From: Bdellovibrionales bacterium RIFCSPHIGHO2_01_FULL_40_29
Lineage (GTDB): Bacteria > Bdellovibrionota > Bdellovibrionia > Bdellovibrionales > Bdellovibrionaceae
NCBI GenBank assembly: GCA_001771815.1
Contig: MEPU01000013.1
Span: 124,001-188,000 of the forward strand
Direction: 5' to 3'
DNA: 64,000 bases
Shown: positions 1 to 64,000 of the stretch, one piece after another
How positions within the stretch are numbered: the stretch's first letter is position 1
Layout: each line of letters begins with the position of its first letter
Translations under genes and position numbers: made by a program
The notes under the pieces: generated by a model
Told to the model about the DNA's origin: nothing
Seen by the model: the letters and a program-made list of their open reading frames with translations, nothing else
The model's database searches: none

Positions 1-3000
1 CTCCGTTGGAAACTGTCACTCGTGATGTCGTCGCACTTGTCCAAATCGCTGCGTTAGTCACATCGATTGTTCCACCATCTGATAAATTCGCCCATGCTTT
101 TAAATCATAGGTTGATCCAGCTGTGATTGTGACTGCTGGAGTCACCACTATTGAAGTCACTGTTGCGCCGTTAACGCCCAGTGGAGTTGTCCCACTAATC
201 GCATTCAGGGTGGCTGTGATAGTTGTACTTCGGTAACCCGTGAATGATGGTGTTGTCACAAATCCACGCGAACCTGCAGTATTACTAATCGTTGCTGCCA
301 AAGTATTTGAAGACGACCACGTTACTTGGTCTGTGATATTCGCTGTTGAGGCATCGCTAAAAGTTCCAATTGCCGTCAGCTGTTGACTCTCGTTACTGGC
401 AACGAGCGCATCATAAGGTGTGATAGCAATTGATGAGAGCGTGGCTGCATTAATGGTTAGTGCTGCCGATCCAAAAATTGAATTGATTGTTGCAGTAATT
501 GTTGCTGATCCTGTCGCAATACCTGTTGCGCGGCCCTTTGTTGGAATCGTATTGGATACCGTTGCAACTCCTGAGTTTGAAGTGGTCCAAACAACACTTG
601 AAGTTACATCTTGGGTGGATGCATCCGAAAATGTTGCTGTCGCTACAAAATCCCGTGTAGCGCTGACACCCATTGAATAAGTTCCCGGAGTCACAGAAAT
701 AGACGTGAGTGTTTTATTTTGCACCGTCACATTCACTGTCTGACTGTAGCCTGCATAACTTGCTGTGATTGTTGCTGTACCACTTGAATTTAAAGTAATA
801 ACTCCAGCAGAGACACTGGCAACAGCGCTATTCGATGATGACCAAGAAGCAGCAGCTGTTACATCAGAACTGCCACTTGGCGACAATACAGCCTGAGCAG
901 ACACTGAATAATTTGCATCTATACCACCCGTAATCATCGACTGAGAAACCGTTAGACCTGACACTAAATACACGGTTGCTGAAGCTACTGCTGTTGCACC
1001 TTTATGAGTCACTGTAATATTAACATTTCCACCTGTTGAACCCGCGGTCACAAGGCCTTTAGAACTTGTGTTATTCACATTAGCGACAGCCGTTGCATTT
1101 GAAGTCCAACTTGCATTTGAATTTGTCGTGACATTTTCTGTTGTTGCATCCGAATAGGTCGCGGTCGCTGTTAATTGTTGTGTCGATCCCGCATTGACCA
1201 TGCTAAATGGGGTTGGTGCTACAGCCACACTGACAACATTCGCAGTTGTCACTGTAAATGTTTGACTTGATGATAAAAATCCATCCGATCCAGTCACTGT
1301 AATGAGACTTGATCCGACAACATTTAATGATGGTGAAATCGTCAATGTACAATTCGGAGCGACTCCACCCTTAACAATATCTGAATTTGGAATAACGGAT
1401 GTCGTCCCAGAACTGACTGTTATATCTGTGGAACAACTGAGCGCATTATCATCAATCAAAGAATAATTAACAACTTGTGCCGCATCTGTTTTGATCGATT
1501 GATTACTTATTGACGAAACTACGGGAGCATCATTCACATCTGAAACGGTCAAAACAAACGGACTTGTAGCTGTTAAAAAGCCATCACTAACAGTCAAAAT
1601 AATATTTGAAGTTCCGTTGGTATTTGCTTCCGGCGCTAAAGTCACCGTGCAATTCGGAGCTGTTCCTGCAAAAACAATATTAACCACTGGTATTAAACTT
1701 ATATTTGAAGATGTTGCCGTGACTGACGTTGAACAATCCAATGTGCTATCCGCATCTGTAATGGTAAATGAAATAGCTCCCGTTGCGATATCTTCGTTTG
1801 TTGTTTGATTACTGATCGCAGAAATTGTTGGTGCGACATTAACTGGATCTATAGTTAAATTGGCATCACTTGTATTTCCAATTGAATCTGTAACGCGAAC
1901 AACTGCCGTACCCGTTACCGTCGGAGTATAAACTCCGGTTGTAGCATGAATACTACCAGGGCCACTCACCAATGAATAAGTATATGCTGTTATACCACCA
2001 GTTGCCGAAAATGTTTGGGTACCATTTGTCAAAATAGTTGAAGTACTCGGCGTGATTACGAGGGCATCATTAATAGTAACGCTTGCAGTTGCCGTTTGCC
2101 CGATGGCATCTGTAACCCTGACAACGGCCGTGCCTGAAGATGCTGCGGCCGTGTAGACTCCAGATGATGAATTTATCGATCCGAGTCCCGATTGCATCGA
2201 AAAAATATACGGAGTTTGTCCACCACTACCAGAAAATGCAAAAACATTGTTAACCGCCAAAGCCTTTGCCGTCGGCACAATATCAAGTGCTGACACAACG
2301 GTAATTGTTGAATCAGAAGTGTTATTTAATGAATCTGTGACTCGCACAGTGACGCCGCCTGGTGTGGCTGCAGCATCAAAAACTCCAGTCCCAGAATTAA
2401 CACTTCCACCACCACTCACAATCGAATACACAAATGGGCTAACGCCACCCGTAGCCGTTAATGTTTGACTATTATTCACGGCCACGGTCGTTATAGCTGG
2501 CGAAATAACCAATGCCGCATTTACTGTTACATTCGCTGTTGCCGTCGCGCCCAAATTATCCGTCACCTCAACAACGGCACTGCCTGCAGTTGCGGGAGCG
2601 GTGTAAACACCTGATGTAGGATGAATGGATCCCGCACCAGATTGAATACTAAAGGTAAATGGTGCCGTTCCACCCGTTGTTGAAAAAGTGTAGGTGTTAT
2701 TCACAGCGACCGTCACCGCTACAGGTGTAATTCCCAAAGCATCATTAATTGTCACTGCTGACTGAGATGTATTGCCCAACGAATCTGTCACTTGAACCAC
2801 ATCTGAACCAGATGTATTCGGCGCCGTATAAACACCTGTTCCAGAAACAATAGTACCCGCCCCACTTAAAATTGAATACGAATACGGACTTACTCCTCCA
2901 CTTGTTGCATAATTAATTGTTCCGCTAACTGCCAGCACATGAGTCGCGGGGCTAATTGCTAGCGCTGCATTAACAGTGACATTTGATGTTGCTGTTTGCC

Positions 3001-6000
3001 CAATCGCATCTGTTACTCTAACAACAGCACTACCCGCCAAAGCACCAGCCGTGTAAACACCAGTTGCTGCCACAACACTTCCACTGCCGGATTGAACTGA
3101 ATATGTATACGGAGATTGTCCACCACTACCCACAAAAGTGAATGAATTATTAACAGCCAATGTTTTTGAAACCGGAGTCATCACCAAGGTGGAAACAACA
3201 GTTACCGACGAATCCACAGTATTTGAAAGTGAGTCTGTTACACGAACAACAACTCCGCCTGCAGTTGCTGGAGCAACGAAGGCTCCGCTTGTTGAATTGA
3301 TGCTTCCACCACCACTGACTATAGAATAAGTATAAGGACTAACACCATTAGATCCTGCAAATGTATGTGAGCCGTTCACGGCAATCGTTAAACTAGATGG
3401 CAAAATACTTAATGCGGAATTAATTATGACATTGGCCGTAGTTGTCGATCCTAAATTATCCGTCACAAGGATAACAGCACTGCCTGAAGCTGCTGGTGCT
3501 GTATACAATCCCGAAGTGGAATGAATGCTTCCTGTTCCAGATTGTAATGAAAATGTATATGGCGCCTGCCCGCCCGATGCCGAAAATGTAAATGTGTTAT
3601 TCACTGCCAATGTTTGTGATGCCGGAGAAATTCCTAATAAATTATTAATTGTAACATTTGAGTCAGATGTGTTTCCAAGGCTATCCGTAACGCGCACAAC
3701 AGCGCTGCCCGCTACTGCCGGTGCCGTGTAAACTCCTGTTCCAGAAACCACACTTCCTGTGCCACTAAATATAGAGTATGTATAGGGAGAAACACCACCA
3801 CTTGACGAAAAATTTAATGACCCATTCACGGTCATTGTTTGTGTCGCTGGCGAAATAGCTAATGCCGAGTTCACAGTTACATTAGCTGTCGCTGTTTGGC
3901 CAATTGCATCCGTAATCCTAACAACAGCACTTCCGGCAACTGCCGGCGCAGTAAATACTCCGGTCGAAGAATTGATACTTCCGCCACCGGATTGAATTGA
4001 AAAAATATAAGGGGCTTCTCCACCACTTCCTGAAAAAGTAAATGTATTATTCACAGCTAAAGTTTTTGTTGTGGGAGTCAGCGCTATCGACGACACAACC
4101 GTCACAATGGAATTTGCTGTATTTCCCAATGAATCTGCTACCTGAATAGTGACAGAACCCGCAGTTGCTGGTGCTGTAAATGCGCCACTTGCTGAATTAA
4201 TACTTCCGCCACCACTAGCAATAGAATAAGTATAAGGACTAACCCCATTTAAACCGATAAATGTTTGTGAGCCATTCACACCAATTGTTTGCGATGTCGG
4301 ACTGATATTCAACGCTGAATTGACAGTTACATTGGCTGTTGCTGTAGCTCCCAGCGCATCCGTAATTCTAATAATGGCGCTGCCAGGTGTTGCAGGAGCC
4401 GTGTACTGTCCCGTCGAAGAATTAATGCTTCCAGTTCCCGATTGAATTGAAAAAACATAAGGTGCTTCACCGCCGGCACCAAGAAATGTAAAGATATTGT
4501 TTACAGCAACAGTCACTGAAACTGGAGAAATAGCTAGAACGTTATTGATCGTTACATTTGAATCAGAAATATTACCAAAAGAATCTGTCACACGAATAAC
4601 AGCACTGCCCGCAGCTCCTGGAGCTGTATAAATTCCAGTAGCTGCGTTGATACTACCACCACCGCTTAAGACAGAATACGTATATGGTGAAACGCCGCCA
4701 CTTGCAGAAAAATTAAGGGTCCCCGAAACAACAGTTGTTTGTGACGTCGGATTTATTGTTAATGCCGCATTGACTGTGACATTGGCTGTGGCTGTGGCTC
4801 CCAGCGCATCTGTAATAATTATGACAGCTGATCCTGCAACAGCAGGTGCCGTATAAACTCCGGTAGATGCATTGATACTACCGCCTCCAGATTGAACTGA
4901 AAATACATATGGCGCATCTCCACCGCTGCCAACAAAAGTTGTTGCGTTATTTACTGCTAATGTCTTTTCCGATGGCGTGATCACGAGTACCGCACTGATT
5001 GTGACATTCGCATCCGAAGTATTTCCAACACTATCAGTCACACGTACAATCGCACTGCCGGCAGTGTTCGGAGCCGTGTACATTCCCGTTGAAGAATTGA
5101 TTGTGCCAGAGCCGCTGACAATTGAAAATGTATACGGCGAAACCCCGCCGCTGTTAGCAAAAAAAGCTAACGATGCATTTGCTGATAATGCTTGTGATCC
5201 AGGAACAATCTGCAGCGCGGGATTTATGGTGATGGTTGCATCAGCAGTTGCACTCAAAGCATCACTGACACGAACAACAACTGTTTCTGCTGTCGCTGGT
5301 GCTGTAAAAACTCCGGTTGAAGAATCAATAACTCCGCCGCCGCTTATAATATCGTAAACATACGGCGGCACACCCCCACCTGCACTGAATGTTGTTGTAT
5401 TATTGACGGCCAACGTTGTCGTTGAGGGCGAAATGCCCAAGCCAATAAATGTATTAACAGTGGCCTCTGAAGTATTCCCCAAAGAATCTGTAACACGAAT
5501 GACGGCGGTGTCTGCAGAGGCTGGGGCTGAATACAAACCAGAGGTTGAGTTTACTGTGCCACCACCACTCACAATAGAATAGATATATGGACTAACCCCA
5601 CCAGTTGATGAAAAAAAATTGGAGCCATTTGCAGATAAACTATGTGCTGCAGGAGAAATTTGCAACGCTGGATTTATGGTTACAATGGCATCGGCCATAG
5701 CTCCCGCACTATCAATAACTCGAACAGTGGCAACACCACCAATTCCCGGCGCTGTATAGTTTCCAGTTGTAGACAAAATAGATCCCGAACCAAAGGCAAT
5801 TGAATATGTGTAGCCACCGCTTCCACCAGATGCTGTAAACGTGAAACTATTATTTACCGCCAATGTCACAACAGCAGGTGAAATAGACAGCGACAAAGGA
5901 TCAATAGTTGGATCACTCGACGAACCGCCAGGTGCAAAACCACCATCACCTGATTGCGAACAACCAAGTCCAAATATTAAAATAATTGAAGCTTTAACTA

Positions 6001-6037
6001 AAAAGCTAAGTATTTTGAAATCTCGTAAACGTGCCAC
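1..6037 (-). CDS. Giant Ig-like/cadherin-like/BIG2 repeat lipoprotein (3' end outside window)
   Basis: The minus frame is open from a GTG at 6037 to the window edge without a stop, at least 2012 codons. In-frame TAA lies upstream and no other start codon falls between it and this GTG; an AAAGG sits just before it. The N-terminus is basic, then hydrophobic, ending in FGLGC with Cys26, so a lipoprotein is likely. Three module classes follow. Residues about 50-1392 hold 18 copies of a 75-residue module with hallmarks GG-SPYTYSI, a Y-x-AP turn and RVTDSLGNTSD. Residues about 1392-1600 hold two cadherin-like modules of the VNDAP/ISNQ type. From about 1600 to the edge are BIG2-like modules with WTSSN and ATITA motifs. 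Such proteins are usually surface adhesins or stalks. The function here is inferred; the C-terminal anchor or barrel is not visible. Confidence 0.85.
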   Translation of the reverse strand, partial: MARLRDFKILSFLVKASIILIFGLGCSQSGDGGFAPGGSSSDPTIDPLSLSISPAVVTLAVNNSFTFTASGGSGGYTYSIAFGSGSILSTTGNYTAPGIGGVATVRVIDSAGAMADAIVTINPALQISPAAHSLSANGSNFFSSTGGVSPYIYSIVSGGGTVNSTSGLYSAPASADTAVIRVTDSLGNTSEATVNTFIGLGISPSTTTLAVNNTTTFSAGGGVPPYVYDIISGGGVIDSSTGVFTAPATAETVVVRVSDALSATADATITINPALQIVPGSQALSANASLAFFANSGGVSPYTFSIVSGSGTINSSTGMYTAPNTAGSAIVRVTDSVGNTSDANVTISAVLVITPSEKTLAVNNATTFVGSGGDAPYVFSVQSGGGSINASTGVYTAPAVAGSAVIIITDALGATATANVTVNAALTINPTSQTTVVSGTLNFSASGGVSPYTYSVLSGGGSINAATGIYTAPGAAGSAVIRVTDSFGNISDSNVTINNVLAISPVSVTVAVNNIFTFLGAGGEAPYVFSIQSGTGSINSSTGQYTAPATPGSAIIRITDALGATATANVTVNSALNISPTSQTIGVNGSQTFIGLNGVSPYTYSIASGGGSINSASGAFTAPATAGSVTIQVADSLGNTANSIVTVVSSIALTPTTKTLAVNNTFTFSGSGGEAPYIFSIQSGGGSINSSTGVFTAPAVAGSAVVRITDAIGQTATANVTVNSALAISPATQTMTVNGSLNFSSSGGVSPYTYSIFSGTGSVVSGTGVYTAPAVAGSAVVRVTDSLGNTSDSNVTINNLLGISPASQTLAVNNTFTFSASGGQAPYTFSLQSGTGSIHSTSGLYTAPAASGSAVILVTDNLGSTTTANVIINSALSILPSSLTIAVNGSHTFAGSNGVSPYTYSIVSGGGSINSTSGAFVAPATAGGVVVRVTDSLSNTVDSSVTVVSTLVMTPVSKTLAVNNSFTFVGSGGQSPYTYSVQSGSGSVVAATGVYTAGALAGSAVVRVTDAIGQTATSNVTVNAALAISPATHVLAVSGTINYATSGGVSPYSYSILSGAGTIVSGTGVYTAPNTSGSDVVQVTDSLGNTSQSAVTINDALGITPVAVTVAVNNTYTFSTTGGTAPFTFSIQSGAGSIHPTSGVYTAPATAGSAVVEVTDNLGATATANVTVNAALVISPAITTVAVNNSQTLTATGGVSPFVYSIVSGGGSVNSGTGVFDAAATPGGVTVRVTDSLNNTSDSTITVVSALDIVPTAKALAVNNVFAFSGSGGQTPYIFSMQSGLGSINSSSGVYTAAASSGTAVVRVTDAIGQTATASVTINDALVITPSTSTILTNGTQTFSATGGITAYTYSLVSGPGSIHATTGVYTPTVTGTAVVRVTDSIGNTSDANLTIDPVNVAPTISAISNQTTNEDIATGAISFTITDADSTLDCSTSVTATSSNISLIPVVNIVFAGTAPNCTVTLAPEANTNGTSNIILTVSDGFLTATSPFVLTVSDVNDAPVVSSISNQSIKTDAAQVVNYSLIDDNALSCSTDITVSSGTTSVIPNSDIVKGGVAPNCTLTISPSLNVVGSSLITVTGSDGFLSSSQTFTVTTANVVSVAVAPTPFSMVNAGSTQQLTATATYSDATTENVTTNSNASWTSNATAVANVNNTSSKGLVTAGSTGGNVNITVTHKGATAVASATVYLVSGLTVSQSMITGGIDANYSVSAQAVLSPSGSSDVTAAASWSSSNSAVASVSAGVITLNSSGTATITASYAGYSQTVNVTVQNKTLTSISVTPGTYSMGVSATRDFVATATFSDASTQDVTSSVVWTTSNSGVATVSNTIPTKGRATGIATGSATITATINSIFGSAALTINAATLSSIAITPYDALVASNESQQLTAIGTFSDASTANITDQVTWSSSNTLAATISNTAGSRGFVTTPSFTGYRSTTITATLNAISGTTPLGVNGATVTSIVVTPAVTITAGSTYDLKAWANLSDGGTIDVTNAAIWTSATTSRVTVSNG
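1860..5900 (-). repeat. 18 tandem 225-nt (75-aa) modules with 450- and 900-nt super-periods
   Basis: The Y-x-AP codons recur on the plus strand near 1920, 2145, 2370, 2600, 2820, 3045, 3270, 3500, 3720, 3945, 4170, 4395, 4620, 4845, 5070, 5300, 5525 and 5749, a spacing of about 225 nt. Neighbouring modules alternate between a DSLGN-type and a DALGA/DAIGQ-type turn, giving a 450-nt unit. In the 2.1-3.9 kb part DAIGQ and DNLG types also alternate, giving about 900 nt. The array lies inside the giant lipoprotein gene and keeps its frame throughout. Confidence 0.85.
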
Positions 6038-6163
6038 AGCCTTTAGAATAGCAAATTTGCAACTCTTCGAAAACGGCTTTGATTTTTTTTCTAACTTTTA
6101 GTCGACTTTGGTACAATATAAGACTCGATAGTTCGACCAATGTCTCGCATCAAGACAATACGA

Positions 6164-6913
6164 TCAAGGCCGAGCTGAAACCCACTGATTAATAACAGAC
6201 TCATAGGTTCCATTTTTTTTAAGATCTTTTGCCGCTTTTCGAAGTTGTGGCACCAAAGCCATTGCTTTTTTGGACTTCTTTGAAACCTGTAACCAAATTT
6301 CCAGTTTGTCTACCTTTAAACCTGGAAAGTTTATTTTCATTTCGAAATTATTCTTTTTTATTTCATATTGAATTGTTTTTTCAATGCCCACAAAGGCGCC
6401 CAATCTGCCATTCGCCAACATCATGACACCATGCTGTTGCGTTGGGACCATGCTTTTAACAATCTTTGGATCATTAAATAATTTTACAAAAAAACCGTCT
6501 CCTCCCAATGGAAACCCAATGCTTGGAATGCGCTTTAGATCATGAAATGTTTCATAATTCTCTATAACAACGTCTTTTGGTGTGACAACTACAACTTGCA
6601 AGTCGTATACATGTTCAATAAATTCAACCGCATCAGCATTTTTTTCGTATCTTGAAAAAACTCCAATCTCACAATCACCATCACGCAGTCTTTGAATCAT
6701 TCTTGGATAATTTGCAAAATCAGCAACTCCTTTTATTTTCACCTCATTCAAAATTGAAACCACATGATCCAACATGATGCCCTGAACTTTTCCTTGAACG
6801 GTCATTCCCCACGGCTCAAAATCAGGCACACAGACCGTTAAAGATTCAGCTTTTGCAGCCAATGAAATTATGAATATCATCGTCAACGCAACAATTATAT
6901 TCTTTGTTTGCAT
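6164..6913 (-). CDS. Periplasmic solute-binding protein, family 3-like
   Basis: A 249-residue protein with a clear signal peptide (MQTKNIIVALTM..., cleavage near AKA|ES) and the start of a type II periplasmic-binding fold (LTVCVPDFEPWGM). It also has the later GFPLGGDGFF and LGAFVGIEKT segments expected of family 3 binding proteins. GAGGT stands before the ATG. In this family the protein binds amino acids or similar polar ligands in the periplasm, either for an ABC transporter or as a sensor. No permease or ATPase gene is adjacent, so a stand-alone or sensory role is possible. It lies upstream of, and in the same direction as, the giant lipoprotein (126-nt gap) and is divergent from the signalling genes. 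Confidence 0.75.
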   Translation of the reverse strand: MQTKNIIVALTMIFIISLAAKAESLTVCVPDFEPWGMTVQGKVQGIMLDHVVSILNEVKIKGVADFANYPRMIQRLRDGDCEIGVFSRYEKNADAVEFIEHVYDLQVVVVTPKDVVIENYETFHDLKRIPSIGFPLGGDGFFVKLFNDPKIVKSMVPTQQHGVMMLANGRLGAFVGIEKTIQYEIKKNNFEMKINFPGLKVDKLEIWLQVSKKSKKAMALVPQLRKAAKDLKKNGTYESVINQWVSARP

Positions 6914-6953
6914 TTTTTACCTCGCACTACAACGCTAACCTTATCTAAGAAAA

Positions 6954-6965
6954 TGGACTAGTCCA
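6954..6965. promoter_or_regulatory. Perfect 12-nt palindrome in a divergent intergenic region
   Basis: TGGACTAGTCCA is a perfect inverted repeat and is followed at once by a second short palindrome, AGATCT. It lies 41 nt upstream of the binding-protein ATG and 150 nt upstream of the CheY-like ATG, where an operator shared by the two divergent units would sit. No known regulator site is recognised; the role is inferred only from symmetry and place. Confidence 0.25.
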
Positions 6966-7114
6966 GATCTAGAAAACTAAAGCACAAAACTTTTGTCTAT
7001 TGTTTGCAATTTATCAACATGTCTCAGTGTGAGATTTTGATTCCACGTTCATTTAAACTACATATACAGTTTATAAGTCATTCAGACGATAAGACCCCAT
7101 ATAGCGGAGTCTCG

Positions 7115-7513
7115 ATGAAACGAATTCTTCTTTGTGATGATAGCAATATGATGCTGACCATTCTGACCAAGCGCCTCACGGACGCTGGTTTTCAAATTGT
7201 CGGAAAAGGCATGGATGGCGAAGAGGGCTACAAACTTTTTTGTGAACTAAAGCCCGACCTGATGCTACTTGATGTTACAATGCCCAATAAAGATGGGCGC
7301 CAATGCTTATCTGATATTCTTGCTGCACACCCCACGGCATCTATCATCATGGTTTCGGCTTTAGCTGATGAAGAACTGCAAAAATCATGTATCCAAGCTG
7401 GTGCGAAAGCTTTTATAACGAAGTCAAACTTAAGCACGGTGGAAGATTTTGATAAACATGTCGCTTCGGTTATCCACTCCATTTTTGGCGACCAAAACAG
7501 ACAGGCTGCTTAG
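7115..7513 (+). CDS. CheY-like single-domain response regulator
   Basis: 132 residues forming one receiver domain. Phosphorylation-site features are visible: acidic pair in LLCDDS (Asp8, Asp9), phospho-acceptor Asp53 in LLDVTMP, Ser81 after strand 4 (MVSA) and Lys103 in FITKS. The ATG at 7115 is chosen because GGAG lies 7 nt before it and the receiver fold begins right there; the frame stays open upstream to 7004 but that part has no receiver-like sequence. Its stop TAG shares one base with the GTG of the kinase gene (TAGTG), so the two are probably co-translated, and the kinase is the obvious partner. No output domain, so it acts by protein contact. Confidence 0.9.
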   Translation: MKRILLCDDSNMMLTILTKRLTDAGFQIVGKGMDGEEGYKLFCELKPDLMLLDVTMPNKDGRQCLSDILAAHPTASIIMVSALADEELQKSCIQAGAKAFITKSNLSTVEDFDKHVASVIHSIFGDQNRQAA

Positions 7514-8847
7514 TGGGCACGACAACAGGCCATCGCGCTTTAGACTCTTTTCAAATTTCAATGCTCGAGCAAACTCAAAATTTTTCTGTAGTTTGTAGTA
7601 AATACTTTTCAGCATTACTCAGCTGTGATTGCAAAATGGCCCCAACTCAATTTTTAGAGCAGGGCATTAATAGTCAAAAAAATATGATCATTTCAGTTCT
7701 TTTTACTGGATCGGTTTTTGGTGAATACGTTGTCGCGCTTGATGAAGAAACGGCTGCCCAGATTATCAATGAAACTTTTATTAATAAAACACCTTCAGAA
7801 CAAGATAAAATCAGAAAAGATATTATTGATACATTCAGTGAGATTTTAAACTTAGCTGTCGGCGAGTGCATTGTTTCATTAAATAAAATCTACAAAAAAT
7901 TAACGGTGACGACTCCAAAAGTTACTTTTGGAAAAGTCAAATACCCTCAAGTTAAATCTGCACACAATGTTCTTCATTCCAATTTTGGAACAATTGAATG
8001 TTTTCTTTTTGTAGATCGAATGAAACTTGATATTTCAGATGCCTACAAAGATGCTCTCAGTTCTTTAGAAAAAACAAATATAGAACTTGTTGAAACCTTA
8101 CGGCAACTGCAAGAGCAACAAGAGCAAATTGTACAGTCAGAAAAATTGGCCGCATTAGGTACAATGGCCGCTGGAGTTGCTCATGAAATTAATACTCCAC
8201 TAGCAACAATTTCGATGGTTGAAGGGAATTTACAAGAACTTCTTAAAATCGAGAATGATTTTGATCGGGCCGAGGTGACTCGATCATTAGAAATCATTCA
8301 AAAAACTGTTTTCCGAATTGCTAAAATTACCAACGCCCTCAGAGATTATGCGCGCAGCGATGGATCGGAATCAAAACAAGATGTTTCTATTCGTTATTTG
8401 CTTAACGACGCATTGATCTTTTGCCAAAGTCAAATTAAAGACAAGGGCATAAAGATAATTGCTGATTCCCTTAACGAGGAGACAAAAATTTCTTGTCGCC
8501 CACAGCAGTTATCACAGGTCATTTACAATTTATTGATTAACTCGCTGGATGCAATCGAAGAAATGCCTGGAGATAAATGGATTAAAATTGAAGCCAAAGA
8601 AATTCCTGGAAATATTGAAATCCGCATTACAGACTCTGGATTTGGAATGTCTGAAGAGGTGCAAAAAAAAGCTTTTGACCCCTTTTACACGACTAAAACT
8701 TTTGGCAAAGGCACTGGCCTGGGACTCAGTATTTGTAAAGGAATTCTTGAAATCCACAAAGGTCGAATTTTTATCAATCCAAACTCTCAACACACGCAAT
8801 TTGTCATAGAAATTCCAATATCCGCAGCACTGAATAAAGCCTGCTAG
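7513..8847 (+). CDS. CheX-like domain fused to a sensor histidine kinase
   Basis: 444 residues. Residues about 20-170 resemble the CheX/CheC phosphatase fold: an ETAAQIINE stretch, then DTFSEILNLAVGE, PKVTFGK and a C-terminal strand GTIECFLFVDR. A coiled coil (175-212) leads to a HisKA domain with phospho-acceptor His224 in GVAHEINTPL. The catalytic domain has the N box around NSLDAIEE, G1 DSGFGM, F box DPFYTT and G2 GKGTGLGLS. There is no membrane segment, so it is cytoplasmic. The start is GTG overlapping the regulator stop; an ATG at 7561 is an alternative. A CheX-type domain at the sensor position could dephosphorylate CheY-like proteins or only bind them; whether the phosphatase residues are retained was not resolved. 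Confidence 0.85.
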   Translation: MGTTTGHRALDSFQISMLEQTQNFSVVCSKYFSALLSCDCKMAPTQFLEQGINSQKNMIISVLFTGSVFGEYVVALDEETAAQIINETFINKTPSEQDKIRKDIIDTFSEILNLAVGECIVSLNKIYKKLTVTTPKVTFGKVKYPQVKSAHNVLHSNFGTIECFLFVDRMKLDISDAYKDALSSLEKTNIELVETLRQLQEQQEQIVQSEKLAALGTMAAGVAHEINTPLATISMVEGNLQELLKIENDFDRAEVTRSLEIIQKTVFRIAKITNALRDYARSDGSESKQDVSIRYLLNDALIFCQSQIKDKGIKIIADSLNEETKISCRPQQLSQVIYNLLINSLDAIEEMPGDKWIKIEAKEIPGNIEIRITDSGFGMSEEVQKKAFDPFYTTKTFGKGTGLGLSICKGILEIHKGRIFINPNSQHTQFVIEIPISAALNKAC

Positions 8848-8855
8848 TCTATACC

Positions 8856-10310
8856 CTATCCATCAACAGACGGTTGCTTTGCTATATGAGCGTGTAAAAG
8901 CCAAATCCGAATCTCCTTAAGGTAGTGATCCGTCATCCCAAAAAAAGCAAACTGATTTGTGTAAACCGGCGGTTGTCCAGACAACGCAGAGTTCTTTTTT
9001 CCTGAGAAATGACAGAACGCCGGAATTTCGATGATTTGATCTTCATCCTGATTTAAAAAAACAAAGGTTCGAAACTCCCGATACGAAAGTTGGCGAGGAT
9101 ACTCAAAACTCAAATACAGTTCGTTTATCTCACTGACTTGAATTTGATTTGCCGCCTTGATTCTATCGTGGCAATTTATTGTGACTAACGCGTAGGGATC
9201 AGTCGGACTCAACTCAGGATAATGAAATTTTACTTTTTTATACAAATAGGAACGATCGCATGGCGCCAGAAAAACATCTCGGTATTGCCCTGCAAACTTT
9301 TTTATATGACTGTCTTCTAACTTATTATCTGTGATTAAAAAGAATACGGCATCCACACGAAATGATTTTTGCAATACCGGAAACTCGATATCTGATATAT
9401 TCAATACAATTTGATGATCAAATATGATCCCCACAACTGGGCGAACAAACTCAACCTTAAGATTAGAATACTGATTTTCAAAATCAGATTTATAATGACG
9501 ATTTTCCACAGTATCTAAACCCACAATAGCCATTTTAATAAATTCTGCAGAACCCAGCGCACTGACATCAAATGGCGGTTTTGCCATGGCATCTTGCTTA
9601 TGGTTCAAAATATATTTTCGCAAATTATTAAGGGCTGTCGTTTCAATTCTAAAAAATTGAAATCTGTTCACGTAAAATCCAGGGCTCTTTAGATCATCAT
9701 GGCTGCTAATGCACTGAGCCCAAACACTTTCTTTTAAGCCATTTTTAAAAAGTGGACTGAGATATTTTGAAATTGATCCTTCTGGAATTTGAACATCACT
9801 CTTTGTTACAAATCCAATTTCAGAAATGGCTTGTAACTCAATGTCTTTAACAATCCCAACAAATGCCGAATTACCTTGTGATGTCGTCATTTCTACAGAT
9901 TGTGTTGGATGCTTGGTGTTTAACGCCAAGTGAATTGTTTCTTTTGTAATAAGGGGATCAAATGGTTTAAATATAAAATTATAAATACTAAATTGTTGTA
10001 AAAATTTATATGTTAAACTGGCTTGATCATGTCCTGTTAAGCAAATGGCCGTGCTAGGACGTGCCTGCAAAACAAAATCATCAAATATTTTTTTCCAATC
10101 CTTTAACTGAGAGGCTCCAAGGTCAATGATGTACAAGTCAAATGCCAAAAAGTCAGATCGCTCAGAATTTTTAATGCTTCTGAGCTTGATATAAAAATCT
10201 TCTAGTTTTGGAAAAATTTCTATCTGAGCCTTTGCATCTAATGCCAACAAAGACTCCATAAGAATTTGATGATACTTGATTTCATTTTCAACGACAAGGT
10301 AACGGGCCAT
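8856..10310 (-). CDS. Two-receiver protein with a PilZ-like C-terminus
   Basis: 484 residues, no signal peptide. Residues 1-125 read as a receiver domain: Glu8, Asp63 in LYIIDLG, Thr92 in LTGHD and Lys115 in FIFKPFD. A middle segment (about 140-275) has no recognised family. Residues about 285-370 look like a second, degenerate receiver (VVGIIFDH, VDAVFFLITD, VFLAPCDRSYLYKK). The C-terminal 100 residues (VTINCHDRIKAANQI, LYLSFEYPRQL, IPAFCHFSG) have the strand pattern of PilZ-like domains but without a clear RxxxR c-di-GMP motif. It is convergent with the kinase gene, 8 nt between stops. A role in the same signalling network is an inference from position. Confidence 0.6.
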   Translation of the reverse strand: MARYLVVENEIKYHQILMESLLALDAKAQIEIFPKLEDFYIKLRSIKNSERSDFLAFDLYIIDLGASQLKDWKKIFDDFVLQARPSTAICLTGHDQASLTYKFLQQFSIYNFIFKPFDPLITKETIHLALNTKHPTQSVEMTTSQGNSAFVGIVKDIELQAISEIGFVTKSDVQIPEGSISKYLSPLFKNGLKESVWAQCISSHDDLKSPGFYVNRFQFFRIETTALNNLRKYILNHKQDAMAKPPFDVSALGSAEFIKMAIVGLDTVENRHYKSDFENQYSNLKVEFVRPVVGIIFDHQIVLNISDIEFPVLQKSFRVDAVFFLITDNKLEDSHIKKFAGQYRDVFLAPCDRSYLYKKVKFHYPELSPTDPYALVTINCHDRIKAANQIQVSEINELYLSFEYPRQLSYREFRTFVFLNQDEDQIIEIPAFCHFSGKKNSALSGQPPVYTNQFAFFGMTDHYLKEIRIWLLHAHIAKQPSVDG

Positions 10311-10431
10311 AAGCCTATATTATCAAAAAAACATCCCCCAGATGACAAGGGGAAAAATGAACTGACGTGCTCATTAACAGAGATTTGTGTTTTAAAATGA
10401 ACCGTTTCCTTTCAAGACAACCTGGATATAT

Positions 10432-10460
10432 TTGACAAGATCACGCCTGTCTTCGATTAC
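10432..10460 (+). promoter_or_regulatory. Possible sigma70-type promoter
   Basis: TTGACA at 10432-10437 followed after 17 nt by GATTAC at 10455-10460. The -35 is perfect but the -10 is weak (3 of 6). It lies about 55 nt before the ATG of the fibronectin III lipoprotein gene, in the divergent spacer shared with the two-receiver gene. Confidence 0.25.
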
Positions 10461-10515
10461 GCGATTTTAATTCAACTTTTATTCAGTTTTTCACTGATTT
10501 CACCGACAATAAAGC

Positions 10516-12216
10516 ATGGGACGTCATTGCATAACTGTAACCTTAAAACTGGGTTTGCTTGTCGTTTTTTGGTTTTTCACCACAGGTTGTGATGGAAAAG
10601 CCGAAGAGCTTTCCACTGGTACCTACTTAGGAGATCCCACAATTGATGATGGGGGAACTCGAACAGATGGTTCCGATCAAGGTCAGATTTATACCGTTAC
10701 AAAAATTATTGAGGCCACAGATGAAATCGCTGAATGGACCTTAGCTGATCTTCCTTTTACTGGACCACGAAGAAGTTTAGGCCAAAGCGCAACGGATTCT
10801 CAGTGGCCCTTTAAATTTGAATTCACTTATCCCCCCAATAATTACTCTATCGGCGAGGCTCGCATGCTTATCGCCACCTCGCGTGATAGCTCGGACACTG
10901 AGGGCATTTTTGTCGATGGCGTCTTAACAGGACGCATCCCGGCCGGACATCCCTCACCATCAAGTCCCAATATTTTATATCGCAATTACACTTGCAGTGG
11001 TTGTTCGGGTGGAGCCATTCCTGATGGAACTCCGAATACTTACTATATGGACTGGGCACTTACGCATTACAAAATTGGCGCTGTGAATACTTTTGATTTG
11101 GATTTAACGGATTTGCTGACTTCCACTCCATTGGCCATTGATACCATTTTAAATGATGGCTTACTTCGAGTTGTCAGTGGCGATGATGCTGTTATTCAAA
11201 CCGATACGGCAACGGCATCAAGACCGTTACTGTTAATGGAGGGGTTTACAATTTCTCGTAACGCGCTCACTTGCAATCAAAGTTCAACATACAAACTGAT
11301 TAACGACTATGTTCATAACGATGGAAATTCAATATCCGAGTCTGCTTTTTCAGGAACAGTGCTGTCGCCAGTTAACTCCTGGGCAACGGCGTATACAACT
11401 TTTCGATCCGTTGAATTCTACTATGACCCTCGACTTCCGAAGTTATCATCCTACACAAATTTAAATATCACCAAAGCAAATATTGTCATGCAAGTTCGAC
11501 GGACTAATTCTGATCCCGTTGCCATCGTTATTAATGGTATTGGTATTGATCAGGATGGTTTCGATCAATTAACCGCGACCGCTGCTGTCGAATCTTGGTC
11601 TGCAAACTCAGACACCCGCACCTACTGGAACTCTTTTATCACTGCTATTCCGGCAAATAATAGTTCAAATGTTGTTACACTCAACTTGCTTTCTCTTTTA
11701 GGTGCCGACAAAGTGAAGGAGCTGCTTTTACAAGGAAAGTTAAACATCGCGGTTGCTGGTCCTATTGCGAATGTCTACGGTCAAGCCAACACCTCATCGA
11801 GAACCTATGGAACATCTGTTAATGGACCTGAATTAATTCTTGAAGGAAGTTTTTCAGCAGAAGTTTGTGACGTTCCCGACGATGCGGGTTCACCACTGGA
11901 TGGAGGAGTCGCTGGACCAATAGAGTGTTCATCAGATTTGGCTTCACCCATTATTTCATCTGTGCAAGTCAGCAGCATAACATCCACATCTGCGCGAGTT
12001 CAGTGGTTAACCAACGAGACTTCAAGCTCACAAGTGGGCTATGGAATTATCGCCCCAAGCACAACGACAACTGACGACGTCACCATGGTCACTTTTCACT
12101 CCGCAACAATTACTGGATTGCAACCCTACAAATATTATCAATATAATGTCAGAAGTACTGACTCCTGTGGGAATCAGTCCATATCGGGTACCAGATCATT
12201 CCGCACCTTGAGGTAG
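10516..12216 (+). CDS. Large lipoprotein with C-terminal fibronectin III domain
   Basis: 566 residues. The N-terminus (hydrophobic stretch ending FTTGC, Cys25) is a lipoprotein signal. The body is Ser/Thr/Asp-rich with two similar beta-rich halves; WTLADLPFTGPR and the repeated LDLTDLLTS / LNLLSLLG segments suggest an internal duplication of carbohydrate-binding or jelly-roll type, not identified further. Residues about 475-566 are a fibronectin type III domain (PIISSVQVSSITSTSARVQW ... YYQYNVRSTDSCGN). This is probably an exposed outer-membrane or surface lipoprotein. It heads a three-gene unit with spacings of 2 nt and a 1-nt overlap, so the three products probably work together. Function unknown. 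Confidence 0.75.
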   Translation: MGRHCITVTLKLGLLVVFWFFTTGCDGKAEELSTGTYLGDPTIDDGGTRTDGSDQGQIYTVTKIIEATDEIAEWTLADLPFTGPRRSLGQSATDSQWPFKFEFTYPPNNYSIGEARMLIATSRDSSDTEGIFVDGVLTGRIPAGHPSPSSPNILYRNYTCSGCSGGAIPDGTPNTYYMDWALTHYKIGAVNTFDLDLTDLLTSTPLAIDTILNDGLLRVVSGDDAVIQTDTATASRPLLLMEGFTISRNALTCNQSSTYKLINDYVHNDGNSISESAFSGTVLSPVNSWATAYTTFRSVEFYYDPRLPKLSSYTNLNITKANIVMQVRRTNSDPVAIVINGIGIDQDGFDQLTATAAVESWSANSDTRTYWNSFITAIPANNSSNVVTLNLLSLLGADKVKELLLQGKLNIAVAGPIANVYGQANTSSRTYGTSVNGPELILEGSFSAEVCDVPDDAGSPLDGGVAGPIECSSDLASPIISSVQVSSITSTSARVQWLTNETSSSQVGYGIIAPSTTTTDDVTMVTFHSATITGLQPYKYYQYNVRSTDSCGNQSISGTRSFRTLR

Positions 12217-12218
12217 AT

Positions 12219-12767
12219 ATGAAGTTTTTATCTTTTTTCATAGTTTTAGTTTTTTGTCTAACCAGTCAGGCTCAAAAGAGCTCTGGCTCGGGAGCACGTA
12301 AAATTATTTCTGTCGGTGTCATGATTTTAAATAGCTCGACAACACAAGGTGGCGCAGGCCCCTCAGGATCTTCTGTTTTAACCCGCAGTGAATTTGTTTG
12401 GGCATACAATCGTATTGGTTTTGGAGCTCTATTTGATTATGATCTTCATGGTTCAAATGAAAAAGATTCTGCCTATGGAATTAAGATCGAAGCCTATCTT
12501 TCAAAATTTTATTTTGAACTCGGTTATTTGATTTCTGCAAAACGGGCTTATATCGACCGATCCATTGCTTCAGAATCAGGAACGGGTTTTGTTTATGGAC
12601 TGGGTGCGCGATTTCCGCTTTCTGGAAATTCAGGAAAAGGTCCATTCTTTCATGCCAGTTATAAATTTAAAACTCAAACTTTAACTAAACAAGACGGTGC
12701 TGATCTTTCTGAGTCAATAACTCAGTCTGACGGATATCCTGTATTTGGATTTGGAATGACTTTCTAA
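12219..12767 (+). CDS. Small outer-membrane beta-barrel protein
   Basis: 182 residues with a signal peptide (MKFLSFFIVLVFCLTSQA). Alternating hydrophobic strands such as EFVWAYNRIGFGALFDY, YGIKIEAYLSKFYFELGY and FVYGLGARF lead to a C-terminal VFGFGMTF, whose last Phe is the usual outer-membrane barrel signature. The size fits an eight-strand barrel. It sits between two lipoprotein genes, 2 nt after the first and sharing one base with the next (TAATG), so it may anchor or display them. No family is recognised. Confidence 0.75.
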   Translation: MKFLSFFIVLVFCLTSQAQKSSGSGARKIISVGVMILNSSTTQGGAGPSGSSVLTRSEFVWAYNRIGFGALFDYDLHGSNEKDSAYGIKIEAYLSKFYFELGYLISAKRAYIDRSIASESGTGFVYGLGARFPLSGNSGKGPFFHASYKFKTQTLTKQDGADLSESITQSDGYPVFGFGMTF

Positions 12768-13579
12768 TGAAATTCATTTTAATAATCATCCTTATTATGA
12801 CTGTTTTTTCTTGCGGAAAACATCCCGCAGACCTACTTAGAACAGGACAAACACCTCTGTATGACTTTCCACTTTATGTGACATCCAGTGATGGTTCAAT
12901 TTGGAAATTTAATTCCGATGCCAGCAAAGAAGTTTTTGTTTCGGGTTTAAATGACCCTCGAGGCCTCGCCATTGATAAGTACCAAAATCTTTATGTAGTT
13001 GAATTCGGCACAAGCAAGGTTATTAAGTACAACTTAGACACTAAAGTTCCGACCGAAGTCGCCAGTGGGTTACAAACCCCCAGCGTTTTAGCCGTTGATT
13101 CCATTGGAGATGTCTATGTCAATCAAGAGGGTGCAAATAATATCATTCGCATCAAAGACTCTAAGGTTATTAGTTCCTATACGTCGCGCCCGACAGCTAT
13201 TGCTTTTGGAGTCAACGATATCATGCTGGTTGGATTATTTGATCTGGCAAAAGTCTTCTGGGGTGGCGAACAAACCTCACCCAGTTATACTGTTCAAGAG
13301 CCCGTTATGATTTCAACGGATGCCAATGGTCGCGTTTACGTCGTTGAAGGAACCGCCACAAATGCAAAAGTATATCGATTTCACCAATCGGAACCCACTG
13401 GTGCTGCCATCGTGGCTGATAACTTAAGTGGGGCCACCAGCTTAGCCGTTGACTCTGTTGGTAACATTTATATTGCCGAACCCGGAGCCTCGCGTATTTC
13501 ATTAGTGACGTTTAAAAATGAATTTTATTTTTGGGCCAATATCATTGCACCTCAATATATGGCCTTTACGCCTTATTGA
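12767..13579 (+). CDS. NHL/SMP-30-like beta-propeller lipoprotein
   Basis: 270 residues. MKFILIIILIMTVFSCG gives a lipoprotein signal with Cys16. The rest is a series of propeller blades with the hallmarks DPRGLAIDKYQNLYVVE, VLAVDSIGDVYVN, MISTDANGRVYVVE and SLAVDSVGNIYIAE, typical of NHL-repeat proteins that bind ligands or other proteins on a six-blade wheel. It is translationally coupled to the barrel gene by a one-base overlap. Its 3' end overlaps by 7 nt a decayed gene on the opposite strand. Probably part of a surface or outer-membrane complex with the two genes before it. Confidence 0.75.
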   Translation: MKFILIIILIMTVFSCGKHPADLLRTGQTPLYDFPLYVTSSDGSIWKFNSDASKEVFVSGLNDPRGLAIDKYQNLYVVEFGTSKVIKYNLDTKVPTEVASGLQTPSVLAVDSIGDVYVNQEGANNIIRIKDSKVISSYTSRPTAIAFGVNDIMLVGLFDLAKVFWGGEQTSPSYTVQEPVMISTDANGRVYVVEGTATNAKVYRFHQSEPTGAAIVADNLSGATSLAVDSVGNIYIAEPGASRISLVTFKNEFYFWANIIAPQYMAFTPY

Positions 13580-13805
13580 TTTCGCTCTTTTAATTCCTCT
13601 AAAGAAATATTCCAAAACTGCAAAATTTGTTCAGAACTGCCAATGGGTTTAAACAATTCGCATTCAATAACACGAATGTTTTTTCCTGCATGTATAAGCA
13701 AGTTGTATAGAAGCGCCACATAGCACTCATCAGAATTTTTAAAATTTAATGACTGTTCGTAAGCCCTTAGATAAGCGAGGAAACAACCTAATGCTTGAGC
13801 GAACT
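13573..13805 (-). pseudogene. C-terminal remnant of a sugar-nucleotidyltransferase-like gene
   Basis: The minus strand holds about 76 codons without a start, ending at a stop that overlaps the propeller gene. The translation reads like a real protein end: FLAYLRAYEQ, then SDECYVALLYNLLI-AGKNIRV and a weak IGSSEQILQFW tail. This resembles the end of nucleotidyltransferases that carry a YIAPLYN...LGTPEDL motif. An in-frame TAG blocks it upstream and no ATG/GTG with an SD is present, so it is a fragment. The family assignment is from memory of the motif and needs a search. Confidence 0.45.
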
Positions 13806-13867
13806 ATAAAAAAGAAACTGATAAAGATAGCTAAGGCCATCGTTAAAATATAGAAATTAAGAAGCAT

Positions 13868-13990
13868 TTAAAAATGGTACATTGAATCAGTTTCAATGCC
13901 AAAGGAATGGAAACAACGACCATAATCCAGTACATATCCATTACTTTTTAAACCCTTGTGGCCTCTAAGAAGCACTGCTATTCTTTTTAC
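13868..13990 (-). pseudogene. N-terminal remnant with an IAVLLRGH motif
   Basis: About 41 minus-strand codons between two stops, beginning KRIAVLLRGHKG and containing LDYGRCFHSF. This looks like the N-terminus of surface-polysaccharide biosynthesis proteins that start with a LLRGH strand. There is no start codon (an in-frame TAG precedes it). It lies just upstream of the nucleotidyltransferase remnant in the same direction, so the two may be parts of one decayed glycan gene cluster. The rest of the 13580-14013 gap shows nothing else. Confidence 0.3.
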
Positions 13991-14013
13991 CTATTTAATA
14001 AAAAGGACGTTTT

Positions 14014-14688
14014 ATGAAAAAAACAGGAATTCTCTTGGCAATATCATCTCTTTTGCTTTTTCTAGGCTGTGCTACTGAATCTCATAAGGCCGTACAGGTG
14101 GAAAAATCTATTTCTGCGACAACAGCCTCTAATTATCAAGGTCCTAAACACCCAATAATGGTTAGTAATTTTGATAACAAATCAGGCTTTATGAGAGGTG
14201 TTTTTTCTGAAGGACCCGATCGTTTATCTAGCCAGGCCAAGACTGTTTTAATGGCACATTTACAGCAAACAGGTCGTTTTCGTGTTCTTGACCGTGATAA
14301 TATGAAAGAACTTTCAAGCGAATCCAAACTCTCTGGAAAAAAACAAAAAATTATGGGTGCTGATTTTGCTATTACTGGCGACGTTGCAGAGTTTGGACGT
14401 AAAGAGACAGGCGATCGCCAATTATTTGGAATTTTAGGAAGCGGTAAAAGCCAGGTTGCTTACTCTAAAGTAACAATTAACGTTGTTGATGTTGCCTCAT
14501 CTGAAGTTATTTATTCTGCTTCTGGCTCGGGTGAATACCAATTAAATAATCGTGAAGTTATAGGTTTTGGCGGAACAGCTGCATACGACTCTACTTTAAA
14601 TGGAAAAGTTCTAGATTTAGCGATGCGCGAAGCTGTTGATCGTCTTGTTGAAGGTCTTGAGCAAAAAAAATGGAGTTTAACAAAATAA
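14014..14688 (+). CDS. CsgG/HfaB-family lipoprotein
   Basis: 224 residues. Lipoprotein signal with LFLGC (Cys19). The mature part follows the CsgG pattern: PIMVSNFDNKSG, then the helix LSSQAKTVLMAHLQQTGRFRVLDR, GADFAITGDVAEFG, KVTINVVDVASSEVIYSASGSGEY and a C-terminal helix. CsgG proper forms an outer-membrane secretion pore for curli; relatives in this three-lipoprotein arrangement are poorly understood. An AAAAAGGA lies 8 nt upstream of the ATG. It is the first gene of a close unit (gaps 4 and 12 nt) with DUF4810 and DUF799 genes. No curli subunit genes are nearby, so curli export is not supported. Confidence 0.88.
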   Translation: MKKTGILLAISSLLLFLGCATESHKAVQVEKSISATTASNYQGPKHPIMVSNFDNKSGFMRGVFSEGPDRLSSQAKTVLMAHLQQTGRFRVLDRDNMKELSSESKLSGKKQKIMGADFAITGDVAEFGRKETGDRQLFGILGSGKSQVAYSKVTINVVDVASSEVIYSASGSGEYQLNNREVIGFGGTAAYDSTLNGKVLDLAMREAVDRLVEGLEQKKWSLTK

Positions 14689-14692
14689 TTTT

Positions 14693-15043
14693 ATGATATT
14701 AAATTCTTTGAAAGTCTTATTTTTAATCGCACTTTCAATAATATTTAGCAGTTGCGTAAGCTCTACTAAATATTATTGGGGTGAATATGAAAATCTTATC
14801 TATACTCAGTATAAAGAGCCAGAAAAAGCGATACCAGAAATTCAAATTCAAAAGCTGCAGGCTGATATTCAGAAAGCTGCAAGCAAAGATCAACCATTGC
14901 CCCCTGGCTTTTATGCACATCTCGGTTATCAATATCTTCAAGTTGGAAAAGCTGGCGAAGCTCGTCAGTACTTTAATGCTGAGAAAAAAGCATTCCCCGA
15001 ATCTGCTGCGTTGATGGATCGTTTTTTAAAAAAAATTAAGTAA
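14693..15043 (+). CDS. DUF4810-family lipoprotein
   Basis: 116 residues with a lipobox ending SSC (Cys21). The sequence YYWGEYENLIYTQYKEP near the mature N-terminus, followed by LPPGFYAHLGYQYLQVGKAGEARQYF and FPESAALMDRFLKK, matches my recollection of DUF4810, a short TPR-like helical lipoprotein. This family is typically found next to a CsgG-like and a DUF799 gene, as it is here. It is presumed to help assemble or stabilise an outer-membrane complex with them; the biochemical role is not known. Confidence 0.85.
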   Translation: MILNSLKVLFLIALSIIFSSCVSSTKYYWGEYENLIYTQYKEPEKAIPEIQIQKLQADIQKAASKDQPLPPGFYAHLGYQYLQVGKAGEARQYFNAEKKAFPESAALMDRFLKKIK

Positions 15044-15055
15044 GGATAAGTTATA

Positions 15056-15706
15056 ATGATTTTTTCAAAGTTACAGAAAAAGACTATTCTATTGGGCACC
15101 CTCGCATTAACAATGATTGGCTGCGCGACCCCTAAGAATTATGAAAAATTTCGAGCTGCCAACCCAAGATCAATTTTAGTATTGCCGCCTAAAAACCAAA
15201 GCACAGATATCCGAGGAACGTACAGCTTTTTATCAACTGTAACAATGCCCATAGCTGAAAAAGGATTTTATGTTTTTCCTGTAGCAATTGTTGATCAAAT
15301 GATGAAAGACAATGGTTTGCCCTCTGCAAATGAAATGCACGAAATCTCTTTAAAAAAAATAAAAGAAATTTTAAATCCAGACGCCGTACTTTATATAAAT
15401 CTTAAAGAGTATGGGTCGAAATTTGTTATCATAGAAAGTCAGACAACTGTCGTAGCAACCGGAACACTTGTAGCAACGAATTCAGGCGAAGTTCTTTGGG
15501 AAGGTACGGTTAGACAAGTCGTTTCATCTTCTTCTAACAATAGCGGAGGATTAGCTGGAATGTTAGTAAACGCAGTTGTAAGTCAGGCTATCAACTCTAC
15601 AGTTGATCATGCTCACAATGTTTCAATGACCGCCAGCCAGGAACTCTTTATGACTGATGGACAGGGCTTATTAAATGGACCTTATAAACCAACTGAAAAA
15701 AAATAG
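15056..15706 (+). CDS. DUF799 (GNA1162-like) lipoprotein
   Basis: 216 residues with a lipoprotein signal (TMIGC, Cys23). The mature part begins PRSILVLPPKNQSTDIRG and contains TVTMPIAEKGFYVFPVAIVDQ, LNPDAVLYINLKEYG and SGEVLWEG. These are features of the DUF799 family, whose best-known member is the neisserial antigen GNA1162. The fold is related to TolB-N/CsgG-type domains. AAGGATAAGTTATA precedes the ATG. It closes the CsgG/DUF4810/DUF799 unit, which probably forms an outer-membrane lipoprotein complex. Confidence 0.88.
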   Translation: MIFSKLQKKTILLGTLALTMIGCATPKNYEKFRAANPRSILVLPPKNQSTDIRGTYSFLSTVTMPIAEKGFYVFPVAIVDQMMKDNGLPSANEMHEISLKKIKEILNPDAVLYINLKEYGSKFVIIESQTTVVATGTLVATNSGEVLWEGTVRQVVSSSSNNSGGLAGMLVNAVVSQAINSTVDHAHNVSMTASQELFMTDGQGLLNGPYKPTEKK

Positions 15707-15812
15707 CTTACGTAAAAAATTCCGATAGTACTCTTTGCGATTTTGGTACTCTTGGAAAATATTTTGCGCGCTATAATCTTTTAACTTTTGATTCTATTTG
15801 TAATTCAAAGAA

Positions 15813-16106
15813 TTGTTACAACTACAACCAGCGAAGTACTTGCAATTAAATGGTGGGCGCTATGCAAAACTTCATGAACTGCTGCGGCTCACTGTTTTAC
15901 AAAACTACAGCCATTCTTGGGAAAGACAGCAACATTTTGATTATACAGAGCTAATCAGGCTTCGTTGGACGATGAGGTGGTCTATAAAACGATTAGCTGC
16001 TTATTTTAAATGTACGAAGTCAGTTATTGATTGTGCTTTAAACAAGGTTCGCAGGACTAAAAAGTACGCTCATCTTGTCAATGAATGCGTATTTCGGGGT
16101 TCTTAA
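15813..16106 (+). CDS. Small helix-turn-helix protein, hypothetical
   Basis: 97 codons from a TTG that directly follows an in-frame stop, so no longer start is possible. The central region (LIRLRWTMRWSIKRLAAYF, then KCTKSVIDCALNKVR) has the spacing of a helix-turn-helix like that at the ends of resolvases and transposases. A perfect TATAAT stands at 15772-15777, 35 nt upstream, with no convincing -35 and no clear SD. It could be a true small DNA-binding protein, or a leftover of a mobile element. Not recognised beyond the helix pattern. Confidence 0.4.
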   Translation: MLQLQPAKYLQLNGGRYAKLHELLRLTVLQNYSHSWERQQHFDYTELIRLRWTMRWSIKRLAAYFKCTKSVIDCALNKVRRTKKYAHLVNECVFRGS

Positions 16107-16134
16107 AATCTAGTTAAGAAAGGCTCAGACGCTT

Positions 16135-16314
16135 ATGGTGATTTTAAAATTAGTTTCACTTATTTTACGCATCGGGTTTATTTTAGCTTTTGCAAGACAG
16201 CTTAAGTTTTGCACGCTTGTGATGATGGGAAAGGCTGCTGAGAAATCGCAGCAAGGGATTATGTCTTATTCGAAGTACACACGGATGCTGACATCCAGTC
16301 AGCGCAAAAAATAA
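16135..16314 (+). CDS. 59-aa membrane-associated small ORF, hypothetical
   Basis: ATG to TAA, 59 codons: a hydrophobic N-terminal segment (MVILKLVSLILRIGFILAFA) and a basic C-terminus ending SSQRKK. GAAAGG lies 12-14 nt upstream. It starts 29 nt after the helix-turn-helix ORF and ends exactly at the left arm of a hairpin (16314-16340). Too short to identify; real coding is plausible from the helix and basic tail but unproven. Confidence 0.3.
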   Translation: MVILKLVSLILRIGFILAFARQLKFCTLVMMGKAAEKSQQGIMSYSKYTRMLTSSQRKK

Positions 16315-16340
16315 AGGTTCAGTTTTTTATGCTGAACCTT
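16314..16340 (-). terminator. Rho-independent terminator, minus strand
   Basis: Nine perfect pairs (AAGGTTCAG / CTGAACCTT) around a 9-nt loop. Read on the minus strand the hairpin is followed by TATTTTTT, so it terminates the 16389-17054 lipoprotein transcript. On the plus strand there is no T-run. Confidence 0.75.
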
Positions 16341-16388
16341 GTTGATTGGTGTGGTGAATTTTAAGAAGTGGTTTTGGAACGCAGAAAA

Positions 16389-17054
16389 CTAGTTGTTGAT
16401 TGGAGGAAAATAAAGCCGGGTCCAATCTCGCTTCGTGACTTCAAATTTATTGTCAATTTTTGAAGTTTCTCCAGTTCTCAGTTTTACCCTAATTTGATCT
16501 ATTGTAAATGTACGGACCGCTGCCGCAGCAATATCAAAAGTGAACACCGTGGAGGAACCCGTCCTTTCCACCTTAATGGGTTTCATTGGAGGTTGATTTT
16601 CGACTACAATCTGTGCGTCTAAACAAACATCTGGGCCAATTTTTTTACCTTCTCCATGGACACGGATTGACTCTGCAGTTTGTAAATAATCTGGCCCGAC
16701 CTTAATGTCATAATCGATGTAGCATTCCAACCTCAGCTTCTCGACTTCATCTAAATTAAAGTGGAAGCCAGGATAGAAAAATACGGGGACAATCGGTACA
16801 ACGATTCCCCACAAATAACTGCCAGAAGCCTGATTAAGGGTAGACCAATAAATTTTCCTGTCAATTTGTCCTTTAATTACAATAACCTTCCCAAAATTCT
16901 TTTGCGGATAGGGAGTTCTATTATCCGAAACAGTGCTGAGCTCTGGGTTATTCGTCCTAAAATAAATATCTCGCTCGAGAGAGACGCATCCACAAAACAG
17001 TGTAAAGACAGTAACCGTTAAAAAAATGATGAGGTGTGTTTTCAAGAAATTCAT
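16389..17054 (-). CDS. Hypothetical lipoprotein
   Basis: 221 residues with a lipoprotein signal (TLFCGC, Cys23). The mature part contains KNFGKVIVIKGQIDRKIYW, a hydrophobic SGSYLWGIVVPIVPVFFYPGF stretch and beta-rich C-terminal repeats ending LYFPPINN. No family is recognised. It is a single-gene unit: its own terminator follows, and 293 nt of non-coding DNA separates it from the next plus-strand gene. The hydrophobic central stretch is unusual for a soluble lipoprotein and may insert into or lie on the membrane. Confidence 0.7.
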   Translation of the reverse strand: MNFLKTHLIIFLTVTVFTLFCGCVSLERDIYFRTNNPELSTVSDNRTPYPQKNFGKVIVIKGQIDRKIYWSTLNQASGSYLWGIVVPIVPVFFYPGFHFNLDEVEKLRLECYIDYDIKVGPDYLQTAESIRVHGEGKKIGPDVCLDAQIVVENQPPMKPIKVERTGSSTVFTFDIAAAAVRTFTIDQIRVKLRTGETSKIDNKFEVTKRDWTRLYFPPINN

Positions 17055-17347
17055 ACCCTACTTTATAAGAAGCTATTTTATTTGTCCATAAACCCAATGG
17101 ATTTCGACAATCTGTGTTTCTATTAAATTGAGCATTCAAGCCAATTAAAGATCAGCTTCTGCTAACAAAGGCCAGCTATGTTGATTTCAAATCAATTTTA
17201 CGAACCTTTGCGACTATTCAAAGAATTTTGGTTTGGACCAAGTAATAACTTCACAAGCATCAGAATCATTACAGTTGAATTCACAGTCATATTTAGTTTA
17301 ATGTCACAGAAATTGATATTTTTTAAAAATTATTTAGGAGACAAATT

Positions 17348-17962
17348 ATGAAAAATCTATTTTTACTTATAACCGCAATTTTCATATCACAGTTTGCATA
17401 CGCCAGCAGTGATACCAATGAAGATTTTGTACTTTTCTCCCAAGATGAATTTGAAATTAAAAGTTTCAAGCGCTGCACATCAACTTTAAGTAATTGCACG
17501 GATGTAAAGGAGCTTGCTGGAAAGACTGCATCTTTATTTATCGATCCGCAATTCGAATATTCATTCCCTTCCGTAAAATTGCTTGGGTATTTCGATGCCA
17601 TTAGACCCTTTATTGGGCAGCAAGCTCTTTATGGTGCCAATGGCCAATCGCTAAATCCATTAAGCAAAAACTTTGAATGCAAAAATAGCGACACTCATTA
17701 TTCTTGTGTTATCCAGCTCAAAGGTGAAATTAATCATCTATATAATGGTTATTATAAGTCGCTAACGAATTATAATAACAAATTAACATTCAAGGTAAAT
17801 AGAAGTTCAATGGAGAAAAATTATAATTACTACACATTAAAATCCGGAGCAAAGATGTCGATTATTTTTGAATCAACAACTTATCATGATGATAAATTTG
17901 ATGATAACGACTGGAAAACGACTAAAACTTTACTCATTACTGAATTAGAAATGCAAAAATAG
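17348..17962 (+). CDS. Hypothetical secreted protein
   Basis: 204 residues, with a clear signal peptide (MKNLFLLITAIFISQFAYA|SS) and a strong TTAGGAGACAAATT before the ATG. The mature protein has four cysteines in a CTSTLSNC / FECKNSDTHYSC layout, suggesting two disulfides, and is rich in Asn/Tyr and beta strands. No family is recognised. It is isolated, with non-coding DNA on both sides. A single expressed periplasmic or exported protein is the safest reading. Confidence 0.7.
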   Translation: MKNLFLLITAIFISQFAYASSDTNEDFVLFSQDEFEIKSFKRCTSTLSNCTDVKELAGKTASLFIDPQFEYSFPSVKLLGYFDAIRPFIGQQALYGANGQSLNPLSKNFECKNSDTHYSCVIQLKGEINHLYNGYYKSLTNYNNKLTFKVNRSSMEKNYNYYTLKSGAKMSIIFESTTYHDDKFDDNDWKTTKTLLITELEMQK

Positions 17963-18490
17963 ATTTTGTTAGGTAACTGATCGGCGCGACAACACTGCGT
18001 CCAAAATTACTGAGTTTTTGAAATTCTTTTCGTTACTCTAATATTTATTTGCTCCGATGGTTGAGCTTAGTTGACGCTCAGAAGTTTAAATTGTGCTCGA
18101 CAAAGCTCATCTCAAATTTCCTTCGAAAATCCGAAAGGCAAATTTTTTGAATCACTTGTTTATGAAAATTTCTGCTTCAAAATGCTCAGATCGAAACAAA
18201 TCCCCGAGGAAAAATCCAATTTTGCAGTAACAAGGGTGATTAAAAAGGAATGAATCTGGGGTCCCGATTGGCCTGACACTTAAGAGCCTTTTGAAGCCGC
18301 AATAGATTTGATCTGACGGCGCATATACTGAACCCTGTTAAGAAATACTAAAAGGCTCAGGCTTACTGGCTGAGGCCATAGTTTCGCGCAGAAGGTTGGG
18401 CTCTAATCGACTATATAGGTGTCGCATAGGATTCCTTACGTGACCGAACTAATCGTGACCGCTATATTTGCTGATGCAAGAGGAGGATTC
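17963..18490. other. Gene-poor stretch of about 530 nt
   Basis: No credible gene is seen on either strand. A 60-codon plus ORF at 18071-18253 lacks an SD and protein-like composition. An imperfect inverted repeat (GGCTCAG ... CTGAGGCC, about 18353-18377) is followed on the minus strand by TTTT, weakly terminator-like. The last part should carry the tautomerase promoter; TATATA near 18411 is a possible -10. Confidence 0.4.
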
Positions 18491-18910
18491 ATGCCGAGTA
18501 CGATCATTGATGTTCGAATGGCTTACACTGAAGCTGAGGAGGTCGCCATTATTGAAGCTGTTCGCTTAGCCCAAAAAGAAGCCCTTCATCTAGACGACAA
18601 TAACCGTAACATTATTCTTGTTCCTCATTTGCCTCATCGATTTTTAGGACGTCCCGATCGTGAAAATCCAGAACGTTTCACAAATGTAAGTCTATTTGTT
18701 CTTCCCGGGTACACGACTGAGACAAAGCGCCAACTGTACAGAGCTATCGTTGATAAACTTGAGCCCCTTGGTATTCCAAAAACGTGCGTACTTATCAAGT
18801 TTCACGAACTATCCCCAGAAAATACAGCCATCCGCGGAGGCATTGCGATGTGTGATCTAGATTATGCAAAGCCTACTAATAAAATTCGATCCCAAAACAG
18901 CAAAGCCTGA
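18491..18910 (+). CDS. Tautomerase-superfamily protein
   Basis: 139 residues starting Met-Pro, the hallmark of the superfamily: the Met is removed and Pro1 acts as the general base. The start at 18491 is fixed by a perfect AGGAGG 6 nt before the ATG. The frame is open further upstream (GTG at 18419), but that would bury the proline, so the longer form is wrong. Two beta-alpha-beta halves are visible (MPSTIIDVRMAYTEAEEVAI and TNVSLFVLPGYTTETKRQLY), so the chain is a fused-dimer type of about 130-150 residues, as in cis-CaaD or MSAD relatives. Arg residues that could bind a carboxylate are present, but the substrate is not known. Confidence 0.85.
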   Translation: MPSTIIDVRMAYTEAEEVAIIEAVRLAQKEALHLDDNNRNIILVPHLPHRFLGRPDRENPERFTNVSLFVLPGYTTETKRQLYRAIVDKLEPLGIPKTCVLIKFHELSPENTAIRGGIAMCDLDYAKPTNKIRSQNSKA

Positions 18911-18928
18911 TTTAAAACATCAGGCTTT
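18902..18928 (+). terminator. Hairpin at the end of the tautomerase gene
   Basis: AAAGCCTGAT pairs perfectly over 10 nt with ATCAGGCTTT around a TTAAAAC loop; the stop codon is inside the left arm. Only a short TTT follows, so termination may be weak or the hairpin may protect the 3' end. Confidence 0.55.
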
Positions 18929-19199
18929 CGCATTTGTATATCAAAGCCAGCTTTTATAACCAAGTTTTCACAATTGTAAAAAACATAAATTTTGGCAAAG
19001 ATCTCAACCAAAATATGACTATTCAAAATAGTCGCCAAAGCACAAAATTTATTTTCACATGCTATTTCAACACGTTAAGCTTTGCCATCAAACTGGTTTG
19101 CTTTTTGAACACCCTATAAGCTGACTTCATAAATCTTTTCAGAAGCTTGGTGTTGCTAAAAAAGAAGAAATTTATTTTAATGTCGGTGATAACCATTAC

Positions 19200-19238
19200 A
19201 AAGAGGCGTTGGGGCTTAGCGCTGGCGCCTCTTTTTTT
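19200..19238 (+). terminator. Orphan rho-independent terminator, plus strand
   Basis: AAAGAGGCG / CGCCTCTTT (9 pairs, 17-nt loop) followed by a T-run. The nearest plus-strand gene ends 290 nt earlier and has its own hairpin; in between no convincing gene is seen. It either ends read-through from the tautomerase gene or belongs to a small RNA transcribed from 18929-19199. Confidence 0.6.
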
Positions 19239-19262
19239 ATTTGTACTGACTATAAAAGCAAA

Positions 19263-19294
19263 AAACCCTCAGTCGATTTCTCGGCTCAGGGTTT
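19263..19294 (-). terminator. Rho-independent terminator of the tRNA-Phe transcript
   Basis: Read on the minus strand: AAACCCT, an inner region with partial pairing, AGGGTTT and a continuing T-run (TTTTTTGCTTTT). It lies 30 nt past the 3' end of the tRNA. Confidence 0.65.
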
Positions 19295-19324
19295 AAAACT
19301 TTTTAGTTCGGGTAGGTTGACAAA

Positions 19325-19400
<76 letters not shown>

Positions 19401-19472
19401 ACTTGAATAAATAAAGGTGAACAAGAAAATTAACGACTACGTCAATTTAAGTCAACCAGAACTCTATTTCTG

Positions 19473-20648
19473 CTATCGATTTACTTTTTCGAAAGCCTGC
19501 TTCAAGTCGGCAATTAAATCATCACAATCCTCAACTCCAACAGACAATCTGATTAAAGAGTCATCAATTCCAAGCTTTTTGCGCTGATCTTCTGGCACAG
19601 AGGCGTGCGTCATGATGGCTGGATGCTCGATTAATGATTCAACCCCACCCAAAGATTCAGCCAAAGCGAAAACTTCCACGGACTCTAGAAATTTTTTTGA
19701 AGCCAAAAGACCACCTTTGATGAAGAAAGTGATCATTCCACCAAAGCCATGCATCTGTTTTTGAGCCAATTCATACTGAGGATGGGATTTAAGCCCTGGA
19801 TACACAACCTTTTCCACAAGTGGATGAGCCTGCAAAAATTCCGCAACTTTCATGGCGTTTTCAGCATGAGCCTTCATGCGAAGTGGAAGCGTCTTTAAGC
19901 TGCGTAATGCTAAAAATGAATCAAAAGCCCCTTGAACACCACCCATAGAGTTACTTAAAAAGGCCAACCGTTCAGCAATCTGAGGGTTCGATGTGGCCGC
20001 AACTCCGCCCACGACATCGCTATGTCCACCAATATATTTTGTAGCTGAATGAACAACGATATCTGCTCCCAACTCTAAGGGACGCTGAAAATACGGAGAC
20101 ATAAATGTGTTGTCCACAACCACTAAAATATTGTGTTTTTTGGCGATGGCAACAACTCCTGCAATATCCGTCAATTTCAAAGTTGGATTCGTTGGCGTTT
20201 CTAACCAAATCATCTTCGTGTTTGGCTTTATGGATTTCGCGAAATTTTCAGTCTGCGTGAGGTCAGTAAATGTAAATTCAAAACCATCGTTTTGTAAGAC
20301 CTTGCTAAACAAACGATATGTCCCACCATACATATCATCCATGGCAATAACGTGATCACCTTGTTTTAATAGATGCAACACTGTTGTTGTTGCCGCACAC
20401 CCTGAAGCAAAAGCAAATCCATATTTGCCACTTTCCAAATTTGCTAAACAGTTTTCATACGCCCGACGGGTTGGATTGTGAGTGCGAGAATACTCCCAGC
20501 CTTGATGAACACCAGGCGACTGTTGAACATATGTTGATGTCAGATAAATTGGTGTCATAATTGCGCCTGTGGTGGGATCTGGGGATTGACCCGCATGGAT
20601 GGCGCGTGTGTTGAACTTCATCGTATTTTTAATCTCAGAGTTAGACAT
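19473..20648 (-). CDS. Cystathionine gamma-lyase / gamma-synthase (PLP)
   Basis: 391 residues, full length for the Cys/Met-metabolism PLP family. Visible: NTRAIHAGQSPDPTTGAI and PIYLTSTY at the N-terminus, YSRTHNPT (residues 53-60), the cofactor Asp in VVVDNTF, and the Schiff-base Lys204 in HSATKYIGGHSD. Preceded by a cystathionine beta-synthase gene that it overlaps by 8 nt, it most likely cleaves cystathionine to cysteine, 2-oxobutyrate and ammonia (reverse transsulfuration). Gamma-synthase activity cannot be excluded from sequence alone. GGAGG stands 12 nt upstream of the ATG. Confidence 0.9.
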   Translation of the reverse strand: MSNSEIKNTMKFNTRAIHAGQSPDPTTGAIMTPIYLTSTYVQQSPGVHQGWEYSRTHNPTRRAYENCLANLESGKYGFAFASGCAATTTVLHLLKQGDHVIAMDDMYGGTYRLFSKVLQNDGFEFTFTDLTQTENFAKSIKPNTKMIWLETPTNPTLKLTDIAGVVAIAKKHNILVVVDNTFMSPYFQRPLELGADIVVHSATKYIGGHSDVVGGVAATSNPQIAERLAFLSNSMGGVQGAFDSFLALRSLKTLPLRMKAHAENAMKVAEFLQAHPLVEKVVYPGLKSHPQYELAQKQMHGFGGMITFFIKGGLLASKKFLESVEVFALAESLGGVESLIEHPAIMTHASVPEDQRKKLGIDDSLIRLSVGVEDCDDLIADLKQAFEKVNR

Positions 20649-21702
20649 AATTTTTCATTTCCTCCGAAGCTTTCACTTCGATGTTAAATGCTTGTTCGAT
20701 CTGTTTTGGATTCAATAAACCATTTTCAACCATCCACTTGTCGTTAAAAACCTTACTTAAATAGGCTTTTCCAGAATCTGGCATAATAACGATGATTTTT
20801 GATGGTTTTTCCAGGGTTTCGGCATACTTCATGGCCCCAATCAGGATCAATGCACTTGAAGGTCCTACGCAAAGACCTTCCTCAAGAACCAAACGTCGGG
20901 TCATTGCGAAAGCTTCTTCATCATTAACCTTAACAAAGGCATCGTAACGGTTTAAGTGACAATTATCTGGTAGCATATCTTCCCCAACACCCTCGACCTT
21001 CCAAGCTCCTGGGGGATCAACAATTTTACCATGATGAAACAAATCTGCTAAAATACTTCCGACAGGGTCGGCACACAAAATTTTAACTTGTGGGTTTTTT
21101 TCTTTCAAATACTTAGCAACACCCGAAAGAGTTCCCCCCGTTCCAACGCCGGCAGCAAAAACATCTATTTCACCATTACATTGCTCCCAAATCTCGGGAC
21201 CCGTAACGTTATAGTGCACATCAAAATTATCTGGATTGTGATACTGATTCGTATAAAAACAATTTCCAGTCTTTTCTTTCAGTCGAGTTGCAATCCGTTT
21301 TGCGACAGAATAATGGCTCATGGGGTCTTCGGGTTCAACTCCCATTGGGGTTATCACCACACGAGCGCCATAAGCACGCAACATAGCCCTTTTTTCTTCG
21401 GACATTTTTTCTGGAAGCACAAAAATACATTTGTACCCTTTAACTGCTGCGACTAACGCCAAACCCATTCCTGTATTTCCGGCTGTTGCTTCAACAAGAT
21501 ATCCGCCAGGTCGAAGTTCGCCGCGCTTTTCAGCGGCCTCTATAATAGAGAGTGCAATTCGATCCTTGATCGAGCCTGCTGGATTGAAGTATTCCATTTT
21601 TGCAAAAAATTGATGCTTTGACCCCGCCACCACTTTGTTCAATCGCACGAGTGGTGTGTTGCCAATAGTGTCCAGGATCGTTCTTGAAATTTGATTTTTC
21701 AT
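20641..21702 (-). CDS. Cystathionine beta-synthase-like PLP enzyme (catalytic core only)
   Basis: 353 residues of the cysteine-synthase fold: NTPLVRLN, PLP Lys46 in NPAGSIKDR, substrate loop EATAGNTG, phosphate loop GVGTGGT. The segment KVEGVGEDMLPDN is the type seen in cystathionine beta-synthases rather than CysK. The C-terminal regulatory CBS-domain pair of the animal enzyme is absent. It would condense homocysteine and serine to cystathionine, the substrate of the next gene. Its ATG overlaps the stop of the preceding small gene (ATGA), so it is translationally coupled. Confidence 0.88.
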   Translation of the reverse strand: MKNQISRTILDTIGNTPLVRLNKVVAGSKHQFFAKMEYFNPAGSIKDRIALSIIEAAEKRGELRPGGYLVEATAGNTGMGLALVAAVKGYKCIFVLPEKMSEEKRAMLRAYGARVVITPMGVEPEDPMSHYSVAKRIATRLKEKTGNCFYTNQYHNPDNFDVHYNVTGPEIWEQCNGEIDVFAAGVGTGGTLSGVAKYLKEKNPQVKILCADPVGSILADLFHHGKIVDPPGAWKVEGVGEDMLPDNCHLNRYDAFVKVNDEEAFAMTRRLVLEEGLCVGPSSALILIGAMKYAETLEKPSKIIVIMPDSGKAYLSKVFNDKWMVENGLLNPKQIEQAFNIEVKASEEMKNYV

Positions 21703-21953
21703 ACTGATTTTTCTTTCAAAGGGCTCTTTTGTTTAGAAAGTTCTGATAAATAAACAAGAACATCAGACATGAGGATGATGATATCTGGGTTAAATGGAAT
21801 CCCCAGTATTTCGGTTTTAGACTTAACAATCTCGACGTTTGGATTTGACTTTGAAAGTTCTAAAACCAGTTGATTGATGTGCTCATTTCCATAATTCATC
21901 ATGAATGGACCCCTTCCGGTGTGGTCCTTTGAAAATATCTTTCTGAGACTCAT
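21699..21953 (-). CDS. Small hypothetical protein
   Basis: Up to 84 residues. ATGA overlap with the cystathionine beta-synthase start supports real coding. The first ATG (21953) has no SD, while the ATG at 21902 has AAGGGG 8 nt before it, so a 67-residue product starting MMNYGNEHINQLVLEL is more likely. The sequence has one strand-helix pattern (NPNVEIVKSKTEILGIPFNP, DIIILMSDVLVYLSEL) and no known motif. It sits 15 nt after a TadC-like gene. It could belong functionally to either neighbour. Confidence 0.55.
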   Translation of the reverse strand: MSLRKIFSKDHTGRGPFMMNYGNEHINQLVLELSKSNPNVEIVKSKTEILGIPFNPDIIILMSDVLVYLSELSKQKSPLKEKSV

Positions 21954-21968
21954 TTCACAACTGATTTA

Positions 21969-22388
21969 TTAAAGTTCAATCATCTTTAATAGAGGCCCAA
22001 TAAGAAGTATCATCAGCGCCGGGAAAATCAGCCCCATAAGTGGAACCAGCAGCAATAAAGGCAGTTTTGCAATATGGCGCTGAATTTCTTCTTCACAACT
22101 GAGCAGTAACTCAGCCTCATAAGACAATAAGGCCTCTAAAATTGTCTGCCCTCGCAACCCTTGCTCCAATAGCGCCAACAGATGACGTTTGCTGGGAGCT
22201 AGCTTCAATGCAGGTCTTGTCTCCGGATCCGTTTGCAACAGAATATGCCATTTACGAACCTCTTGTACAAAAGGATGTGCCAAATCGCGATCAATAAATG
22301 TCTTAATTCCCTTAGAAACCGAGAACCCTTTTTCAAGTGATCTTTTCACATCCCACAAAAGCAACATCGTTGGCGTTATGTTTTCCAT
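21969..22388 (-). CDS. TadC-like type II secretion F-domain protein
   Basis: 139 residues. The C-terminal half, SYEAELLLSCEEEIQRHI followed by a long hydrophobic hairpin LPLLLLVPLMGLIFPALMIL, matches the end of T2SS-F domains in Tad pilus TadC proteins. TadC is normally about 300 residues, so this is short, with little of the usual N-terminal region. It overlaps the TadB-like gene by 13 nt, as tadB and tadC usually adjoin. It would be an inner-membrane platform of a Tad/Flp pilus, but no TadA ATPase gene is nearby. Confidence 0.65.
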   Translation of the reverse strand: MENITPTMLLLWDVKRSLEKGFSVSKGIKTFIDRDLAHPFVQEVRKWHILLQTDPETRPALKLAPSKRHLLALLEQGLRGQTILEALLSYEAELLLSCEEEIQRHIAKLPLLLLVPLMGLIFPALMILLIGPLLKMIEL

Positions 22389-23110
22389 TTAATTCGCCCC
22401 CCCATCAAAAATACCAAGCTTTGACCCGCTACAAACAGCACAACGGATACGACGATGATTCCTCTTTGTTCCGACAACCTAAAGTTCATCCAGCTCAACG
22501 TAAAAATTCCACAATAGATAAAAAGTGCAACAACAGCTTGTGCTCTGATTTGTTGAGTAACTTGTCCGGACTTATGTCTCAAATTGCGCTGAATTTTCAA
22601 ACCATCGCGAAACGAAATCAGCTGATCAATCACTTTTGTTGATGATTTTAAAATGTGTTCCAACTCTTCGAAATAGAATTTCTGAAACTTTAAAACCGAA
22701 TTGTCGGATAGGTTTTCATGTTCAAAGCAAAATAAAATGGGTTTGAAGACAGATTTTTCCCATTCAGAAAGATACGAATACGTCATTTTCAAACTTGTTT
22801 GCGCTGACTTGCCTGACTTCATAAGCAGAATAATCTCATCGATAAACGCAATTTCTCGCAATTGATGGGTTCTTTTGATGAAAAACGAAAGAATTTTCTG
22901 AAAAAAGATCAAGCTCGTCAAAATAATACCGATATAAATAAGTGTAATCGGGAAAAGCTCTTTGAAAAACAGTGGAAAGTAGATGGGAATTTGAAACAAA
23001 AAGAACATCTGAATCATTTTTTTCTGATTTAGCACTTCAAATTTCCGAAGATGAGACAAAATTCGGAACACGATTACTAATCCGAACATCGATATTAAGA
23101 GCTCAAACAT
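22376..23110 (-). CDS. TadB-like inner-membrane platform protein
   Basis: 244 residues from the ATG at 23110, chosen because GGAGG stands 8 nt before it (a second ATG at 23125 would contain that SD). Two hydrophobic segments near the N-terminus (residues about 1-20 and 35-70), a cytoplasmic helical T2SS-F core with FIDEIILLMKSGKSAQTSL, then SGQVTQQIRAQAVVALFIY and a C-terminal membrane pair. This order is that of TadB. It is the first gene of a minus-strand run through the TadC-like and transsulfuration genes, and is divergent from the Lys-rich peptide gene. Confidence 0.7.
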   Translation of the reverse strand: MFELLISMFGLVIVFRILSHLRKFEVLNQKKMIQMFFLFQIPIYFPLFFKELFPITLIYIGIILTSLIFFQKILSFFIKRTHQLREIAFIDEIILLMKSGKSAQTSLKMTYSYLSEWEKSVFKPILFCFEHENLSDNSVLKFQKFYFEELEHILKSSTKVIDQLISFRDGLKIQRNLRHKSGQVTQQIRAQAVVALFIYCGIFTLSWMNFRLSEQRGIIVVSVVLFVAGQSLVFLMGGRIKWKT

Positions 23111-23168
23111 GTTTTCAACCTCCATTTGGAGTTTGAAGAACGCAAAATTGATGCAAGAAATATTTTTG

Positions 23169-23197
23169 TTGACGAAGCTTGTCGTTTTATTAACAAT
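23169..23197 (+). promoter_or_regulatory. Possible promoter of the Lys-rich peptide gene
   Basis: TTGACG at 23169-23174, a 17-nt spacer and AACAAT at 23192-23197 (5 and 4 of 6 matches to the sigma70 consensus). It would give a 5' leader of about 70 nt before the ATG at 23274. Confidence 0.4.
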
Positions 23198-23273
23198 TTT
23201 ATTAAGGAAGACTGAAAAGTCTAAACAACAACAACTGCGGGATCAGAAATGATTTCGCACCAGGAGGATTAAC

Positions 23274-23357
23274 ATGGCAAAGAAGAAAGCAAAAAAAGCT
23301 ACTAAGAAAGCTGCAAAAAAATCTACAAAAAAAGCTTCTAAAAAGAAGAAAAAGTAG
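23274..23357 (+). CDS. 27-aa Lys/Ala-rich histone-H1-like peptide
   Basis: A complete miniature gene: AGGAGG 7 nt before an ATG, 27 codons, a TAG and a strong terminator 25 nt later, with a plausible promoter upstream. The product is MAKKKAKKATKKAAKKST followed by a Lys-rich end: 17 Lys, 6 Ala and a few Thr/Ser. This is the composition of histone H1 tails and of bacterial AlgP/HC1-type nucleoid proteins, so it should bind DNA or RNA. The tail of ribosomal protein L21 encoded at 44717 uses the same KKAAKK/KKTTKK units. The perfect expression signals argue that it is translated at a high level. Its role is unknown. Confidence 0.75.
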   Translation: MAKKKAKKATKKAAKKSTKKASKKKKK

Positions 23358-23381
23358 TTTTTAAAAAGCACTTAGCTTGAT

Positions 23382-23413
23382 AAACCCTTGGCCTTAAAAC
23401 CAAGGGTTTTTTT
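23382..23413 (+). terminator. Strong rho-independent terminator
   Basis: AAACCCTTGG pairs perfectly with CCAAGGGTTT (10 pairs, 8-nt loop) and runs into seven T. It ends the Lys-rich peptide transcript. Confidence 0.9.
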
Positions 23414-23493
23414 GTATCTAAAATTTGTAATTAATTTTTATATGACTCTAAGTGATTGAAATAACTGCGCAATACTACGCAGTTAAAAATAGA

Positions 23494-24117
23494 TTAGTAA
23501 TAATAAATAATTCCTACAGCGCCCGATGGAATCAATGTTAGATCCTGAACTTCAGCCATCATCACCAATTCTCCAAATAAATTCATTCCAGATAATTCAC
23601 CCTCTAATTGATTGTACTCAAGCCCTCCACTCGCAACAATAAAGTCCGCACTAAATCTGTTGTTTTTGATTTCATCATCGGTCAAAACGCGCTTCAAAAT
23701 ATCTGAATCGCCCGCGGCTGAAGAGCTGCTTGCTGAATTAAACCACTTCGAATACCCGACTTTTGTGTAGGGAGATAAATAATTTCCAATAAAATTATGC
23801 TTCCAGCCAACTTGGAACGAATTATAGCCGGAGCCAGCGCCTAAACCAAAACCAATGGCTTCCGTAGGATCCAAATTGATTTCCAAATTTAAACCAATGA
23901 GCCCTGCTGCTCCCCCAACCATCACTCCAAGGCCAAATTTTTTATGGTCTTTCATTTCAAGATTTGAGTCATAAAGCTCAACACCCTCACTATCAAATTT
24001 TTGATTCTTATCAAAAACGGATTGGTTTTGAGTAGTTTGGCGAGTATCAGAGTCTGGCCAAGATTGAGCAAATACAACGGATTGAACACACAAAATAAGA
24101 AAGAATATTTTTTTCAT
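23494..24117 (-). CDS. Outer-membrane beta-barrel-like protein
   Basis: 207 residues from the ATG at 24117, where AGGGG lies 7 nt upstream and a clean signal peptide begins (MKKIFFLILCVQSVVFAQS); the frame extends 57 nt further but without signals. The mature part has barrel-like strands (FGLGVMVGGAAGLIGLNLEI, AIGFGLGAGSGYNSFQVGW, YLSPYTKVGYSKWF) and ends in aromatic residues (GAVGIIYYY). No family recognised. Monocistronic between the Lys-rich peptide gene, with which it is convergent, and the divergent mdh operon. Confidence 0.7.
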   Translation of the reverse strand: MKKIFFLILCVQSVVFAQSWPDSDTRQTTQNQSVFDKNQKFDSEGVELYDSNLEMKDHKKFGLGVMVGGAAGLIGLNLEINLDPTEAIGFGLGAGSGYNSFQVGWKHNFIGNYLSPYTKVGYSKWFNSASSSSAAGDSDILKRVLTDDEIKNNRFSADFIVASGGLEYNQLEGELSGMNLFGELVMMAEVQDLTLIPSGAVGIIYYY

Positions 24118-24367
24118 AGAGCCCCTGCTTTTGTTAGTTAGCCGTAGTTTCATTAAAAAAATCTGCACGAGCAAGACAAATCAGAGCGTTTGCCCAAATT
24201 GTTACCACACCCGTGGATTACAAAACATCAAAAAATCTCCAGTTTTTAGATGACTCACTTTGATCAGACTTGTTCTTTTTTAACTAATCTTCTACAACCG
24301 ATAAGGACTTAAATTTCACATTAGAAACGGCTCTTTCAGAACTGTTTTCATTATTAAGGAGATCACT

Positions 24368-25321
24368 ATGGCATTTGCCGCTCACAAAAGAAAAAAAATT
24401 GCAGTTATCGGCGCTGGTTTTGTTGGTTCAACAACAGCACACTGGGCAGCTCAAAAAGAATTGGGCGATGTTTTTTTGGTTGATATCAATGAGGGCACGG
24501 CCATCGGAAAATCGATGGATTTAATGCAGTCGTCTCCTATTGAGAAATTTGATTCCCGAGTTAAGGGAACATCTAACTATGCAGATATCGCTGGTGCGGA
24601 TGTTGTTATTTTAACGGCGGGAATGCCCCGCAAGCCAGGAATGAGTCGAGACGAACTTGTTGGAATCAATGCTAAAATTGTTAAAGACTGCTGCGCAGGA
24701 ATCAAACAGCATGCCCCCGACTCCATTGTCATCGTTGTCTGCAATCCAATGGATGTTATGGCTGTGTACGCCAAGCAACAGTTGGGCTTTCCTCGTGAGC
24801 GCGTGATTGGAATGGGGGGATCATTAGATTCGGCTCGATTCCGTGCTTTTATCGCCGAGGAACTTAATGTTTCTATCAAAGATGTTACGGGCGTTGTTCT
24901 TGGTAACCATGGTGATGCCATGATGCCTGTCGTTCGAACGGCTGCTGTAAGCTCAGTTCCAATTATGGATCTTATGCCGATTGATCGTATCAATGCTATT
25001 GTTGCGCGGACTAAACAAGCTGGAGCTGAAATTGGTGGTCACCTGAAAACGGGTTCCGCGTATTATGCTCCGTCACGTGGTGCGATTGAAATGGCTGAAG
25101 CTATTTTAAAAGATCAAAAGCGAATTATTCCATGTGCTGTTGAGCTTAACGGAGAATTTGGCGTCAACGACAAGTTGATGGTTGGAGTTCTTTGCCAGCT
25201 TGGTGGTGCAGGTATGGAAAAAATCATCGACTTTAAGATGAATGCTGACGAAAAAGCAGAATTTGACAAATCCGTAGAAGCTGTTCGCACATTGGTGTCT
25301 GCTTTAAAAACTGTACAATAG
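24368..25321 (+). CDS. mdh: Malate dehydrogenase
   Basis: 317 residues of the LDH-like malate dehydrogenase group. NAD-binding GAGFVG at residues 15-20, Asp39 after strand 2 (selects NAD), substrate loop PRKPGMSRDEL with Arg88 and Arg94, LDSARFR with Asp154 and Arg157, and catalytic His181 in LGNHGD. It oxidises malate to oxaloacetate in the TCA cycle. AAGGAG lies 8 nt upstream of the ATG. It leads an operon with sucC, sucD and ndk at gaps of 12, 3 and 22 nt. Confidence 0.96.
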   Translation: MAFAAHKRKKIAVIGAGFVGSTTAHWAAQKELGDVFLVDINEGTAIGKSMDLMQSSPIEKFDSRVKGTSNYADIAGADVVILTAGMPRKPGMSRDELVGINAKIVKDCCAGIKQHAPDSIVIVVCNPMDVMAVYAKQQLGFPRERVIGMGGSLDSARFRAFIAEELNVSIKDVTGVVLGNHGDAMMPVVRTAAVSSVPIMDLMPIDRINAIVARTKQAGAEIGGHLKTGSAYYAPSRGAIEMAEAILKDQKRIIPCAVELNGEFGVNDKLMVGVLCQLGGAGMEKIIDFKMNADEKAEFDKSVEAVRTLVSALKTVQ

Positions 25322-25333
25322 ATAGGAAAAGAA

Positions 25334-26497
25334 ATGAATATTCATGAATACCAGGCGAAAGAAGTTCTCAGAAAATTTAATGTCGCCACTCTCAAGGGCA
25401 AAGTGGCCAACTCGCCTGACGAAGCCGTTGCGGCAGCAAAGGAAATTGGCGGAGCACTCTGGGTCGTAAAGGCCCAAATTCACGCCGGCGGCCGAGGTAA
25501 AGGTGGCGGAGTCAAGCTGGCGAAAACGCTTGATGAAGTTCACTCTTTAGCAGCACAAATGCTGGGAATGACATTGATCACTCATCAAACAGGCCCCGAG
25601 GGTAAAGTCGTAAATAAAATATTCGTCGAATCTGGATGCAATATCGCCAAGGAATATTATGTTGCATGTTTAATTGATCGCGTGACTGGCCGAGTGGCTA
25701 TGATGGCCTCAAGCGAAGGCGGTGTTGATATCGAAGAGGTTGCTGAACACAATCCCGGCGCCATCAAAAAAGTGGATATCGATCCCGTTATTGGTTTGGG
25801 TGCTTGGCAAGCGCGGGAGTTGGCCTTTGCCATTGGTATGTCCCCTGACGTTGTCAACAAGGCAACGAAATTCTTCATGGGCTTATATCAGGCCTTCATC
25901 TCCTGCGATTGTTCGATTGCTGAGATCAATCCACTGGTTGTAACAAAAGAAAATGACGTTATTTGTTTAGATGCTAAAATGAATTTTGATTCAAATGCGC
26001 TTTATCGCCAACCGGCTATTTTAGAGTTGCGCGATCTGAATGAAGAAGATCCCACTGAAATAGAAGCGTCCAAGTTTGATTTGGCCTTTATAAAATTAGA
26101 CGGCACAATTGGTTGTCTGGTGAATGGTGCCGGTCTTGCGATGGCAACACTTGATATCATTAAATTGCACGGAGCAACTCCTGCAAACTTTTTAGATGTT
26201 GGTGGTGGTGCAAACAAAGAAAAAGTAACAAATGCTTTCAAAATTATTCTTAAAGACCCCAATGTTAAAGGAATTTTAGTTAATATTTTTGGAGGCATCA
26301 TGAAGTGTGATGTGATTGCTGAGGGTGTTATTGCTGCTTCAAAAGAAGTGGGTTTAACCGTTCCATTGGTTGTTCGACTTGAGGGAACAAATGTTGAACT
26401 TGGTAAAAAAATTCTGAAAGACAGTGGCTTAAATATTATTCCCGCAAACGATTTAACAGATGCAGCTCAAAAAATCACTGCTGCGATTAAGGCTTAG
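25334..26497 (+). CDS. sucC: Succinyl-CoA synthetase beta subunit
   Basis: 387 residues, the standard length. It starts [15 protein letters not shown], continues with the ATP-grasp segment [27 protein letters not shown], and the C-terminal ligase part [11 protein letters not shown] and [12 protein letters not shown]. Together with SucD it makes ATP or GTP from succinyl-CoA. AGGAAAAGA precedes the ATG. Confidence 0.97.
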
Positions 26498-26500
26498 TTC

Positions 26501-27370
26501 ATGGCTATTTTAATTAATAAAAATACAAAAGTTATTTGTCAGGGGTTAACTGGGGCTCAGGGCTCGTTTCACTCTGAACAATGCAAAGAATATGGCACTC
26601 AAATGGTTGGAGGAGTGACTCCTGGAAAAGGCGGCACAACTCACTTAGGAATTCCTGTTTTTAATACCGTCAAAGAGGCTAAAGCAAAAACAGGTTGTAC
26701 GGTATCAATGGTCTTCGTCCCACCGCCCTTTGCTGCAGACTCTATTATGGAGGCGGTTGATGCAGAGCTTGATTTGGTTATCTGTATTACTGAAGGCATT
26801 CCCGTCTTGGACATGGTCAAAGTAAAAAAATACATGGAAGGGCGCAAAACACGGCTTATTGGACCAAATTGCCCAGGCGTTATCACTCCGGATCAATGTA
26901 AAATTGGAATTATGCCTGGTCATATTCACAAAGCTGGTCGAATCGGTGTGCTTTCACGTTCTGGAACATTAACTTATGAGGCTGTTGGCCAATTAACAGC
27001 GCTCGGTCTGGGTCAATCAACATGTGTTGGTATCGGCGGAGATCCTGTGAATGGAACAAATTTTATTGATGTTTTAAAGCTATTCAATGCTGACCCAGAC
27101 ACCGATGCTGTCATTATGATTGGCGAAATCGGCGGTTCAGCTGAAGAAGAAGCTGCAGAATACATTAAAAAAGAGTTTAAAAAGCCTGTCGCAGTTTTCA
27201 TTGCCGGAGCCTCTGCTCCTCCGGGGAAACGCATGGGGCACGCCGGAGCCATTATTAGTGGCGGAAAAGGAACTGCGGAGGCAAAATTTGCAGCGTTAGA
27301 AGCTGCTGGTTGCAAAATTTCGCGTTCTCCTGCAGATATGGGTACAACTTTAAAATCAATGCTGAAGTAA
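26501..27370 (+). CDS. sucD: Succinyl-CoA synthetase alpha subunit
   Basis: 289 residues. CoA-binding fold with [25 protein letters not shown], and the phospho-His247 in [14 protein letters not shown]. The start is 3 nt after the sucC stop. The pair completes the substrate-level phosphorylation step of the TCA cycle next to mdh. Confidence 0.97.
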
Positions 27371-27392
27371 TCAGTTAAACAAAGGATAAAAC

Positions 27393-27818
27393 ATGGCTAA
27401 CGAAAGAACATTTTCAATCATCAAACCAAACGCAGTAAAGAAAAATGCAATTGGTGATATTATTAACACTTTTGAAACTTCTGGTTTAAAAATCGCCGGA
27501 GCTAAATTAGCAATGATTTCAAAAGAGAAATGCGAATTATTTTACGCTGAACACAGCGCGCGTCCATTTTTTGGCGAATTAGTCACGTTTATGACCTCTG
27601 GCCCAGTTATGTTGATGTGCTTAACTGGTGAAAATGCCGTATTAAAAAATCGTGAAATCATGGGTGCTACTGACCCTAAAAAGGCGGCTCCAGGAACAAT
27701 CCGTGCAAAACACGGTGATTCTATGGGTGAAAATGCAGTTCACGGTTCTGATTCAGTGGCTTCCGCTGAGCGCGAATTGGCCATCTTTTTTGATCGCCAT
27801 GAATTAGTAAATATGTAA
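27393..27818 (+). CDS. ndk: Nucleoside-diphosphate kinase
   Basis: 141 residues, full length. It has [12 protein letters not shown] at the start and catalytic His117 in NAVHGSDS, with [11 protein letters not shown] before it. It moves the gamma phosphate between nucleotides, so next to sucCD it can use the GTP or ATP made there. AAAGGA lies 8 nt before the ATG. Confidence 0.97.
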
Positions 27819-27858
27819 TTTTTCGGGACACTCCCGGTCACACAAAAAAAGGTAAATT

Positions 27859-29040
27859 GTGAATAACAATTCAAATACCAAAAGGGACTCGCTTGAGTCC
27901 CTTTTAAATTCAGAGCATATCGTTGAAATCGAGAAAATGGCCATTGGCGGAGACGGTATCGCACGCATTTCTTTCCAAGAAAAATCCCTGGTTGTTTTTG
28001 TTCCAAAATCCGCCCCCAAAGATCAACTTAGAATAAAAATTATTGCCGTTGAAAAGAACTACCTAAGTGGGGTGATTTCTGAAGTCCTTACGCCAGGCCC
28101 TCATCGCCGGGAACCACCGTGCTCGTACGCGCTCCGATGTGGAGGATGTTCGTGGCAACAAATTAGTGATGAAGAACAGATTCACCAAAAAGAGCTTTTA
28201 CTTAAAGAATTATTTCAAAAGTTTATCCCCAATATCTCCTACACTCTTTCTCCGACGGTTCGATCTCCACATGTTTTTAATTATAGAAATCGCATTCAAC
28301 TTAAGCGACATAAAAAATCTTTGGGCTATTTTGCAGACAAATCCCATGATCTTGTAGATATTGACTCCTGTTTAATCGCCGATAAGCGAATCTCCGATCA
28401 AATTCCCCAACTCAAGGCCACCCTTAAAGAATCTGAAACTATTACCAAATTTGAGCTTCGTTTGACACAAGACTTAGCCTTCGAGCACCACAAAATTGGT
28501 GAGAAAGGAGAGGGTCTTGCTTTTTCACAGGTCAATTCAGAAATGAATGCACTGCTTGTTGGGGGTGCTCTTGACCTGGTGTTGGCAGCAAACCCGAAAT
28601 CTCTGACTGAGCTCTATGCTGGATCCGGAAACTTTAGTTTTCCCCTGCTCCAAAAATTATCGAACTTGGTCATTGAGTCTGTTGAATTGAACCCAGAACT
28701 GACCTCTGCGGCGATTAAAAAATTAACAGCACAGAATCTTCAGAAGCGTCTTTTAGTTTTCACAACCGATTGTGATTCCTTTGTTCAACGTCGCAGATTG
28801 TCTTCTGATTTTATATTACTTGATCCTCCTCGACAGGGCGCCACGGATGTGATTTTGAATCAAATCACAAAGACCTTGCCTAAAAATATATTATACATCA
28901 GCTGTCATCCTGTCAGTTTAGCCCGAGATTTACAAAAGATACGACTCGATAGTCTTGGATATAAAGTCTCGCATTTGCAAATTTATGATATGTTCCCTCA
29001 GACAGACCATTTTGAAACAATGATTTGTCTTACCAGATAG
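27859..29040 (+). CDS. 23S rRNA (uracil-5-)-methyltransferase, RlmD/TrmA type
   Basis: 393 residues from a GTG with AAAGGT in front. N-terminal TRAM-like domain (about 17-80), then Fe-S cluster cysteines in CSYALRCGGC with a fourth near DSCLIAD. The methyltransferase fold follows, with ELYAGSGNFSFPL, LLDPPRQGA, and the catalytic-Cys loop YISCHPVSLARDL; the usual C-terminal general-base Glu is in DHFETM. It methylates a uridine at C5 using SAM. RlmD, RlmC and TrmA cannot be told apart with certainty; the TRAM domain and cluster favour RlmD-type. Confidence 0.88.
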   Translation: MNNNSNTKRDSLESLLNSEHIVEIEKMAIGGDGIARISFQEKSLVVFVPKSAPKDQLRIKIIAVEKNYLSGVISEVLTPGPHRREPPCSYALRCGGCSWQQISDEEQIHQKELLLKELFQKFIPNISYTLSPTVRSPHVFNYRNRIQLKRHKKSLGYFADKSHDLVDIDSCLIADKRISDQIPQLKATLKESETITKFELRLTQDLAFEHHKIGEKGEGLAFSQVNSEMNALLVGGALDLVLAANPKSLTELYAGSGNFSFPLLQKLSNLVIESVELNPELTSAAIKKLTAQNLQKRLLVFTTDCDSFVQRRRLSSDFILLDPPRQGATDVILNQITKTLPKNILYISCHPVSLARDLQKIRLDSLGYKVSHLQIYDMFPQTDHFETMICLTR

Positions 29041-29075
29041 ATTGACTCACTTGTTCTAAGTGATACGCTTTAGTT

Positions 29076-29840
29076 ATGAATTTCATCATGATGATTTTTG
29101 CATTGTGTCTATTTGGGTTGGGGTGTGCTACCAAGCCCAGTACCGAAAAAGATGAGCTTGCATCGCTTCATATGGATATTGCCGTTTCACATATTCAAAA
29201 AGACAATCTGCCGTTGGCTCTGAAAGAACTTCTTATTGCAGAAGATCTTTCACCAAAAAATGCGGCAATTCAAAGTAATCTTGGATTGGTCTATTTTTTA
29301 AGAGAACGCTTTGAACTGTCCGAACGTCATTATCTTAAGGCAATCATGCTGCGACCAAACTATACCGAAGCAAAAAACAATTTGGCTCGCGCTTATATTG
29401 AAGTTGGTCAATATCGAAAAGCTGAACCTCTATTAAATGAGGCACTTCAAGATCTGACATTTGTTGATTATCCTTCAGTCTATGCAAACTATGGTGTTTT
29501 GGAATTTAAAAGAAAAAACTATTCAAAAGCTAAAGAGTTTTTAAAAAAATCTCTCGCTTCTGACCGCGAAAATTGTCTCACCCATGTTTATTTAGGCCGA
29601 ACACACCTTGAATTGAAAGAATTGATATTAGCAACAGATCAGCTTGAAAAATCCATTTCATTTTGCAAGCCCATAGGGGTCGATGAAGCTCACTACTATG
29701 CGGCCCTGGCTTATTATCGTAATCACCAGCGCGACAAGGCGATGGTTCGTTTTGAAGAGCTCATTGCGTTGTTTCCTATGGGAAAACACAGTGACCGAGC
29801 AAAACAAATGCTCGCACTTATTAAAAAAGGTACTTTATGA
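29076..29840 (+). CDS. TPR lipoprotein, PilF/PilW-like
   Basis: 254 residues; lipoprotein signal with FGLGC (Cys17). Five to six TPR units follow, for example NAAIQSNLGLVYFLRERFEL, YTEAKNNLARAYIEVGQYRK and NYGVLEFKRKNYSKAKEFL, close in pattern and length to PilF/PilW pilotins that help the PilQ secretin of type IV pili to assemble. A PilT gene lies elsewhere in the window. The stop overlaps the next start (ATGA). Confidence 0.75.
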   Translation: MNFIMMIFALCLFGLGCATKPSTEKDELASLHMDIAVSHIQKDNLPLALKELLIAEDLSPKNAAIQSNLGLVYFLRERFELSERHYLKAIMLRPNYTEAKNNLARAYIEVGQYRKAEPLLNEALQDLTFVDYPSVYANYGVLEFKRKNYSKAKEFLKKSLASDRENCLTHVYLGRTHLELKELILATDQLEKSISFCKPIGVDEAHYYAALAYYRNHQRDKAMVRFEELIALFPMGKHSDRAKQMLALIKKGTL

Positions 29841-30754
29841 AAATAACTGGCGAATTGCTAAAAACAGAGCGACTTAAGCGGAATCTCTCAGTTGCAGATG
29901 TCGCAAGCTCATTAAAGCTAAGCTCACGAATTATCCTTTCCATTGAGGCCGGTGATGTTGAAGAACTACCTGCAAAAACATTTATTCGGGGATTTGTTAA
30001 AAGTTATGCTCAACTCTTAAAGTTAGACTCTGATTTAATACTTCGCCAATTCCTCGAGGAAATGGGATCGACACAACCGCTTCCGAAAGTTCCACCACCT
30101 CAATCAACGACTTCTGATAACAAGCCTCATAAAACAAAATCAGAACCCGTTGTCGCAACTCATTTGGATATCAATCAAGATAGTAAAAAGAAAACTATTC
30201 TTTACATTTCGATTGCCGTCGTTTTATTGGCTTTCATTTTGATCATCAATAATGTTGTCGATAAGTATCAAAAAGAATCTGAAATCGACAAATTGGTTGT
30301 TTCACAAGTGCAACCCCTGCCTCCAACTGAAAACAGTTCTGTTCCAACAATAACCCCAGGCATTGGGGCGAGTGCTGGCGCCCCAATTGATCCTCTGGCC
30401 GCGGCTGCGGGTATAACAGCTGGAAAACCCACGGTAGAAACTGTAAGCGGATCAGAACTGTCTACTTCTGATATTGGCCCGTCAACAGCTCCTCCGAATG
30501 AGTTCGAACCTTCTTCTGAAAAACCTGTTGAACTCATTATTGAGGCAAAAAAAGATATTGAATTCTTTTATGCAAAAGGAAATACCAAAAATTTTGTTCG
30601 GGTTAAGTTGTCGCCAAAAGAAATTCAAGTCATTCGCTCACCGGCGGGGTTGCATCTTAAGGCTGAGGATGGAAGCGCCCTTTACTTAATTTTAAACGGT
30701 GTTGAAAAAGGTCTGGCGGCAAGTGCTGGCAAGCCGATACGTCTAACATTTTGA
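29837..30754 (+). CDS. RodZ-like protein (HTH_25, one TM, DUF4115)
   Basis: 305 residues. N-terminal Cro-type HTH (1-70: LLKTERLKRNLSVADVA, SIEAGDVEELP, GFVKSYAQLL), a single membrane helix at about 120-140, a Pro/Ser/Thr/Ala-rich linker and a C-terminal DUF4115 strand domain (VELIIEAKKDIEFFY ... LYLILNGVEKG). This is the RodZ layout, which links MreB to the periplasm and maintains rod shape. It is coupled to the TPR gene before it and to the glycosyltransferase after it (TGATG). Confidence 0.85.
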   Translation: MKITGELLKTERLKRNLSVADVASSLKLSSRIILSIEAGDVEELPAKTFIRGFVKSYAQLLKLDSDLILRQFLEEMGSTQPLPKVPPPQSTTSDNKPHKTKSEPVVATHLDINQDSKKKTILYISIAVVLLAFILIINNVVDKYQKESEIDKLVVSQVQPLPPTENSSVPTITPGIGASAGAPIDPLAAAAGITAGKPTVETVSGSELSTSDIGPSTAPPNEFEPSSEKPVELIIEAKKDIEFFYAKGNTKNFVRVKLSPKEIQVIRSPAGLHLKAEDGSALYLILNGVEKGLAASAGKPIRLTF

Positions 30755-32070
30755 TGACTCGAAAAATTTTTCTCTTATTTTTTGGAATTTTTGTTCTTAA
30801 GTGTATTCTTGGTTTTTTTATTCCTTTGGTTGCAGATGAAGCTTATTATCATGTCTGGTCTCTCTATCCCCAGTTGAGTTACTTTGACCATCCAGGAATG
30901 GTGAGCTGGCTCATTTCATTTGGTCGATTTTTGGCTCCATTTCAGAATCCCCTTTCTGTTCGCTGGCCCTTCATTATCGCTGGAATGGCAACACTTTGGA
31001 TTTGGATATGCCTCATTCATGAGACCTCCGCCTCAAATGAAACCAAACTATTTTTTACAGGCCTTTATGTCCTTAATCCTCTCTTGGGGCTGGGGTCAAT
31101 CCTAGCCACCCCAGATGTTCCGATGTTATTTTTTTGGACATCATCCTTTTTTTTCTTTTCCAAAATTTTGAAAGAAAATTCTTGGTGGTGGTATGTTTTA
31201 CTTGGTGGATCACTCGGATTGGGTTTTTGCTCTAAATACCATATTGTTCTTTTTGTACTTTGCGGAATTGTAGTCCTGGTCGTTCAAAAAAAATTAAAAT
31301 CCTTGCGCCCCTCTGGAGTGTTTTTAACAATTCTTGCCGGACTAATCACGTCGACTCCGGTTCTGCTTTGGAACTATCAAAACGATTGGGCTTCCTTTGC
31401 ATTTCAACTTAAACATGGATTCGGAAGAACCTACTATCAAATGGACTGGACAGTTGGATATATCATTGGACAAATTTTATTGTTAAGTCCTTTTGTTTTT
31501 CTAACACTCTTCACGCGACGATCCTCAAGCTTAAGCCATCAAATTTTTTCATGGACTCAATTTTTATTTTTCATTTCTAGTACATTCAAATCTGTCGTTG
31601 AGGCCAATTGGCCACTGGCAGCGCACCCCCACGCCCTGGTTCATTTTATTCAATCCGCGACTCGACGTAGAATAGTTTGGACATTTAGTTATTGGGTCGT
31701 TATTTTTATTTCGTTAATCTCCCTCTTGTTGATGCCACACACTCGGGGGCTTCTTAAAAACCAATTGCTTAGCAGTGATGTTGAAGAAATGGGTCAAATT
31801 GTTAAAAAATACAAACCCCTCTATGGTCCCACTTATCAGATTTCTTCGCTTCTCACTTGGACAAATCAAGAGCTGATACCAAAATTAAAAGGGTTTTCTC
31901 GAAAAGATTTTTTTGATGAAATTCCGGATTCAGTGCCGACAAATAATACGTTTTATGTTTTAAAAGAAATCTCTTCGGGTTGGCCAGAATCTCTTACCGG
32001 AGCGCACTTCATAAAACGTGAATCATTTGACAAGCTCGATCTAGAGCTTTATCAAGTTACCTATGACTAG
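30754..32070 (+). CDS. GT39/ArnT-like membrane glycosyltransferase
   Basis: 438 residues. Many membrane segments and the family signature near the N-terminus: VADEAYYHVWSLYPQLSYFD, HPGMVSWL, with the catalytic Asp of the DE pair in the first periplasmic loop, then LATPDVPMLFFW. Such enzymes move a sugar from an undecaprenyl-type lipid to lipid A, protein or glycan on the periplasmic side. The acceptor is unknown. The ATG at 30754 shares a base with the RodZ-like stop. The next gene overlaps its 3' end by 8 nt. Confidence 0.85.
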   Translation: MTRKIFLLFFGIFVLKCILGFFIPLVADEAYYHVWSLYPQLSYFDHPGMVSWLISFGRFLAPFQNPLSVRWPFIIAGMATLWIWICLIHETSASNETKLFFTGLYVLNPLLGLGSILATPDVPMLFFWTSSFFFFSKILKENSWWWYVLLGGSLGLGFCSKYHIVLFVLCGIVVLVVQKKLKSLRPSGVFLTILAGLITSTPVLLWNYQNDWASFAFQLKHGFGRTYYQMDWTVGYIIGQILLLSPFVFLTLFTRRSSSLSHQIFSWTQFLFFISSTFKSVVEANWPLAAHPHALVHFIQSATRRRIVWTFSYWVVIFISLISLLLMPHTRGLLKNQLLSSDVEEMGQIVKKYKPLYGPTYQISSLLTWTNQELIPKLKGFSRKDFFDEIPDSVPTNNTFYVLKEISSGWPESLTGAHFIKRESFDKLDLELYQVTYD

Positions 32071-33268
32071 ATTTTTTTCAGTTCTAGCTTTTTTACTCAT
32101 TAGTTTTTTTGTTTACGGATTTTATGTTTCACAATTTGAACTCAACTTTGTACCGCGCACTGTAAAGACATCTGATCTCTACTATGACTATCGATTAAGT
32201 ATGAATATCCACACAAATCAGTCTATTGGATCTGAGCCCCTGAGTGTTATTTTAGGTGAATCCAAAAAGGCCGAAAATAATTTTATTCTTATTTCAGACT
32301 TAAATCCCTCGATGAAAATTCCTGATGACAGTTATTTTCAAAATATCGGTGTTTTACAAGGAGCCAAGTATGGGTACAAAGACTCAAGACTTCTTTATTT
32401 TTCAACCTTGGACAAAAACTTGGGTCTCCGAGCTGGCGAATCCCAACTGCAACTTTCAGACTTGCTTACTGGGGATGCTGTAAAAAATGAGAATCATTTT
32501 ATTTCTTTAGCTCATCCTTTTAGTTTGGGTTTTGATTGGACAGGAGATATTCCAATAGGTTTAGACGGAATAGAAATCGTTAATTTAAAAAGCTTATCAC
32601 AACATTCTTGGAGAAAATCAAAACTCTCTACTCTTTGGAGTTTACTGATCTATCCTTTTAATCCAAAACTAGCTCTGATCCGCTTATTTCAAGAACCCAC
32701 AGAAGAAATCAGTCTATTTGATCAAGTTTCATCTAAACGCCCCTTTGTGGCTACCGCGGGAGCGGAAGCTTCTGCTCGAGCTATTCCACTGACAGATTGG
32801 TTGATTAAATTTCCAAGTTATGAACGATCGCTAAGTATCGTCTCCAATCATCTGCTTTTGACTTCTGAACTCAGTGGAAATATGCAGGTTGATCGCGAAA
32901 GTATTTTGACAGCACTCAAGCGTGGACAGTTTTATATTTGCTTTGATGCCTTGGGCGAGCCAAAAGGATTTCAAACATACCTTTTAAATGAACAAAGTCG
33001 AAAACGCTTTCCATTGGGTTCAAATATACAATTCGATAAGAATCTAAAAATCTATTTTAAACTGCCCAGCGAACCAACGGCATACTATGAAGTCGTTCTT
33101 TACCGAAATGGCGAACGAATTGATGTCTTAAATACTTTTGAAGGTCTTTTCTCCTTGCCAGGACCAGGCGCTTATCGATTACAAGTTCGCATTAGTCCCC
33201 GCTTACCACTACCCGATGCTGTGAAGTGGCTCAGCTGGATATACACCAATAATTACTATATCAATTAA
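32063..33268 (+). CDS. Membrane-anchored degenerate PHP-domain protein
   Basis: 401 residues with one N-terminal membrane helix (residues 5-22) and no lipobox. The body keeps the order of CehA-type PHP domains but most metal ligands are missing: the HxH becomes MNIHTN, TDHN becomes LISDLNP, AHPF is kept, IEIVN is kept, and the GSDSH position reads TAGAEAS. The C-terminus (about 305-390) adds beta strands ending in a YTNNYYIN tail. It is probably a periplasmic pseudoenzyme or binding protein serving the glycosyltransferase it is coupled to. The family call rests on motif order only. Confidence 0.55.
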   Translation: MTRFFSVLAFLLISFFVYGFYVSQFELNFVPRTVKTSDLYYDYRLSMNIHTNQSIGSEPLSVILGESKKAENNFILISDLNPSMKIPDDSYFQNIGVLQGAKYGYKDSRLLYFSTLDKNLGLRAGESQLQLSDLLTGDAVKNENHFISLAHPFSLGFDWTGDIPIGLDGIEIVNLKSLSQHSWRKSKLSTLWSLLIYPFNPKLALIRLFQEPTEEISLFDQVSSKRPFVATAGAEASARAIPLTDWLIKFPSYERSLSIVSNHLLLTSELSGNMQVDRESILTALKRGQFYICFDALGEPKGFQTYLLNEQSRKRFPLGSNIQFDKNLKIYFKLPSEPTAYYEVVLYRNGERIDVLNTFEGLFSLPGPGAYRLQVRISPRLPLPDAVKWLSWIYTNNYYIN

Positions 33269-33570
33269 GTGACCAGCTGTGGAATTTCTATGATGGCTGA
33301 CTCAAGAAGCTCAGCTTGACAGGCCAATCTTTCCTGCCGTGTAAAATCACGCTCCAAAGCTCTTTCTGCCTCAATTTCCGTTCGCTCTGAAAAATACTCT
33401 GAAGGAGAATGAATAATCACCCGACATGTTGTACATGATCCATTCCCTCCACATGATTGGTTGATGCTTATTTTATTCGCATTCAAGATTGTCAGAAGAT
33501 TTTCCTTTGATCTGAATGAAATAGTTTTTGTTTGTCCTACAATATGTAGTGTTTTTGTTGATACTAGCAC
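33265..33570 (-). CDS. Plant-type [2Fe-2S] ferredoxin
   Basis: 101 residues with the four-Cys pattern: Cys40, Cys46 and Cys49 in CGGNGSCTTC and Cys84 in RLACQAEL. This is the plant/adrenodoxin-type cluster, usually an electron carrier for a reductase or oxygenase. The start is a GTG at 33570 without a visible SD; no other start fits. The stop overlaps the PHP gene stop by 4 nt (convergent). Only 23 nt separate it from the divergent exonuclease gene. Confidence 0.9.
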   Translation of the reverse strand: MLVSTKTLHIVGQTKTISFRSKENLLTILNANKISINQSCGGNGSCTTCRVIIHSPSEYFSERTEIEAERALERDFTRQERLACQAELLESAIIEIPQLVT

Positions 33571-33593
33571 AATTTGTTTGTATCAAATTTAGT

Positions 33594-34205
33594 ATGAGAT
33601 TCATAGCTTTTGACTTAGAAACAACAGGCACCGTTCCCGGCGTAGATCAAATTGTTGAAATCGGAGCAGTTCGATTTAATAATGGCCTTGTTGAGGCTGT
33701 TTTTTCAACTCTTGTTGATCCACAAAAACCCATTCCACCAGGCGCCAGTGCCGTGAATGGTATTACGGATGATATGGTTCATGGGAAACCAACCATAGAT
33801 ACTCTTTTAACTTCGTTTGCAGAGTTTTGCGAGGATTCTGTGATGGTCGCCCACAATGCCCCTTTTGACTCTGCATTTCTAACTCTTGATATTCGAAAAT
33901 ATGAGTCCCCTGCACCACGAGGCATAATAATTGATACTTTAACTATTAGTCGGAAAGTTTTTCCTGGTTTGCCAAATTATAAGCTCGGCACTCTTGTGCA
34001 ACATTTAAAAATACCTTCAACAGGATTTCACCGAGCCGAAGAAGATGCCACTTACTGTGGACAAGTTTTTGTAGAAATGATCAAGCGCATTTCTGTCGCT
34101 GGAAAAACGCCACAAATCGAGAATCTTATCGCTTTAACAGGTAAAACAGAGTTGCGCTTTCCGCAGATTGAAAGGCAACCTAAACAAATGGGTTTTTTAT
34201 TCTAA
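33594..34205 (+). CDS. DnaQ-like 3'-5' exonuclease (DEDDh)
   Basis: 203 residues from the ATG at 33594; the frame extends upstream to 33528 but that part is a hydrophobic shadow, while the exonuclease fold starts at MRFIAFDLETTG. DEDDh residues are all visible: Asp and Glu in FDLETTG, Asp in HNAPFDSAFL, His and Asp in HRAEEDA. It could be the polymerase III proofreading subunit or a separate exonuclease of the DnaQ group. No SD is seen and the leader must be very short. Confidence 0.88.
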   Translation: MRFIAFDLETTGTVPGVDQIVEIGAVRFNNGLVEAVFSTLVDPQKPIPPGASAVNGITDDMVHGKPTIDTLLTSFAEFCEDSVMVAHNAPFDSAFLTLDIRKYESPAPRGIIIDTLTISRKVFPGLPNYKLGTLVQHLKIPSTGFHRAEEDATYCGQVFVEMIKRISVAGKTPQIENLIALTGKTELRFPQIERQPKQMGFLF

Positions 34206-35833
34206 ATTGTTTTAGCACTCTGTGAAAGCGGATAACGGCGCCCTCGTCCAAACGAGTGTTCTGAAACTTTCAGAATTGGTGCCGCCTGCCAGCGCTTAAA
34301 TTCTGTTTTCATTAAAACTTCAGCCAACCACTTTTCAGTCGCATTTTTTAGTTTTGCTTTTCGCTCAACAATATTTACAACCGCTTTATCCAATTTGTCA
34401 TACTCGGGCAATGAGTCTTGATCCTTTTGCCCTGGTCGCAACTCTGCCGATGGTGGACGAATTAAAATTCGCTCAGGAATAATTTCTGTTTGAGCATTAT
34501 ACAGTTTTGAAAGTTCGTAGACTTGTTTTTTTGTCAAGTCACCCAACGGAGCCAGACCGCCACACATGTCGCCGTACAAGGTTGCGTAACCAGTTGCATA
34601 TTCTGATTTATTGCCCGTTGTAAGCAACAAGCTACCCGTTAAGTTTGAATACGCCATTAAAATCAATCCCCGCAATCGAGATTGAAGATTTTCATGCATC
34701 AAGTGAAACCTCTGTACTGAAAATTCACTGTCTAGAATTGTTTTTATATAATCGAACATTCCTTGAATAGAAATTGTTTTCAATGGAATACCCAAATTTT
34801 TCGCCAGTTTTTCAGCCAAAACAAAGCTTTCCTCTTGATTAAACTGAGTGGGCAAAGCAAAAAGTTGAACATTCTGTGGACCAATTGCGTCTGCAGCCAA
34901 ACAAGCCAACAATGCTGAATCGACTCCACCCGATAAACCAAAATGAACTTTCCGTAAATTATTCTTTTTTAAAAAATCTTGAATCCCCAACACCAAAGCC
35001 TGTCGAAGCAATTCGGTATCGGTTTCTCTTTTTCGCCTTGAGGTCGCATTCCAATCTTGAAGAGTATCTAAATCAAAAACATTCAAATCTTCTGCAAAAG
35101 CTAAACAAGAGAGCTTCTTCTCACCCTTAGGGGTTAAGACAAAACTTTGTCCATCGTAAATAATTTCATCTTGTGCACCAACCATATTTACATACGCCAT
35201 CGGCGCCCTGAAATATTGTGCTGTTTTTTGAACAAAATACTCGCGCAATTTTAATTTTTTTGTGTAAAAAGGTGATGCGCTCATATTAATAACTAAGTCC
35301 ACTTTTTTGCGCGGCACTTTCGCAATAGGGTTTTCATTATAAAGTGATTTCCCCTTTGAATCTTCCCAGGCCCAAATATCTTCGCAAATTGTTAGAAAAA
35401 ATTGGCGATCTTTTATCTTAAAAAAATTGTTTTTAATTTGGCCTTTTTCAATAAATCGTGCCTCATCAAAAACATCTCCGGTTGGAAGCAATTCCTTATA
35501 GAAAGTTTTGACAATCTTATTCTTCACGCACAGAAAGGCCGCGTTGTAATAGGGTCTTCCTTTTTTCTTTTTACACTTTTCGAAGCCGCCGATAAGAACA
35601 GTTATTCCCGCGGGAATTTTTTTAACAATTTCTTTGAGACAACTCATCTGCTGATCAACCAGACTTTCACGCTCAAGCAAATCGAAAGGGTGGTAACCAA
35701 ACAAGCACGACTCTGGAAAAATAACCAAATCGGCTTTTTTTTCTTTGGCGCGTGCAATGTAGTCTAGAATTTTAGTTTTATTCTTTTCAAATCCCGCAAG
35801 ATCGGGATTAATTTGGGCTAGGGCAATTCTCAT
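34202..35833 (-). CDS. nadE: Glutamine-dependent NAD+ synthetase
   Basis: 543 residues from the ATG at 35833, which has GAGGA 6 nt before it; an in-frame ATG 12 nt upstream lacks an SD. The N-terminal nitrilase-type glutaminase domain (1-260) has all three catalytic residues: Glu in FPESC, Lys in YKELLP and Cys in TICEDIW. The C-terminal synthetase has the PPi loop GLSGGVDSALLA, TGNKSEYATGY, and LIRPPSAELRPGQ. It amidates deamido-NAD to NAD using glutamine. Overlaps the DUF2203 gene upstream by 26 nt and the exonuclease stop by 4 nt. Confidence 0.95.
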   Translation of the reverse strand: MRIALAQINPDLAGFEKNKTKILDYIARAKEKKADLVIFPESCLFGYHPFDLLERESLVDQQMSCLKEIVKKIPAGITVLIGGFEKCKKKKGRPYYNAAFLCVKNKIVKTFYKELLPTGDVFDEARFIEKGQIKNNFFKIKDRQFFLTICEDIWAWEDSKGKSLYNENPIAKVPRKKVDLVINMSASPFYTKKLKLREYFVQKTAQYFRAPMAYVNMVGAQDEIIYDGQSFVLTPKGEKKLSCLAFAEDLNVFDLDTLQDWNATSRRKRETDTELLRQALVLGIQDFLKKNNLRKVHFGLSGGVDSALLACLAADAIGPQNVQLFALPTQFNQEESFVLAEKLAKNLGIPLKTISIQGMFDYIKTILDSEFSVQRFHLMHENLQSRLRGLILMAYSNLTGSLLLTTGNKSEYATGYATLYGDMCGGLAPLGDLTKKQVYELSKLYNAQTEIIPERILIRPPSAELRPGQKDQDSLPEYDKLDKAVVNIVERKAKLKNATEKWLAEVLMKTEFKRWQAAPILKVSEHSFGRGRRYPLSQSAKTI

Positions 35834-36209
35834 TTGATTCCTCATTCGAGGAAATCAGTATACGCCCTGTAAAGCCATCTTGGTAGCCATGTTTATGCAA
35901 AATCGCAGTTTCCGGAAATTTCCAACAAAAATATCCTTCGCCGTTATCAAAATCCGCAAGCCATAAGCCTTTTGGTTTTGCCCCAAGGCGCTCTAATTTA
36001 TTTTGCCATTTTCCAATTAATAAGTTGATCTGATCTTGAATTTCAAAAGCGCGTTCTGATTTTTTATCAGGTAGTGCATCGATACATGACATAAGATATC
36101 GAACCTCCCGCGCAGATTCCTCGGTCAGTCTATATACCAGTGGTAATATTTCTTGAGCCTGATGCAGAGAAAAAAAACGAACCTGGTCATGCTTAACAAT
36201 TTCAATCAA
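35808..36209 (-). CDS. DUF2203-family protein
   Basis: 133 residues. RFFSLHQAQEILPLVYRLTE at the N-terminus, a central helical part, then LGAKPKGLWLADFDNGEGYFC followed by W and GFTGRIL near the end, the pattern of DUF2203. Members are small cytoplasmic proteins of unknown function. Its 3' end overlaps nadE, so they are probably co-expressed. Confidence 0.75.
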   Translation of the reverse strand: MIEIVKHDQVRFFSLHQAQEILPLVYRLTEESAREVRYLMSCIDALPDKKSERAFEIQDQINLLIGKWQNKLERLGAKPKGLWLADFDNGEGYFCWKFPETAILHKHGYQDGFTGRILISSNEESNENCPSPN

Positions 36210-36314
36210 TTTAAACCTCAGATAAGGCTTTATTTTCGATTTTAATCAAAGTTTCAACCAAGAACTCGATCATTGTATATTATGCAGATCGCGCAAAGCG
36301 TTGATTAACCTCAT

Positions 36315-37322
36315 CTACTTCTCTTGTGAGTTCATGAAGCTCATAATCTGACCACCAAAGAAAATGAAAATGGCAATACACATTCCTATAATCAAAAGCC
36401 ATTTCAAAAAATATCCAAATTGAAATCCACTGTTGTCATCTTCTGTAACAGGCGGTGCTTTATATTCGGGCGGAGGAAGTATGCTTTTTCGGGGTCCAAA
36501 TCGATACTCATCACCAGCAGCAGTCTGTAGAATACGTGAAGAAGGTGCTCTTTTCAGACTTGCTCTTTTATCTAACTCTTTTGCCATGGCTCCTGAAATG
36601 GGTTTATAACGAGACTTCTCATAAACAATATTTGTCGACCGCACTGAGCCACCACGCCCATTGGCGCCGTCTTCGCCCTCTTCTGTGGCGATAATGCGAA
36701 CCTTATCATCAGCACCCTGTGATCCATTGTCAGCAGTCCTATAATCATCTCCCGAGGTTGAACGCTTGATTCGACCTTTTGCGTACTGAGAAGTGGATGA
36801 TTTATCGTCTAAATTTCGATTGCTGCTTGATGAAGAATTTTTATCATCTGCTGCTGTTTTTTCTGTATTTGACTTGCTCTCACTGGTGGCACTTTGTGAA
36901 GATTTTCCAGTGGATCCTCTTCCCGAACTATTGCCAGAACCGCCTCGATTACCATTGGCTGGGCGACCGTTACTGAGTGTGAATCCAGCGAATTCATTGT
37001 TGCACTTTTTTCCACCCGTAGAACCGCCATCTTTACTTTTGCTCAGCTCGCTATTGTCTGTACCCATCGCCGGCAACTCGCCATAATCCATCAAACAAGA
37101 AATATATTCACCCATATAGCTATACATAAATTCATCAACAGCCGAAAACACTGATTTCACCATTCCAAGTATGGTCAAGGTCACAACAAGCACTAGCATA
37201 TACTCGACCACAGCCTGGCCGGCACTGTTCGCTGATTGTTGAGCGAATGCTCTGAATTTCTGTAAATAGAAGACTTGTTTCACACACAAACATATCGGAT
37301 GATTAAACGAGAAACCAAACAC
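36315..37322 (-). CDS. Flp-prepilin-like protein with long Ser/Gly/Asp-rich region
   Basis: 335 residues from a GTG; other internal starts (GTG at codon 14) are possible. Around residues 31-55 it has NSAGQAVVEYMLVLVVTLTI, a class III prepilin motif (Gly35 before the cut, Glu40 as the +5 Glu), as in Flp/TadE pilins. Those are normally 50-150 residues; here a strongly polar Ser/Gly/Asn/Asp/Lys region of about 190 residues follows, and a second membrane helix (about 302-325) lies near the C-terminus. A pilin-like membrane protein with an extended periplasmic linker is the best reading. The gene is divergent from a TPR gene (20-nt gap). Confidence 0.65.
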   Translation of the reverse strand: MFGFSFNHPICLCVKQVFYLQKFRAFAQQSANSAGQAVVEYMLVLVVTLTILGMVKSVFSAVDEFMYSYMGEYISCLMDYGELPAMGTDNSELSKSKDGGSTGGKKCNNEFAGFTLSNGRPANGNRGGSGNSSGRGSTGKSSQSATSESKSNTEKTAADDKNSSSSSNRNLDDKSSTSQYAKGRIKRSTSGDDYRTADNGSQGADDKVRIIATEEGEDGANGRGGSVRSTNIVYEKSRYKPISGAMAKELDKRASLKRAPSSRILQTAAGDEYRFGPRKSILPPPEYKAPPVTEDDNSGFQFGYFLKWLLIIGMCIAIFIFFGGQIMSFMNSQEK

Positions 37323-37342
37323 TTAAGGACACTCATACACAC

Positions 37343-38434
37343 GTGACAACCTTATTCTTTATTCTACTTCAGTGTCTCAATTTGAGTCAGGCACAGGTAA
37401 CAACGCCAGCCGCGCCAAGGCCTCAGCCCTCATCGGCTGGAGCTGCTGTTAATACAGCTATCAAAACCGTAAATGAAGAAAAACCAAATCTTGAATCCAC
37501 GACAACGTCCGGAAAATATGAAGAATTCCAATCCATTTGTCGAGTTAATGAATTCGATATTATTGCCCATTACACGGAAAGCACAAAGGCAAAACGCATT
37601 GAAATACTCAAGGCTCGAATAGCCTCAGAACCTGATTCCAACAAACCAAAGTTGTGGCTCATTAAAGAGTACGTTGATCAAAAAAAATTACCAGAAGCCG
37701 AATCATTTCTGAAAGAACTCAGATCTTTACGCTTAAAACCAGCCGAACTAAACTATGCTGAGGCTGCTGTCTCCTATCTCAAAGGTGATCAAAAAAAATC
37801 CCGAGACCTTCTGAATAAAATTCTTAATGACAATCCCAAAGATGTCATCGCTTTAAAGCTCTTGGCAGAAGTCTACAAAACAGAGTCCAATTACTTTGAA
37901 GCCTCGGCCATTTACATAGATCTTATAAAATTAACTCGAGAAAATTTTAACGAACAGCTCTGTGAAGCCTATACTCTTGATGCTCACTATTCTGATGCTG
38001 AGGAACGGTGCCAAAACTCTAATAATAAGAATCCGTTTTTTTCCATTTACTTAGGCATTGGAGCCCGAGAACAGGGCAACCTTAAGGGCGCTCGTCGCTA
38101 CTTCATCAATTCATTGCAAGTTCGTGAAACCGAAATGGCTCTTGTTTGTCTCGGAGAAATTTACACAATGGAAAAAAAACCAAAAGATGCCATTGCGACT
38201 TTAGAAAAAGCAGTGCGCTTGGTTCCTCAGTCAACTCGCGCTCAAGTGGCTTTAGCCTGGGCCTATTTCAATGAAAAGAACCGATCGCAAGCTCTAATTC
38301 ATTTTCAAAAGGCTTGTAAACTGCAACGCAAGTCCGTTGTCGAAGTTCGAAAATCATTAAAAATTCTTCTTGAAGAAAAGTCTGAACATATTGCAAAATT
38401 CAGCGACCTGGCTCAATCCTGCGAATCACTTTGA
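37343..38434 (+). CDS. Secreted TPR protein
   Basis: 363 residues from a GTG, with a signal peptide (MTTLFFILLQCLNLSQA) and a Pro/Ala-rich start of the mature chain. A series of TPR helices follows from about residue 95: LWLIKEYVDQKKLPEAESFL, ALKLLAEVYKTESNYFEASA, YLGIGAREQGNLKGARRYF, ALVCLGEIYTMEKKPKDAIA, AQVALAWAYFNEKNRSQALI. Likely a periplasmic scaffold. It starts 20 nt from the divergent Flp-like gene, so the pair may be co-regulated and functionally linked. Confidence 0.78.
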   Translation: MTTLFFILLQCLNLSQAQVTTPAAPRPQPSSAGAAVNTAIKTVNEEKPNLESTTTSGKYEEFQSICRVNEFDIIAHYTESTKAKRIEILKARIASEPDSNKPKLWLIKEYVDQKKLPEAESFLKELRSLRLKPAELNYAEAAVSYLKGDQKKSRDLLNKILNDNPKDVIALKLLAEVYKTESNYFEASAIYIDLIKLTRENFNEQLCEAYTLDAHYSDAEERCQNSNNKNPFFSIYLGIGAREQGNLKGARRYFINSLQVRETEMALVCLGEIYTMEKKPKDAIATLEKAVRLVPQSTRAQVALAWAYFNEKNRSQALIHFQKACKLQRKSVVEVRKSLKILLEEKSEHIAKFSDLAQSCESL

Positions 38435-38986
38435 TTATTTTACAATTTCAAAAAATGCTTTTAATGAGGGCTGAACATCAGCGACAATTGTTGCTTTGCC
38501 GGACTCTAACTTCATAAGCATGCTATTTAAAAAATCGACCGAGTCATGAGTCATCGTCACGACAAGATTCGGTGGATTCGTGCGAATAGCCCGAAAATCC
38601 ATAATCTCAACTCCGCTTCGAAACAACTCCTGCGCCTTTTTAAAAGCTAATGAAAAATAATTCTCTTCTAAAATTAAAAAATGACTTCGACATGGAGACT
38701 GTTTTTGACTGAGGTACGCCAAGACCACATCATTCTCAACATTTTCAATAAGTGTCGATTTTAAAATTTCACTTTGAAATAACGACTGTGCTTGTGAAAA
38801 AATAAGCTGACTTGAAATCAAATCATGACAACTTAATATAAGCAAAGCTCGATCCCCAACGGGACTCACTTCAAAAACAAAAACCGTGCGTTCATCAACA
38901 AAACTATTAATAAGTTGATACGCAGAACCCAGCTTTGAAAGATCAAAAATAATAAGATGGCCAACGTTATTCAACGATTTCACCAA
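38435..38986 (-). CDS. Unknown protein, probably two similar alpha/beta halves
   Basis: 183 residues, no signal peptide. Two halves share a pattern: a hydrophobic strand, a helix with SxxxxxAQxLF (LIFSQAQSLFQSEI and LAFKKAQELFRSGV), a strand, and an Asn/Asp turn before another strand (VENDVVLAYL and PPNLVVTMTH). This duplication resembles BMC-type halves but no key motif confirms it. It overlaps the 3' end of rimO by 20 nt and is last in the rplU operon, so it is probably translated with rimO. Function unknown. Confidence 0.6.
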   Translation of the reverse strand: MVKSLNNVGHLIIFDLSKLGSAYQLINSFVDERTVFVFEVSPVGDRALLILSCHDLISSQLIFSQAQSLFQSEILKSTLIENVENDVVLAYLSQKQSPCRSHFLILEENYFSLAFKKAQELFRSGVEIMDFRAIRTNPPNLVVTMTHDSVDFLNSMLMKLESGKATIVADVQPSLKAFFEIVK

Positions 38987-40337
38987 TCAAGTCGTATTCC
39001 ATGCTGTCTGTAATCCGAACTTTTACAAACTGGCCAATCTTGGCCTGACCATCATTAATTAATACGACTCCATCAATTTCAGGAGCTTGCTGTGACATCC
39101 GCCCCTGTAATAAAAGATCTGTTTCTTCACTAAGACCCTCAACAACAACTTCCAAAGTCTTGCCAATGAAGGCCTTGTGCTTTTCACGAGAAATGTTTTG
39201 CTGAACTTCCATAAGAGCATCATGTCGGAAATCTTTGATTTTTTCTTCAACTTGATTATCCATTTTTCCGCCAGGTGTATTTTCTTCTGGAGAATACTTA
39301 AAGCAACCGACGCGATCAAATTTTTGATCCGCGATAAACGTTAAAAGCTCCTCAAACTGAGCTGCGGTTTCCCCTGGAAATCCAACAATAAACTGGGTTC
39401 GAATAACAGCATCAGGAATTTCTTTACGAATTTTTGTCAACACATCCACAATTTCTTCTCGAGTCATTTTTCGATTCATGCTCTTAAGAACATCATTATT
39501 TATATGCTGTAATGGCATATCAAAATACCTGACAAACTTAGGATTACTTTTGATGAGCTCGATCATTTCATCACTAATTCCGTCTGGATAAAGATACAAC
39601 AACCGAATCCAACGAATCCCATCGACCTTCGCAAGCTCGCGCAGCAACTCGATAGGGCTTTCTTTTGCCTCTGGATTTTTTCGACGCAAATCCCACCCAT
39701 AATCCGTAAAATCATGACTGATTATAATCAGCTCTTCCACTCCGCCGGCAGCCAATAGCTTTGCTTCGCTAATAATATTTGCTGTCTGGCGCGATTGTAA
39801 ATTTCCACGAATTAATGGAATGGCACAAAACGCACACCGCTTCATACACCCCTCAGAAATTTTCAAGTAAGCACGGTGCTTGGGCTGAGAGTTCACGCGG
39901 GGGGTAGATTCTTCCTGCAAATAGGTCGGCAAATTAAAAAAGGTTTTTGCCTTATCCCCTTGTTCAAAATTTTTTAGAATTTTAGAAATGTTTTGAAACT
40001 CGCCAGAACCAACAAACAGATCAGCCTCGGGCAGCCCCTCAACCAAGTCATTCTTATATCGTTGGGTCAAACAACCTGCGACAACAATCTTGTTGATTTT
40101 TCCATCCTGCTTTAGCTGTGCCATATCTAGAATTCGTTGAATGGATTCTTTTTTGGAGTCTTCAACAAAGCCGCAGGTGTTCACAACGACTGTGTCTGCG
40201 CCTTCGGCATCAGAAACAACTTCAAAACCATCTTTCATCAAAGTTCCAGCCATAATTTCGCTATCCACTAAATTTTTTGGACATCCTAAGCTGATGAAAT
40301 GAACTTTCTTTTTAACTTGTACAACTTCTGAACTCAT
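38967..40337 (-). CDS. rimO: Ribosomal protein S12 methylthiotransferase
   Basis: 456 residues, full length. The N-terminal UPF0004 cluster Cys19, Cys55 and Cys89 is present, then the radical-SAM motif with Cys164, Cys168 and Cys171 (GCMKRCAFC), and a TRAM domain at the end. VHFISLGCPKNLVDSE is characteristic of RimO rather than MiaB. It adds a methylthio group to an Asp of S12. The ATG overlaps the lolA stop (ATGA). Confidence 0.95.
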   Translation of the reverse strand: MSSEVVQVKKKVHFISLGCPKNLVDSEIMAGTLMKDGFEVVSDAEGADTVVVNTCGFVEDSKKESIQRILDMAQLKQDGKINKIVVAGCLTQRYKNDLVEGLPEADLFVGSGEFQNISKILKNFEQGDKAKTFFNLPTYLQEESTPRVNSQPKHRAYLKISEGCMKRCAFCAIPLIRGNLQSRQTANIISEAKLLAAGGVEELIIISHDFTDYGWDLRRKNPEAKESPIELLRELAKVDGIRWIRLLYLYPDGISDEMIELIKSNPKFVRYFDMPLQHINNDVLKSMNRKMTREEIVDVLTKIRKEIPDAVIRTQFIVGFPGETAAQFEELLTFIADQKFDRVGCFKYSPEENTPGGKMDNQVEEKIKDFRHDALMEVQQNISREKHKAFIGKTLEVVVEGLSEETDLLLQGRMSQQAPEIDGVVLINDGQAKIGQFVKVRITDSMEYDLIGEIVE

Positions 40338-40993
40338 TGAGTAACCACCTGATCTGTTTTCTGAATTTTATATTCAAATGTACTTTTAGAAATCTTCTTT
40401 TTTAAATCCACGCTTTTAAATATGATTGTTGTCTGAGTTTCGACATCATCAGTGAACGAAACAGATTCAATAGTTCGAGACTTGCTGTTCATAACAAGCT
40501 TAAAACTTTTTAAATTCTTCGACTTTGGTTTTAACTGCAAAGTCAACACGCCATCCTTGTGAGTCGTGTCCACGACTGAAAATTCGCGAAAGAATTTTTT
40601 AGAATTTGAAAAAAGATCCATCAAGCTTTGTAAAAATACCGGCGCACTTTTTGAAACTATGACTTTGCGAACACCATTCTTATCAAAATCTTGATCTGGA
40701 TAATCAACCACGGTCAGTTTATTATCTTTAAAGTACAATTCTGTTTTTTTGTCTGAAGAAAGAGAAAGAAAAAAACGACCCGTTCCGTATTTAATGGTTC
40801 CTTGCCCGGTAGCCCGCGTGCCCAATGTTAGTTTTTCATCAATCTTATCAATTTGGGCAGAAATAAACTTGGCCCGGCTATAGACATCCAAAATATCTGC
40901 CGCTATTTTTTTGTTTTTTATATTGATGTCGCTGGGTGCAGCCACCCCCATCATCGTCCAAAAAATAACACTAAATATCATCCCTATTTTCAT
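40334..40993 (-). CDS. LolA-like periplasmic lipoprotein carrier
   Basis: 219 residues with a signal peptide (MKIGMIFSVIFWTMMGVA). The mature chain fits the LolA fold: YSRAKFISAQIDKIDEKL, TGQGTIKYGTGRFFLSL, LYFKDNKLTVVDYPDQDF, and a C-terminal IESVSFTDDVETQTTIIF. LolA carries lipoproteins from the inner to the outer membrane; this is a distant member. The gene is coupled to rimO. Confidence 0.8.
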   Translation of the reverse strand: MKIGMIFSVIFWTMMGVAAPSDINIKNKKIAADILDVYSRAKFISAQIDKIDEKLTLGTRATGQGTIKYGTGRFFLSLSSDKKTELYFKDNKLTVVDYPDQDFDKNGVRKVIVSKSAPVFLQSLMDLFSNSKKFFREFSVVDTTHKDGVLTLQLKPKSKNLKSFKLVMNSKSRTIESVSFTDDVETQTTIIFKSVDLKKKISKSTFEYKIQKTDQVVTQ

Positions 40994-41017
40994 AGCTTGA
41001 ATATATGCAAATGCGGA

Positions 41018-41707
41018 TTAAGAAACAAGTGCTGTATTTTCCTCTTTTTCGCGAGAAAACAGCGTTAGAAGCGTTGCGCTTTTAACTGAACCTAGCGCTT
41101 TTAAGACTTGTCTAAAACTGTTGCCTGAGGTCTTAATGTCATCAACCACAAGAATCCGTTTTTCAGACTTATCCCACTCGGGAAATTGTGTAAATTGTTC
41201 ACATCGAAAAATAGTGATTCGACTCCGCTCAACTCTATTTCGGTGTTTTTGTTCGCCCTCTTGCGAATCTGAGTGAAGCTTTTTTTCGAGAATATCCAAT
41301 ATCGGAATACCTGTTTGTTCTGATACAATTTTTGCAAAAATCTGAGCATGATATGATTTTTTTTTTGAACCTGGCACTGGAACAATAAAGTCAATTTCTG
41401 ACGTTCCCTCTGCGGCAATAAATTTGCTGCATGCAAGATTGCCATAAAATTTCCATGCCTCCAGACAACGATCCGATTTAAAGCGATAGACAAACTCAGA
41501 TAACATATCGCTTTGGCCCCTTTTCCACTCAAATAAATGATATGTTTTAAGATTTTTCTGAACTTCTTTGCCGTTAGAAAATGCTATAATTTGTCGAATT
41601 CGAGTGTCGAAGCAATCATTGCAAAAAAGAAAGTTTTGAACAAATAGCGATCCACAGCAAAGACAGACAGGATTGATCAATTTTTGTTTCATTTTAGCTA
41701 AAGCCAC
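41018..41707 (-). CDS. comF: ComF-family phosphoribosyltransferase-like protein
   Basis: 229 residues; the true start may be the ATG at codon 6. An N-terminal zinc finger (CLCCGSLF, CNDC) is followed by a PRT domain with PVPGSKKKSYHAQIFAKIV and the PRPP loop ILVVDDIKTSGNS. In competent bacteria ComF takes part in DNA uptake; in others it is thought to handle imported DNA. It has a 24-nt gap before lolA. Confidence 0.85.
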   Translation of the reverse strand: MALAKMKQKLINPVCLCCGSLFVQNFLFCNDCFDTRIRQIIAFSNGKEVQKNLKTYHLFEWKRGQSDMLSEFVYRFKSDRCLEAWKFYGNLACSKFIAAEGTSEIDFIVPVPGSKKKSYHAQIFAKIVSEQTGIPILDILEKKLHSDSQEGEQKHRNRVERSRITIFRCEQFTQFPEWDKSEKRILVVDDIKTSGNSFRQVLKALGSVKSATLLTLFSREKEENTALVS

Positions 41708-41760
41708 AAATGCATCTTTGCAAAATTTTAACCTGGAATGGCTAGAAAGAAAGAAGTTAT

Positions 41761-42231
41761 CTAAACATTGTGATACGGAATTCGGTTCAAAATTGTAAAC
41801 GCTCGATAAAACTGTTCAAAAACAACAGTCTCGGCAATCAAATGGTTCATAGTCATATCTGACAAATTCACAAGCAGATTTGACCGTTTGATGATGCTCT
41901 CTGAGACGCCATAGGCGCCGCCAATAATAAGTACACCGCGTTTTTTTGAAGATTCTTGAGCCTGCTGAATTTTTTTTGAAAACTGAATCGAGTTATATTT
42001 TAATCCACGCTCATCAAACAATATAACAAAGTCATCGGATGTAATTTTCTCAAGTAAAATTTTTTCTTCAAAAGTCTTTTTAATTTCAGCTTGTTCTCTG
42101 TCGGCTTTATTTGTGCGCAAATGAGAAACTTCAAATTTCACAAAATGATTTATCTTTTTAATATAGACCTGTTCAACTTCTTCAAACCATGCTTCTTTAG
42201 CCGTTTTAAAATCGAACAAAATCCACTTCAT
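41761..42231 (-). CDS. rlmH: 23S rRNA pseudouridine1915 N3-methyltransferase
   Basis: 156 residues, the usual length. LFDERGLKYNSIQFSKKI, the SAM knot region LIIGGAYGVSE and the C-terminal LSDMTMNHLIAETVVFEQFY and RAFTILNRIPYH are RlmH signatures. It starts 2 nt after the nadD/rsfS stop. Confidence 0.96.
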   Translation of the reverse strand: MKWILFDFKTAKEAWFEEVEQVYIKKINHFVKFEVSHLRTNKADREQAEIKKTFEEKILLEKITSDDFVILFDERGLKYNSIQFSKKIQQAQESSKKRGVLIIGGAYGVSESIIKRSNLLVNLSDMTMNHLIAETVVFEQFYRAFTILNRIPYHNV

Positions 42232-42233
42232 TG

Positions 42234-43262
42234 TTAGATACTTTTTTGTGGAACTTTTGAATCTGACATTGAAATCTCAACGCCCTCTTTCCAAAGATCT
42301 TCTAAACGATACTCTTGGCGAACAAAATCATAAAAAAGATGTATGATCAAAGAGCCATAGTCTACAACAACCCATCGTCCTTCATCAACACCCTCAACGC
42401 TCATTGGGTAAATATTGAATTCATCCTTAACGGCCTTCACTAAATTGTCGGCCATCGATGATGTGTGGCGCGTGCTTGTTCCAGATGCCACTACGGCAAA
42501 ATCACACATTGTATTCATTTTTTGAAGGTCAAATCCACGAACCGCAATAGCCTTTTTATCAAATAATACTTGGCCACAAAATTCTGTAAATTTTCGATAG
42601 TCAGAAATCTTTTCTTTAGAAACGCGATAAAGCGAATTTGTTTTGATATAGCTTTCAACTGCTAGTGGTAAAAATTTCTCAGTTGGACGACCAAGACGTA
42701 ATTTTTTTCGCAACTCTGAGGATGAAATTTCCATGTCATTCAGAGTGATAAACTCAATAGATCGACCTGTTGTTAACTCCAATGTTCCAAAGTCACTGTC
42801 TGCAACAAAGGGTGCTAAGTAATCTGGCCACTCTTTTTCAGTCTCTGGAATCTGATAACCTGGGCGGGTGGTCACAACAATATTCACCAGCTCCAAAAGC
42901 TTCTTATAGTCTTTCCACTGCGAAAATGTCTCAAAATTATCTGCTCCAATGATAAGAAATAAATCACTGCTTTTATATTCTTTTAAAAGTTCTTTAACGG
43001 TATCAATTGTGTAGCTTTTCCCTCCGCGCTTTAACTCGATATCACTGATAGAAAATGCTTTTCCGTACGAGCTAAACGCTTGGCGACACATCTCTAAGCG
43101 GTGTTCATTGGCGGGACCATCCATAGGAATTTTTAATGGATTCTGGCTATTTGGAACAATATGAATGAGATCAAAACCCATTTTCTTTTGAACTGTTGTT
43201 AAACTATTCACGTGACCATTGTGCGGAGGATTAAAACTGCCCCCGAAAATTCCAACTTTCAT
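42234..43262 (-). CDS. NadD-RsfS fusion
   Basis: 342 residues. Residues 1 to about 213 are nicotinate-nucleotide adenylyltransferase: GIFGGSFNPPHNGH at 4-17, LIIGADNF, DMEISSSELRKKLRLG and AVESYIKTNSLY at the end. After a short linker, residues about 222-335 are the ribosomal silencing factor RsfS: FDKKAIAVRGFDL, DFAVVASGTSTRHTSSMADN, GRWVVVDYGSLIIHLF and YRLEDLWKEGVE. The two are usually separate neighbouring genes; here there is no stop between them. It should both make deamido-NAD and block ribosomal subunit joining by binding L14. Confidence 0.93.
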   Translation of the reverse strand: MKVGIFGGSFNPPHNGHVNSLTTVQKKMGFDLIHIVPNSQNPLKIPMDGPANEHRLEMCRQAFSSYGKAFSISDIELKRGGKSYTIDTVKELLKEYKSSDLFLIIGADNFETFSQWKDYKKLLELVNIVVTTRPGYQIPETEKEWPDYLAPFVADSDFGTLELTTGRSIEFITLNDMEISSSELRKKLRLGRPTEKFLPLAVESYIKTNSLYRVSKEKISDYRKFTEFCGQVLFDKKAIAVRGFDLQKMNTMCDFAVVASGTSTRHTSSMADNLVKAVKDEFNIYPMSVEGVDEGRWVVVDYGSLIIHLFYDFVRQEYRLEDLWKEGVEISMSDSKVPQKSI

Positions 43263-43273
43263 ATTTTCATCCT

Positions 43274-44338
43274 TTATAAGCGTTCAGCAACCGAGTTTGC
43301 ATCCGCATCATCTTCTTTGGATTTTAAAATTTTCTCAGCAACATAACCTAAGAATTCTTTTAAATTTTTTCCCGTTACGGCTGAGATAGCAAAAACATCA
43401 ACATTAAATTTTTTCTTAAATTGATTTTTCAATTTTTCAATTTGATCCTGCCCAAGCAAATCAATCTTATTTAAAACAACAATTTGTTCGCGAGACGAAA
43501 GTGGAAAAAATTCGTCTTTGTCTTTATTCAAATCATCGTACATTTTTAATTCATAGTTAATATCTTCAAAGTCATTCATGGGATCGCGACCACTCATGCC
43601 AGAAACATCAACTATGTGAATAAATAATCGTGTTCGTTCAATATGTTTTAAAAATTGAATTCCGAGTCCAACGCCCATGTGAGCGCCTTTAATTAAGCCC
43701 GGAATATCGGCCAGCACAAAGTTGCTGTACTCACCAACTTTAACCACTCCCAAATTTGGTGTTAAAGTTGTAAATGCATAATTCGCAATTTTAGGTTTTG
43801 CTGCGGAAACACGAGATATGAATGTTGATTTTCCAGCGTTTGGAAAACCAATAATTCCCACATCGGCAATCAGCTTTAGCTCGAGCGTCACATCAAGGGT
43901 TTCACCCTCTTCGCCAGGCTGAGCATGTTCAGGAGCTTGATTAATGCTGTTCTTAAAAAATGTATTCCCTTTGCCACCACGCCCACCACGCAAGACCGTA
44001 ACCTGTTGGTTCTTGTTGAGGTCATAAAGAACTTCACCTTCGGTGCTGCGAAGGATTGTGCCTTCAGGGACTATGATAATTAAGTCATCGCCATGGGATC
44101 CAAAACAATTGTCCCGAGCTCCGGCTTGACCATTTTTAGCCTGATACTTTTTATGTGATTTGATATCGACCAAAGAGTTAATATGACGAGATGTTTTAAA
44201 AATGACATCGCCACCTTTACCACCATCACCGCCGTCTGGACCACCACGAGGGGTTCCTGATTCACGACGAAAACTGACGCTGCCCGGACCACCGTGACCA
44301 GAAGAGATTGTTATTTTAACTTCATCTACAAACTTCAT
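43274..44338 (-). CDS. obgE: GTPase Obg/CgtA
   Basis: 354 residues from the ATG at 44338, the standard Obg start MKFVDEVKI; a GTG 21 nt upstream is in frame but would add a non-family extension. Gly-rich Obg fold (1-160), then the G domain with GFPNAGKSTF, DIPGLIKGAH and VLNKIDLL. It acts in late large-subunit assembly. It follows rplU and rpmA as in most bacteria. Confidence 0.96.
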   Translation of the reverse strand: MKFVDEVKITISSGHGGPGSVSFRRESGTPRGGPDGGDGGKGGDVIFKTSRHINSLVDIKSHKKYQAKNGQAGARDNCFGSHGDDLIIIVPEGTILRSTEGEVLYDLNKNQQVTVLRGGRGGKGNTFFKNSINQAPEHAQPGEEGETLDVTLELKLIADVGIIGFPNAGKSTFISRVSAAKPKIANYAFTTLTPNLGVVKVGEYSNFVLADIPGLIKGAHMGVGLGIQFLKHIERTRLFIHIVDVSGMSGRDPMNDFEDINYELKMYDDLNKDKDEFFPLSSREQIVVLNKIDLLGQDQIEKLKNQFKKKFNVDVFAISAVTGKNLKEFLGYVAEKILKSKEDDADANSVAERL

Positions 44339-44364
44339 ATTATTTTCTACTTTGAACACAAAAC

Positions 44365-44389
44365 AAAAGGAGCCTGTATGGCTCCTTTT
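44365..44389 (-). terminator. Hairpin between rpmA and obgE
   Basis: AAAAGGAGCC / GGCTCCTTTT, 10 perfect pairs around TGTAT. Both strands continue with T-rich sequence (minus: TTTTGTTTTG). It can partly terminate rplU-rpmA transcripts so that ribosomal proteins are made in excess over ObgE. Confidence 0.75.
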
Positions 44390-44419
44390 TTAAAAAAACA
44401 ATTTCGTATTGTGTTTCTT

Positions 44420-44680
44420 TTACGCTGTTTTTGGGTAAACGCTAACTTTAAATTTTTCTTTCGAAAATCTTTCAAACTTAACTAAACCCTCGATCACTGA
44501 ATAAATCGTGTGATCGCGACCGATTTTAACATTTGTACCTGTTTGGAATTTTGTTCCACGCTGACGTACAATAATTGTTCCTGATTTAACTAACTGACCG
44601 CCAAAACGTTTCACGCCTAATCTTTTCGACTGTGAATCCCGGCCATTCTTGGTACTACCACCAGCTTTTTTCGATGCCAT
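44420..44680 (-). CDS. rpmA: Ribosomal protein bL27
   Basis: 86 residues. [20 protein letters not shown] at the N-terminus, then [20 protein letters not shown], all typical of bL27. No N-terminal cleavable extension. It starts 36 nt after rplU. Confidence 0.97.
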
Positions 44681-44716
44681 ACTTACTCCGTGTTACTTAT
44701 TTAACGTTATAAATTA

Positions 44717-45292
44717 TTACTTCGTTTTCTTTGTTGTCTTTTTTGCAGCTTTTTTAGCAGACTTTTTTACAGCCCGCTTAGAAGTTGCTTTCTTTGCTAC
44801 TTTTTTTGCAGCTTTCTTTTTTGGAGCTGCTTTTTTAACTGCTGTCTTTTCAACTGGAGTGACTCCAACTTCGCCCTCAGCGCGTGCTTTGCGGTCCTCA
44901 ACTTTGAGTTGAATGCGCTCTTGGCGTAATGCTGCCATATCTTTTACAAGTGGAGTTGCATCTGTTTTAGATGTTTGTCCATCTGGAGACGTGATTGATT
45001 TAATAAAAATTTCGGTGAAATTCTGTTTGTGTGTTGCAAACTTTCTGTAACCTTGACGACGTTTCTTTTTGAAAACGATCACTTTTCGAGTTTTAGCTTG
45101 TTTTGTTACAACCACTGTTACTTTAGCGTTTTTAACTAACGGAGAACCAATATGCGCTTTTTCTCCACCAACCATTAAAATTTCAGAAATATTAAACTCT
45201 GAACCCAATGCTTGATCAACTTTTTCAATCTGTAATACATCACCAGCTTGAACTTTATATTGCTTACCGCCGGTCTTAATAATAGCGTACAT
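44717..45292 (-). CDS. rplU: Ribosomal protein bL21 with a long Lys/Ala-rich C-terminal tail
   Basis: 191 residues from the ATG at 45292, which has GGAGG 5 nt before it. Residues 1 to about 103 are a normal bL21 (MYAIIKTGGKQYKVQAGDVL, KVIVFKKKRRQGYRKFATHK, QNFTEIFIKSI). Standard bL21 ends here; this one goes on for about 88 residues. The first part of the extension (about 105-150) is a mixed helical linker. The last about 40 are Lys/Ala/Thr repeats (KKAAPKKKAAKKVAKKAT and following), like a histone H1 tail. No frameshift is needed, and rpmA follows normally. Confidence 0.95.
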   Translation of the reverse strand: MYAIIKTGGKQYKVQAGDVLQIEKVDQALGSEFNISEILMVGGEKAHIGSPLVKNAKVTVVVTKQAKTRKVIVFKKKRRQGYRKFATHKQNFTEIFIKSITSPDGQTSKTDATPLVKDMAALRQERIQLKVEDRKARAEGEVGVTPVEKTAVKKAAPKKKAAKKVAKKATSKRAVKKSAKKAAKKTTKKTK

Positions 45293-45504
45293 TTTTCCTC
45301 CGCTTGAAATTTTCACTCGTATTTAACTCATGACAAGATTTGTTTTTTTGCCATTTTATAAGCAGTGTTGTCAATGCGATTTAAATCTTTTTCAGACGAA
45401 TCAGTCTTCCACAGCCTGTTTTGAATTCAAGACTTTTAGAATTAAGGTCATAAAACCTAGACTTTCTTTCATTATTTCAAAAAATTCCAAGTGTTTTCAT
45501 GCAC

Positions 45505-47034
45505 TTAGTTGTCTTGAAAGATCTCGTACTGTTCCGTGTGATAATTAGGCTCTATTTTAAAGGCAATTGATCGGTTGAGCCGTTTTTCCAAAGTTTCAAG
45601 GGTTTCAGATTCAACTTCATAAACCCAATCCACTATGGATGAATGACAATGCACGATGACGCCCTTCTTTTTAGAATTGTCGGCCATGCTAATTTCCCGC
45701 TCAAGCTCACGAAAAATTTCATTAGCAATCGTGTTCTTTCGCTTAATATAGCCTTTGCCATCACAATACGAACACGGTTCACAAAGAGTCTTAACCAAGC
45801 TTGGACGAATACGTTTGCGGGTCATTTCAACTAAGCCAAGCTCGGACATGGAGATAATATTGGTGCGACTGCGGTCTTTTTTAAGCTCTTCAGCTAGTGC
45901 TGATAAAACTTGATCTCGGTGAACCTGTTTTTCCATATCAATAAAATCAATAATAATAATTCCGCCCGCATTTCGAACACGCAATTGATGGGCGATTTCT
46001 TTAACAGCCTCAAGATTGGTTTTCAAAATCGTATCTTCAAGATCTTTTTTACCCACATAGCGACCCGTATTAACGTCTACAACAACAAGAGCCTCGGCCT
46101 CATCAACGACAATGTATCCACCGGATTTAAGCCAAACTTTTCGCTCCATGGCTCGGGAAATTTCTAAATCAATGTCATACAAGTCAAATAACGGCTTTCG
46201 CTCTTCGTAAAGAATTATATTTTGTCGATACTTTGGCATCAACTGTGTGACAAATTTTGAAACTTTTTTAAATACATCAACGTCATCAACCCAAACAGTC
46301 GTGACCTGTTCGCTCATTAAATCTCGGAGAGCGCGCAATTCCACGTCGAGTTCTGCGTGAATGCTTCCGGCCGTTTTTTTCTTTTCATAACTTTTTTGAA
46401 TTTCTTTACCGAGTCGATCCAAATACTCGATATCTGCACGAAGTTGCTCCTCCGTTGCTCCCTCAGAAGCCGTGCGCACGATAACTCCACCTGTGGGATT
46501 GATTTTTTGAATAATCTTTTTCAAACGTTCTTTTTCGTCTTCGTCTTCAATCTTGCGAGATATTCCCGTGTGCTTGATATACGGCATATAGACCACGCCT
46601 CGACCAGGCAATGAAATGTGAGTGGTAATCCTTGCGCCTTTTGTTCCCAGGGGATCCTTTGCAACTTGAACCATCAAGTGATCGCCTTCTTTCACTAAAT
46701 CCTGGATTGGCGTTTTAATTTCTCGAGAGGGTCTTCCCTCGTCAGGGTTTTCGTTAGCTGAGGCTTCTGCATCTGACTCATCATGATCAAAAAACTCTTT
46801 GGCATCTTCGGTTAAAATATCACCAACGTATAAAAATGCGGCCTTATCCAGACCAATATCAACAAAGGCCGCCTGCATACCAGGAAGGACTCGAGTGATG
46901 ATTCCGCGATGAATAGTGCCCACCAACGTCGGAGAGGTTTTTCTTTCAATTTTGAGATCCATCAGAACGCCAGCTTCGACGTAAGCCACGCGAGTCTCAT
47001 GAGAACGTACATTAATTAGAATTTCAGCTGCCAT
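45505..47034 (-). CDS. rng: Ribonuclease G/E
   Basis: 509 residues, RNase G-like in length with no long RNase E scaffold. An N-terminal S1 domain (VGTIHRGIITRVLPGMQAAF) is followed by the catalytic core with VDVNTGRYVGKKD, IIIIDFIDMEKQVHRDQVL and the zinc-link region CEPCSYCDGKG. It cuts single-stranded RNA 5' end-dependently in rRNA maturation and mRNA decay. It lies just upstream of rplU in the same direction with a 212-nt spacer. Confidence 0.92.
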   Translation of the reverse strand: MAAEILINVRSHETRVAYVEAGVLMDLKIERKTSPTLVGTIHRGIITRVLPGMQAAFVDIGLDKAAFLYVGDILTEDAKEFFDHDESDAEASANENPDEGRPSREIKTPIQDLVKEGDHLMVQVAKDPLGTKGARITTHISLPGRGVVYMPYIKHTGISRKIEDEDEKERLKKIIQKINPTGGVIVRTASEGATEEQLRADIEYLDRLGKEIQKSYEKKKTAGSIHAELDVELRALRDLMSEQVTTVWVDDVDVFKKVSKFVTQLMPKYRQNIILYEERKPLFDLYDIDLEISRAMERKVWLKSGGYIVVDEAEALVVVDVNTGRYVGKKDLEDTILKTNLEAVKEIAHQLRVRNAGGIIIIDFIDMEKQVHRDQVLSALAEELKKDRSRTNIISMSELGLVEMTRKRIRPSLVKTLCEPCSYCDGKGYIKRKNTIANEIFRELEREISMADNSKKKGVIVHCHSSIVDWVYEVESETLETLEKRLNRSIAFKIEPNYHTEQYEIFQDN

Positions 47035-47140
47035 TAAAGCCTTTCTGGATACTAAATGATACGATTTAGACCTAGGACCTGTTGAAAACTCATTCAGTCA
47101 TACCGAAGAATTAACGGATAAGCAATTTTTGGAGAACCAA

Positions 47141-48217
47141 ATGGCTACAATTGATGATCTATTTCGTTTAATGGTCGAACAAAAAGCCTCAGATCTCCAC
47201 TTAACAAGTGGCGCTCCGCCCTATTTGCGGCTGCATGGAAATATGCAACCCCTGAATTATCGCGAACTTTCCAATCAAGACATTCAAGGTTTAATTTTTG
47301 AAATCCTCAACGAAAAACAAAAAAAAACATTTGTTGAGAAATGGGAGCTTGATTTTGCTTATGTTGTCGAAGGTCTTGGTCGCTTTCGTTGCAATGTGTT
47401 TATGCAACGACGAGGTCTTGGAGCTGTCTTTCGTACCATTCCAGAAAAAATTAAAACGGCAGCTGAGTTGAATTTACCAGCATCTATTGTCGATCTCGTT
47501 GACTGCGACCGCGGACTTATTCTTGTCACGGGCCCCACAGGCTCTGGTAAATCCACAACCTTGGCTGCGATGATTCAGCATATTAATGCAACTCGAGAGG
47601 GGCATATTCTAACCGTTGAAGATCCCATAGAGTTCGTTCACCCCAATTTAAAATGCTTGGTGAACCAACGTGAAGTTGGCACTCATACGAAAACCTACGC
47701 TAACGCTCTCAAGGCCGCTTTGCGTGAAGATCCCGATATTATTTTAGTGGGCGAGCTTCGAGACCTGGAAACAATTTCGTTGGCGCTGACCGCTGCCGAA
47801 ACAGGCCACTTGGTTTTTGCCACACTTCATACAAGTTCTGCTGCCAAAACAATAGATCGTATAATTGATGTTTTTCCCTCTGGTCAACAGGGTCAAATTC
47901 GAACCATGCTCGCGGAGTCGTTGCGCGGAGTCGTCGCTCAAACACTTTTTTCACGCGCTGACGGCCAAGGGCGCGTGGCTGCTTTCGAAATTATGAAGGG
48001 TACCAAAGCTGTTGCCAATTTAATCCGCGAAGGAAAAATTCACCAAATTCCATCCATCATTCAAACAAGTGCCTCTCAGGGAATGATTTTATTTGAAAAG
48101 TATGTCGATGATCTGGTGAAAAAAGGCATGGTCTCTGCTGCGGATGCGAAAACATTTCTTGGTAAAGATGATCCCTCGGTCAATTTAAGTCCTATGGGTG
48201 GCAAAAAAACGGGCTAA
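47141..48217 (+). CDS. pilT: Type IV pilus retraction ATPase PilT
   Basis: 358 residues from the ATG at 47141, with GGAG 6 nt in front; a TTG 12 nt earlier is in frame but overlaps the SD. Order: KASDLHLTSGAPP, Walker A GPTGSGKSTT, Asp box ILTVEDPIEFVH, Walker B REDPDIILVGELRDLETI, His box GHLVFATLHTSSA and the PilT-typical LRGVVAQTLF. It pulls back type IV pili for twitching. Divergent from the RNase gene. Confidence 0.93.
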   Translation: MATIDDLFRLMVEQKASDLHLTSGAPPYLRLHGNMQPLNYRELSNQDIQGLIFEILNEKQKKTFVEKWELDFAYVVEGLGRFRCNVFMQRRGLGAVFRTIPEKIKTAAELNLPASIVDLVDCDRGLILVTGPTGSGKSTTLAAMIQHINATREGHILTVEDPIEFVHPNLKCLVNQREVGTHTKTYANALKAALREDPDIILVGELRDLETISLALTAAETGHLVFATLHTSSAAKTIDRIIDVFPSGQQGQIRTMLAESLRGVVAQTLFSRADGQGRVAAFEIMKGTKAVANLIREGKIHQIPSIIQTSASQGMILFEKYVDDLVKKGMVSAADAKTFLGKDDPSVNLSPMGGKKTG

Positions 48218-48262
48218 ACGGTTTTAGTTGCTAGATGCTGGAAAAAGTCTTAATTTTTTGTC

Positions 48263-48955
48263 ATGACTGACTTAACTCGAGCACTGCAACCAAAAGATTT
48301 AGCCTCGTACATTGATCACACGCTTTTAAAGCCTGAAGCAACCAAACAACATATCCGCAAGCTTTGTGAAGAAGCTCTTGAGAATCATTTTTTTGCAGTT
48401 TGCGTAAACTCATCAATGATCTCGACGTGTTCAGAAATTCTGAAAAACACAAAAGTGCGCATTGCCAGTGTTGTCGGATTCCCATTAGGAGCCTCAGAAT
48501 CTTCCGTTAAAACATTTGAAGCTTCACGAGCATTTAATCTTGGCGCACATGAAGTGGACATGGTGATCAATATCGGCGCCTTGAAAGCAAAAGACTACCT
48601 TATTGTTGAAAAAGAAATTTCCGATATTGTTCGCGTCGCCGCAGGCAATATTGTGAAAGTCATTCTTGAAACGTCACTCCTTACAGACGAAGAAAAAATC
48701 AAAGCCTGCGAAATCTCAGTTCAGGCTGGTGCACATTTCGTTAAAACATCCACTGGCTTTGGTGGTGGTGGTGCGACGGTCTCCGACATTGCTTTAATGA
48801 AAAAAACTGTTGGCACAAAATCTTTAGTTAAAGCCAGCGGAGGAATTAAAAACTTTGCTGATGCTGCCGCCTTAATTGCCGCAGGAGCCAATCGTCTAGG
48901 GACAAGCTCCGGAGTTCTTTTGGTGACAGGTCAATCTGTGAAATCAGGTTACTAA
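48263..48955 (+). CDS. deoC: Deoxyribose-phosphate aldolase
   Basis: 230 residues. IDHTLLKPEAT, VGFPLGASES, catalytic Lys161 in FVKTSTGFGGGGAT and KASGGIKNF. It splits deoxyribose 5-phosphate to acetaldehyde and glyceraldehyde 3-phosphate. It heads a three-gene nucleoside breakdown operon; deoA follows 2 nt after its stop. Confidence 0.95.
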   Translation: MTDLTRALQPKDLASYIDHTLLKPEATKQHIRKLCEEALENHFFAVCVNSSMISTCSEILKNTKVRIASVVGFPLGASESSVKTFEASRAFNLGAHEVDMVINIGALKAKDYLIVEKEISDIVRVAAGNIVKVILETSLLTDEEKIKACEISVQAGAHFVKTSTGFGGGGATVSDIALMKKTVGTKSLVKASGGIKNFADAAALIAAGANRLGTSSGVLLVTGQSVKSGY

Positions 48956-48957
48956 TT

Positions 48958-50271
48958 ATGTTAGCCCGAGAAATTATCAAAAAAAAACGCAACAACTTAG
49001 AACTGAGTTCTGCCGAAATTGAGTTTTTTATTTTAGCATACACTCGGGGTGAAATACCTGATTATCAAATGTCTGCCCTTTTGATGGCGATTTATTTTAA
49101 TGGCATGTCCACGGAGGAGTCCGTCGCGCTCACGCGGACCATGCTTCATTCGGGTATAACAATTGATACAAAAACAATTCCAGGATTCAAAGTTGACAAG
49201 CATTCCACGGGTGGAGTTGGCGATAAAACCAGTTTAATACTTGGGCCCATTGTTGCGGCAGCTGGCGTTTATGTACCCATGATTTCTGGACGTGGACTTG
49301 GTCATACCGGTGGAACATTGGATAAACTTGAAAGCATTCCCGGATTTAATACACAACTCAGTATTGAAAAATTTATTGAAATCACTCAAACCGTAGGCAC
49401 TTGTTTTATTGGTCAAACAAAAGATATTTGCCCTGCTGATAAAAAAATCTATGCCCTGCGCGACGTCACGGCCACAATCGAAAGTCTGCCGCTGATTTGC
49501 GCCAGCATCATGTCAAAAAAGATTGCCGAAGGTATTGATGGATTAGTTTTAGATGTGAAATACGGATCGGGCGCTTTTATGAAGTCACTTTCAGATGCCA
49601 AGGTGCTTGCTCATGCATTAATAAAAATTGGCGTCGGATATGGGAAAAAAGTCTCTGCACTTTTAACATCGATGGATCAACCCCTCGGGCGTTTTTCTGG
49701 AAATTCTTTAGAAATTTTTGAATGTCTTGAAATCATGAAGGGCAAAAAATTTATTTCTGCTGCGGGAAAAGATTTATATGCAGACACCCGCGAACTTTCT
49801 TTACAGCTTTCTTCGCATATGATTTTTTTATCTGGACGCTGTAAAACTTTAATGGACTCCTATGCGCTCGCCACAGAAATGCTGACCTCCGGAAAGGCCC
49901 TTGAAAAATTTCAAGCCATGTGCGCGGCTCAAGGCGGAAATTTAGACCAATTGCCGTTAGCGGCCGGATCCTATCAGCTTAAATCCACCACGACAGGATA
50001 CTTGAGTCATTTTAATGTTGAAGCGATCGGCTTGGCTGGAATTGTTCTTCGAGCTGGTCGCCGAGTTTCTGACGATGTCCTTGATTTAACCTCGGGAATC
50101 GAGTTTCATAAACAAATTGGTGATTCTGTTTCCGATGGCGACATCATTTACACAATTCATGGGGATGAACCCAAATTATTTGATGGGGCTGCAAAAATGC
50201 TCCGCGATAGCTTTCAAATTTCATTGCAAAAACCACCTCCTCACGTTTTGATTAGTGAAGTTCTGCAATAG
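48958..50271 (+). CDS. deoA: Thymidine/pyrimidine-nucleoside phosphorylase
   Basis: 437 residues. The signature DKHSTGGVGDKTSLIL, GRGLGHTGGTLDKLESI and CPADKKIYALRDVTATIES, plus a C-terminal PYNP domain, define the family. It releases the base and (deoxy)ribose 1-phosphate from thymidine, deoxyuridine or uridine; which is preferred cannot be read with certainty. Placed between deoC and a purine phosphorylase. Confidence 0.92.
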   Translation: MLAREIIKKKRNNLELSSAEIEFFILAYTRGEIPDYQMSALLMAIYFNGMSTEESVALTRTMLHSGITIDTKTIPGFKVDKHSTGGVGDKTSLILGPIVAAAGVYVPMISGRGLGHTGGTLDKLESIPGFNTQLSIEKFIEITQTVGTCFIGQTKDICPADKKIYALRDVTATIESLPLICASIMSKKIAEGIDGLVLDVKYGSGAFMKSLSDAKVLAHALIKIGVGYGKKVSALLTSMDQPLGRFSGNSLEIFECLEIMKGKKFISAAGKDLYADTRELSLQLSSHMIFLSGRCKTLMDSYALATEMLTSGKALEKFQAMCAAQGGNLDQLPLAAGSYQLKSTTTGYLSHFNVEAIGLAGIVLRAGRRVSDDVLDLTSGIEFHKQIGDSVSDGDIIYTIHGDEPKLFDGAAKMLRDSFQISLQKPPPHVLISEVLQ

Positions 50272-50293
50272 CTTCGTCATTAAGGAAGTCCAA

Positions 50294-51109
50294 ATGGTTA
50301 TTCAAAAACTCACTGAAACTGTTAACTTTATAAAAACAAAGACAAAAATTAAGCCCAAGATTGGAATTATTCTAGGTTCTGGCTTAGGTCACTTTGTCCA
50401 ACATATGCAAATTGAAACCACATTAGCCTTTCATGAAATTCCGCATTTCATACCACCCACTGTTGAAGGGCACTCTGGAAATCTCATTTTTGGTAGTATT
50501 GGTGATCGCGATATCGTTGTTCTGCAGGGACGTCTTCATTATTATGAAGGACACTCGATGGAAACAGTTGTCTTCCCTGCGCGCACTATGGCTCTATTGG
50601 GAATTGAAATTCTTATCGTCACAAACTCCGCGGGTGGTTACGGTGATGGCATGAAGCCTGGTGACTTTATGCTTATTGAAGATCATATCAACCTGATGGG
50701 CACAAATCCATTGATGGGTCCCAACATCAAAGAGCTTGGCCCCCGCTTTCCCGACATGACTGAGGCTTACGACAAAGAATTAATCATTATTGCAGAACGT
50801 ATTTTACGATCGCAAAAAACTTTTTTTCATAAGGGAATCTATGTTGGAGTCACTGGTCCAACATATGAAACACCTTCTGAAATTCGAATGTTTAAAAATT
50901 TTGGCGGCAAAGCCGTAGGTATGTCGACCATTCCTGAAGTCATCGCCGCAAATCATCTTGGAATTCGCGTTGCTGCTGTCTCTTGCATCACGAACTTAGC
51001 CGCAGGAATCTCGCAAAATAAATTAACCCATGCCGAAGTCACCGAAACTGCAAAAAATGTCGAACAAAAGTTTTGTGATTTTTTAAAAGAATTTACAGTT
51101 AAAGTCTAA
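50294..51109 (+). CDS. punA: Purine-nucleoside phosphorylase (trimeric type)
   Basis: 271 residues from the ATG at 50294, with AAGGA 8 nt in front; the longer frame from 50255 overlaps deoA and lacks an SD. PKIGIILGSGLGHF (phosphate loop), VEGHSGNLIFG, VTNSAGGYGDGMKPGDF and GPTYETPSEIRMF. This is the 30-kDa trimeric class acting on guanosine and inosine. It completes the deoC-deoA-punA operon for salvage and use of nucleosides. Confidence 0.93.
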   Translation: MVIQKLTETVNFIKTKTKIKPKIGIILGSGLGHFVQHMQIETTLAFHEIPHFIPPTVEGHSGNLIFGSIGDRDIVVLQGRLHYYEGHSMETVVFPARTMALLGIEILIVTNSAGGYGDGMKPGDFMLIEDHINLMGTNPLMGPNIKELGPRFPDMTEAYDKELIIIAERILRSQKTFFHKGIYVGVTGPTYETPSEIRMFKNFGGKAVGMSTIPEVIAANHLGIRVAAVSCITNLAAGISQNKLTHAEVTETAKNVEQKFCDFLKEFTVKV

Positions 51110-51264
51110 TCTGATGTAAACGGCTAGTCCTAGACAAAAGCCTGTCTCCCCTGGACCTTATCTCGACTCAAAATAAGACATATTTCTACCGATCAGCTAA
51201 CCATCACAAGGCCGCAGTTGGGTCTTAATTTCTAAGATCAAGATGATCTTGTGATGGAGTCAAC

Positions 51265-52518
51265 ATGGATGTTGTCAAAGTCTTAAGTCTGCTGAGTTTC
51301 ATGCTTGTTTTTGGAACCTCGTGCGATCAAAAAAAAACAGTTGAATCTGTTTCCGCAATGACTCAGGAGTGTCTGAGCTCATCGCAAACTATAAAAAATC
51401 GTTTTGTTGTTCAATGGGAAGATGGCTCGTTTTCCATCGAAAAAGGCAATAGCCTTGACGAGTTTCGCGAAACTTTTATTAAAGAAAATCTTTCATTAAT
51501 TAAATTTGTTGAACCAGATCAAACTGTTCATTTGCGCCCCTATTCGCTTTCCTCAGCTATTCAACCCAATGCTCTATCGACAACAAACTGGGGGCCCGAA
51601 ATGATCGAGGCTCCTGCCTTATGGAATCAGGACATTGTCGGTCATGATGTGATTGTTGGAGTTATTGATAGCATGGTTGATGTTACACATGATCAGTTGC
51701 GACCCAATATTCTTGTTAACGAAAATGAGATCCCAAACAATGGTGTCGATGATGACAATAATGGATTTGTTGATGATTTTTTGGGCGCAAAATTTAATAG
51801 CGAAGAGAATGATCCAAACCTGAATCGTCATGGTTCTCATGTTGCGGGAATAATCGGAGCTGATCCTGAATTTGGACCCATTCACGGCGTTGCTCCTAAA
51901 GTAAAAATCTTGCCGGCGCAATTTATGGATAATCAAGGCGCTGGATCATTAGGTCACGCCATCGCAGCTATGAACTATGCTGTCAGTCGCGGAGCTCGAA
52001 TTTTAAATTTAAGTTGGGGTGGCGCAGACTGCCAGCAGAACTTTGCCGCAGCGATGGAAGCCTTGTCTAATCAAGGCGTCTTGCTTGTAACGGCCGCGGG
52101 AAATGGCGATTATTATGGAAACGGAATTAATGTTGATGAAAATCCAGATTATCCTTCTGCGTTTAATTTGATGAATCAAATTAATGTTGCGGCATCAACC
52201 GCTGACGATTTTATGATTCGATTTTCTAATTTTGGTCGCAAAAAAGTTCTTGTTGCTGCGCCCGGGTACGAAATTGATTCCACTGTGCCTGGAAATCAAG
52301 TTGAACGCATGAGCGGCACCAGTATGGCGGCCCCGATGACAGCTGGTGCGGCAGCTCTGTTGATGAGTGCTTTCCCTGCGGCAACCACACAACAAGTCAA
52401 GTTGGCACTATTGCGAGGAGTAGATGTTCGCGCTGGCCATGAATTTGAAGTTTCAACACGAGGCCGAATTAACGTCCGAAAATCACTCTCTGAACTGCAA
52501 AAGATTTTGGACCTCTAG
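51265..52518 (+). CDS. Lipoprotein subtilisin-like serine protease
   Basis: 417 residues. Lipoprotein signal ending GTSC (Cys20), a short propeptide-like region (40-95), then the S8 catalytic domain with Asp135 (VGVIDSMVD), His192 (RHGSHVAG), oxyanion Asn280 (AAGN) and Ser353 (SGTSMAAP). All four are intact, so it should be active. The lipid anchor would keep it on a membrane facing the periplasm or outside. It is 4 nt from the following barrel gene, suggesting joint expression. Confidence 0.92.
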   Translation: MDVVKVLSLLSFMLVFGTSCDQKKTVESVSAMTQECLSSSQTIKNRFVVQWEDGSFSIEKGNSLDEFRETFIKENLSLIKFVEPDQTVHLRPYSLSSAIQPNALSTTNWGPEMIEAPALWNQDIVGHDVIVGVIDSMVDVTHDQLRPNILVNENEIPNNGVDDDNNGFVDDFLGAKFNSEENDPNLNRHGSHVAGIIGADPEFGPIHGVAPKVKILPAQFMDNQGAGSLGHAIAAMNYAVSRGARILNLSWGGADCQQNFAAAMEALSNQGVLLVTAAGNGDYYGNGINVDENPDYPSAFNLMNQINVAASTADDFMIRFSNFGRKKVLVAAPGYEIDSTVPGNQVERMSGTSMAAPMTAGAAALLMSAFPAATTQQVKLALLRGVDVRAGHEFEVSTRGRINVRKSLSELQKILDL

Positions 52519-52522
52519 TTGT

Positions 52523-53809
52523 GTGAAAACCACCATCTTGATTATTGGTATAATGATTGTCCTACTTGCTCAATCCCTATGGGCAGAGCCAACACGACTA
52601 TCCATTGCAAACGAAGTTCAATATTTTTATTTGAATCCTAAGAACAGTTCGCCATTTTTTTCAAAACTTGAGATTAAGCTCTATGGAAGCGCTGAACTTA
52701 GTGACGCCCTAGATTTTAAATACAATACCACTCTTAATTACGTGCACTTAAGCCAACAAGATCAAAAGCAAATGCTCATTAATCCAACTGAATTTGGATT
52801 CTTTGGAAGTGCTTCTATTTTTGATTATCAACTTGGATTTTGGCAGTATACCCCCGAGGGGCCTGACATAAATAATCTTTTTAATGTGATTCATGGAAAA
52901 GACTATCGACAGCCCTTCAGCAGTGAAAATTTAAGCTCTCTTGGCCTTCTTGTTAGTGCTACTTACGAAATACTCACTTTTAAAGCTTTCTATATCCCCA
53001 AGAATTCCAAATCAATTTTACCCGACACTCAGTCACCGTGGTGGCCGCGAACAGACACTCTGCCTATTTCAAACTCCAGCGGAACTTTTTATCTTCCAGA
53101 TCAAGTTAACTATCGATTTCGAAATGAATCGGAAGTTCAGTCTCCTTTTCTGAACAATTGGGGTGGTTCTGCGAAACTCGCTTTCAATAATTTTGATATC
53201 AACCTATTTTATTATTCTGGTGCTAATCAGACGCCTCAAATATATCCCAACTTTACAATTGATATAACAACATCGATTGATCCACCCGTGGGCGTAATAC
53301 GCCCCGATGTTGATTTGGACACAACCTGGATCAAGTCTGATCATGCAGGCGCGGGATTATCCACAGTGCTCGACCCTGTTATAGCAAAAGTTTTTTGTAA
53401 AAAACAAACAGACTACGGGTTACCCCAATCATCATCAACATCTTGCACAGGATCACTTGAAAGCAGTCTTGATATTTTCTCAAAGTCATTGCGATTTTTC
53501 ATTCAAACAAATCGACAATGGAAAAGCAGCTCTTCCATTTCCGAACTGGAAACATTGCTTGGATTTTTTGAAAAATCTACCGCGCTGGGTTATCTCATCG
53601 ACTTAAATTCTGAAAACATAGTTTCCGGAGCCTTTGTTTATAATGAAAAAAGCCCCTCTCTGCTGACATCTGTTCGCTATGAACGGCGCTGGACCGATCA
53701 ATTCAAATCCATACTAGGTATCAATATAATTACAGCTCAAGACCAACCCCTAGCTAAATCCTACGATCAGACAGACTCGGCAACGTTTAAAATAAATTAT
53801 GATTTTTAG
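52523..53809 (+). CDS. Outer-membrane protein, porin-like
   Basis: 428 residues from a GTG at 52523 that begins a clean signal peptide (VKTTILIIGIMIVLLAQSLW, cut after AEP region). The frame is open upstream inside the protease gene, but that part is not signal-like. The mature chain is rich in aromatic-ended beta strands (NEVQYFYLNPK, SASIFDYQLGFW, DINLFYYSG) and ends ATFKINYDF, a barrel signature. No family identified. Probably an outer-membrane channel or receptor, perhaps linked with the protease encoded before it. Confidence 0.65.
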   Translation: MKTTILIIGIMIVLLAQSLWAEPTRLSIANEVQYFYLNPKNSSPFFSKLEIKLYGSAELSDALDFKYNTTLNYVHLSQQDQKQMLINPTEFGFFGSASIFDYQLGFWQYTPEGPDINNLFNVIHGKDYRQPFSSENLSSLGLLVSATYEILTFKAFYIPKNSKSILPDTQSPWWPRTDTLPISNSSGTFYLPDQVNYRFRNESEVQSPFLNNWGGSAKLAFNNFDINLFYYSGANQTPQIYPNFTIDITTSIDPPVGVIRPDVDLDTTWIKSDHAGAGLSTVLDPVIAKVFCKKQTDYGLPQSSSTSCTGSLESSLDIFSKSLRFFIQTNRQWKSSSSISELETLLGFFEKSTALGYLIDLNSENIVSGAFVYNEKSPSLLTSVRYERRWTDQFKSILGINIITAQDQPLAKSYDQTDSATFKINYDF

Positions 53810-55167
53810 TTCAACTGCAGCATTAACGTGTCTGGCGATATTATTTTTGATTTTTTAAAATTAAAAATCGAAATCTTCGCCGCCTGTTTTTCATTTTTTT
53901 GCATCTCGCCCAACTTCACATTAACAAAATCTTGGAGTGCCGATTTTATTAATGACATTGATATTCGAGATGATCTTCCGGACCAAGAAATAAACTCAGG
54001 ATAATGCTTCCCAGACAAAGTTTGCACATCGGCAATCATATCCGCTAAAGAAAATGTTGCACCCGCTGTAAAATATGCAATATCTTTGTTTTGATCGACG
54101 GCCTTTGACCAGGATTGAAGTTTCAAAGAAAATCGCATCTGTGCAGGATCAATTAGTTTTACGTCTTGTAACTTTGAGCGCATTTCCATATTGAAACATT
54201 TTGGCAGTGCCATTAATGATGGCCATGCAAAAAATTGCGACCACCGAGAACACGTTAATTTTTGCAAACCCGAATTAAACTTTGAGAAAATAGGCTCTTT
54301 TTCAAATTCAAAATTCAAATACTTTAAAAGCATTTTTTCAATATATGTTTTTTTAATAAGTATAACTGGCTTTGCGCTTGATGATGCCATTTCTATTTCT
54401 GTCGGGGTAAAGCGTTCACCCTCTGCGGCCTCTTCAGCCATTATCCAAAGTCGATTTTCAGTGTCCACTTGTGCTTTAAGGCTCATCGTATTTTCTAAAA
54501 TGGGAAGCGCTCGGCCGAATTCACTTAACTTTTTATTGAGCTGCTGAGAAATTTCGACATTAAGTGCTTTGTGAAGTTCTGCATTAACAACCTGGGCTTG
54601 GATAAACTCGATGGCCTTGGCCTGAACAGCTCCATCCAAACCAGTTATTGAATTACAGCCAATAAGATTTGTTTCAATATCGTCCTTTGACAAGTTTAAC
54701 CTGAATGCTTGCACTGCGAATTGACGATCCAGCACCGCCTGCATAGGTTGAGTCTTCTTTGCTCGAATGGAAATCGCAGCGCATTGAACATTAAGATTGA
54801 TTGTGGCTGATCCAAATCCCAAATCTTGAGTCATCGAAAGATGAATTTGAACATTTTTTGCCAGAACTTCAGCATTTTCAATGATGAAAGCCAGATCAAA
54901 GCCCTGCGCTCCAGAGGCTAGACTCGTCATTGAAAACCGTCCCACAAAGTCAACCTGGTCTGAAATGATCTTTCCCTGAGGAAGATTCAAGCTGAGATGA
55001 GTTGATTTTTCAAATTCAAAAACGAACTGCTTCACATTGGCATTTAATGCTGGAAGCCAATGATTTTCAGGGCTCATCATCAGCGCCTGAGCGTGCATAT
55101 CTAGACTCAAAAAAGTGAGTATAAAAACCGAGATAATAAGCGAAAGATTAATTTTAGTAATTCTCAT
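53806..55167 (-). CDS. Hypothetical periplasmic protein
   Basis: 453 residues with a signal peptide (MRITKINLSLIISVFILTFL...HAQA). The mature part is rich in amphipathic strands and long helices, e.g. KQFVFEFEKSTHLSLNLPQG, SATINLNVQCAAISIRAKK, AEALNVEISQQLNKKLSEF-like segments. This mix could fit a lipid-binding tubular (TULIP-like) fold, but no motif confirms it. It is convergent with the porin-like gene (4-nt overlap of ends) and divergent from the RND-LolA gene, 30 nt apart. A lipid or lipoprotein transport role would match that neighbour, as inference only. Confidence 0.6.
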   Translation of the reverse strand: MRITKINLSLIISVFILTFLSLDMHAQALMMSPENHWLPALNANVKQFVFEFEKSTHLSLNLPQGKIISDQVDFVGRFSMTSLASGAQGFDLAFIIENAEVLAKNVQIHLSMTQDLGFGSATINLNVQCAAISIRAKKTQPMQAVLDRQFAVQAFRLNLSKDDIETNLIGCNSITGLDGAVQAKAIEFIQAQVVNAELHKALNVEISQQLNKKLSEFGRALPILENTMSLKAQVDTENRLWIMAEEAAEGERFTPTEIEMASSSAKPVILIKKTYIEKMLLKYLNFEFEKEPIFSKFNSGLQKLTCSRWSQFFAWPSLMALPKCFNMEMRSKLQDVKLIDPAQMRFSLKLQSWSKAVDQNKDIAYFTAGATFSLADMIADVQTLSGKHYPEFISWSGRSSRISMSLIKSALQDFVNVKLGEMQKNEKQAAKISIFNFKKSKIISPDTLMLQLN

Positions 55168-55197
55168 TGAGTTACTAGACTTTTCGGCAGGAATCGC

Positions 55198-58179
55198 ATG
55201 CAGCTAAACGAAAAAATCACTGACTTGTTACAAGTTTTTAAAACGAAGGTTTTAGAAAATGTCACTTTCGTTAACAGTTTTTTGCGAGTTCTTACTTTAG
55301 GGCTATTTGTTTTTGGAGCAATCTCCATACTTAATCTTAAAACAGAATACTCCTTGAAGCAGTTCTATCCCATGAATCACCCCCTGTTAATGCAAGAGGA
55401 AAAACTACGGGCCCTTTTTCAGTCAGAAAAAAACCTTTCGCTACTGCTTGTTTTAAAAACGGAAAATGGGACGAGCTGGCTGATGGATTCAAATTTTGAA
55501 CTGCTTCAGCAAATTCATTCTTCTTTTTCTGAACTCAGCACATTGAAATCCGTTGTCTCAATGTCCTCCATTCAAGGGGCCTCCAACACGGGTGATGAAA
55601 TTTCTGTTGGGAACATTTTTGATAAAACAACTCTATCGGAAAGAAAAAAAATTGCAAAATCACACCCGTTTGTCACGCCACACTTACTTACCAGCGATGA
55701 GTCGGCAACTCTTATGGTGCTGAGTTTACAAAGCGGAACTCCAGTTGAAATATATAACTACACTCAAAGCTTAAAAGAACACTTTACAACGAACTATCCC
55801 AACATCAGTGTCGAATTTGGAGGTCTACCTGTTGTCCAGGCTGATTTAAGCGTTCTCTTGAAAAAAGAACTTTTCCGCTCTCTTGGATTTGGATTTATTT
55901 TATTTATTTTTGGTTTATTTCTTGTTTATAAAAGAGCTCGAGCTATTCTTCCTGTATTTATCACTCTGGTTTTTGTAAATATTGTGATCCTTGGGTCACT
56001 TGCAGCCTTCAATGTTTCGCTTAACGTTTTGTTAACAACTTTACCCATTCTTATTTCATTAGATGCAATTTCGTTGGTGATGCATATTCAATCTCATTTT
56101 CAAAAAACAAAAAATATTTGGCTGACCTACCGTCAACTTTTTTGGGAAAATTTGTTGGCTGTTGTAACCACGGGCATGGGATTTTTAATGCTCCAAGCTT
56201 CATCATCGACCTTGATTAAAAATTATGGATTTATTGTTGGTATAAGCTCTTTTGCTGTTTGGTTTTTAGTTCACCTGGCACTGCTTCCATTGACTCAAAT
56301 TTTTTTAGACTGCGAGTTTAGAAATTGGCTTCACAAGCCTGCGTATTGGACGCTCTGGTCCATACGACATCGACGACCCGTGCTGTTTGGATCTGTCTTT
56401 ATTTTTTTATTTGGTTTTTATAGTCTCACACAAATCAACTGGAACACGCGAATCCTTGATGACTTGCCAAAAAATCAGAGCACCCGAATAACCACGGAGT
56501 TTATTGACAATCGCTTTGGGGGAACTCTTGAGGCTAATTTTGTTGTAACACAAAAAAATAGCTGGCAGAAACCGGATGCTTTAAAAAAGCTAGACGCCGC
56601 CGTCAATCAAATTAGACGTCTTGATCAAGTCGGCTCTGTTGTTTCGGTCACTGATTTTTACAAGTCTATGGCTAGCGAGTCTCGGCGGCGATTGCCGGCT
56701 TCCGCTGGCGAATTAGCAGAAAAAAACTTTATGTTTTCGCTGTCATCAATTAACCCCATAGACCACTTCATCTCAGCTGATCAAAAGAATGCCTTGCTTC
56801 AAATTCGTTATAAAGACGTCCCTTCAAACAGTATTCAATCTGCCAAAGTCAGTATTTTATCAATTTTAAAGAAATCATTTCCAAATTCTGTCGTTTCATT
56901 TTTTGGCATTGGCACACAATTTCATTCCATAAACCAAGAGATTTCAAAAGCTTTGGTTTTTAATTTTTGGCACGCACTTCTGGCAATTGGTTTACTCTTG
57001 GCTTTTGTCTTTCGCTCTTGGAGATGGGCGTTGCTAGCTTGTTTGCCAAACTTAATTCCACCATTGATTCTTTTTATATTTCTCAACATCAACCAGGTTG
57101 CCGTTAAACCCAGTGTGGCAATTATTTTTTCAGTTGCCATCGGCTTGGCCTTCACAAATACCGTTTATATTCTTGGACGCGTGATGAAACTGCAAAAACA
57201 AAATAATTACACCTCCTATTTTCCACTTAAACGAGCCTTAATAGAAGAAGCAAACCCTTGCCTTCTTGCAACGACGCTTGTTGTTCTTGGTTTTGTGGTT
57301 TTTCTATTTTCATACTTTGGAATGAACCGCATGTTTGGCCAGTATATGATTTTATCCGTTGTTGCCGCCCTGTTTGGTGATTTAATTTTTTTACCTAGCT
57401 TTCTGTATCAATTTCGCAAGTACTTTTTAAGTTTGATTCTTATATTTTTGATCACAACAGCAACCCCGAGCTCTGGCCTTGCTAATGAAGCCGTTGATTT
57501 ACTTAAAAAATCTCAGACGCTTCTGTCCTCTAAAGATGATACGGCAATAGTCACGATGAGGATTTTTGAAGCTGATGGGTCCAAAAAAGAACGCCAACTC
57601 GTTTTAAAAAGAAAATTTGAAAACCATAAAAATCACGTGCTTGTTAAAATTAAAAAACCGATAGATCAAAAAGGTGCCGGACTTCTCAGTGTTGTTGAAA
57701 AGGACTCTGAACAACAGTGGATTTACCTTCCGAGCTCAAAGCAGGTCCGTCGGTTTGTTTCAAAAAACAAACAAGAAGGCGTCCTTGGATCTGAGCTCAG
57801 CCCGCAAGATTTAGATCTAACAACAGTACAGTCCGCCAAGGCCGAGCTTGTCAAAAAAGCAAAAGTAGGCGGCATTAATGTGACACTCATTTCTGTTAAA
57901 TCGACATCTAATCAAACCCGGTATTCAAAGGCCGTCCTGTGGATCGATCAAAAACTGTCCCTTCCTGTGCGTATTGAGTACTTTGGCTCCAAAGGGCATG
58001 CGTTAAAACGCATCGATTTTCAAAATTATAGAGCCTTTAATGGTGTCTTTCGGGCTCAAAAAATCATAATTAAAAACCTTGAAAACAAAAGAGGCACTGA
58101 TTTGCTTTTATCTGACATAAAAGTGAATTCTGGACTGTCTGATAATGACTTCACTCAACGCGCCCTCTCGAAGGACTAA
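55198..58179 (+). CDS. RND/MMPL-type exporter fused to a LolA-like domain
   Basis: 993 residues. Residues 1 to about 755 are an RND-family transporter of the MMPL type: one N-terminal helix, a large periplasmic loop, a block of helices (about 225-375), a second loop and a second block (about 580-755). Residues about 762-993 are a soluble outer-membrane lipoprotein-sorting-like domain (RQLVLKRKFENHKNHVLVKI, GAGLLSVVEKDSEQQWIYLP, LPVRIEYF), normally a separate protein in the same operons. The join, YFLSLILIFLITTATP followed by SGLANEA, looks like a signal peptide with an Ala-x-Ala-like site, so the C-terminal domain lies in the periplasm and might be cut free. Confidence 0.85.
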   Translation: MQLNEKITDLLQVFKTKVLENVTFVNSFLRVLTLGLFVFGAISILNLKTEYSLKQFYPMNHPLLMQEEKLRALFQSEKNLSLLLVLKTENGTSWLMDSNFELLQQIHSSFSELSTLKSVVSMSSIQGASNTGDEISVGNIFDKTTLSERKKIAKSHPFVTPHLLTSDESATLMVLSLQSGTPVEIYNYTQSLKEHFTTNYPNISVEFGGLPVVQADLSVLLKKELFRSLGFGFILFIFGLFLVYKRARAILPVFITLVFVNIVILGSLAAFNVSLNVLLTTLPILISLDAISLVMHIQSHFQKTKNIWLTYRQLFWENLLAVVTTGMGFLMLQASSSTLIKNYGFIVGISSFAVWFLVHLALLPLTQIFLDCEFRNWLHKPAYWTLWSIRHRRPVLFGSVFIFLFGFYSLTQINWNTRILDDLPKNQSTRITTEFIDNRFGGTLEANFVVTQKNSWQKPDALKKLDAAVNQIRRLDQVGSVVSVTDFYKSMASESRRRLPASAGELAEKNFMFSLSSINPIDHFISADQKNALLQIRYKDVPSNSIQSAKVSILSILKKSFPNSVVSFFGIGTQFHSINQEISKALVFNFWHALLAIGLLLAFVFRSWRWALLACLPNLIPPLILFIFLNINQVAVKPSVAIIFSVAIGLAFTNTVYILGRVMKLQKQNNYTSYFPLKRALIEEANPCLLATTLVVLGFVVFLFSYFGMNRMFGQYMILSVVAALFGDLIFLPSFLYQFRKYFLSLILIFLITTATPSSGLANEAVDLLKKSQTLLSSKDDTAIVTMRIFEADGSKKERQLVLKRKFENHKNHVLVKIKKPIDQKGAGLLSVVEKDSEQQWIYLPSSKQVRRFVSKNKQEGVLGSELSPQDLDLTTVQSAKAELVKKAKVGGINVTLISVKSTSNQTRYSKAVLWIDQKLSLPVRIEYFGSKGHALKRIDFQNYRAFNGVFRAQKIIIKNLENKRGTDLLLSDIKVNSGLSDNDFTQRALSKD

Positions 58180-58253
58180 TCACTACTTGTTGAACTCATA
58201 AACCATCGCTAGAATTACGCTCTTAGATTGTTTCAATTAAGGAGCGATAAAAG

Positions 58254-59543
58254 ATGCGTATTTATATCAGCGATCTCAAGGATCATATTGGTCAAACGGT
58301 TGAGCTTAAGGGTTGGGCTTATCAAACTCGCTCTTCTGGAAAAGTTAAATTTTTAGAACTGCGCGATGGCACGGGCACAATATCTTGTGTTTTCTTTGCC
58401 GCAGACTGTGGTGCAGAGACTTTTGCAAATTTCGATCAAATGACTCAGGAGTGCTCTGTTAAAGTTGTGGGTTCTATCCGACAGCATCCAAAGCAACCTA
58501 ATGTTTTTGAAATGGGCGTTAAATCGTTTGAAATTATAGGTCGCTCTGAAAACTATCCCATCACTCCAAAAGAACATGGAACAGATTTCTTGATGGAAAA
58601 TCGACACCTGTGGATTCGATCAAAGCGACAACATGCCATCTTGCGGATACGTCATGAGCTTGTTATGGCTATTCGAGATTTTTTTGATGGACGAGGTTTT
58701 ACTTTAACGGATGCTCCCATTTTTACTCCGGCAGCCTGTGAGGGAACTTCAAATCTTTTTGAAACCAAGTTTTTTGACGAAAAAATGTACCTCTCGCAAT
58801 CCGGTCAATTGTATATGGAAGCGACTGCGCGGGCCTTTGGTAAAGTCTATTGTTTTGGCCCCACCTTTCGGGCTGAAAAATCAAAAACTCGCCGCCATCT
58901 GATTGAATTTTGGATGGTTGAACCCGAAGTTGCCTTCAATGATATGTATGACAACATGGATTTAGCAGAACAATTTACCGAGTATATTGTTCAGCGCGTT
59001 TTAAAAAATCGCCAAGAAGAGCTCAAAGTGCTCGAACGCGACATCTCAAAGCTAGAAAATATCAAAGGCAAATTTCCACGGCTTCACTACCGTGAAGCCT
59101 GTGATATCATTAAAAAGAACAATCCTGATTTTATTGTCGGGGATGATTTTGGCGCCCCCGATGAAACAATTATATCTTCACAGTTTGATAAGCCCGTTTT
59201 TGTTCATCACTATCCACAGGCCATTAAAGCATTTTATATGAAAGAAGATCCTCTGGATAAAGGCTATGCCATGGGTTGCGATATGCTTGCAACCGAGGGT
59301 TATGGCGAAGTCATTGGCGGTGGCCAACGTGAGGAAAGCGTTGAGATTCTCATTCAGCGAATCAAAGAACACAAGCTCGATCAAAAAGACTTCGAATGGT
59401 ACTTGGATATTCGACGCTATGGAAGTGTTCCTAGCTCAGGCTTTGGTTTAGGCTTAGAACGCGCAGTGACCTGGATTTGTGGATTACCGCACGTTCGAGA
59501 AACCGGTGCTTTTCCACGTTTATATGGCAGAGCTTACCCGTAA
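58254..59543 (+). CDS. asnS: Asparaginyl-tRNA synthetase
   Basis: 429 residues. N-terminal OB fold for anticodon binding ([20 protein letters not shown]), class II motif 2 [20 protein letters not shown] and motif 3 [12 protein letters not shown]. It charges tRNA-Asn directly, so the bacterium does not rely only on transamidation. AAGGAG lies 8 nt upstream. The carboxylase genes follow after 12 nt. Confidence 0.95.
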
Positions 59544-59555
59544 GGAGATTTTTCA

Positions 59556-61112
59556 ATGACCGAGATGATGCAAAAGAAAATTGATGAGTTAGAAAAGCGA
59601 AACGATGCGGCTTTGGCGGGCGGCGGACCAGAAAAGTTAGCTAAACACAAAACAGGCGGACGCCTTTCTGCACGCGAGCGCGTTGATACATTGCTTGATC
59701 CTGGCAGCTTCGTTGAAATGGACCGCTTTGTGACTCATCGTTGTGTTAATTTTGGAATGGAAAAAAACAAGCCTGCGGGCGATGGAATCATCACTGGTTA
59801 TGGACGCATTAATGGAAAACTTGTCTACGTGTCCTCACAAGATTTCACCGTCACCGGTGGTTCCATGTCGCGCACACAAGCAAATAAAATTTGTAAAGTT
59901 ATGGATTTGTCTTTAAAAAATGGGGCGCCGTTTATTTCAATTAATGACTCTGGCGGGGCGCGAATTCAAGAGGGCATCGAATCTTTAGGCGGCTATGCAG
60001 ATATTTTTTCTAGAAATGTTTTATCCTCTGGAGTTGTTCCTCAAATTACTGCCATTATGGGCCCTTGTGCTGGTGGGGCCGTTTATTCTCCGTCCATTAC
60101 TGATTTTGTTTTTATGGTTGAAAACACCAGCTATATGTTTGTCACGGGTCCTGATGTTATCAAGGCCGTTACTCACGAAGAAGTAACAAAAGAAGAACTC
60201 GGTGGAGCCACAACCCATTCTCAAAAATCTGGAGTTGCGCACTTTACAGCCCGCGATGATAAGCACTGTCTGCTTTTAATTCGCGAACTCATGAGTTTTT
60301 TACCATCCAATAATCTGGATGACGGTGTTGCGCTTGCAACTAAAGACCGACCGGATCGCATCGTTGATGCTTTAAATAATTTAATTCCAGATAGTCCCAA
60401 AAAACCCTATGACATGCTCGCCCTGATTTCAGAAGTTGTTGATGAAGGTTATTTTTTAGAAATTCATAAAAATTTTGCAGCCAATATTATTGTCGGCTTT
60501 GCTCGATTTAATGGTCGTCCTGTTGGTATTGTTGCCAACCAACCCCAGGTATTAGCTGGTTGTTTAAATATTGAGGCCTCTCGAAAAGCAGCACGCTTCA
60601 TTCGCTTTTGCGATGCCTTTAATATTCCCGTCGTTTCATTTGTTGATGTACCCGGGTTTTTACCCGGTAAAGATCAAGAATGGAATGGAATCATCACTCA
60701 TGGAGCAAAGTTACTTTATGCGTACGCAGAAGCCACTGTTCCAAAAGTTACTGTTATCACTCGCAAAGCTTATGGCGGTGCGTACATTGTCATGGGTTCA
60801 AAGCTACTTCGCAGTGATGTAAACCTTGCTTTTCCATCGGCAGAAATTGCTGTCATGGGTGCCGATGGAGCCGTAAATATTATTCATCGCGAAACCATTT
60901 CGAAAGCAAAAGATCCAGTGGCCGAGCGAGCGCGCCTGACGGCTGAGTACGAAGAAATGTTTAGCAATCCTTATGTTTCTGCAGAGCTTGGATACACAGA
61001 TGAAGTGATTGAGCCCGCTTTAACTCGAAAAAGAATTATTGATTCTCTTGAGATGTTAAAAAACAAGCGTGACATTATCCCTCCGAAGAAACATGGAAAC
61101 ATTCCGCTATAG
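59556..61112 (+). CDS. Acyl-CoA carboxylase, carboxyltransferase subunit (PccB/AccB type)
   Basis: 518 residues of the fused carboxyltransferase family: [33 protein letters not shown] (CoA site), [17 protein letters not shown], and [16 protein letters not shown]. The residue after GGAY is Ile411. In Streptomyces carboxylases Asp at this place goes with propionyl-CoA and Ile with a wider range including acetyl-CoA, so the substrate may not be propionyl-CoA alone. AGGAG precedes the ATG. The two other subunits follow at once. Confidence 0.93.
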
Positions 61113-61125
61113 AAAGTGATGCTGT

Positions 61126-62634
61126 ATGAGCGAAGTTCCGTTTAAGAAAATTTTGATCGCCAATCGTGGAGAAATTGCCATCCGCATAACGCGTGCCTGC
61201 CGCGAACTTGGCGTTGAGTCCGTTGCTGTATTTAGTGATGCTGATCGCGACAGCTTGCATGTCTTTTTAGCTGATGAGGCCTATCATATTGGACCTAGCC
61301 CCTCGAAAGAAAGTTATCTTAATTTTCGAAAAATAATTGAAGTTGCAAAGCTTGCAAAAGTTGATGCCATTCACCCTGGGTATGGTTTCTTATCCGAGAA
61401 TCCAACATTTGTGCGTGCTTGCAAAGAGGCCGGCATTGTTTTTATAGGACCAACTCCTGAAAATATGGAGGCCATGGGTGATAAGCTCTCCGCAAAAGCA
61501 CTTATGAAAAAAGCGGGTGTGCCACTGGTTCCAGGCAGCGATGGCGCCATTGAATCTGTCGAAGAAGCCCAATCCGTTGCCGCTTCTGTTGGTTATCCCA
61601 TTATTATCAAAGCCTCTGCCGGAGGTGGCGGCAAAGGAATGCGTGTTGTGCGCACTGAGGCCGAACTTGAAAGCGCATTTCGAGCCTGTCGTTCTGAAGG
61701 ATTAAATTATTTTGCAAACCCCGCTGTTTATATTGAACGATTCATTAATGATCCAAAACATATTGAAATTCAAGTCTTTGGCGACACCCATGGAAATGTT
61801 GTTCATCTTTTTGAACGCGAGTGTTCCGTTCAGCGTCGTCATCAAAAAATAATTGAAGAGTCTCCTTCTCCATCTGTGCCCAATGATGTGCGGATTAAAA
61901 TGGGTGAAGCTGCTGTTAAGGCCGCCCAATCAATTAATTATGTTGGCGCGGGCACCATTGAGTTTATTTTTGATAATAAGACTAAAGAATTTTTCTTTAT
62001 GGAAATGAATACTCGACTCCAGGTTGAGCACCCCATCACAGAACTTGTCACTGGATATGATTTAGTTAAAGAACAAATTTGGGTGGCAAAAGGAAAACCA
62101 TTAAGCTTCAAGCAATCTGAAATTAAGCAGAAAGGTCACGCTATTGAGGCGCGAATCTGCGCTGAGGACCCTGTGACCTATAAACCCCATCCAGGAGTCA
62201 TTCGAGCATGTCGTCATCCACAAGGACCATTCCTCAGAATTGACTCTTATGCTTACCCTGGCTATGAAGTGCCTATTTACTATGACCCAATGATTGCAAA
62301 AGTTATCACCTGGGGAGATTCTCGTGAGGAGGCCATTCATCGAATGCAGCGAGCCCTCACCGAGTTTGTTTTGACTGGAATCAAAACAAATATTGTTTTG
62401 CACAAAACCATTTTGAATCACCCCAAGTTTTTAGATGGCACCTACACAACCCAGTTTATCGAGAAAAATTTTGAAGTCTTAGAGCCTGAATTATTCAAAG
62501 AGATTGATGACCCCGTATTTCTTATCAGCGCCGCCATCACCGCATATCGGGATCGTCAGTCAAAAGATGTCCGCAGATTAAATGTTGCTTCGACCTGGAA
62601 ACGCATTGGCCGCAAACTTCAATTAAGAACATAG
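61126..62634 (+). CDS. Acyl-CoA carboxylase, biotin carboxylase subunit
   Basis: 502 residues: KKILIANRGEIAIRITRACR, HPGYGFLSENP, ATP-grasp IIIKASAGGGGKGMRVV, ERECSVQRRHQKIIEE and MEMNTRLQVEHPITE. It ends soon after the BC domain, with a tail of about 50 residues, and carries no biotinyl domain, which is encoded by the next gene. It carboxylates biotin using ATP and bicarbonate. Confidence 0.95.
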   Translation: MSEVPFKKILIANRGEIAIRITRACRELGVESVAVFSDADRDSLHVFLADEAYHIGPSPSKESYLNFRKIIEVAKLAKVDAIHPGYGFLSENPTFVRACKEAGIVFIGPTPENMEAMGDKLSAKALMKKAGVPLVPGSDGAIESVEEAQSVAASVGYPIIIKASAGGGGKGMRVVRTEAELESAFRACRSEGLNYFANPAVYIERFINDPKHIEIQVFGDTHGNVVHLFERECSVQRRHQKIIEESPSPSVPNDVRIKMGEAAVKAAQSINYVGAGTIEFIFDNKTKEFFFMEMNTRLQVEHPITELVTGYDLVKEQIWVAKGKPLSFKQSEIKQKGHAIEARICAEDPVTYKPHPGVIRACRHPQGPFLRIDSYAYPGYEVPIYYDPMIAKVITWGDSREEAIHRMQRALTEFVLTGIKTNIVLHKTILNHPKFLDGTYTTQFIEKNFEVLEPELFKEIDDPVFLISAAITAYRDRQSKDVRRLNVASTWKRIGRKLQLRT

Positions 62635-62643
62635 GATAGTAAA

Positions 62644-63177
62644 ATGTACTTTGAAGCAGAACTACGAGATCGAAAATATAAAGTGGATGTTACCGAGGGC
62701 CGACACACGTGGAGGGTCTCGCTTCAGCTTGAGGGACAAGACTGGAAGCATTATGATATTTCAAAATCTGATTTTAAGTCAGCTGAAGAATACATTAGCT
62801 TTCTTTTTGAGGGAAAATCATATCTTATCGATGTTCTTGGTCAAGACACTGAGTACACCGTTTTTACTCGAAATTCATTTCGAACCATCAAGATTTTTAA
62901 TGATGAAATGCTTTTACATGAATCTTTGAAAAAAGGTGGAGCTCTTGGAGCCGATACACAATTAAAATCTGGAATGCCCGGAAAGATTATTGAAATTTTT
63001 GTATCCGTAGGTGACGAAGTGAAAGCAGGAAAACCTCTTCTCATCATGGAAGCTATGAAAATGGAAAATGAAATGCGGGCCGCCAGCGATGTTGTTATAC
63101 AAGAAATTTGTGTCAAACAAGGCGACTCTGTTGAGTCCGGCGCCGTGCTCATTAAATTCGAACCCCTAAAAAAGTAA
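62644..63177 (+). CDS. Acyl-CoA carboxylase, biotin carboxyl carrier subunit
   Basis: 177 residues. Residues 1-95 form a strand-rich domain ([19 protein letters not shown]) like the BT or linker domain of propionyl-CoA carboxylases. Residues 105-177 are a biotinyl domain with Lys139 in EAMKMEN as the biotin site. It starts 9 nt after the biotin carboxylase gene and completes a three-subunit enzyme. Confidence 0.94.
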
Positions 63178-63202
63178 TGATGAATAACATATATCTTGGC
63201 CT

Positions 63203-63229
63203 TTGCATCAACCATTTGGTGTGATGCAA
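63203..63229 (+). other. Hairpin after the carboxylase operon
   Basis: TTGCATCA pairs with TGATGCAA (8 bp); an inner ACC/GGT pair extends it past one bulged base. No T-run follows, so it may be an attenuator or a 3'-end stabiliser rather than a terminator. The next gene begins 8 nt later. Confidence 0.4.
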
Positions 63230-63236
63230 TGGTCGG

Positions 63237-64000
63237 ATGAAAGTTTTAATCTGTTTACTTTTAATTTTTTCAATCGCAGCCTGTACTAAAATTGAATTCG
63301 GCTATAGCCTTGCTCCCCGATCAACGATGAGTCGCCTTGACGACTCCTTTGATTTTAAATCTGATCGCTACAAACAAGTTCGACAACAAGTTGAGAAAGA
63401 TTTTGAAAACAACCGTTCGCACCTCGCCCACCTCGCCGCGACCCATGTTGATGAAATAACTTCTCTGTCTCATAAAAAAGAGACAACCGCTCAGGATTTT
63501 GAAAAGCTATACACCTCGCTACAAAAATCTAGAGTGCAATTAATTCGATTATTCCTTGGCTCTTTTCGCTCTGTCATCCACGAGCTAACCCCTGAAGAAT
63601 CAGAAAATTTAAAAATCTTTTTTGCTAAAAAATCTATGGAATCAGAAAAAAAAATCTCACGAAAATCTACATTTATTGAAAAACAAATGGGAACATTTGA
63701 AAAATTTATGGATTTCTTTTTTGATGGAACCAATGATAATCAAAGAATTATCTATCGTCAGTTTTTAAATGAAAACTATGATTTTTTTATCGCTCAAATT
63801 GCTGCCAAAAAAAGTTTTGCAAAAAGATTCGCTGACCTTTTTCAAGAAAAAGAAAATCTTTTAGCATTTGTTGTCCAGTATTATAGCGGCACTCCCAGCG
63901 CCAAAGACCCCGCCATTCAGGCAGAATATCAACAATTCATTGAAAATTTATTTGTTGTACAAAATAAAATTTGGCTCGCTTCAGATCAGAAACAAAAGGA
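63237..64000 (+). CDS. Lipoprotein, DUF6279-like (3' end outside window)
   Basis: The frame is open from ATG 63237 to the edge, 254 complete codons. Lipoprotein signal with SIAAC (Cys16), then YSLAPRSTMSRLDDSFDFKS and long helices with many charged residues (VRQQVEKDFENNRSHLAHL). The LDD-FDF start followed by paired helices resembles DUF6279, a family of helical lipoproteins of unknown function. Too little is known for a role; the window cuts it off. Confidence 0.6.
   Translation, partial: MKVLICLLLIFSIAACTKIEFGYSLAPRSTMSRLDDSFDFKSDRYKQVRQQVEKDFENNRSHLAHLAATHVDEITSLSHKKETTAQDFEKLYTSLQKSRVQLIRLFLGSFRSVIHELTPEESENLKIFFAKKSMESEKKISRKSTFIEKQMGTFEKFMDFFFDGTNDNQRIIYRQFLNENYDFFIAQIAAKKSFAKRFADLFQEKENLLAFVVQYYSGTPSAKDPAIQAEYQQFIENLFVVQNKIWLASDQKQK

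Follow-up and report, generated by a model that had tools for sequence, protein, structure and literature searches.

A tiny lysine-rich gene of the class containing Bdellovibrio and its probable product, a free-standing H1-like polycation

The window analysed here, a stretch of 64,000 nucleotides from a source genome of 2.93 Mb in 13 contigs, carries at 23169-23413 a real micro-gene that has been inherited vertically within the class containing Bdellovibrio. The gene is class-wide, apparently undescribed before, and appears to encode a free-standing, tail-only H1-like polycation. It is best explained, with moderate confidence, by a product that probably binds nucleic acid through its charge, most likely in the nucleoid. 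The gene, its frame, control signals, conservation, synteny and composition were all established directly from the genomes compared; high expression, nucleic-acid binding, a nucleoid role and the timing of the micro-protein are what we infer from there. The product is composed almost purely of lysine, alanine and threonine. The initial annotation counted 17 lysines among its 27 residues, one too many, since 16 are found on the window translation. The promoter-like boxes, the perfect Shine-Dalgarno (SD) sequence and the strong terminator that it had placed within 245 nt were all confirmed. The elements of the locus are listed below in window coordinates.

22376-23125, minus strand: divergent TadC-like membrane protein, a syntenic marker whose protein cluster lies beside the micro-gene; TadC-like label given by sequence inspection
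23155-23168, plus strand: A/T tract resembling an UP element, just 5' of the -35 box; an A-run then a T-run in 79 distinct ortholog promoters
23169-23197, plus strand: promoter with -35 box TTGACG, -10-like AACAAT and a spacer of 17, from the window scan and ortholog promoters
23171-23183, plus strand: dyad GAC-N7-GTC over the -35 box, a possible operator, kept among the 79 ortholog promoters
23209-23222, plus strand: leader hairpin 1, AGACT-GAAA-AGTCT, near the predicted transcript 5' end
23224-23235, plus strand: unpaired (AAC)4 linker; AACAACAAC in all 14 genus members
23237-23258, plus strand: leader hairpin 2, with a 9-bp stem and a GNAA tetraloop, 3 nt 5' of the SD; covaries in the genus
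23262-23267, plus strand: perfect SD AGGAGG, 6 nt 5' of the ATG; GGAG kept in the genus
23274-23357, plus strand: micro-gene for MAKKKAKKATKKAAKKSTKKASKKKKK, 27 aa, with ATG at 23274 and stop TAG at 23355-23357
23382-23409, plus strand: intrinsic terminator AAACCCTTGG-CCTTAAAA-CCAAGGGTTT, 10 pairs followed by a T run, from the scan and the terminators of relatives
23494-24174, minus strand: convergent neighbour, probable outer-membrane beta-barrel protein (cluster C6, with 14 members in the compared regions; function by inspection)

The ATG, the SD, the frame and the lysine columns of the micro-gene are kept in 14 of 14 genus genomes; poor conservation of the first three had been set beforehand as a ground for rejecting the gene. 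In the same 14 genomes TTGACG is found 104-109 nt, AACAACAAC about 50 nt and GGAG 9-11 nt upstream of the ATG. The frames are lysine-rich and end in a C-terminal lysine run, replaced by KKKKH in two of the 14. In the codon alignment of the genus, pairwise differences amount to 184, 124 and 604 at codon positions 1, 2 and 3, respectively. Lysine columns exchange AAA and AAG only, except for the last one (K to H in two genomes), non-lysine positions swap A, T, S and V, and indels are all of whole codons. The codon-position bias, the AAA/AAG-only lysine columns and the whole-codon indels together indicate a translated sequence that is selected for composition. Start, SD and frame conserved with a synonymous bias across relatives are what is generally expected of a small-protein gene. 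Together with the promoter and the terminator, and over both genus and class, these features strongly support the complete miniature gene that had been proposed.

Class genomes were searched with the pattern TTGACR-N63..93-GGAG-N4..9-ATGGCNAARAAR, the reversed pattern serving as control. The combined pattern matched 92 of 144 genomes, usually once each, and the control none. A chance ORF in A-rich DNA was rejected on the class-wide conservation and on the single match in the source genome. With the loci reached via the neighbouring gene added to the pattern loci, a verified K/A/T micro-gene was obtained in 119 of the 144 genomes. Many of the remaining genomes correspond to contig ends, incomplete genomes or loci outside those examined, and on locus inspection a few class genomes that have the TadC-like neighbour seem truly devoid of the micro-gene. 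Since many class loci were gathered with a pattern requiring promoter and SD, TTGACG and GGAG are in part conserved by construction. No such selection was applied to the dyad, the A/T tract, the terminator, the length or the lysine pattern past the first residues, and the promoter played no part in the search for loci reached through the TadC-like neighbour.

The first set of class loci yielded 73 distinct peptides. The peptides of the 119 class genes are between 21 and 127 aa long, their length changing by repeat number. Taken together they consist of 52.8% K, 21.9% A, 13.2% T, 4.5% R and 3.5% V, and three acidic residues were counted in the whole set. A terminator is present 3' of 110 of the 119 micro-genes, with 87 distinct stem arms (shuffled sequence 4%). 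In the window the consensus scans gave scores that are weak on their own, both for sigma-70-like promoters (6 sites against 2.6 expected) and for terminators (1 against 0.8 expected); the promoter and the terminator of the micro-gene are significant because they are conserved in relatives. Among the other 225 phylum genomes eight scattered matches of the pattern were found, and a K-rich micro-ORF was present in one of the five that were inspected. In an outgroup family (f11), two of three genomes have the micro-gene next to a TadC-like gene whose match is weak. In family f12, which belongs to the same phylum, free-standing K/A/T micro-genes of 22-57 aa lie at other loci under a different promoter (L213 in G208, L261 in G167, L263 in G239 and L264 in G248). 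Such peptides under different promoters suggest that micro-genes of this sort may predate the TadC-adjoining locus.

No model of Pfam or NCBIfam covers the micro-gene or provides a usable family. The 27-aa peptide does not match Hc2 (PF07382) at the gathering cut-off. Among five relatives' peptides, only one of 94 aa touches this model (E=0.3, 11.6 bits against a cut-off of 40). The general traits of Hc2-like proteins, i.e. Lys/Ala-rich repeats, almost no acidic residues and repeat-driven length variation, are all found, and the earlier description of the peptide as H1-like is right as to composition. A histone fold (PF00808, Bd0055-like) is not found in this product of 27 residues, which has no Pfam match. 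The micro-gene is assigned neither to Hc2 or histones nor to attenuators or known RNAs.

Comparable K/A-rich modules are borne by larger proteins. The KKAAKK units said to be common to the peptide and to the L21 tail of the window are indeed present in both. This L21 (44717-45316, minus strand; Pfam PF00829, E=6.5e-33) has a C-terminal K/A-rich H1-like tail. A ribosomal protein S11-like sequence, identified by inspection, carries a K-rich N-terminal extension (L268 in G048). In the source genome a SWIB-domain protein has an H1-like N-terminal K/A/P tail (L002, on C7 around 247500), and SWIB proteins with an H1-like N-terminal tail were also observed at L260, L265 and L271. K/A-rich N-terminal tails occur as well on histone-fold proteins (L269/L276 in G125, L273 in G140, L262/L272 in G197, L275 in G045 and L277 in G099), in contrast with the short histones of other relatives. 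In G125 the tail MAKKKAKKSTKKAAKKTTRRK is joined to a fold matching the histone structures 9qt0 (E 2.4e-10) and 8cmp (E 8.6e-4); in G140 the tail MAKKKAKKATRK is likewise joined to a histone fold. No free micro-gene was detected in these two genomes, and the cases, only two in number, are suggestive of a histone-fused tail where the free gene is absent. A PF00808 histone-fold match was also obtained in the source genome; its open frame has about 75 codons, so that a long tail is not expected.

The H1-like composition with drifting repeats and the occurrence of the same module on histone-fold, SWIB, L21 and S11 proteins favour, with moderate confidence, nucleic-acid binding with DNA first. From its dedicated promoter the gene would be transcribed into a short, monocistronic mRNA, and the hairpin/(AAC)n leader of this mRNA would present the perfect SD for translation. 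The product would be a free, disordered K/A/T polycation that acts through charge and not through a fold, and that binds phosphate backbones. Its target would most probably be chromosomal DNA, which it could condense in the manner of a linker histone or a protamine, alongside a Bd0055-type histone. Charge density and pattern (KK every 2-3 residues) would be what selection maintains, with the number of repeats free to drift.

Comparable proteins are known from other bacteria. Chlamydia Hc2 (PF07382) and Bordetella BpH1 are also polycations of lysine/alanine repeats with T and V, whose length is driven by repeats. In Chlamydia, lysine-rich H1-like proteins condense DNA, and the life cycle to which Hc2 belongs is biphasic and includes a condensed nucleoid (PMC2848022). 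Hc2 differs in its length of 165-237 aa, whereas the micro-proteins have 21-127 aa and are tail only; the latter have a fixed syntenic locus and a promoter peculiar to the class, and their match to the HC2 model is insignificant. Coxiella burnetii ScvA is a very basic DNA-binding peptide of about 30 residues of the condensed cell form, rich in Arg and Gln. Likened by description only, ScvA and the micro-protein are both tiny and very basic, and differ in the Lys/Ala repeats that ScvA lacks. ScvA is SCV-specific (PMC6759588).

In B. bacteriovorus, the histone Bd0055 (HBb) is an abundant nucleoid protein, and LC-MS/MS underlay the study that calls it dominant (PMC10627809). It belongs to the same lineage, and relatives carry the K/A module joined to such folds, whereas the micro-protein is without histone fold. 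A review of the Bdellovibrio nucleoid names HU, IHF, Fis, Dps and two histones; it expects that more proteins remain to be identified (PMC11318664). The micro-gene is not mentioned in the portions of these two nucleoid papers that were searched (PMC11318664, PMC10627809), and its peptide motif was not found in the literature among the matches listed. In the tryptic proteomics of Bdellovibrio, small proteins are reported to be under-detected (PMC12546842). Being tiny and destroyed by trypsin, the micro-protein would escape both gene callers and this approach. How Bdellovibrio compacts its nucleoid is still an unsettled question, for which this widely kept gene of a tiny polycation offers a specific target in HD100.

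The main rival explanation is a ribosome- or RNA-binding micro-protein, a polycation that would neutralise rRNA or mRNA as the lysine tails of L21 and S11 may do, and not the nucleoid. The K/A tails on L21 in the window and on S11 in G048 make rRNA binding fit too, chlamydial Hc2 binds RNA as well (PMC2848022), and the strong SD and the leader look like those of a highly translated gene. However, the peptides span a roughly six-fold range of length and have no fixed motif, whereas ribosomal micro-proteins fill a defined pocket, and tail fusions occur also on histone-fold and SWIB proteins. RNA binding as the principal role is a serious candidate that is nonetheless unlikely. The broader proposal of a nucleoid- or RNA-binding peptide made in quantity is plausible.

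A more specific and quite tentative form of the nucleoid reading is that of a detached histone tail. The peptide would be a minimal linker-histone analogue, acting in trans with a Bd0055-type histone in a two-part core/linker chromatin, and some lineages without the free gene would, on the same tentative footing, bear the tail on the histone itself. If true, predators would compact the nucleoid of their tiny attack cell with core/linker chromatin.

A polyphosphate- or granule-associated polycation resembling AlgP is improbable. The C-terminal KPAA domains of Pseudomonas AlgP and PhaF share H1-like lysine/alanine repeats of variable number with the micro-protein, and these repeats bind DNA; the AlgP domain is required for polyphosphate granule spacing in Pseudomonas (PMC9239181). 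They are proline-containing tails on a folded N-terminal domain, whereas here the tail is the whole protein, without any PhaF/AlgP-like N-terminal domain, and no polyphosphate or PHA gene was noticed among the neighbours. The preferred reading remains a nucleic-acid-binding peptide.

Three features go beyond the initial annotation: the structure in the leader, the synteny and the dyad in the promoter. The leader of the window is much more stable than its shuffles (z = -4.0), and all leaders together have a mean z of only -1.2. Hairpin 1 is nearly invariant in the genus, and AACAACAAC is found also in many other genera. For hairpin 2, a 22-nt alignment has 96% of its cells paired, and six of the nine pairs change on both sides. 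Its covariation score is 0.667 against 0.267 for shuffled alignments and at most 0.099 for slid structures; the exact value is somewhat favourable because segments were hand-cut around the predicted loop, identical hairpins merged and G013 excluded (one extra stem base), and the slid controls uphold the conclusion. The sequence of hairpin 2 is not common to leaders outside the genus. At similar positions the leaders of other genera, g5 and g10 for instance, form hairpins unrelated to it; in view of this and of the weak mean z, hairpin 2 is established for the genus only. A regulatory RNA acting via the leader hairpins, with an incidental ORF, could account for this covariation. It is very improbable in view of the codon-position bias, the whole-codon indels and the AAA/AAG-only exchange at lysine columns, of the confinement of hairpin 2 to the genus, and of Rfam, where no family reaches its gathering score (best RF00515, 24.2 bits against 54 required).

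Twenty regions were compared, and in nearly all of them the same TadC-like gene pair is divergent from the micro-gene. On the other side a probable outer-membrane protein is usually convergent, and past it lie Mla-type transport genes or mdh-sucCD. In genomes that the exact pattern had missed, the micro-gene adjoins the TadC-like gene in 24 of 30 loci. The TadB/TadC-like membrane protein pair of the window (21969-23125, minus strand), kept class-wide beside the micro-gene, has no Pfam match and no convincing NCBIfam match. A lysine-codon leader peptide for transcription attenuation, suggested by 16 lysine codons followed by an intrinsic terminator that would be the attenuator, is largely refuted by gene orientation and hardly credible, since the downstream gene runs towards the micro-gene, both in the window and in most of the compared regions, instead of forming a same-strand biosynthetic operon, the terminator is located 3' of the stop codon and the peptides reach 127 aa.

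The locus is not obviously attack-phase specific. In G060, presumably the genome of B. bacteriovorus HD100, the locus lies at 3,670,525-3,670,820 on the plus strand and the homologue has 43 aa. For HD100, TTAAG-N16-CCGATA is the reported FliA attack-phase motif (PMC3627812); a FliA attack-phase promoter was rejected, this motif being absent at the locus in the presumed HD100 genome. An attack-phase sRNA was rejected as well, none of the eight described there (Karunker 2013, PMC3627812) mapping to 3.67 Mb of that genome.

TTGACG is present in 78 of the 79 distinct ortholog promoters, a set gathered partly by this motif, and the -10 across them resembles AAnACT. In many relatives the dyad reads TGAC-N7-GTCA. 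A shared regulon was rejected: scans of G000, G060 and G051 gave no further evident promoter with the -35/dyad/-10 pattern, and rRNA promoters are without it. The GTC half of the dyad, whose positions were unused in locus finding, is kept as G in 63, T in 77 and C in 73 of the 79 promoters, and a dedicated regulator acting at this candidate dyad is possible.
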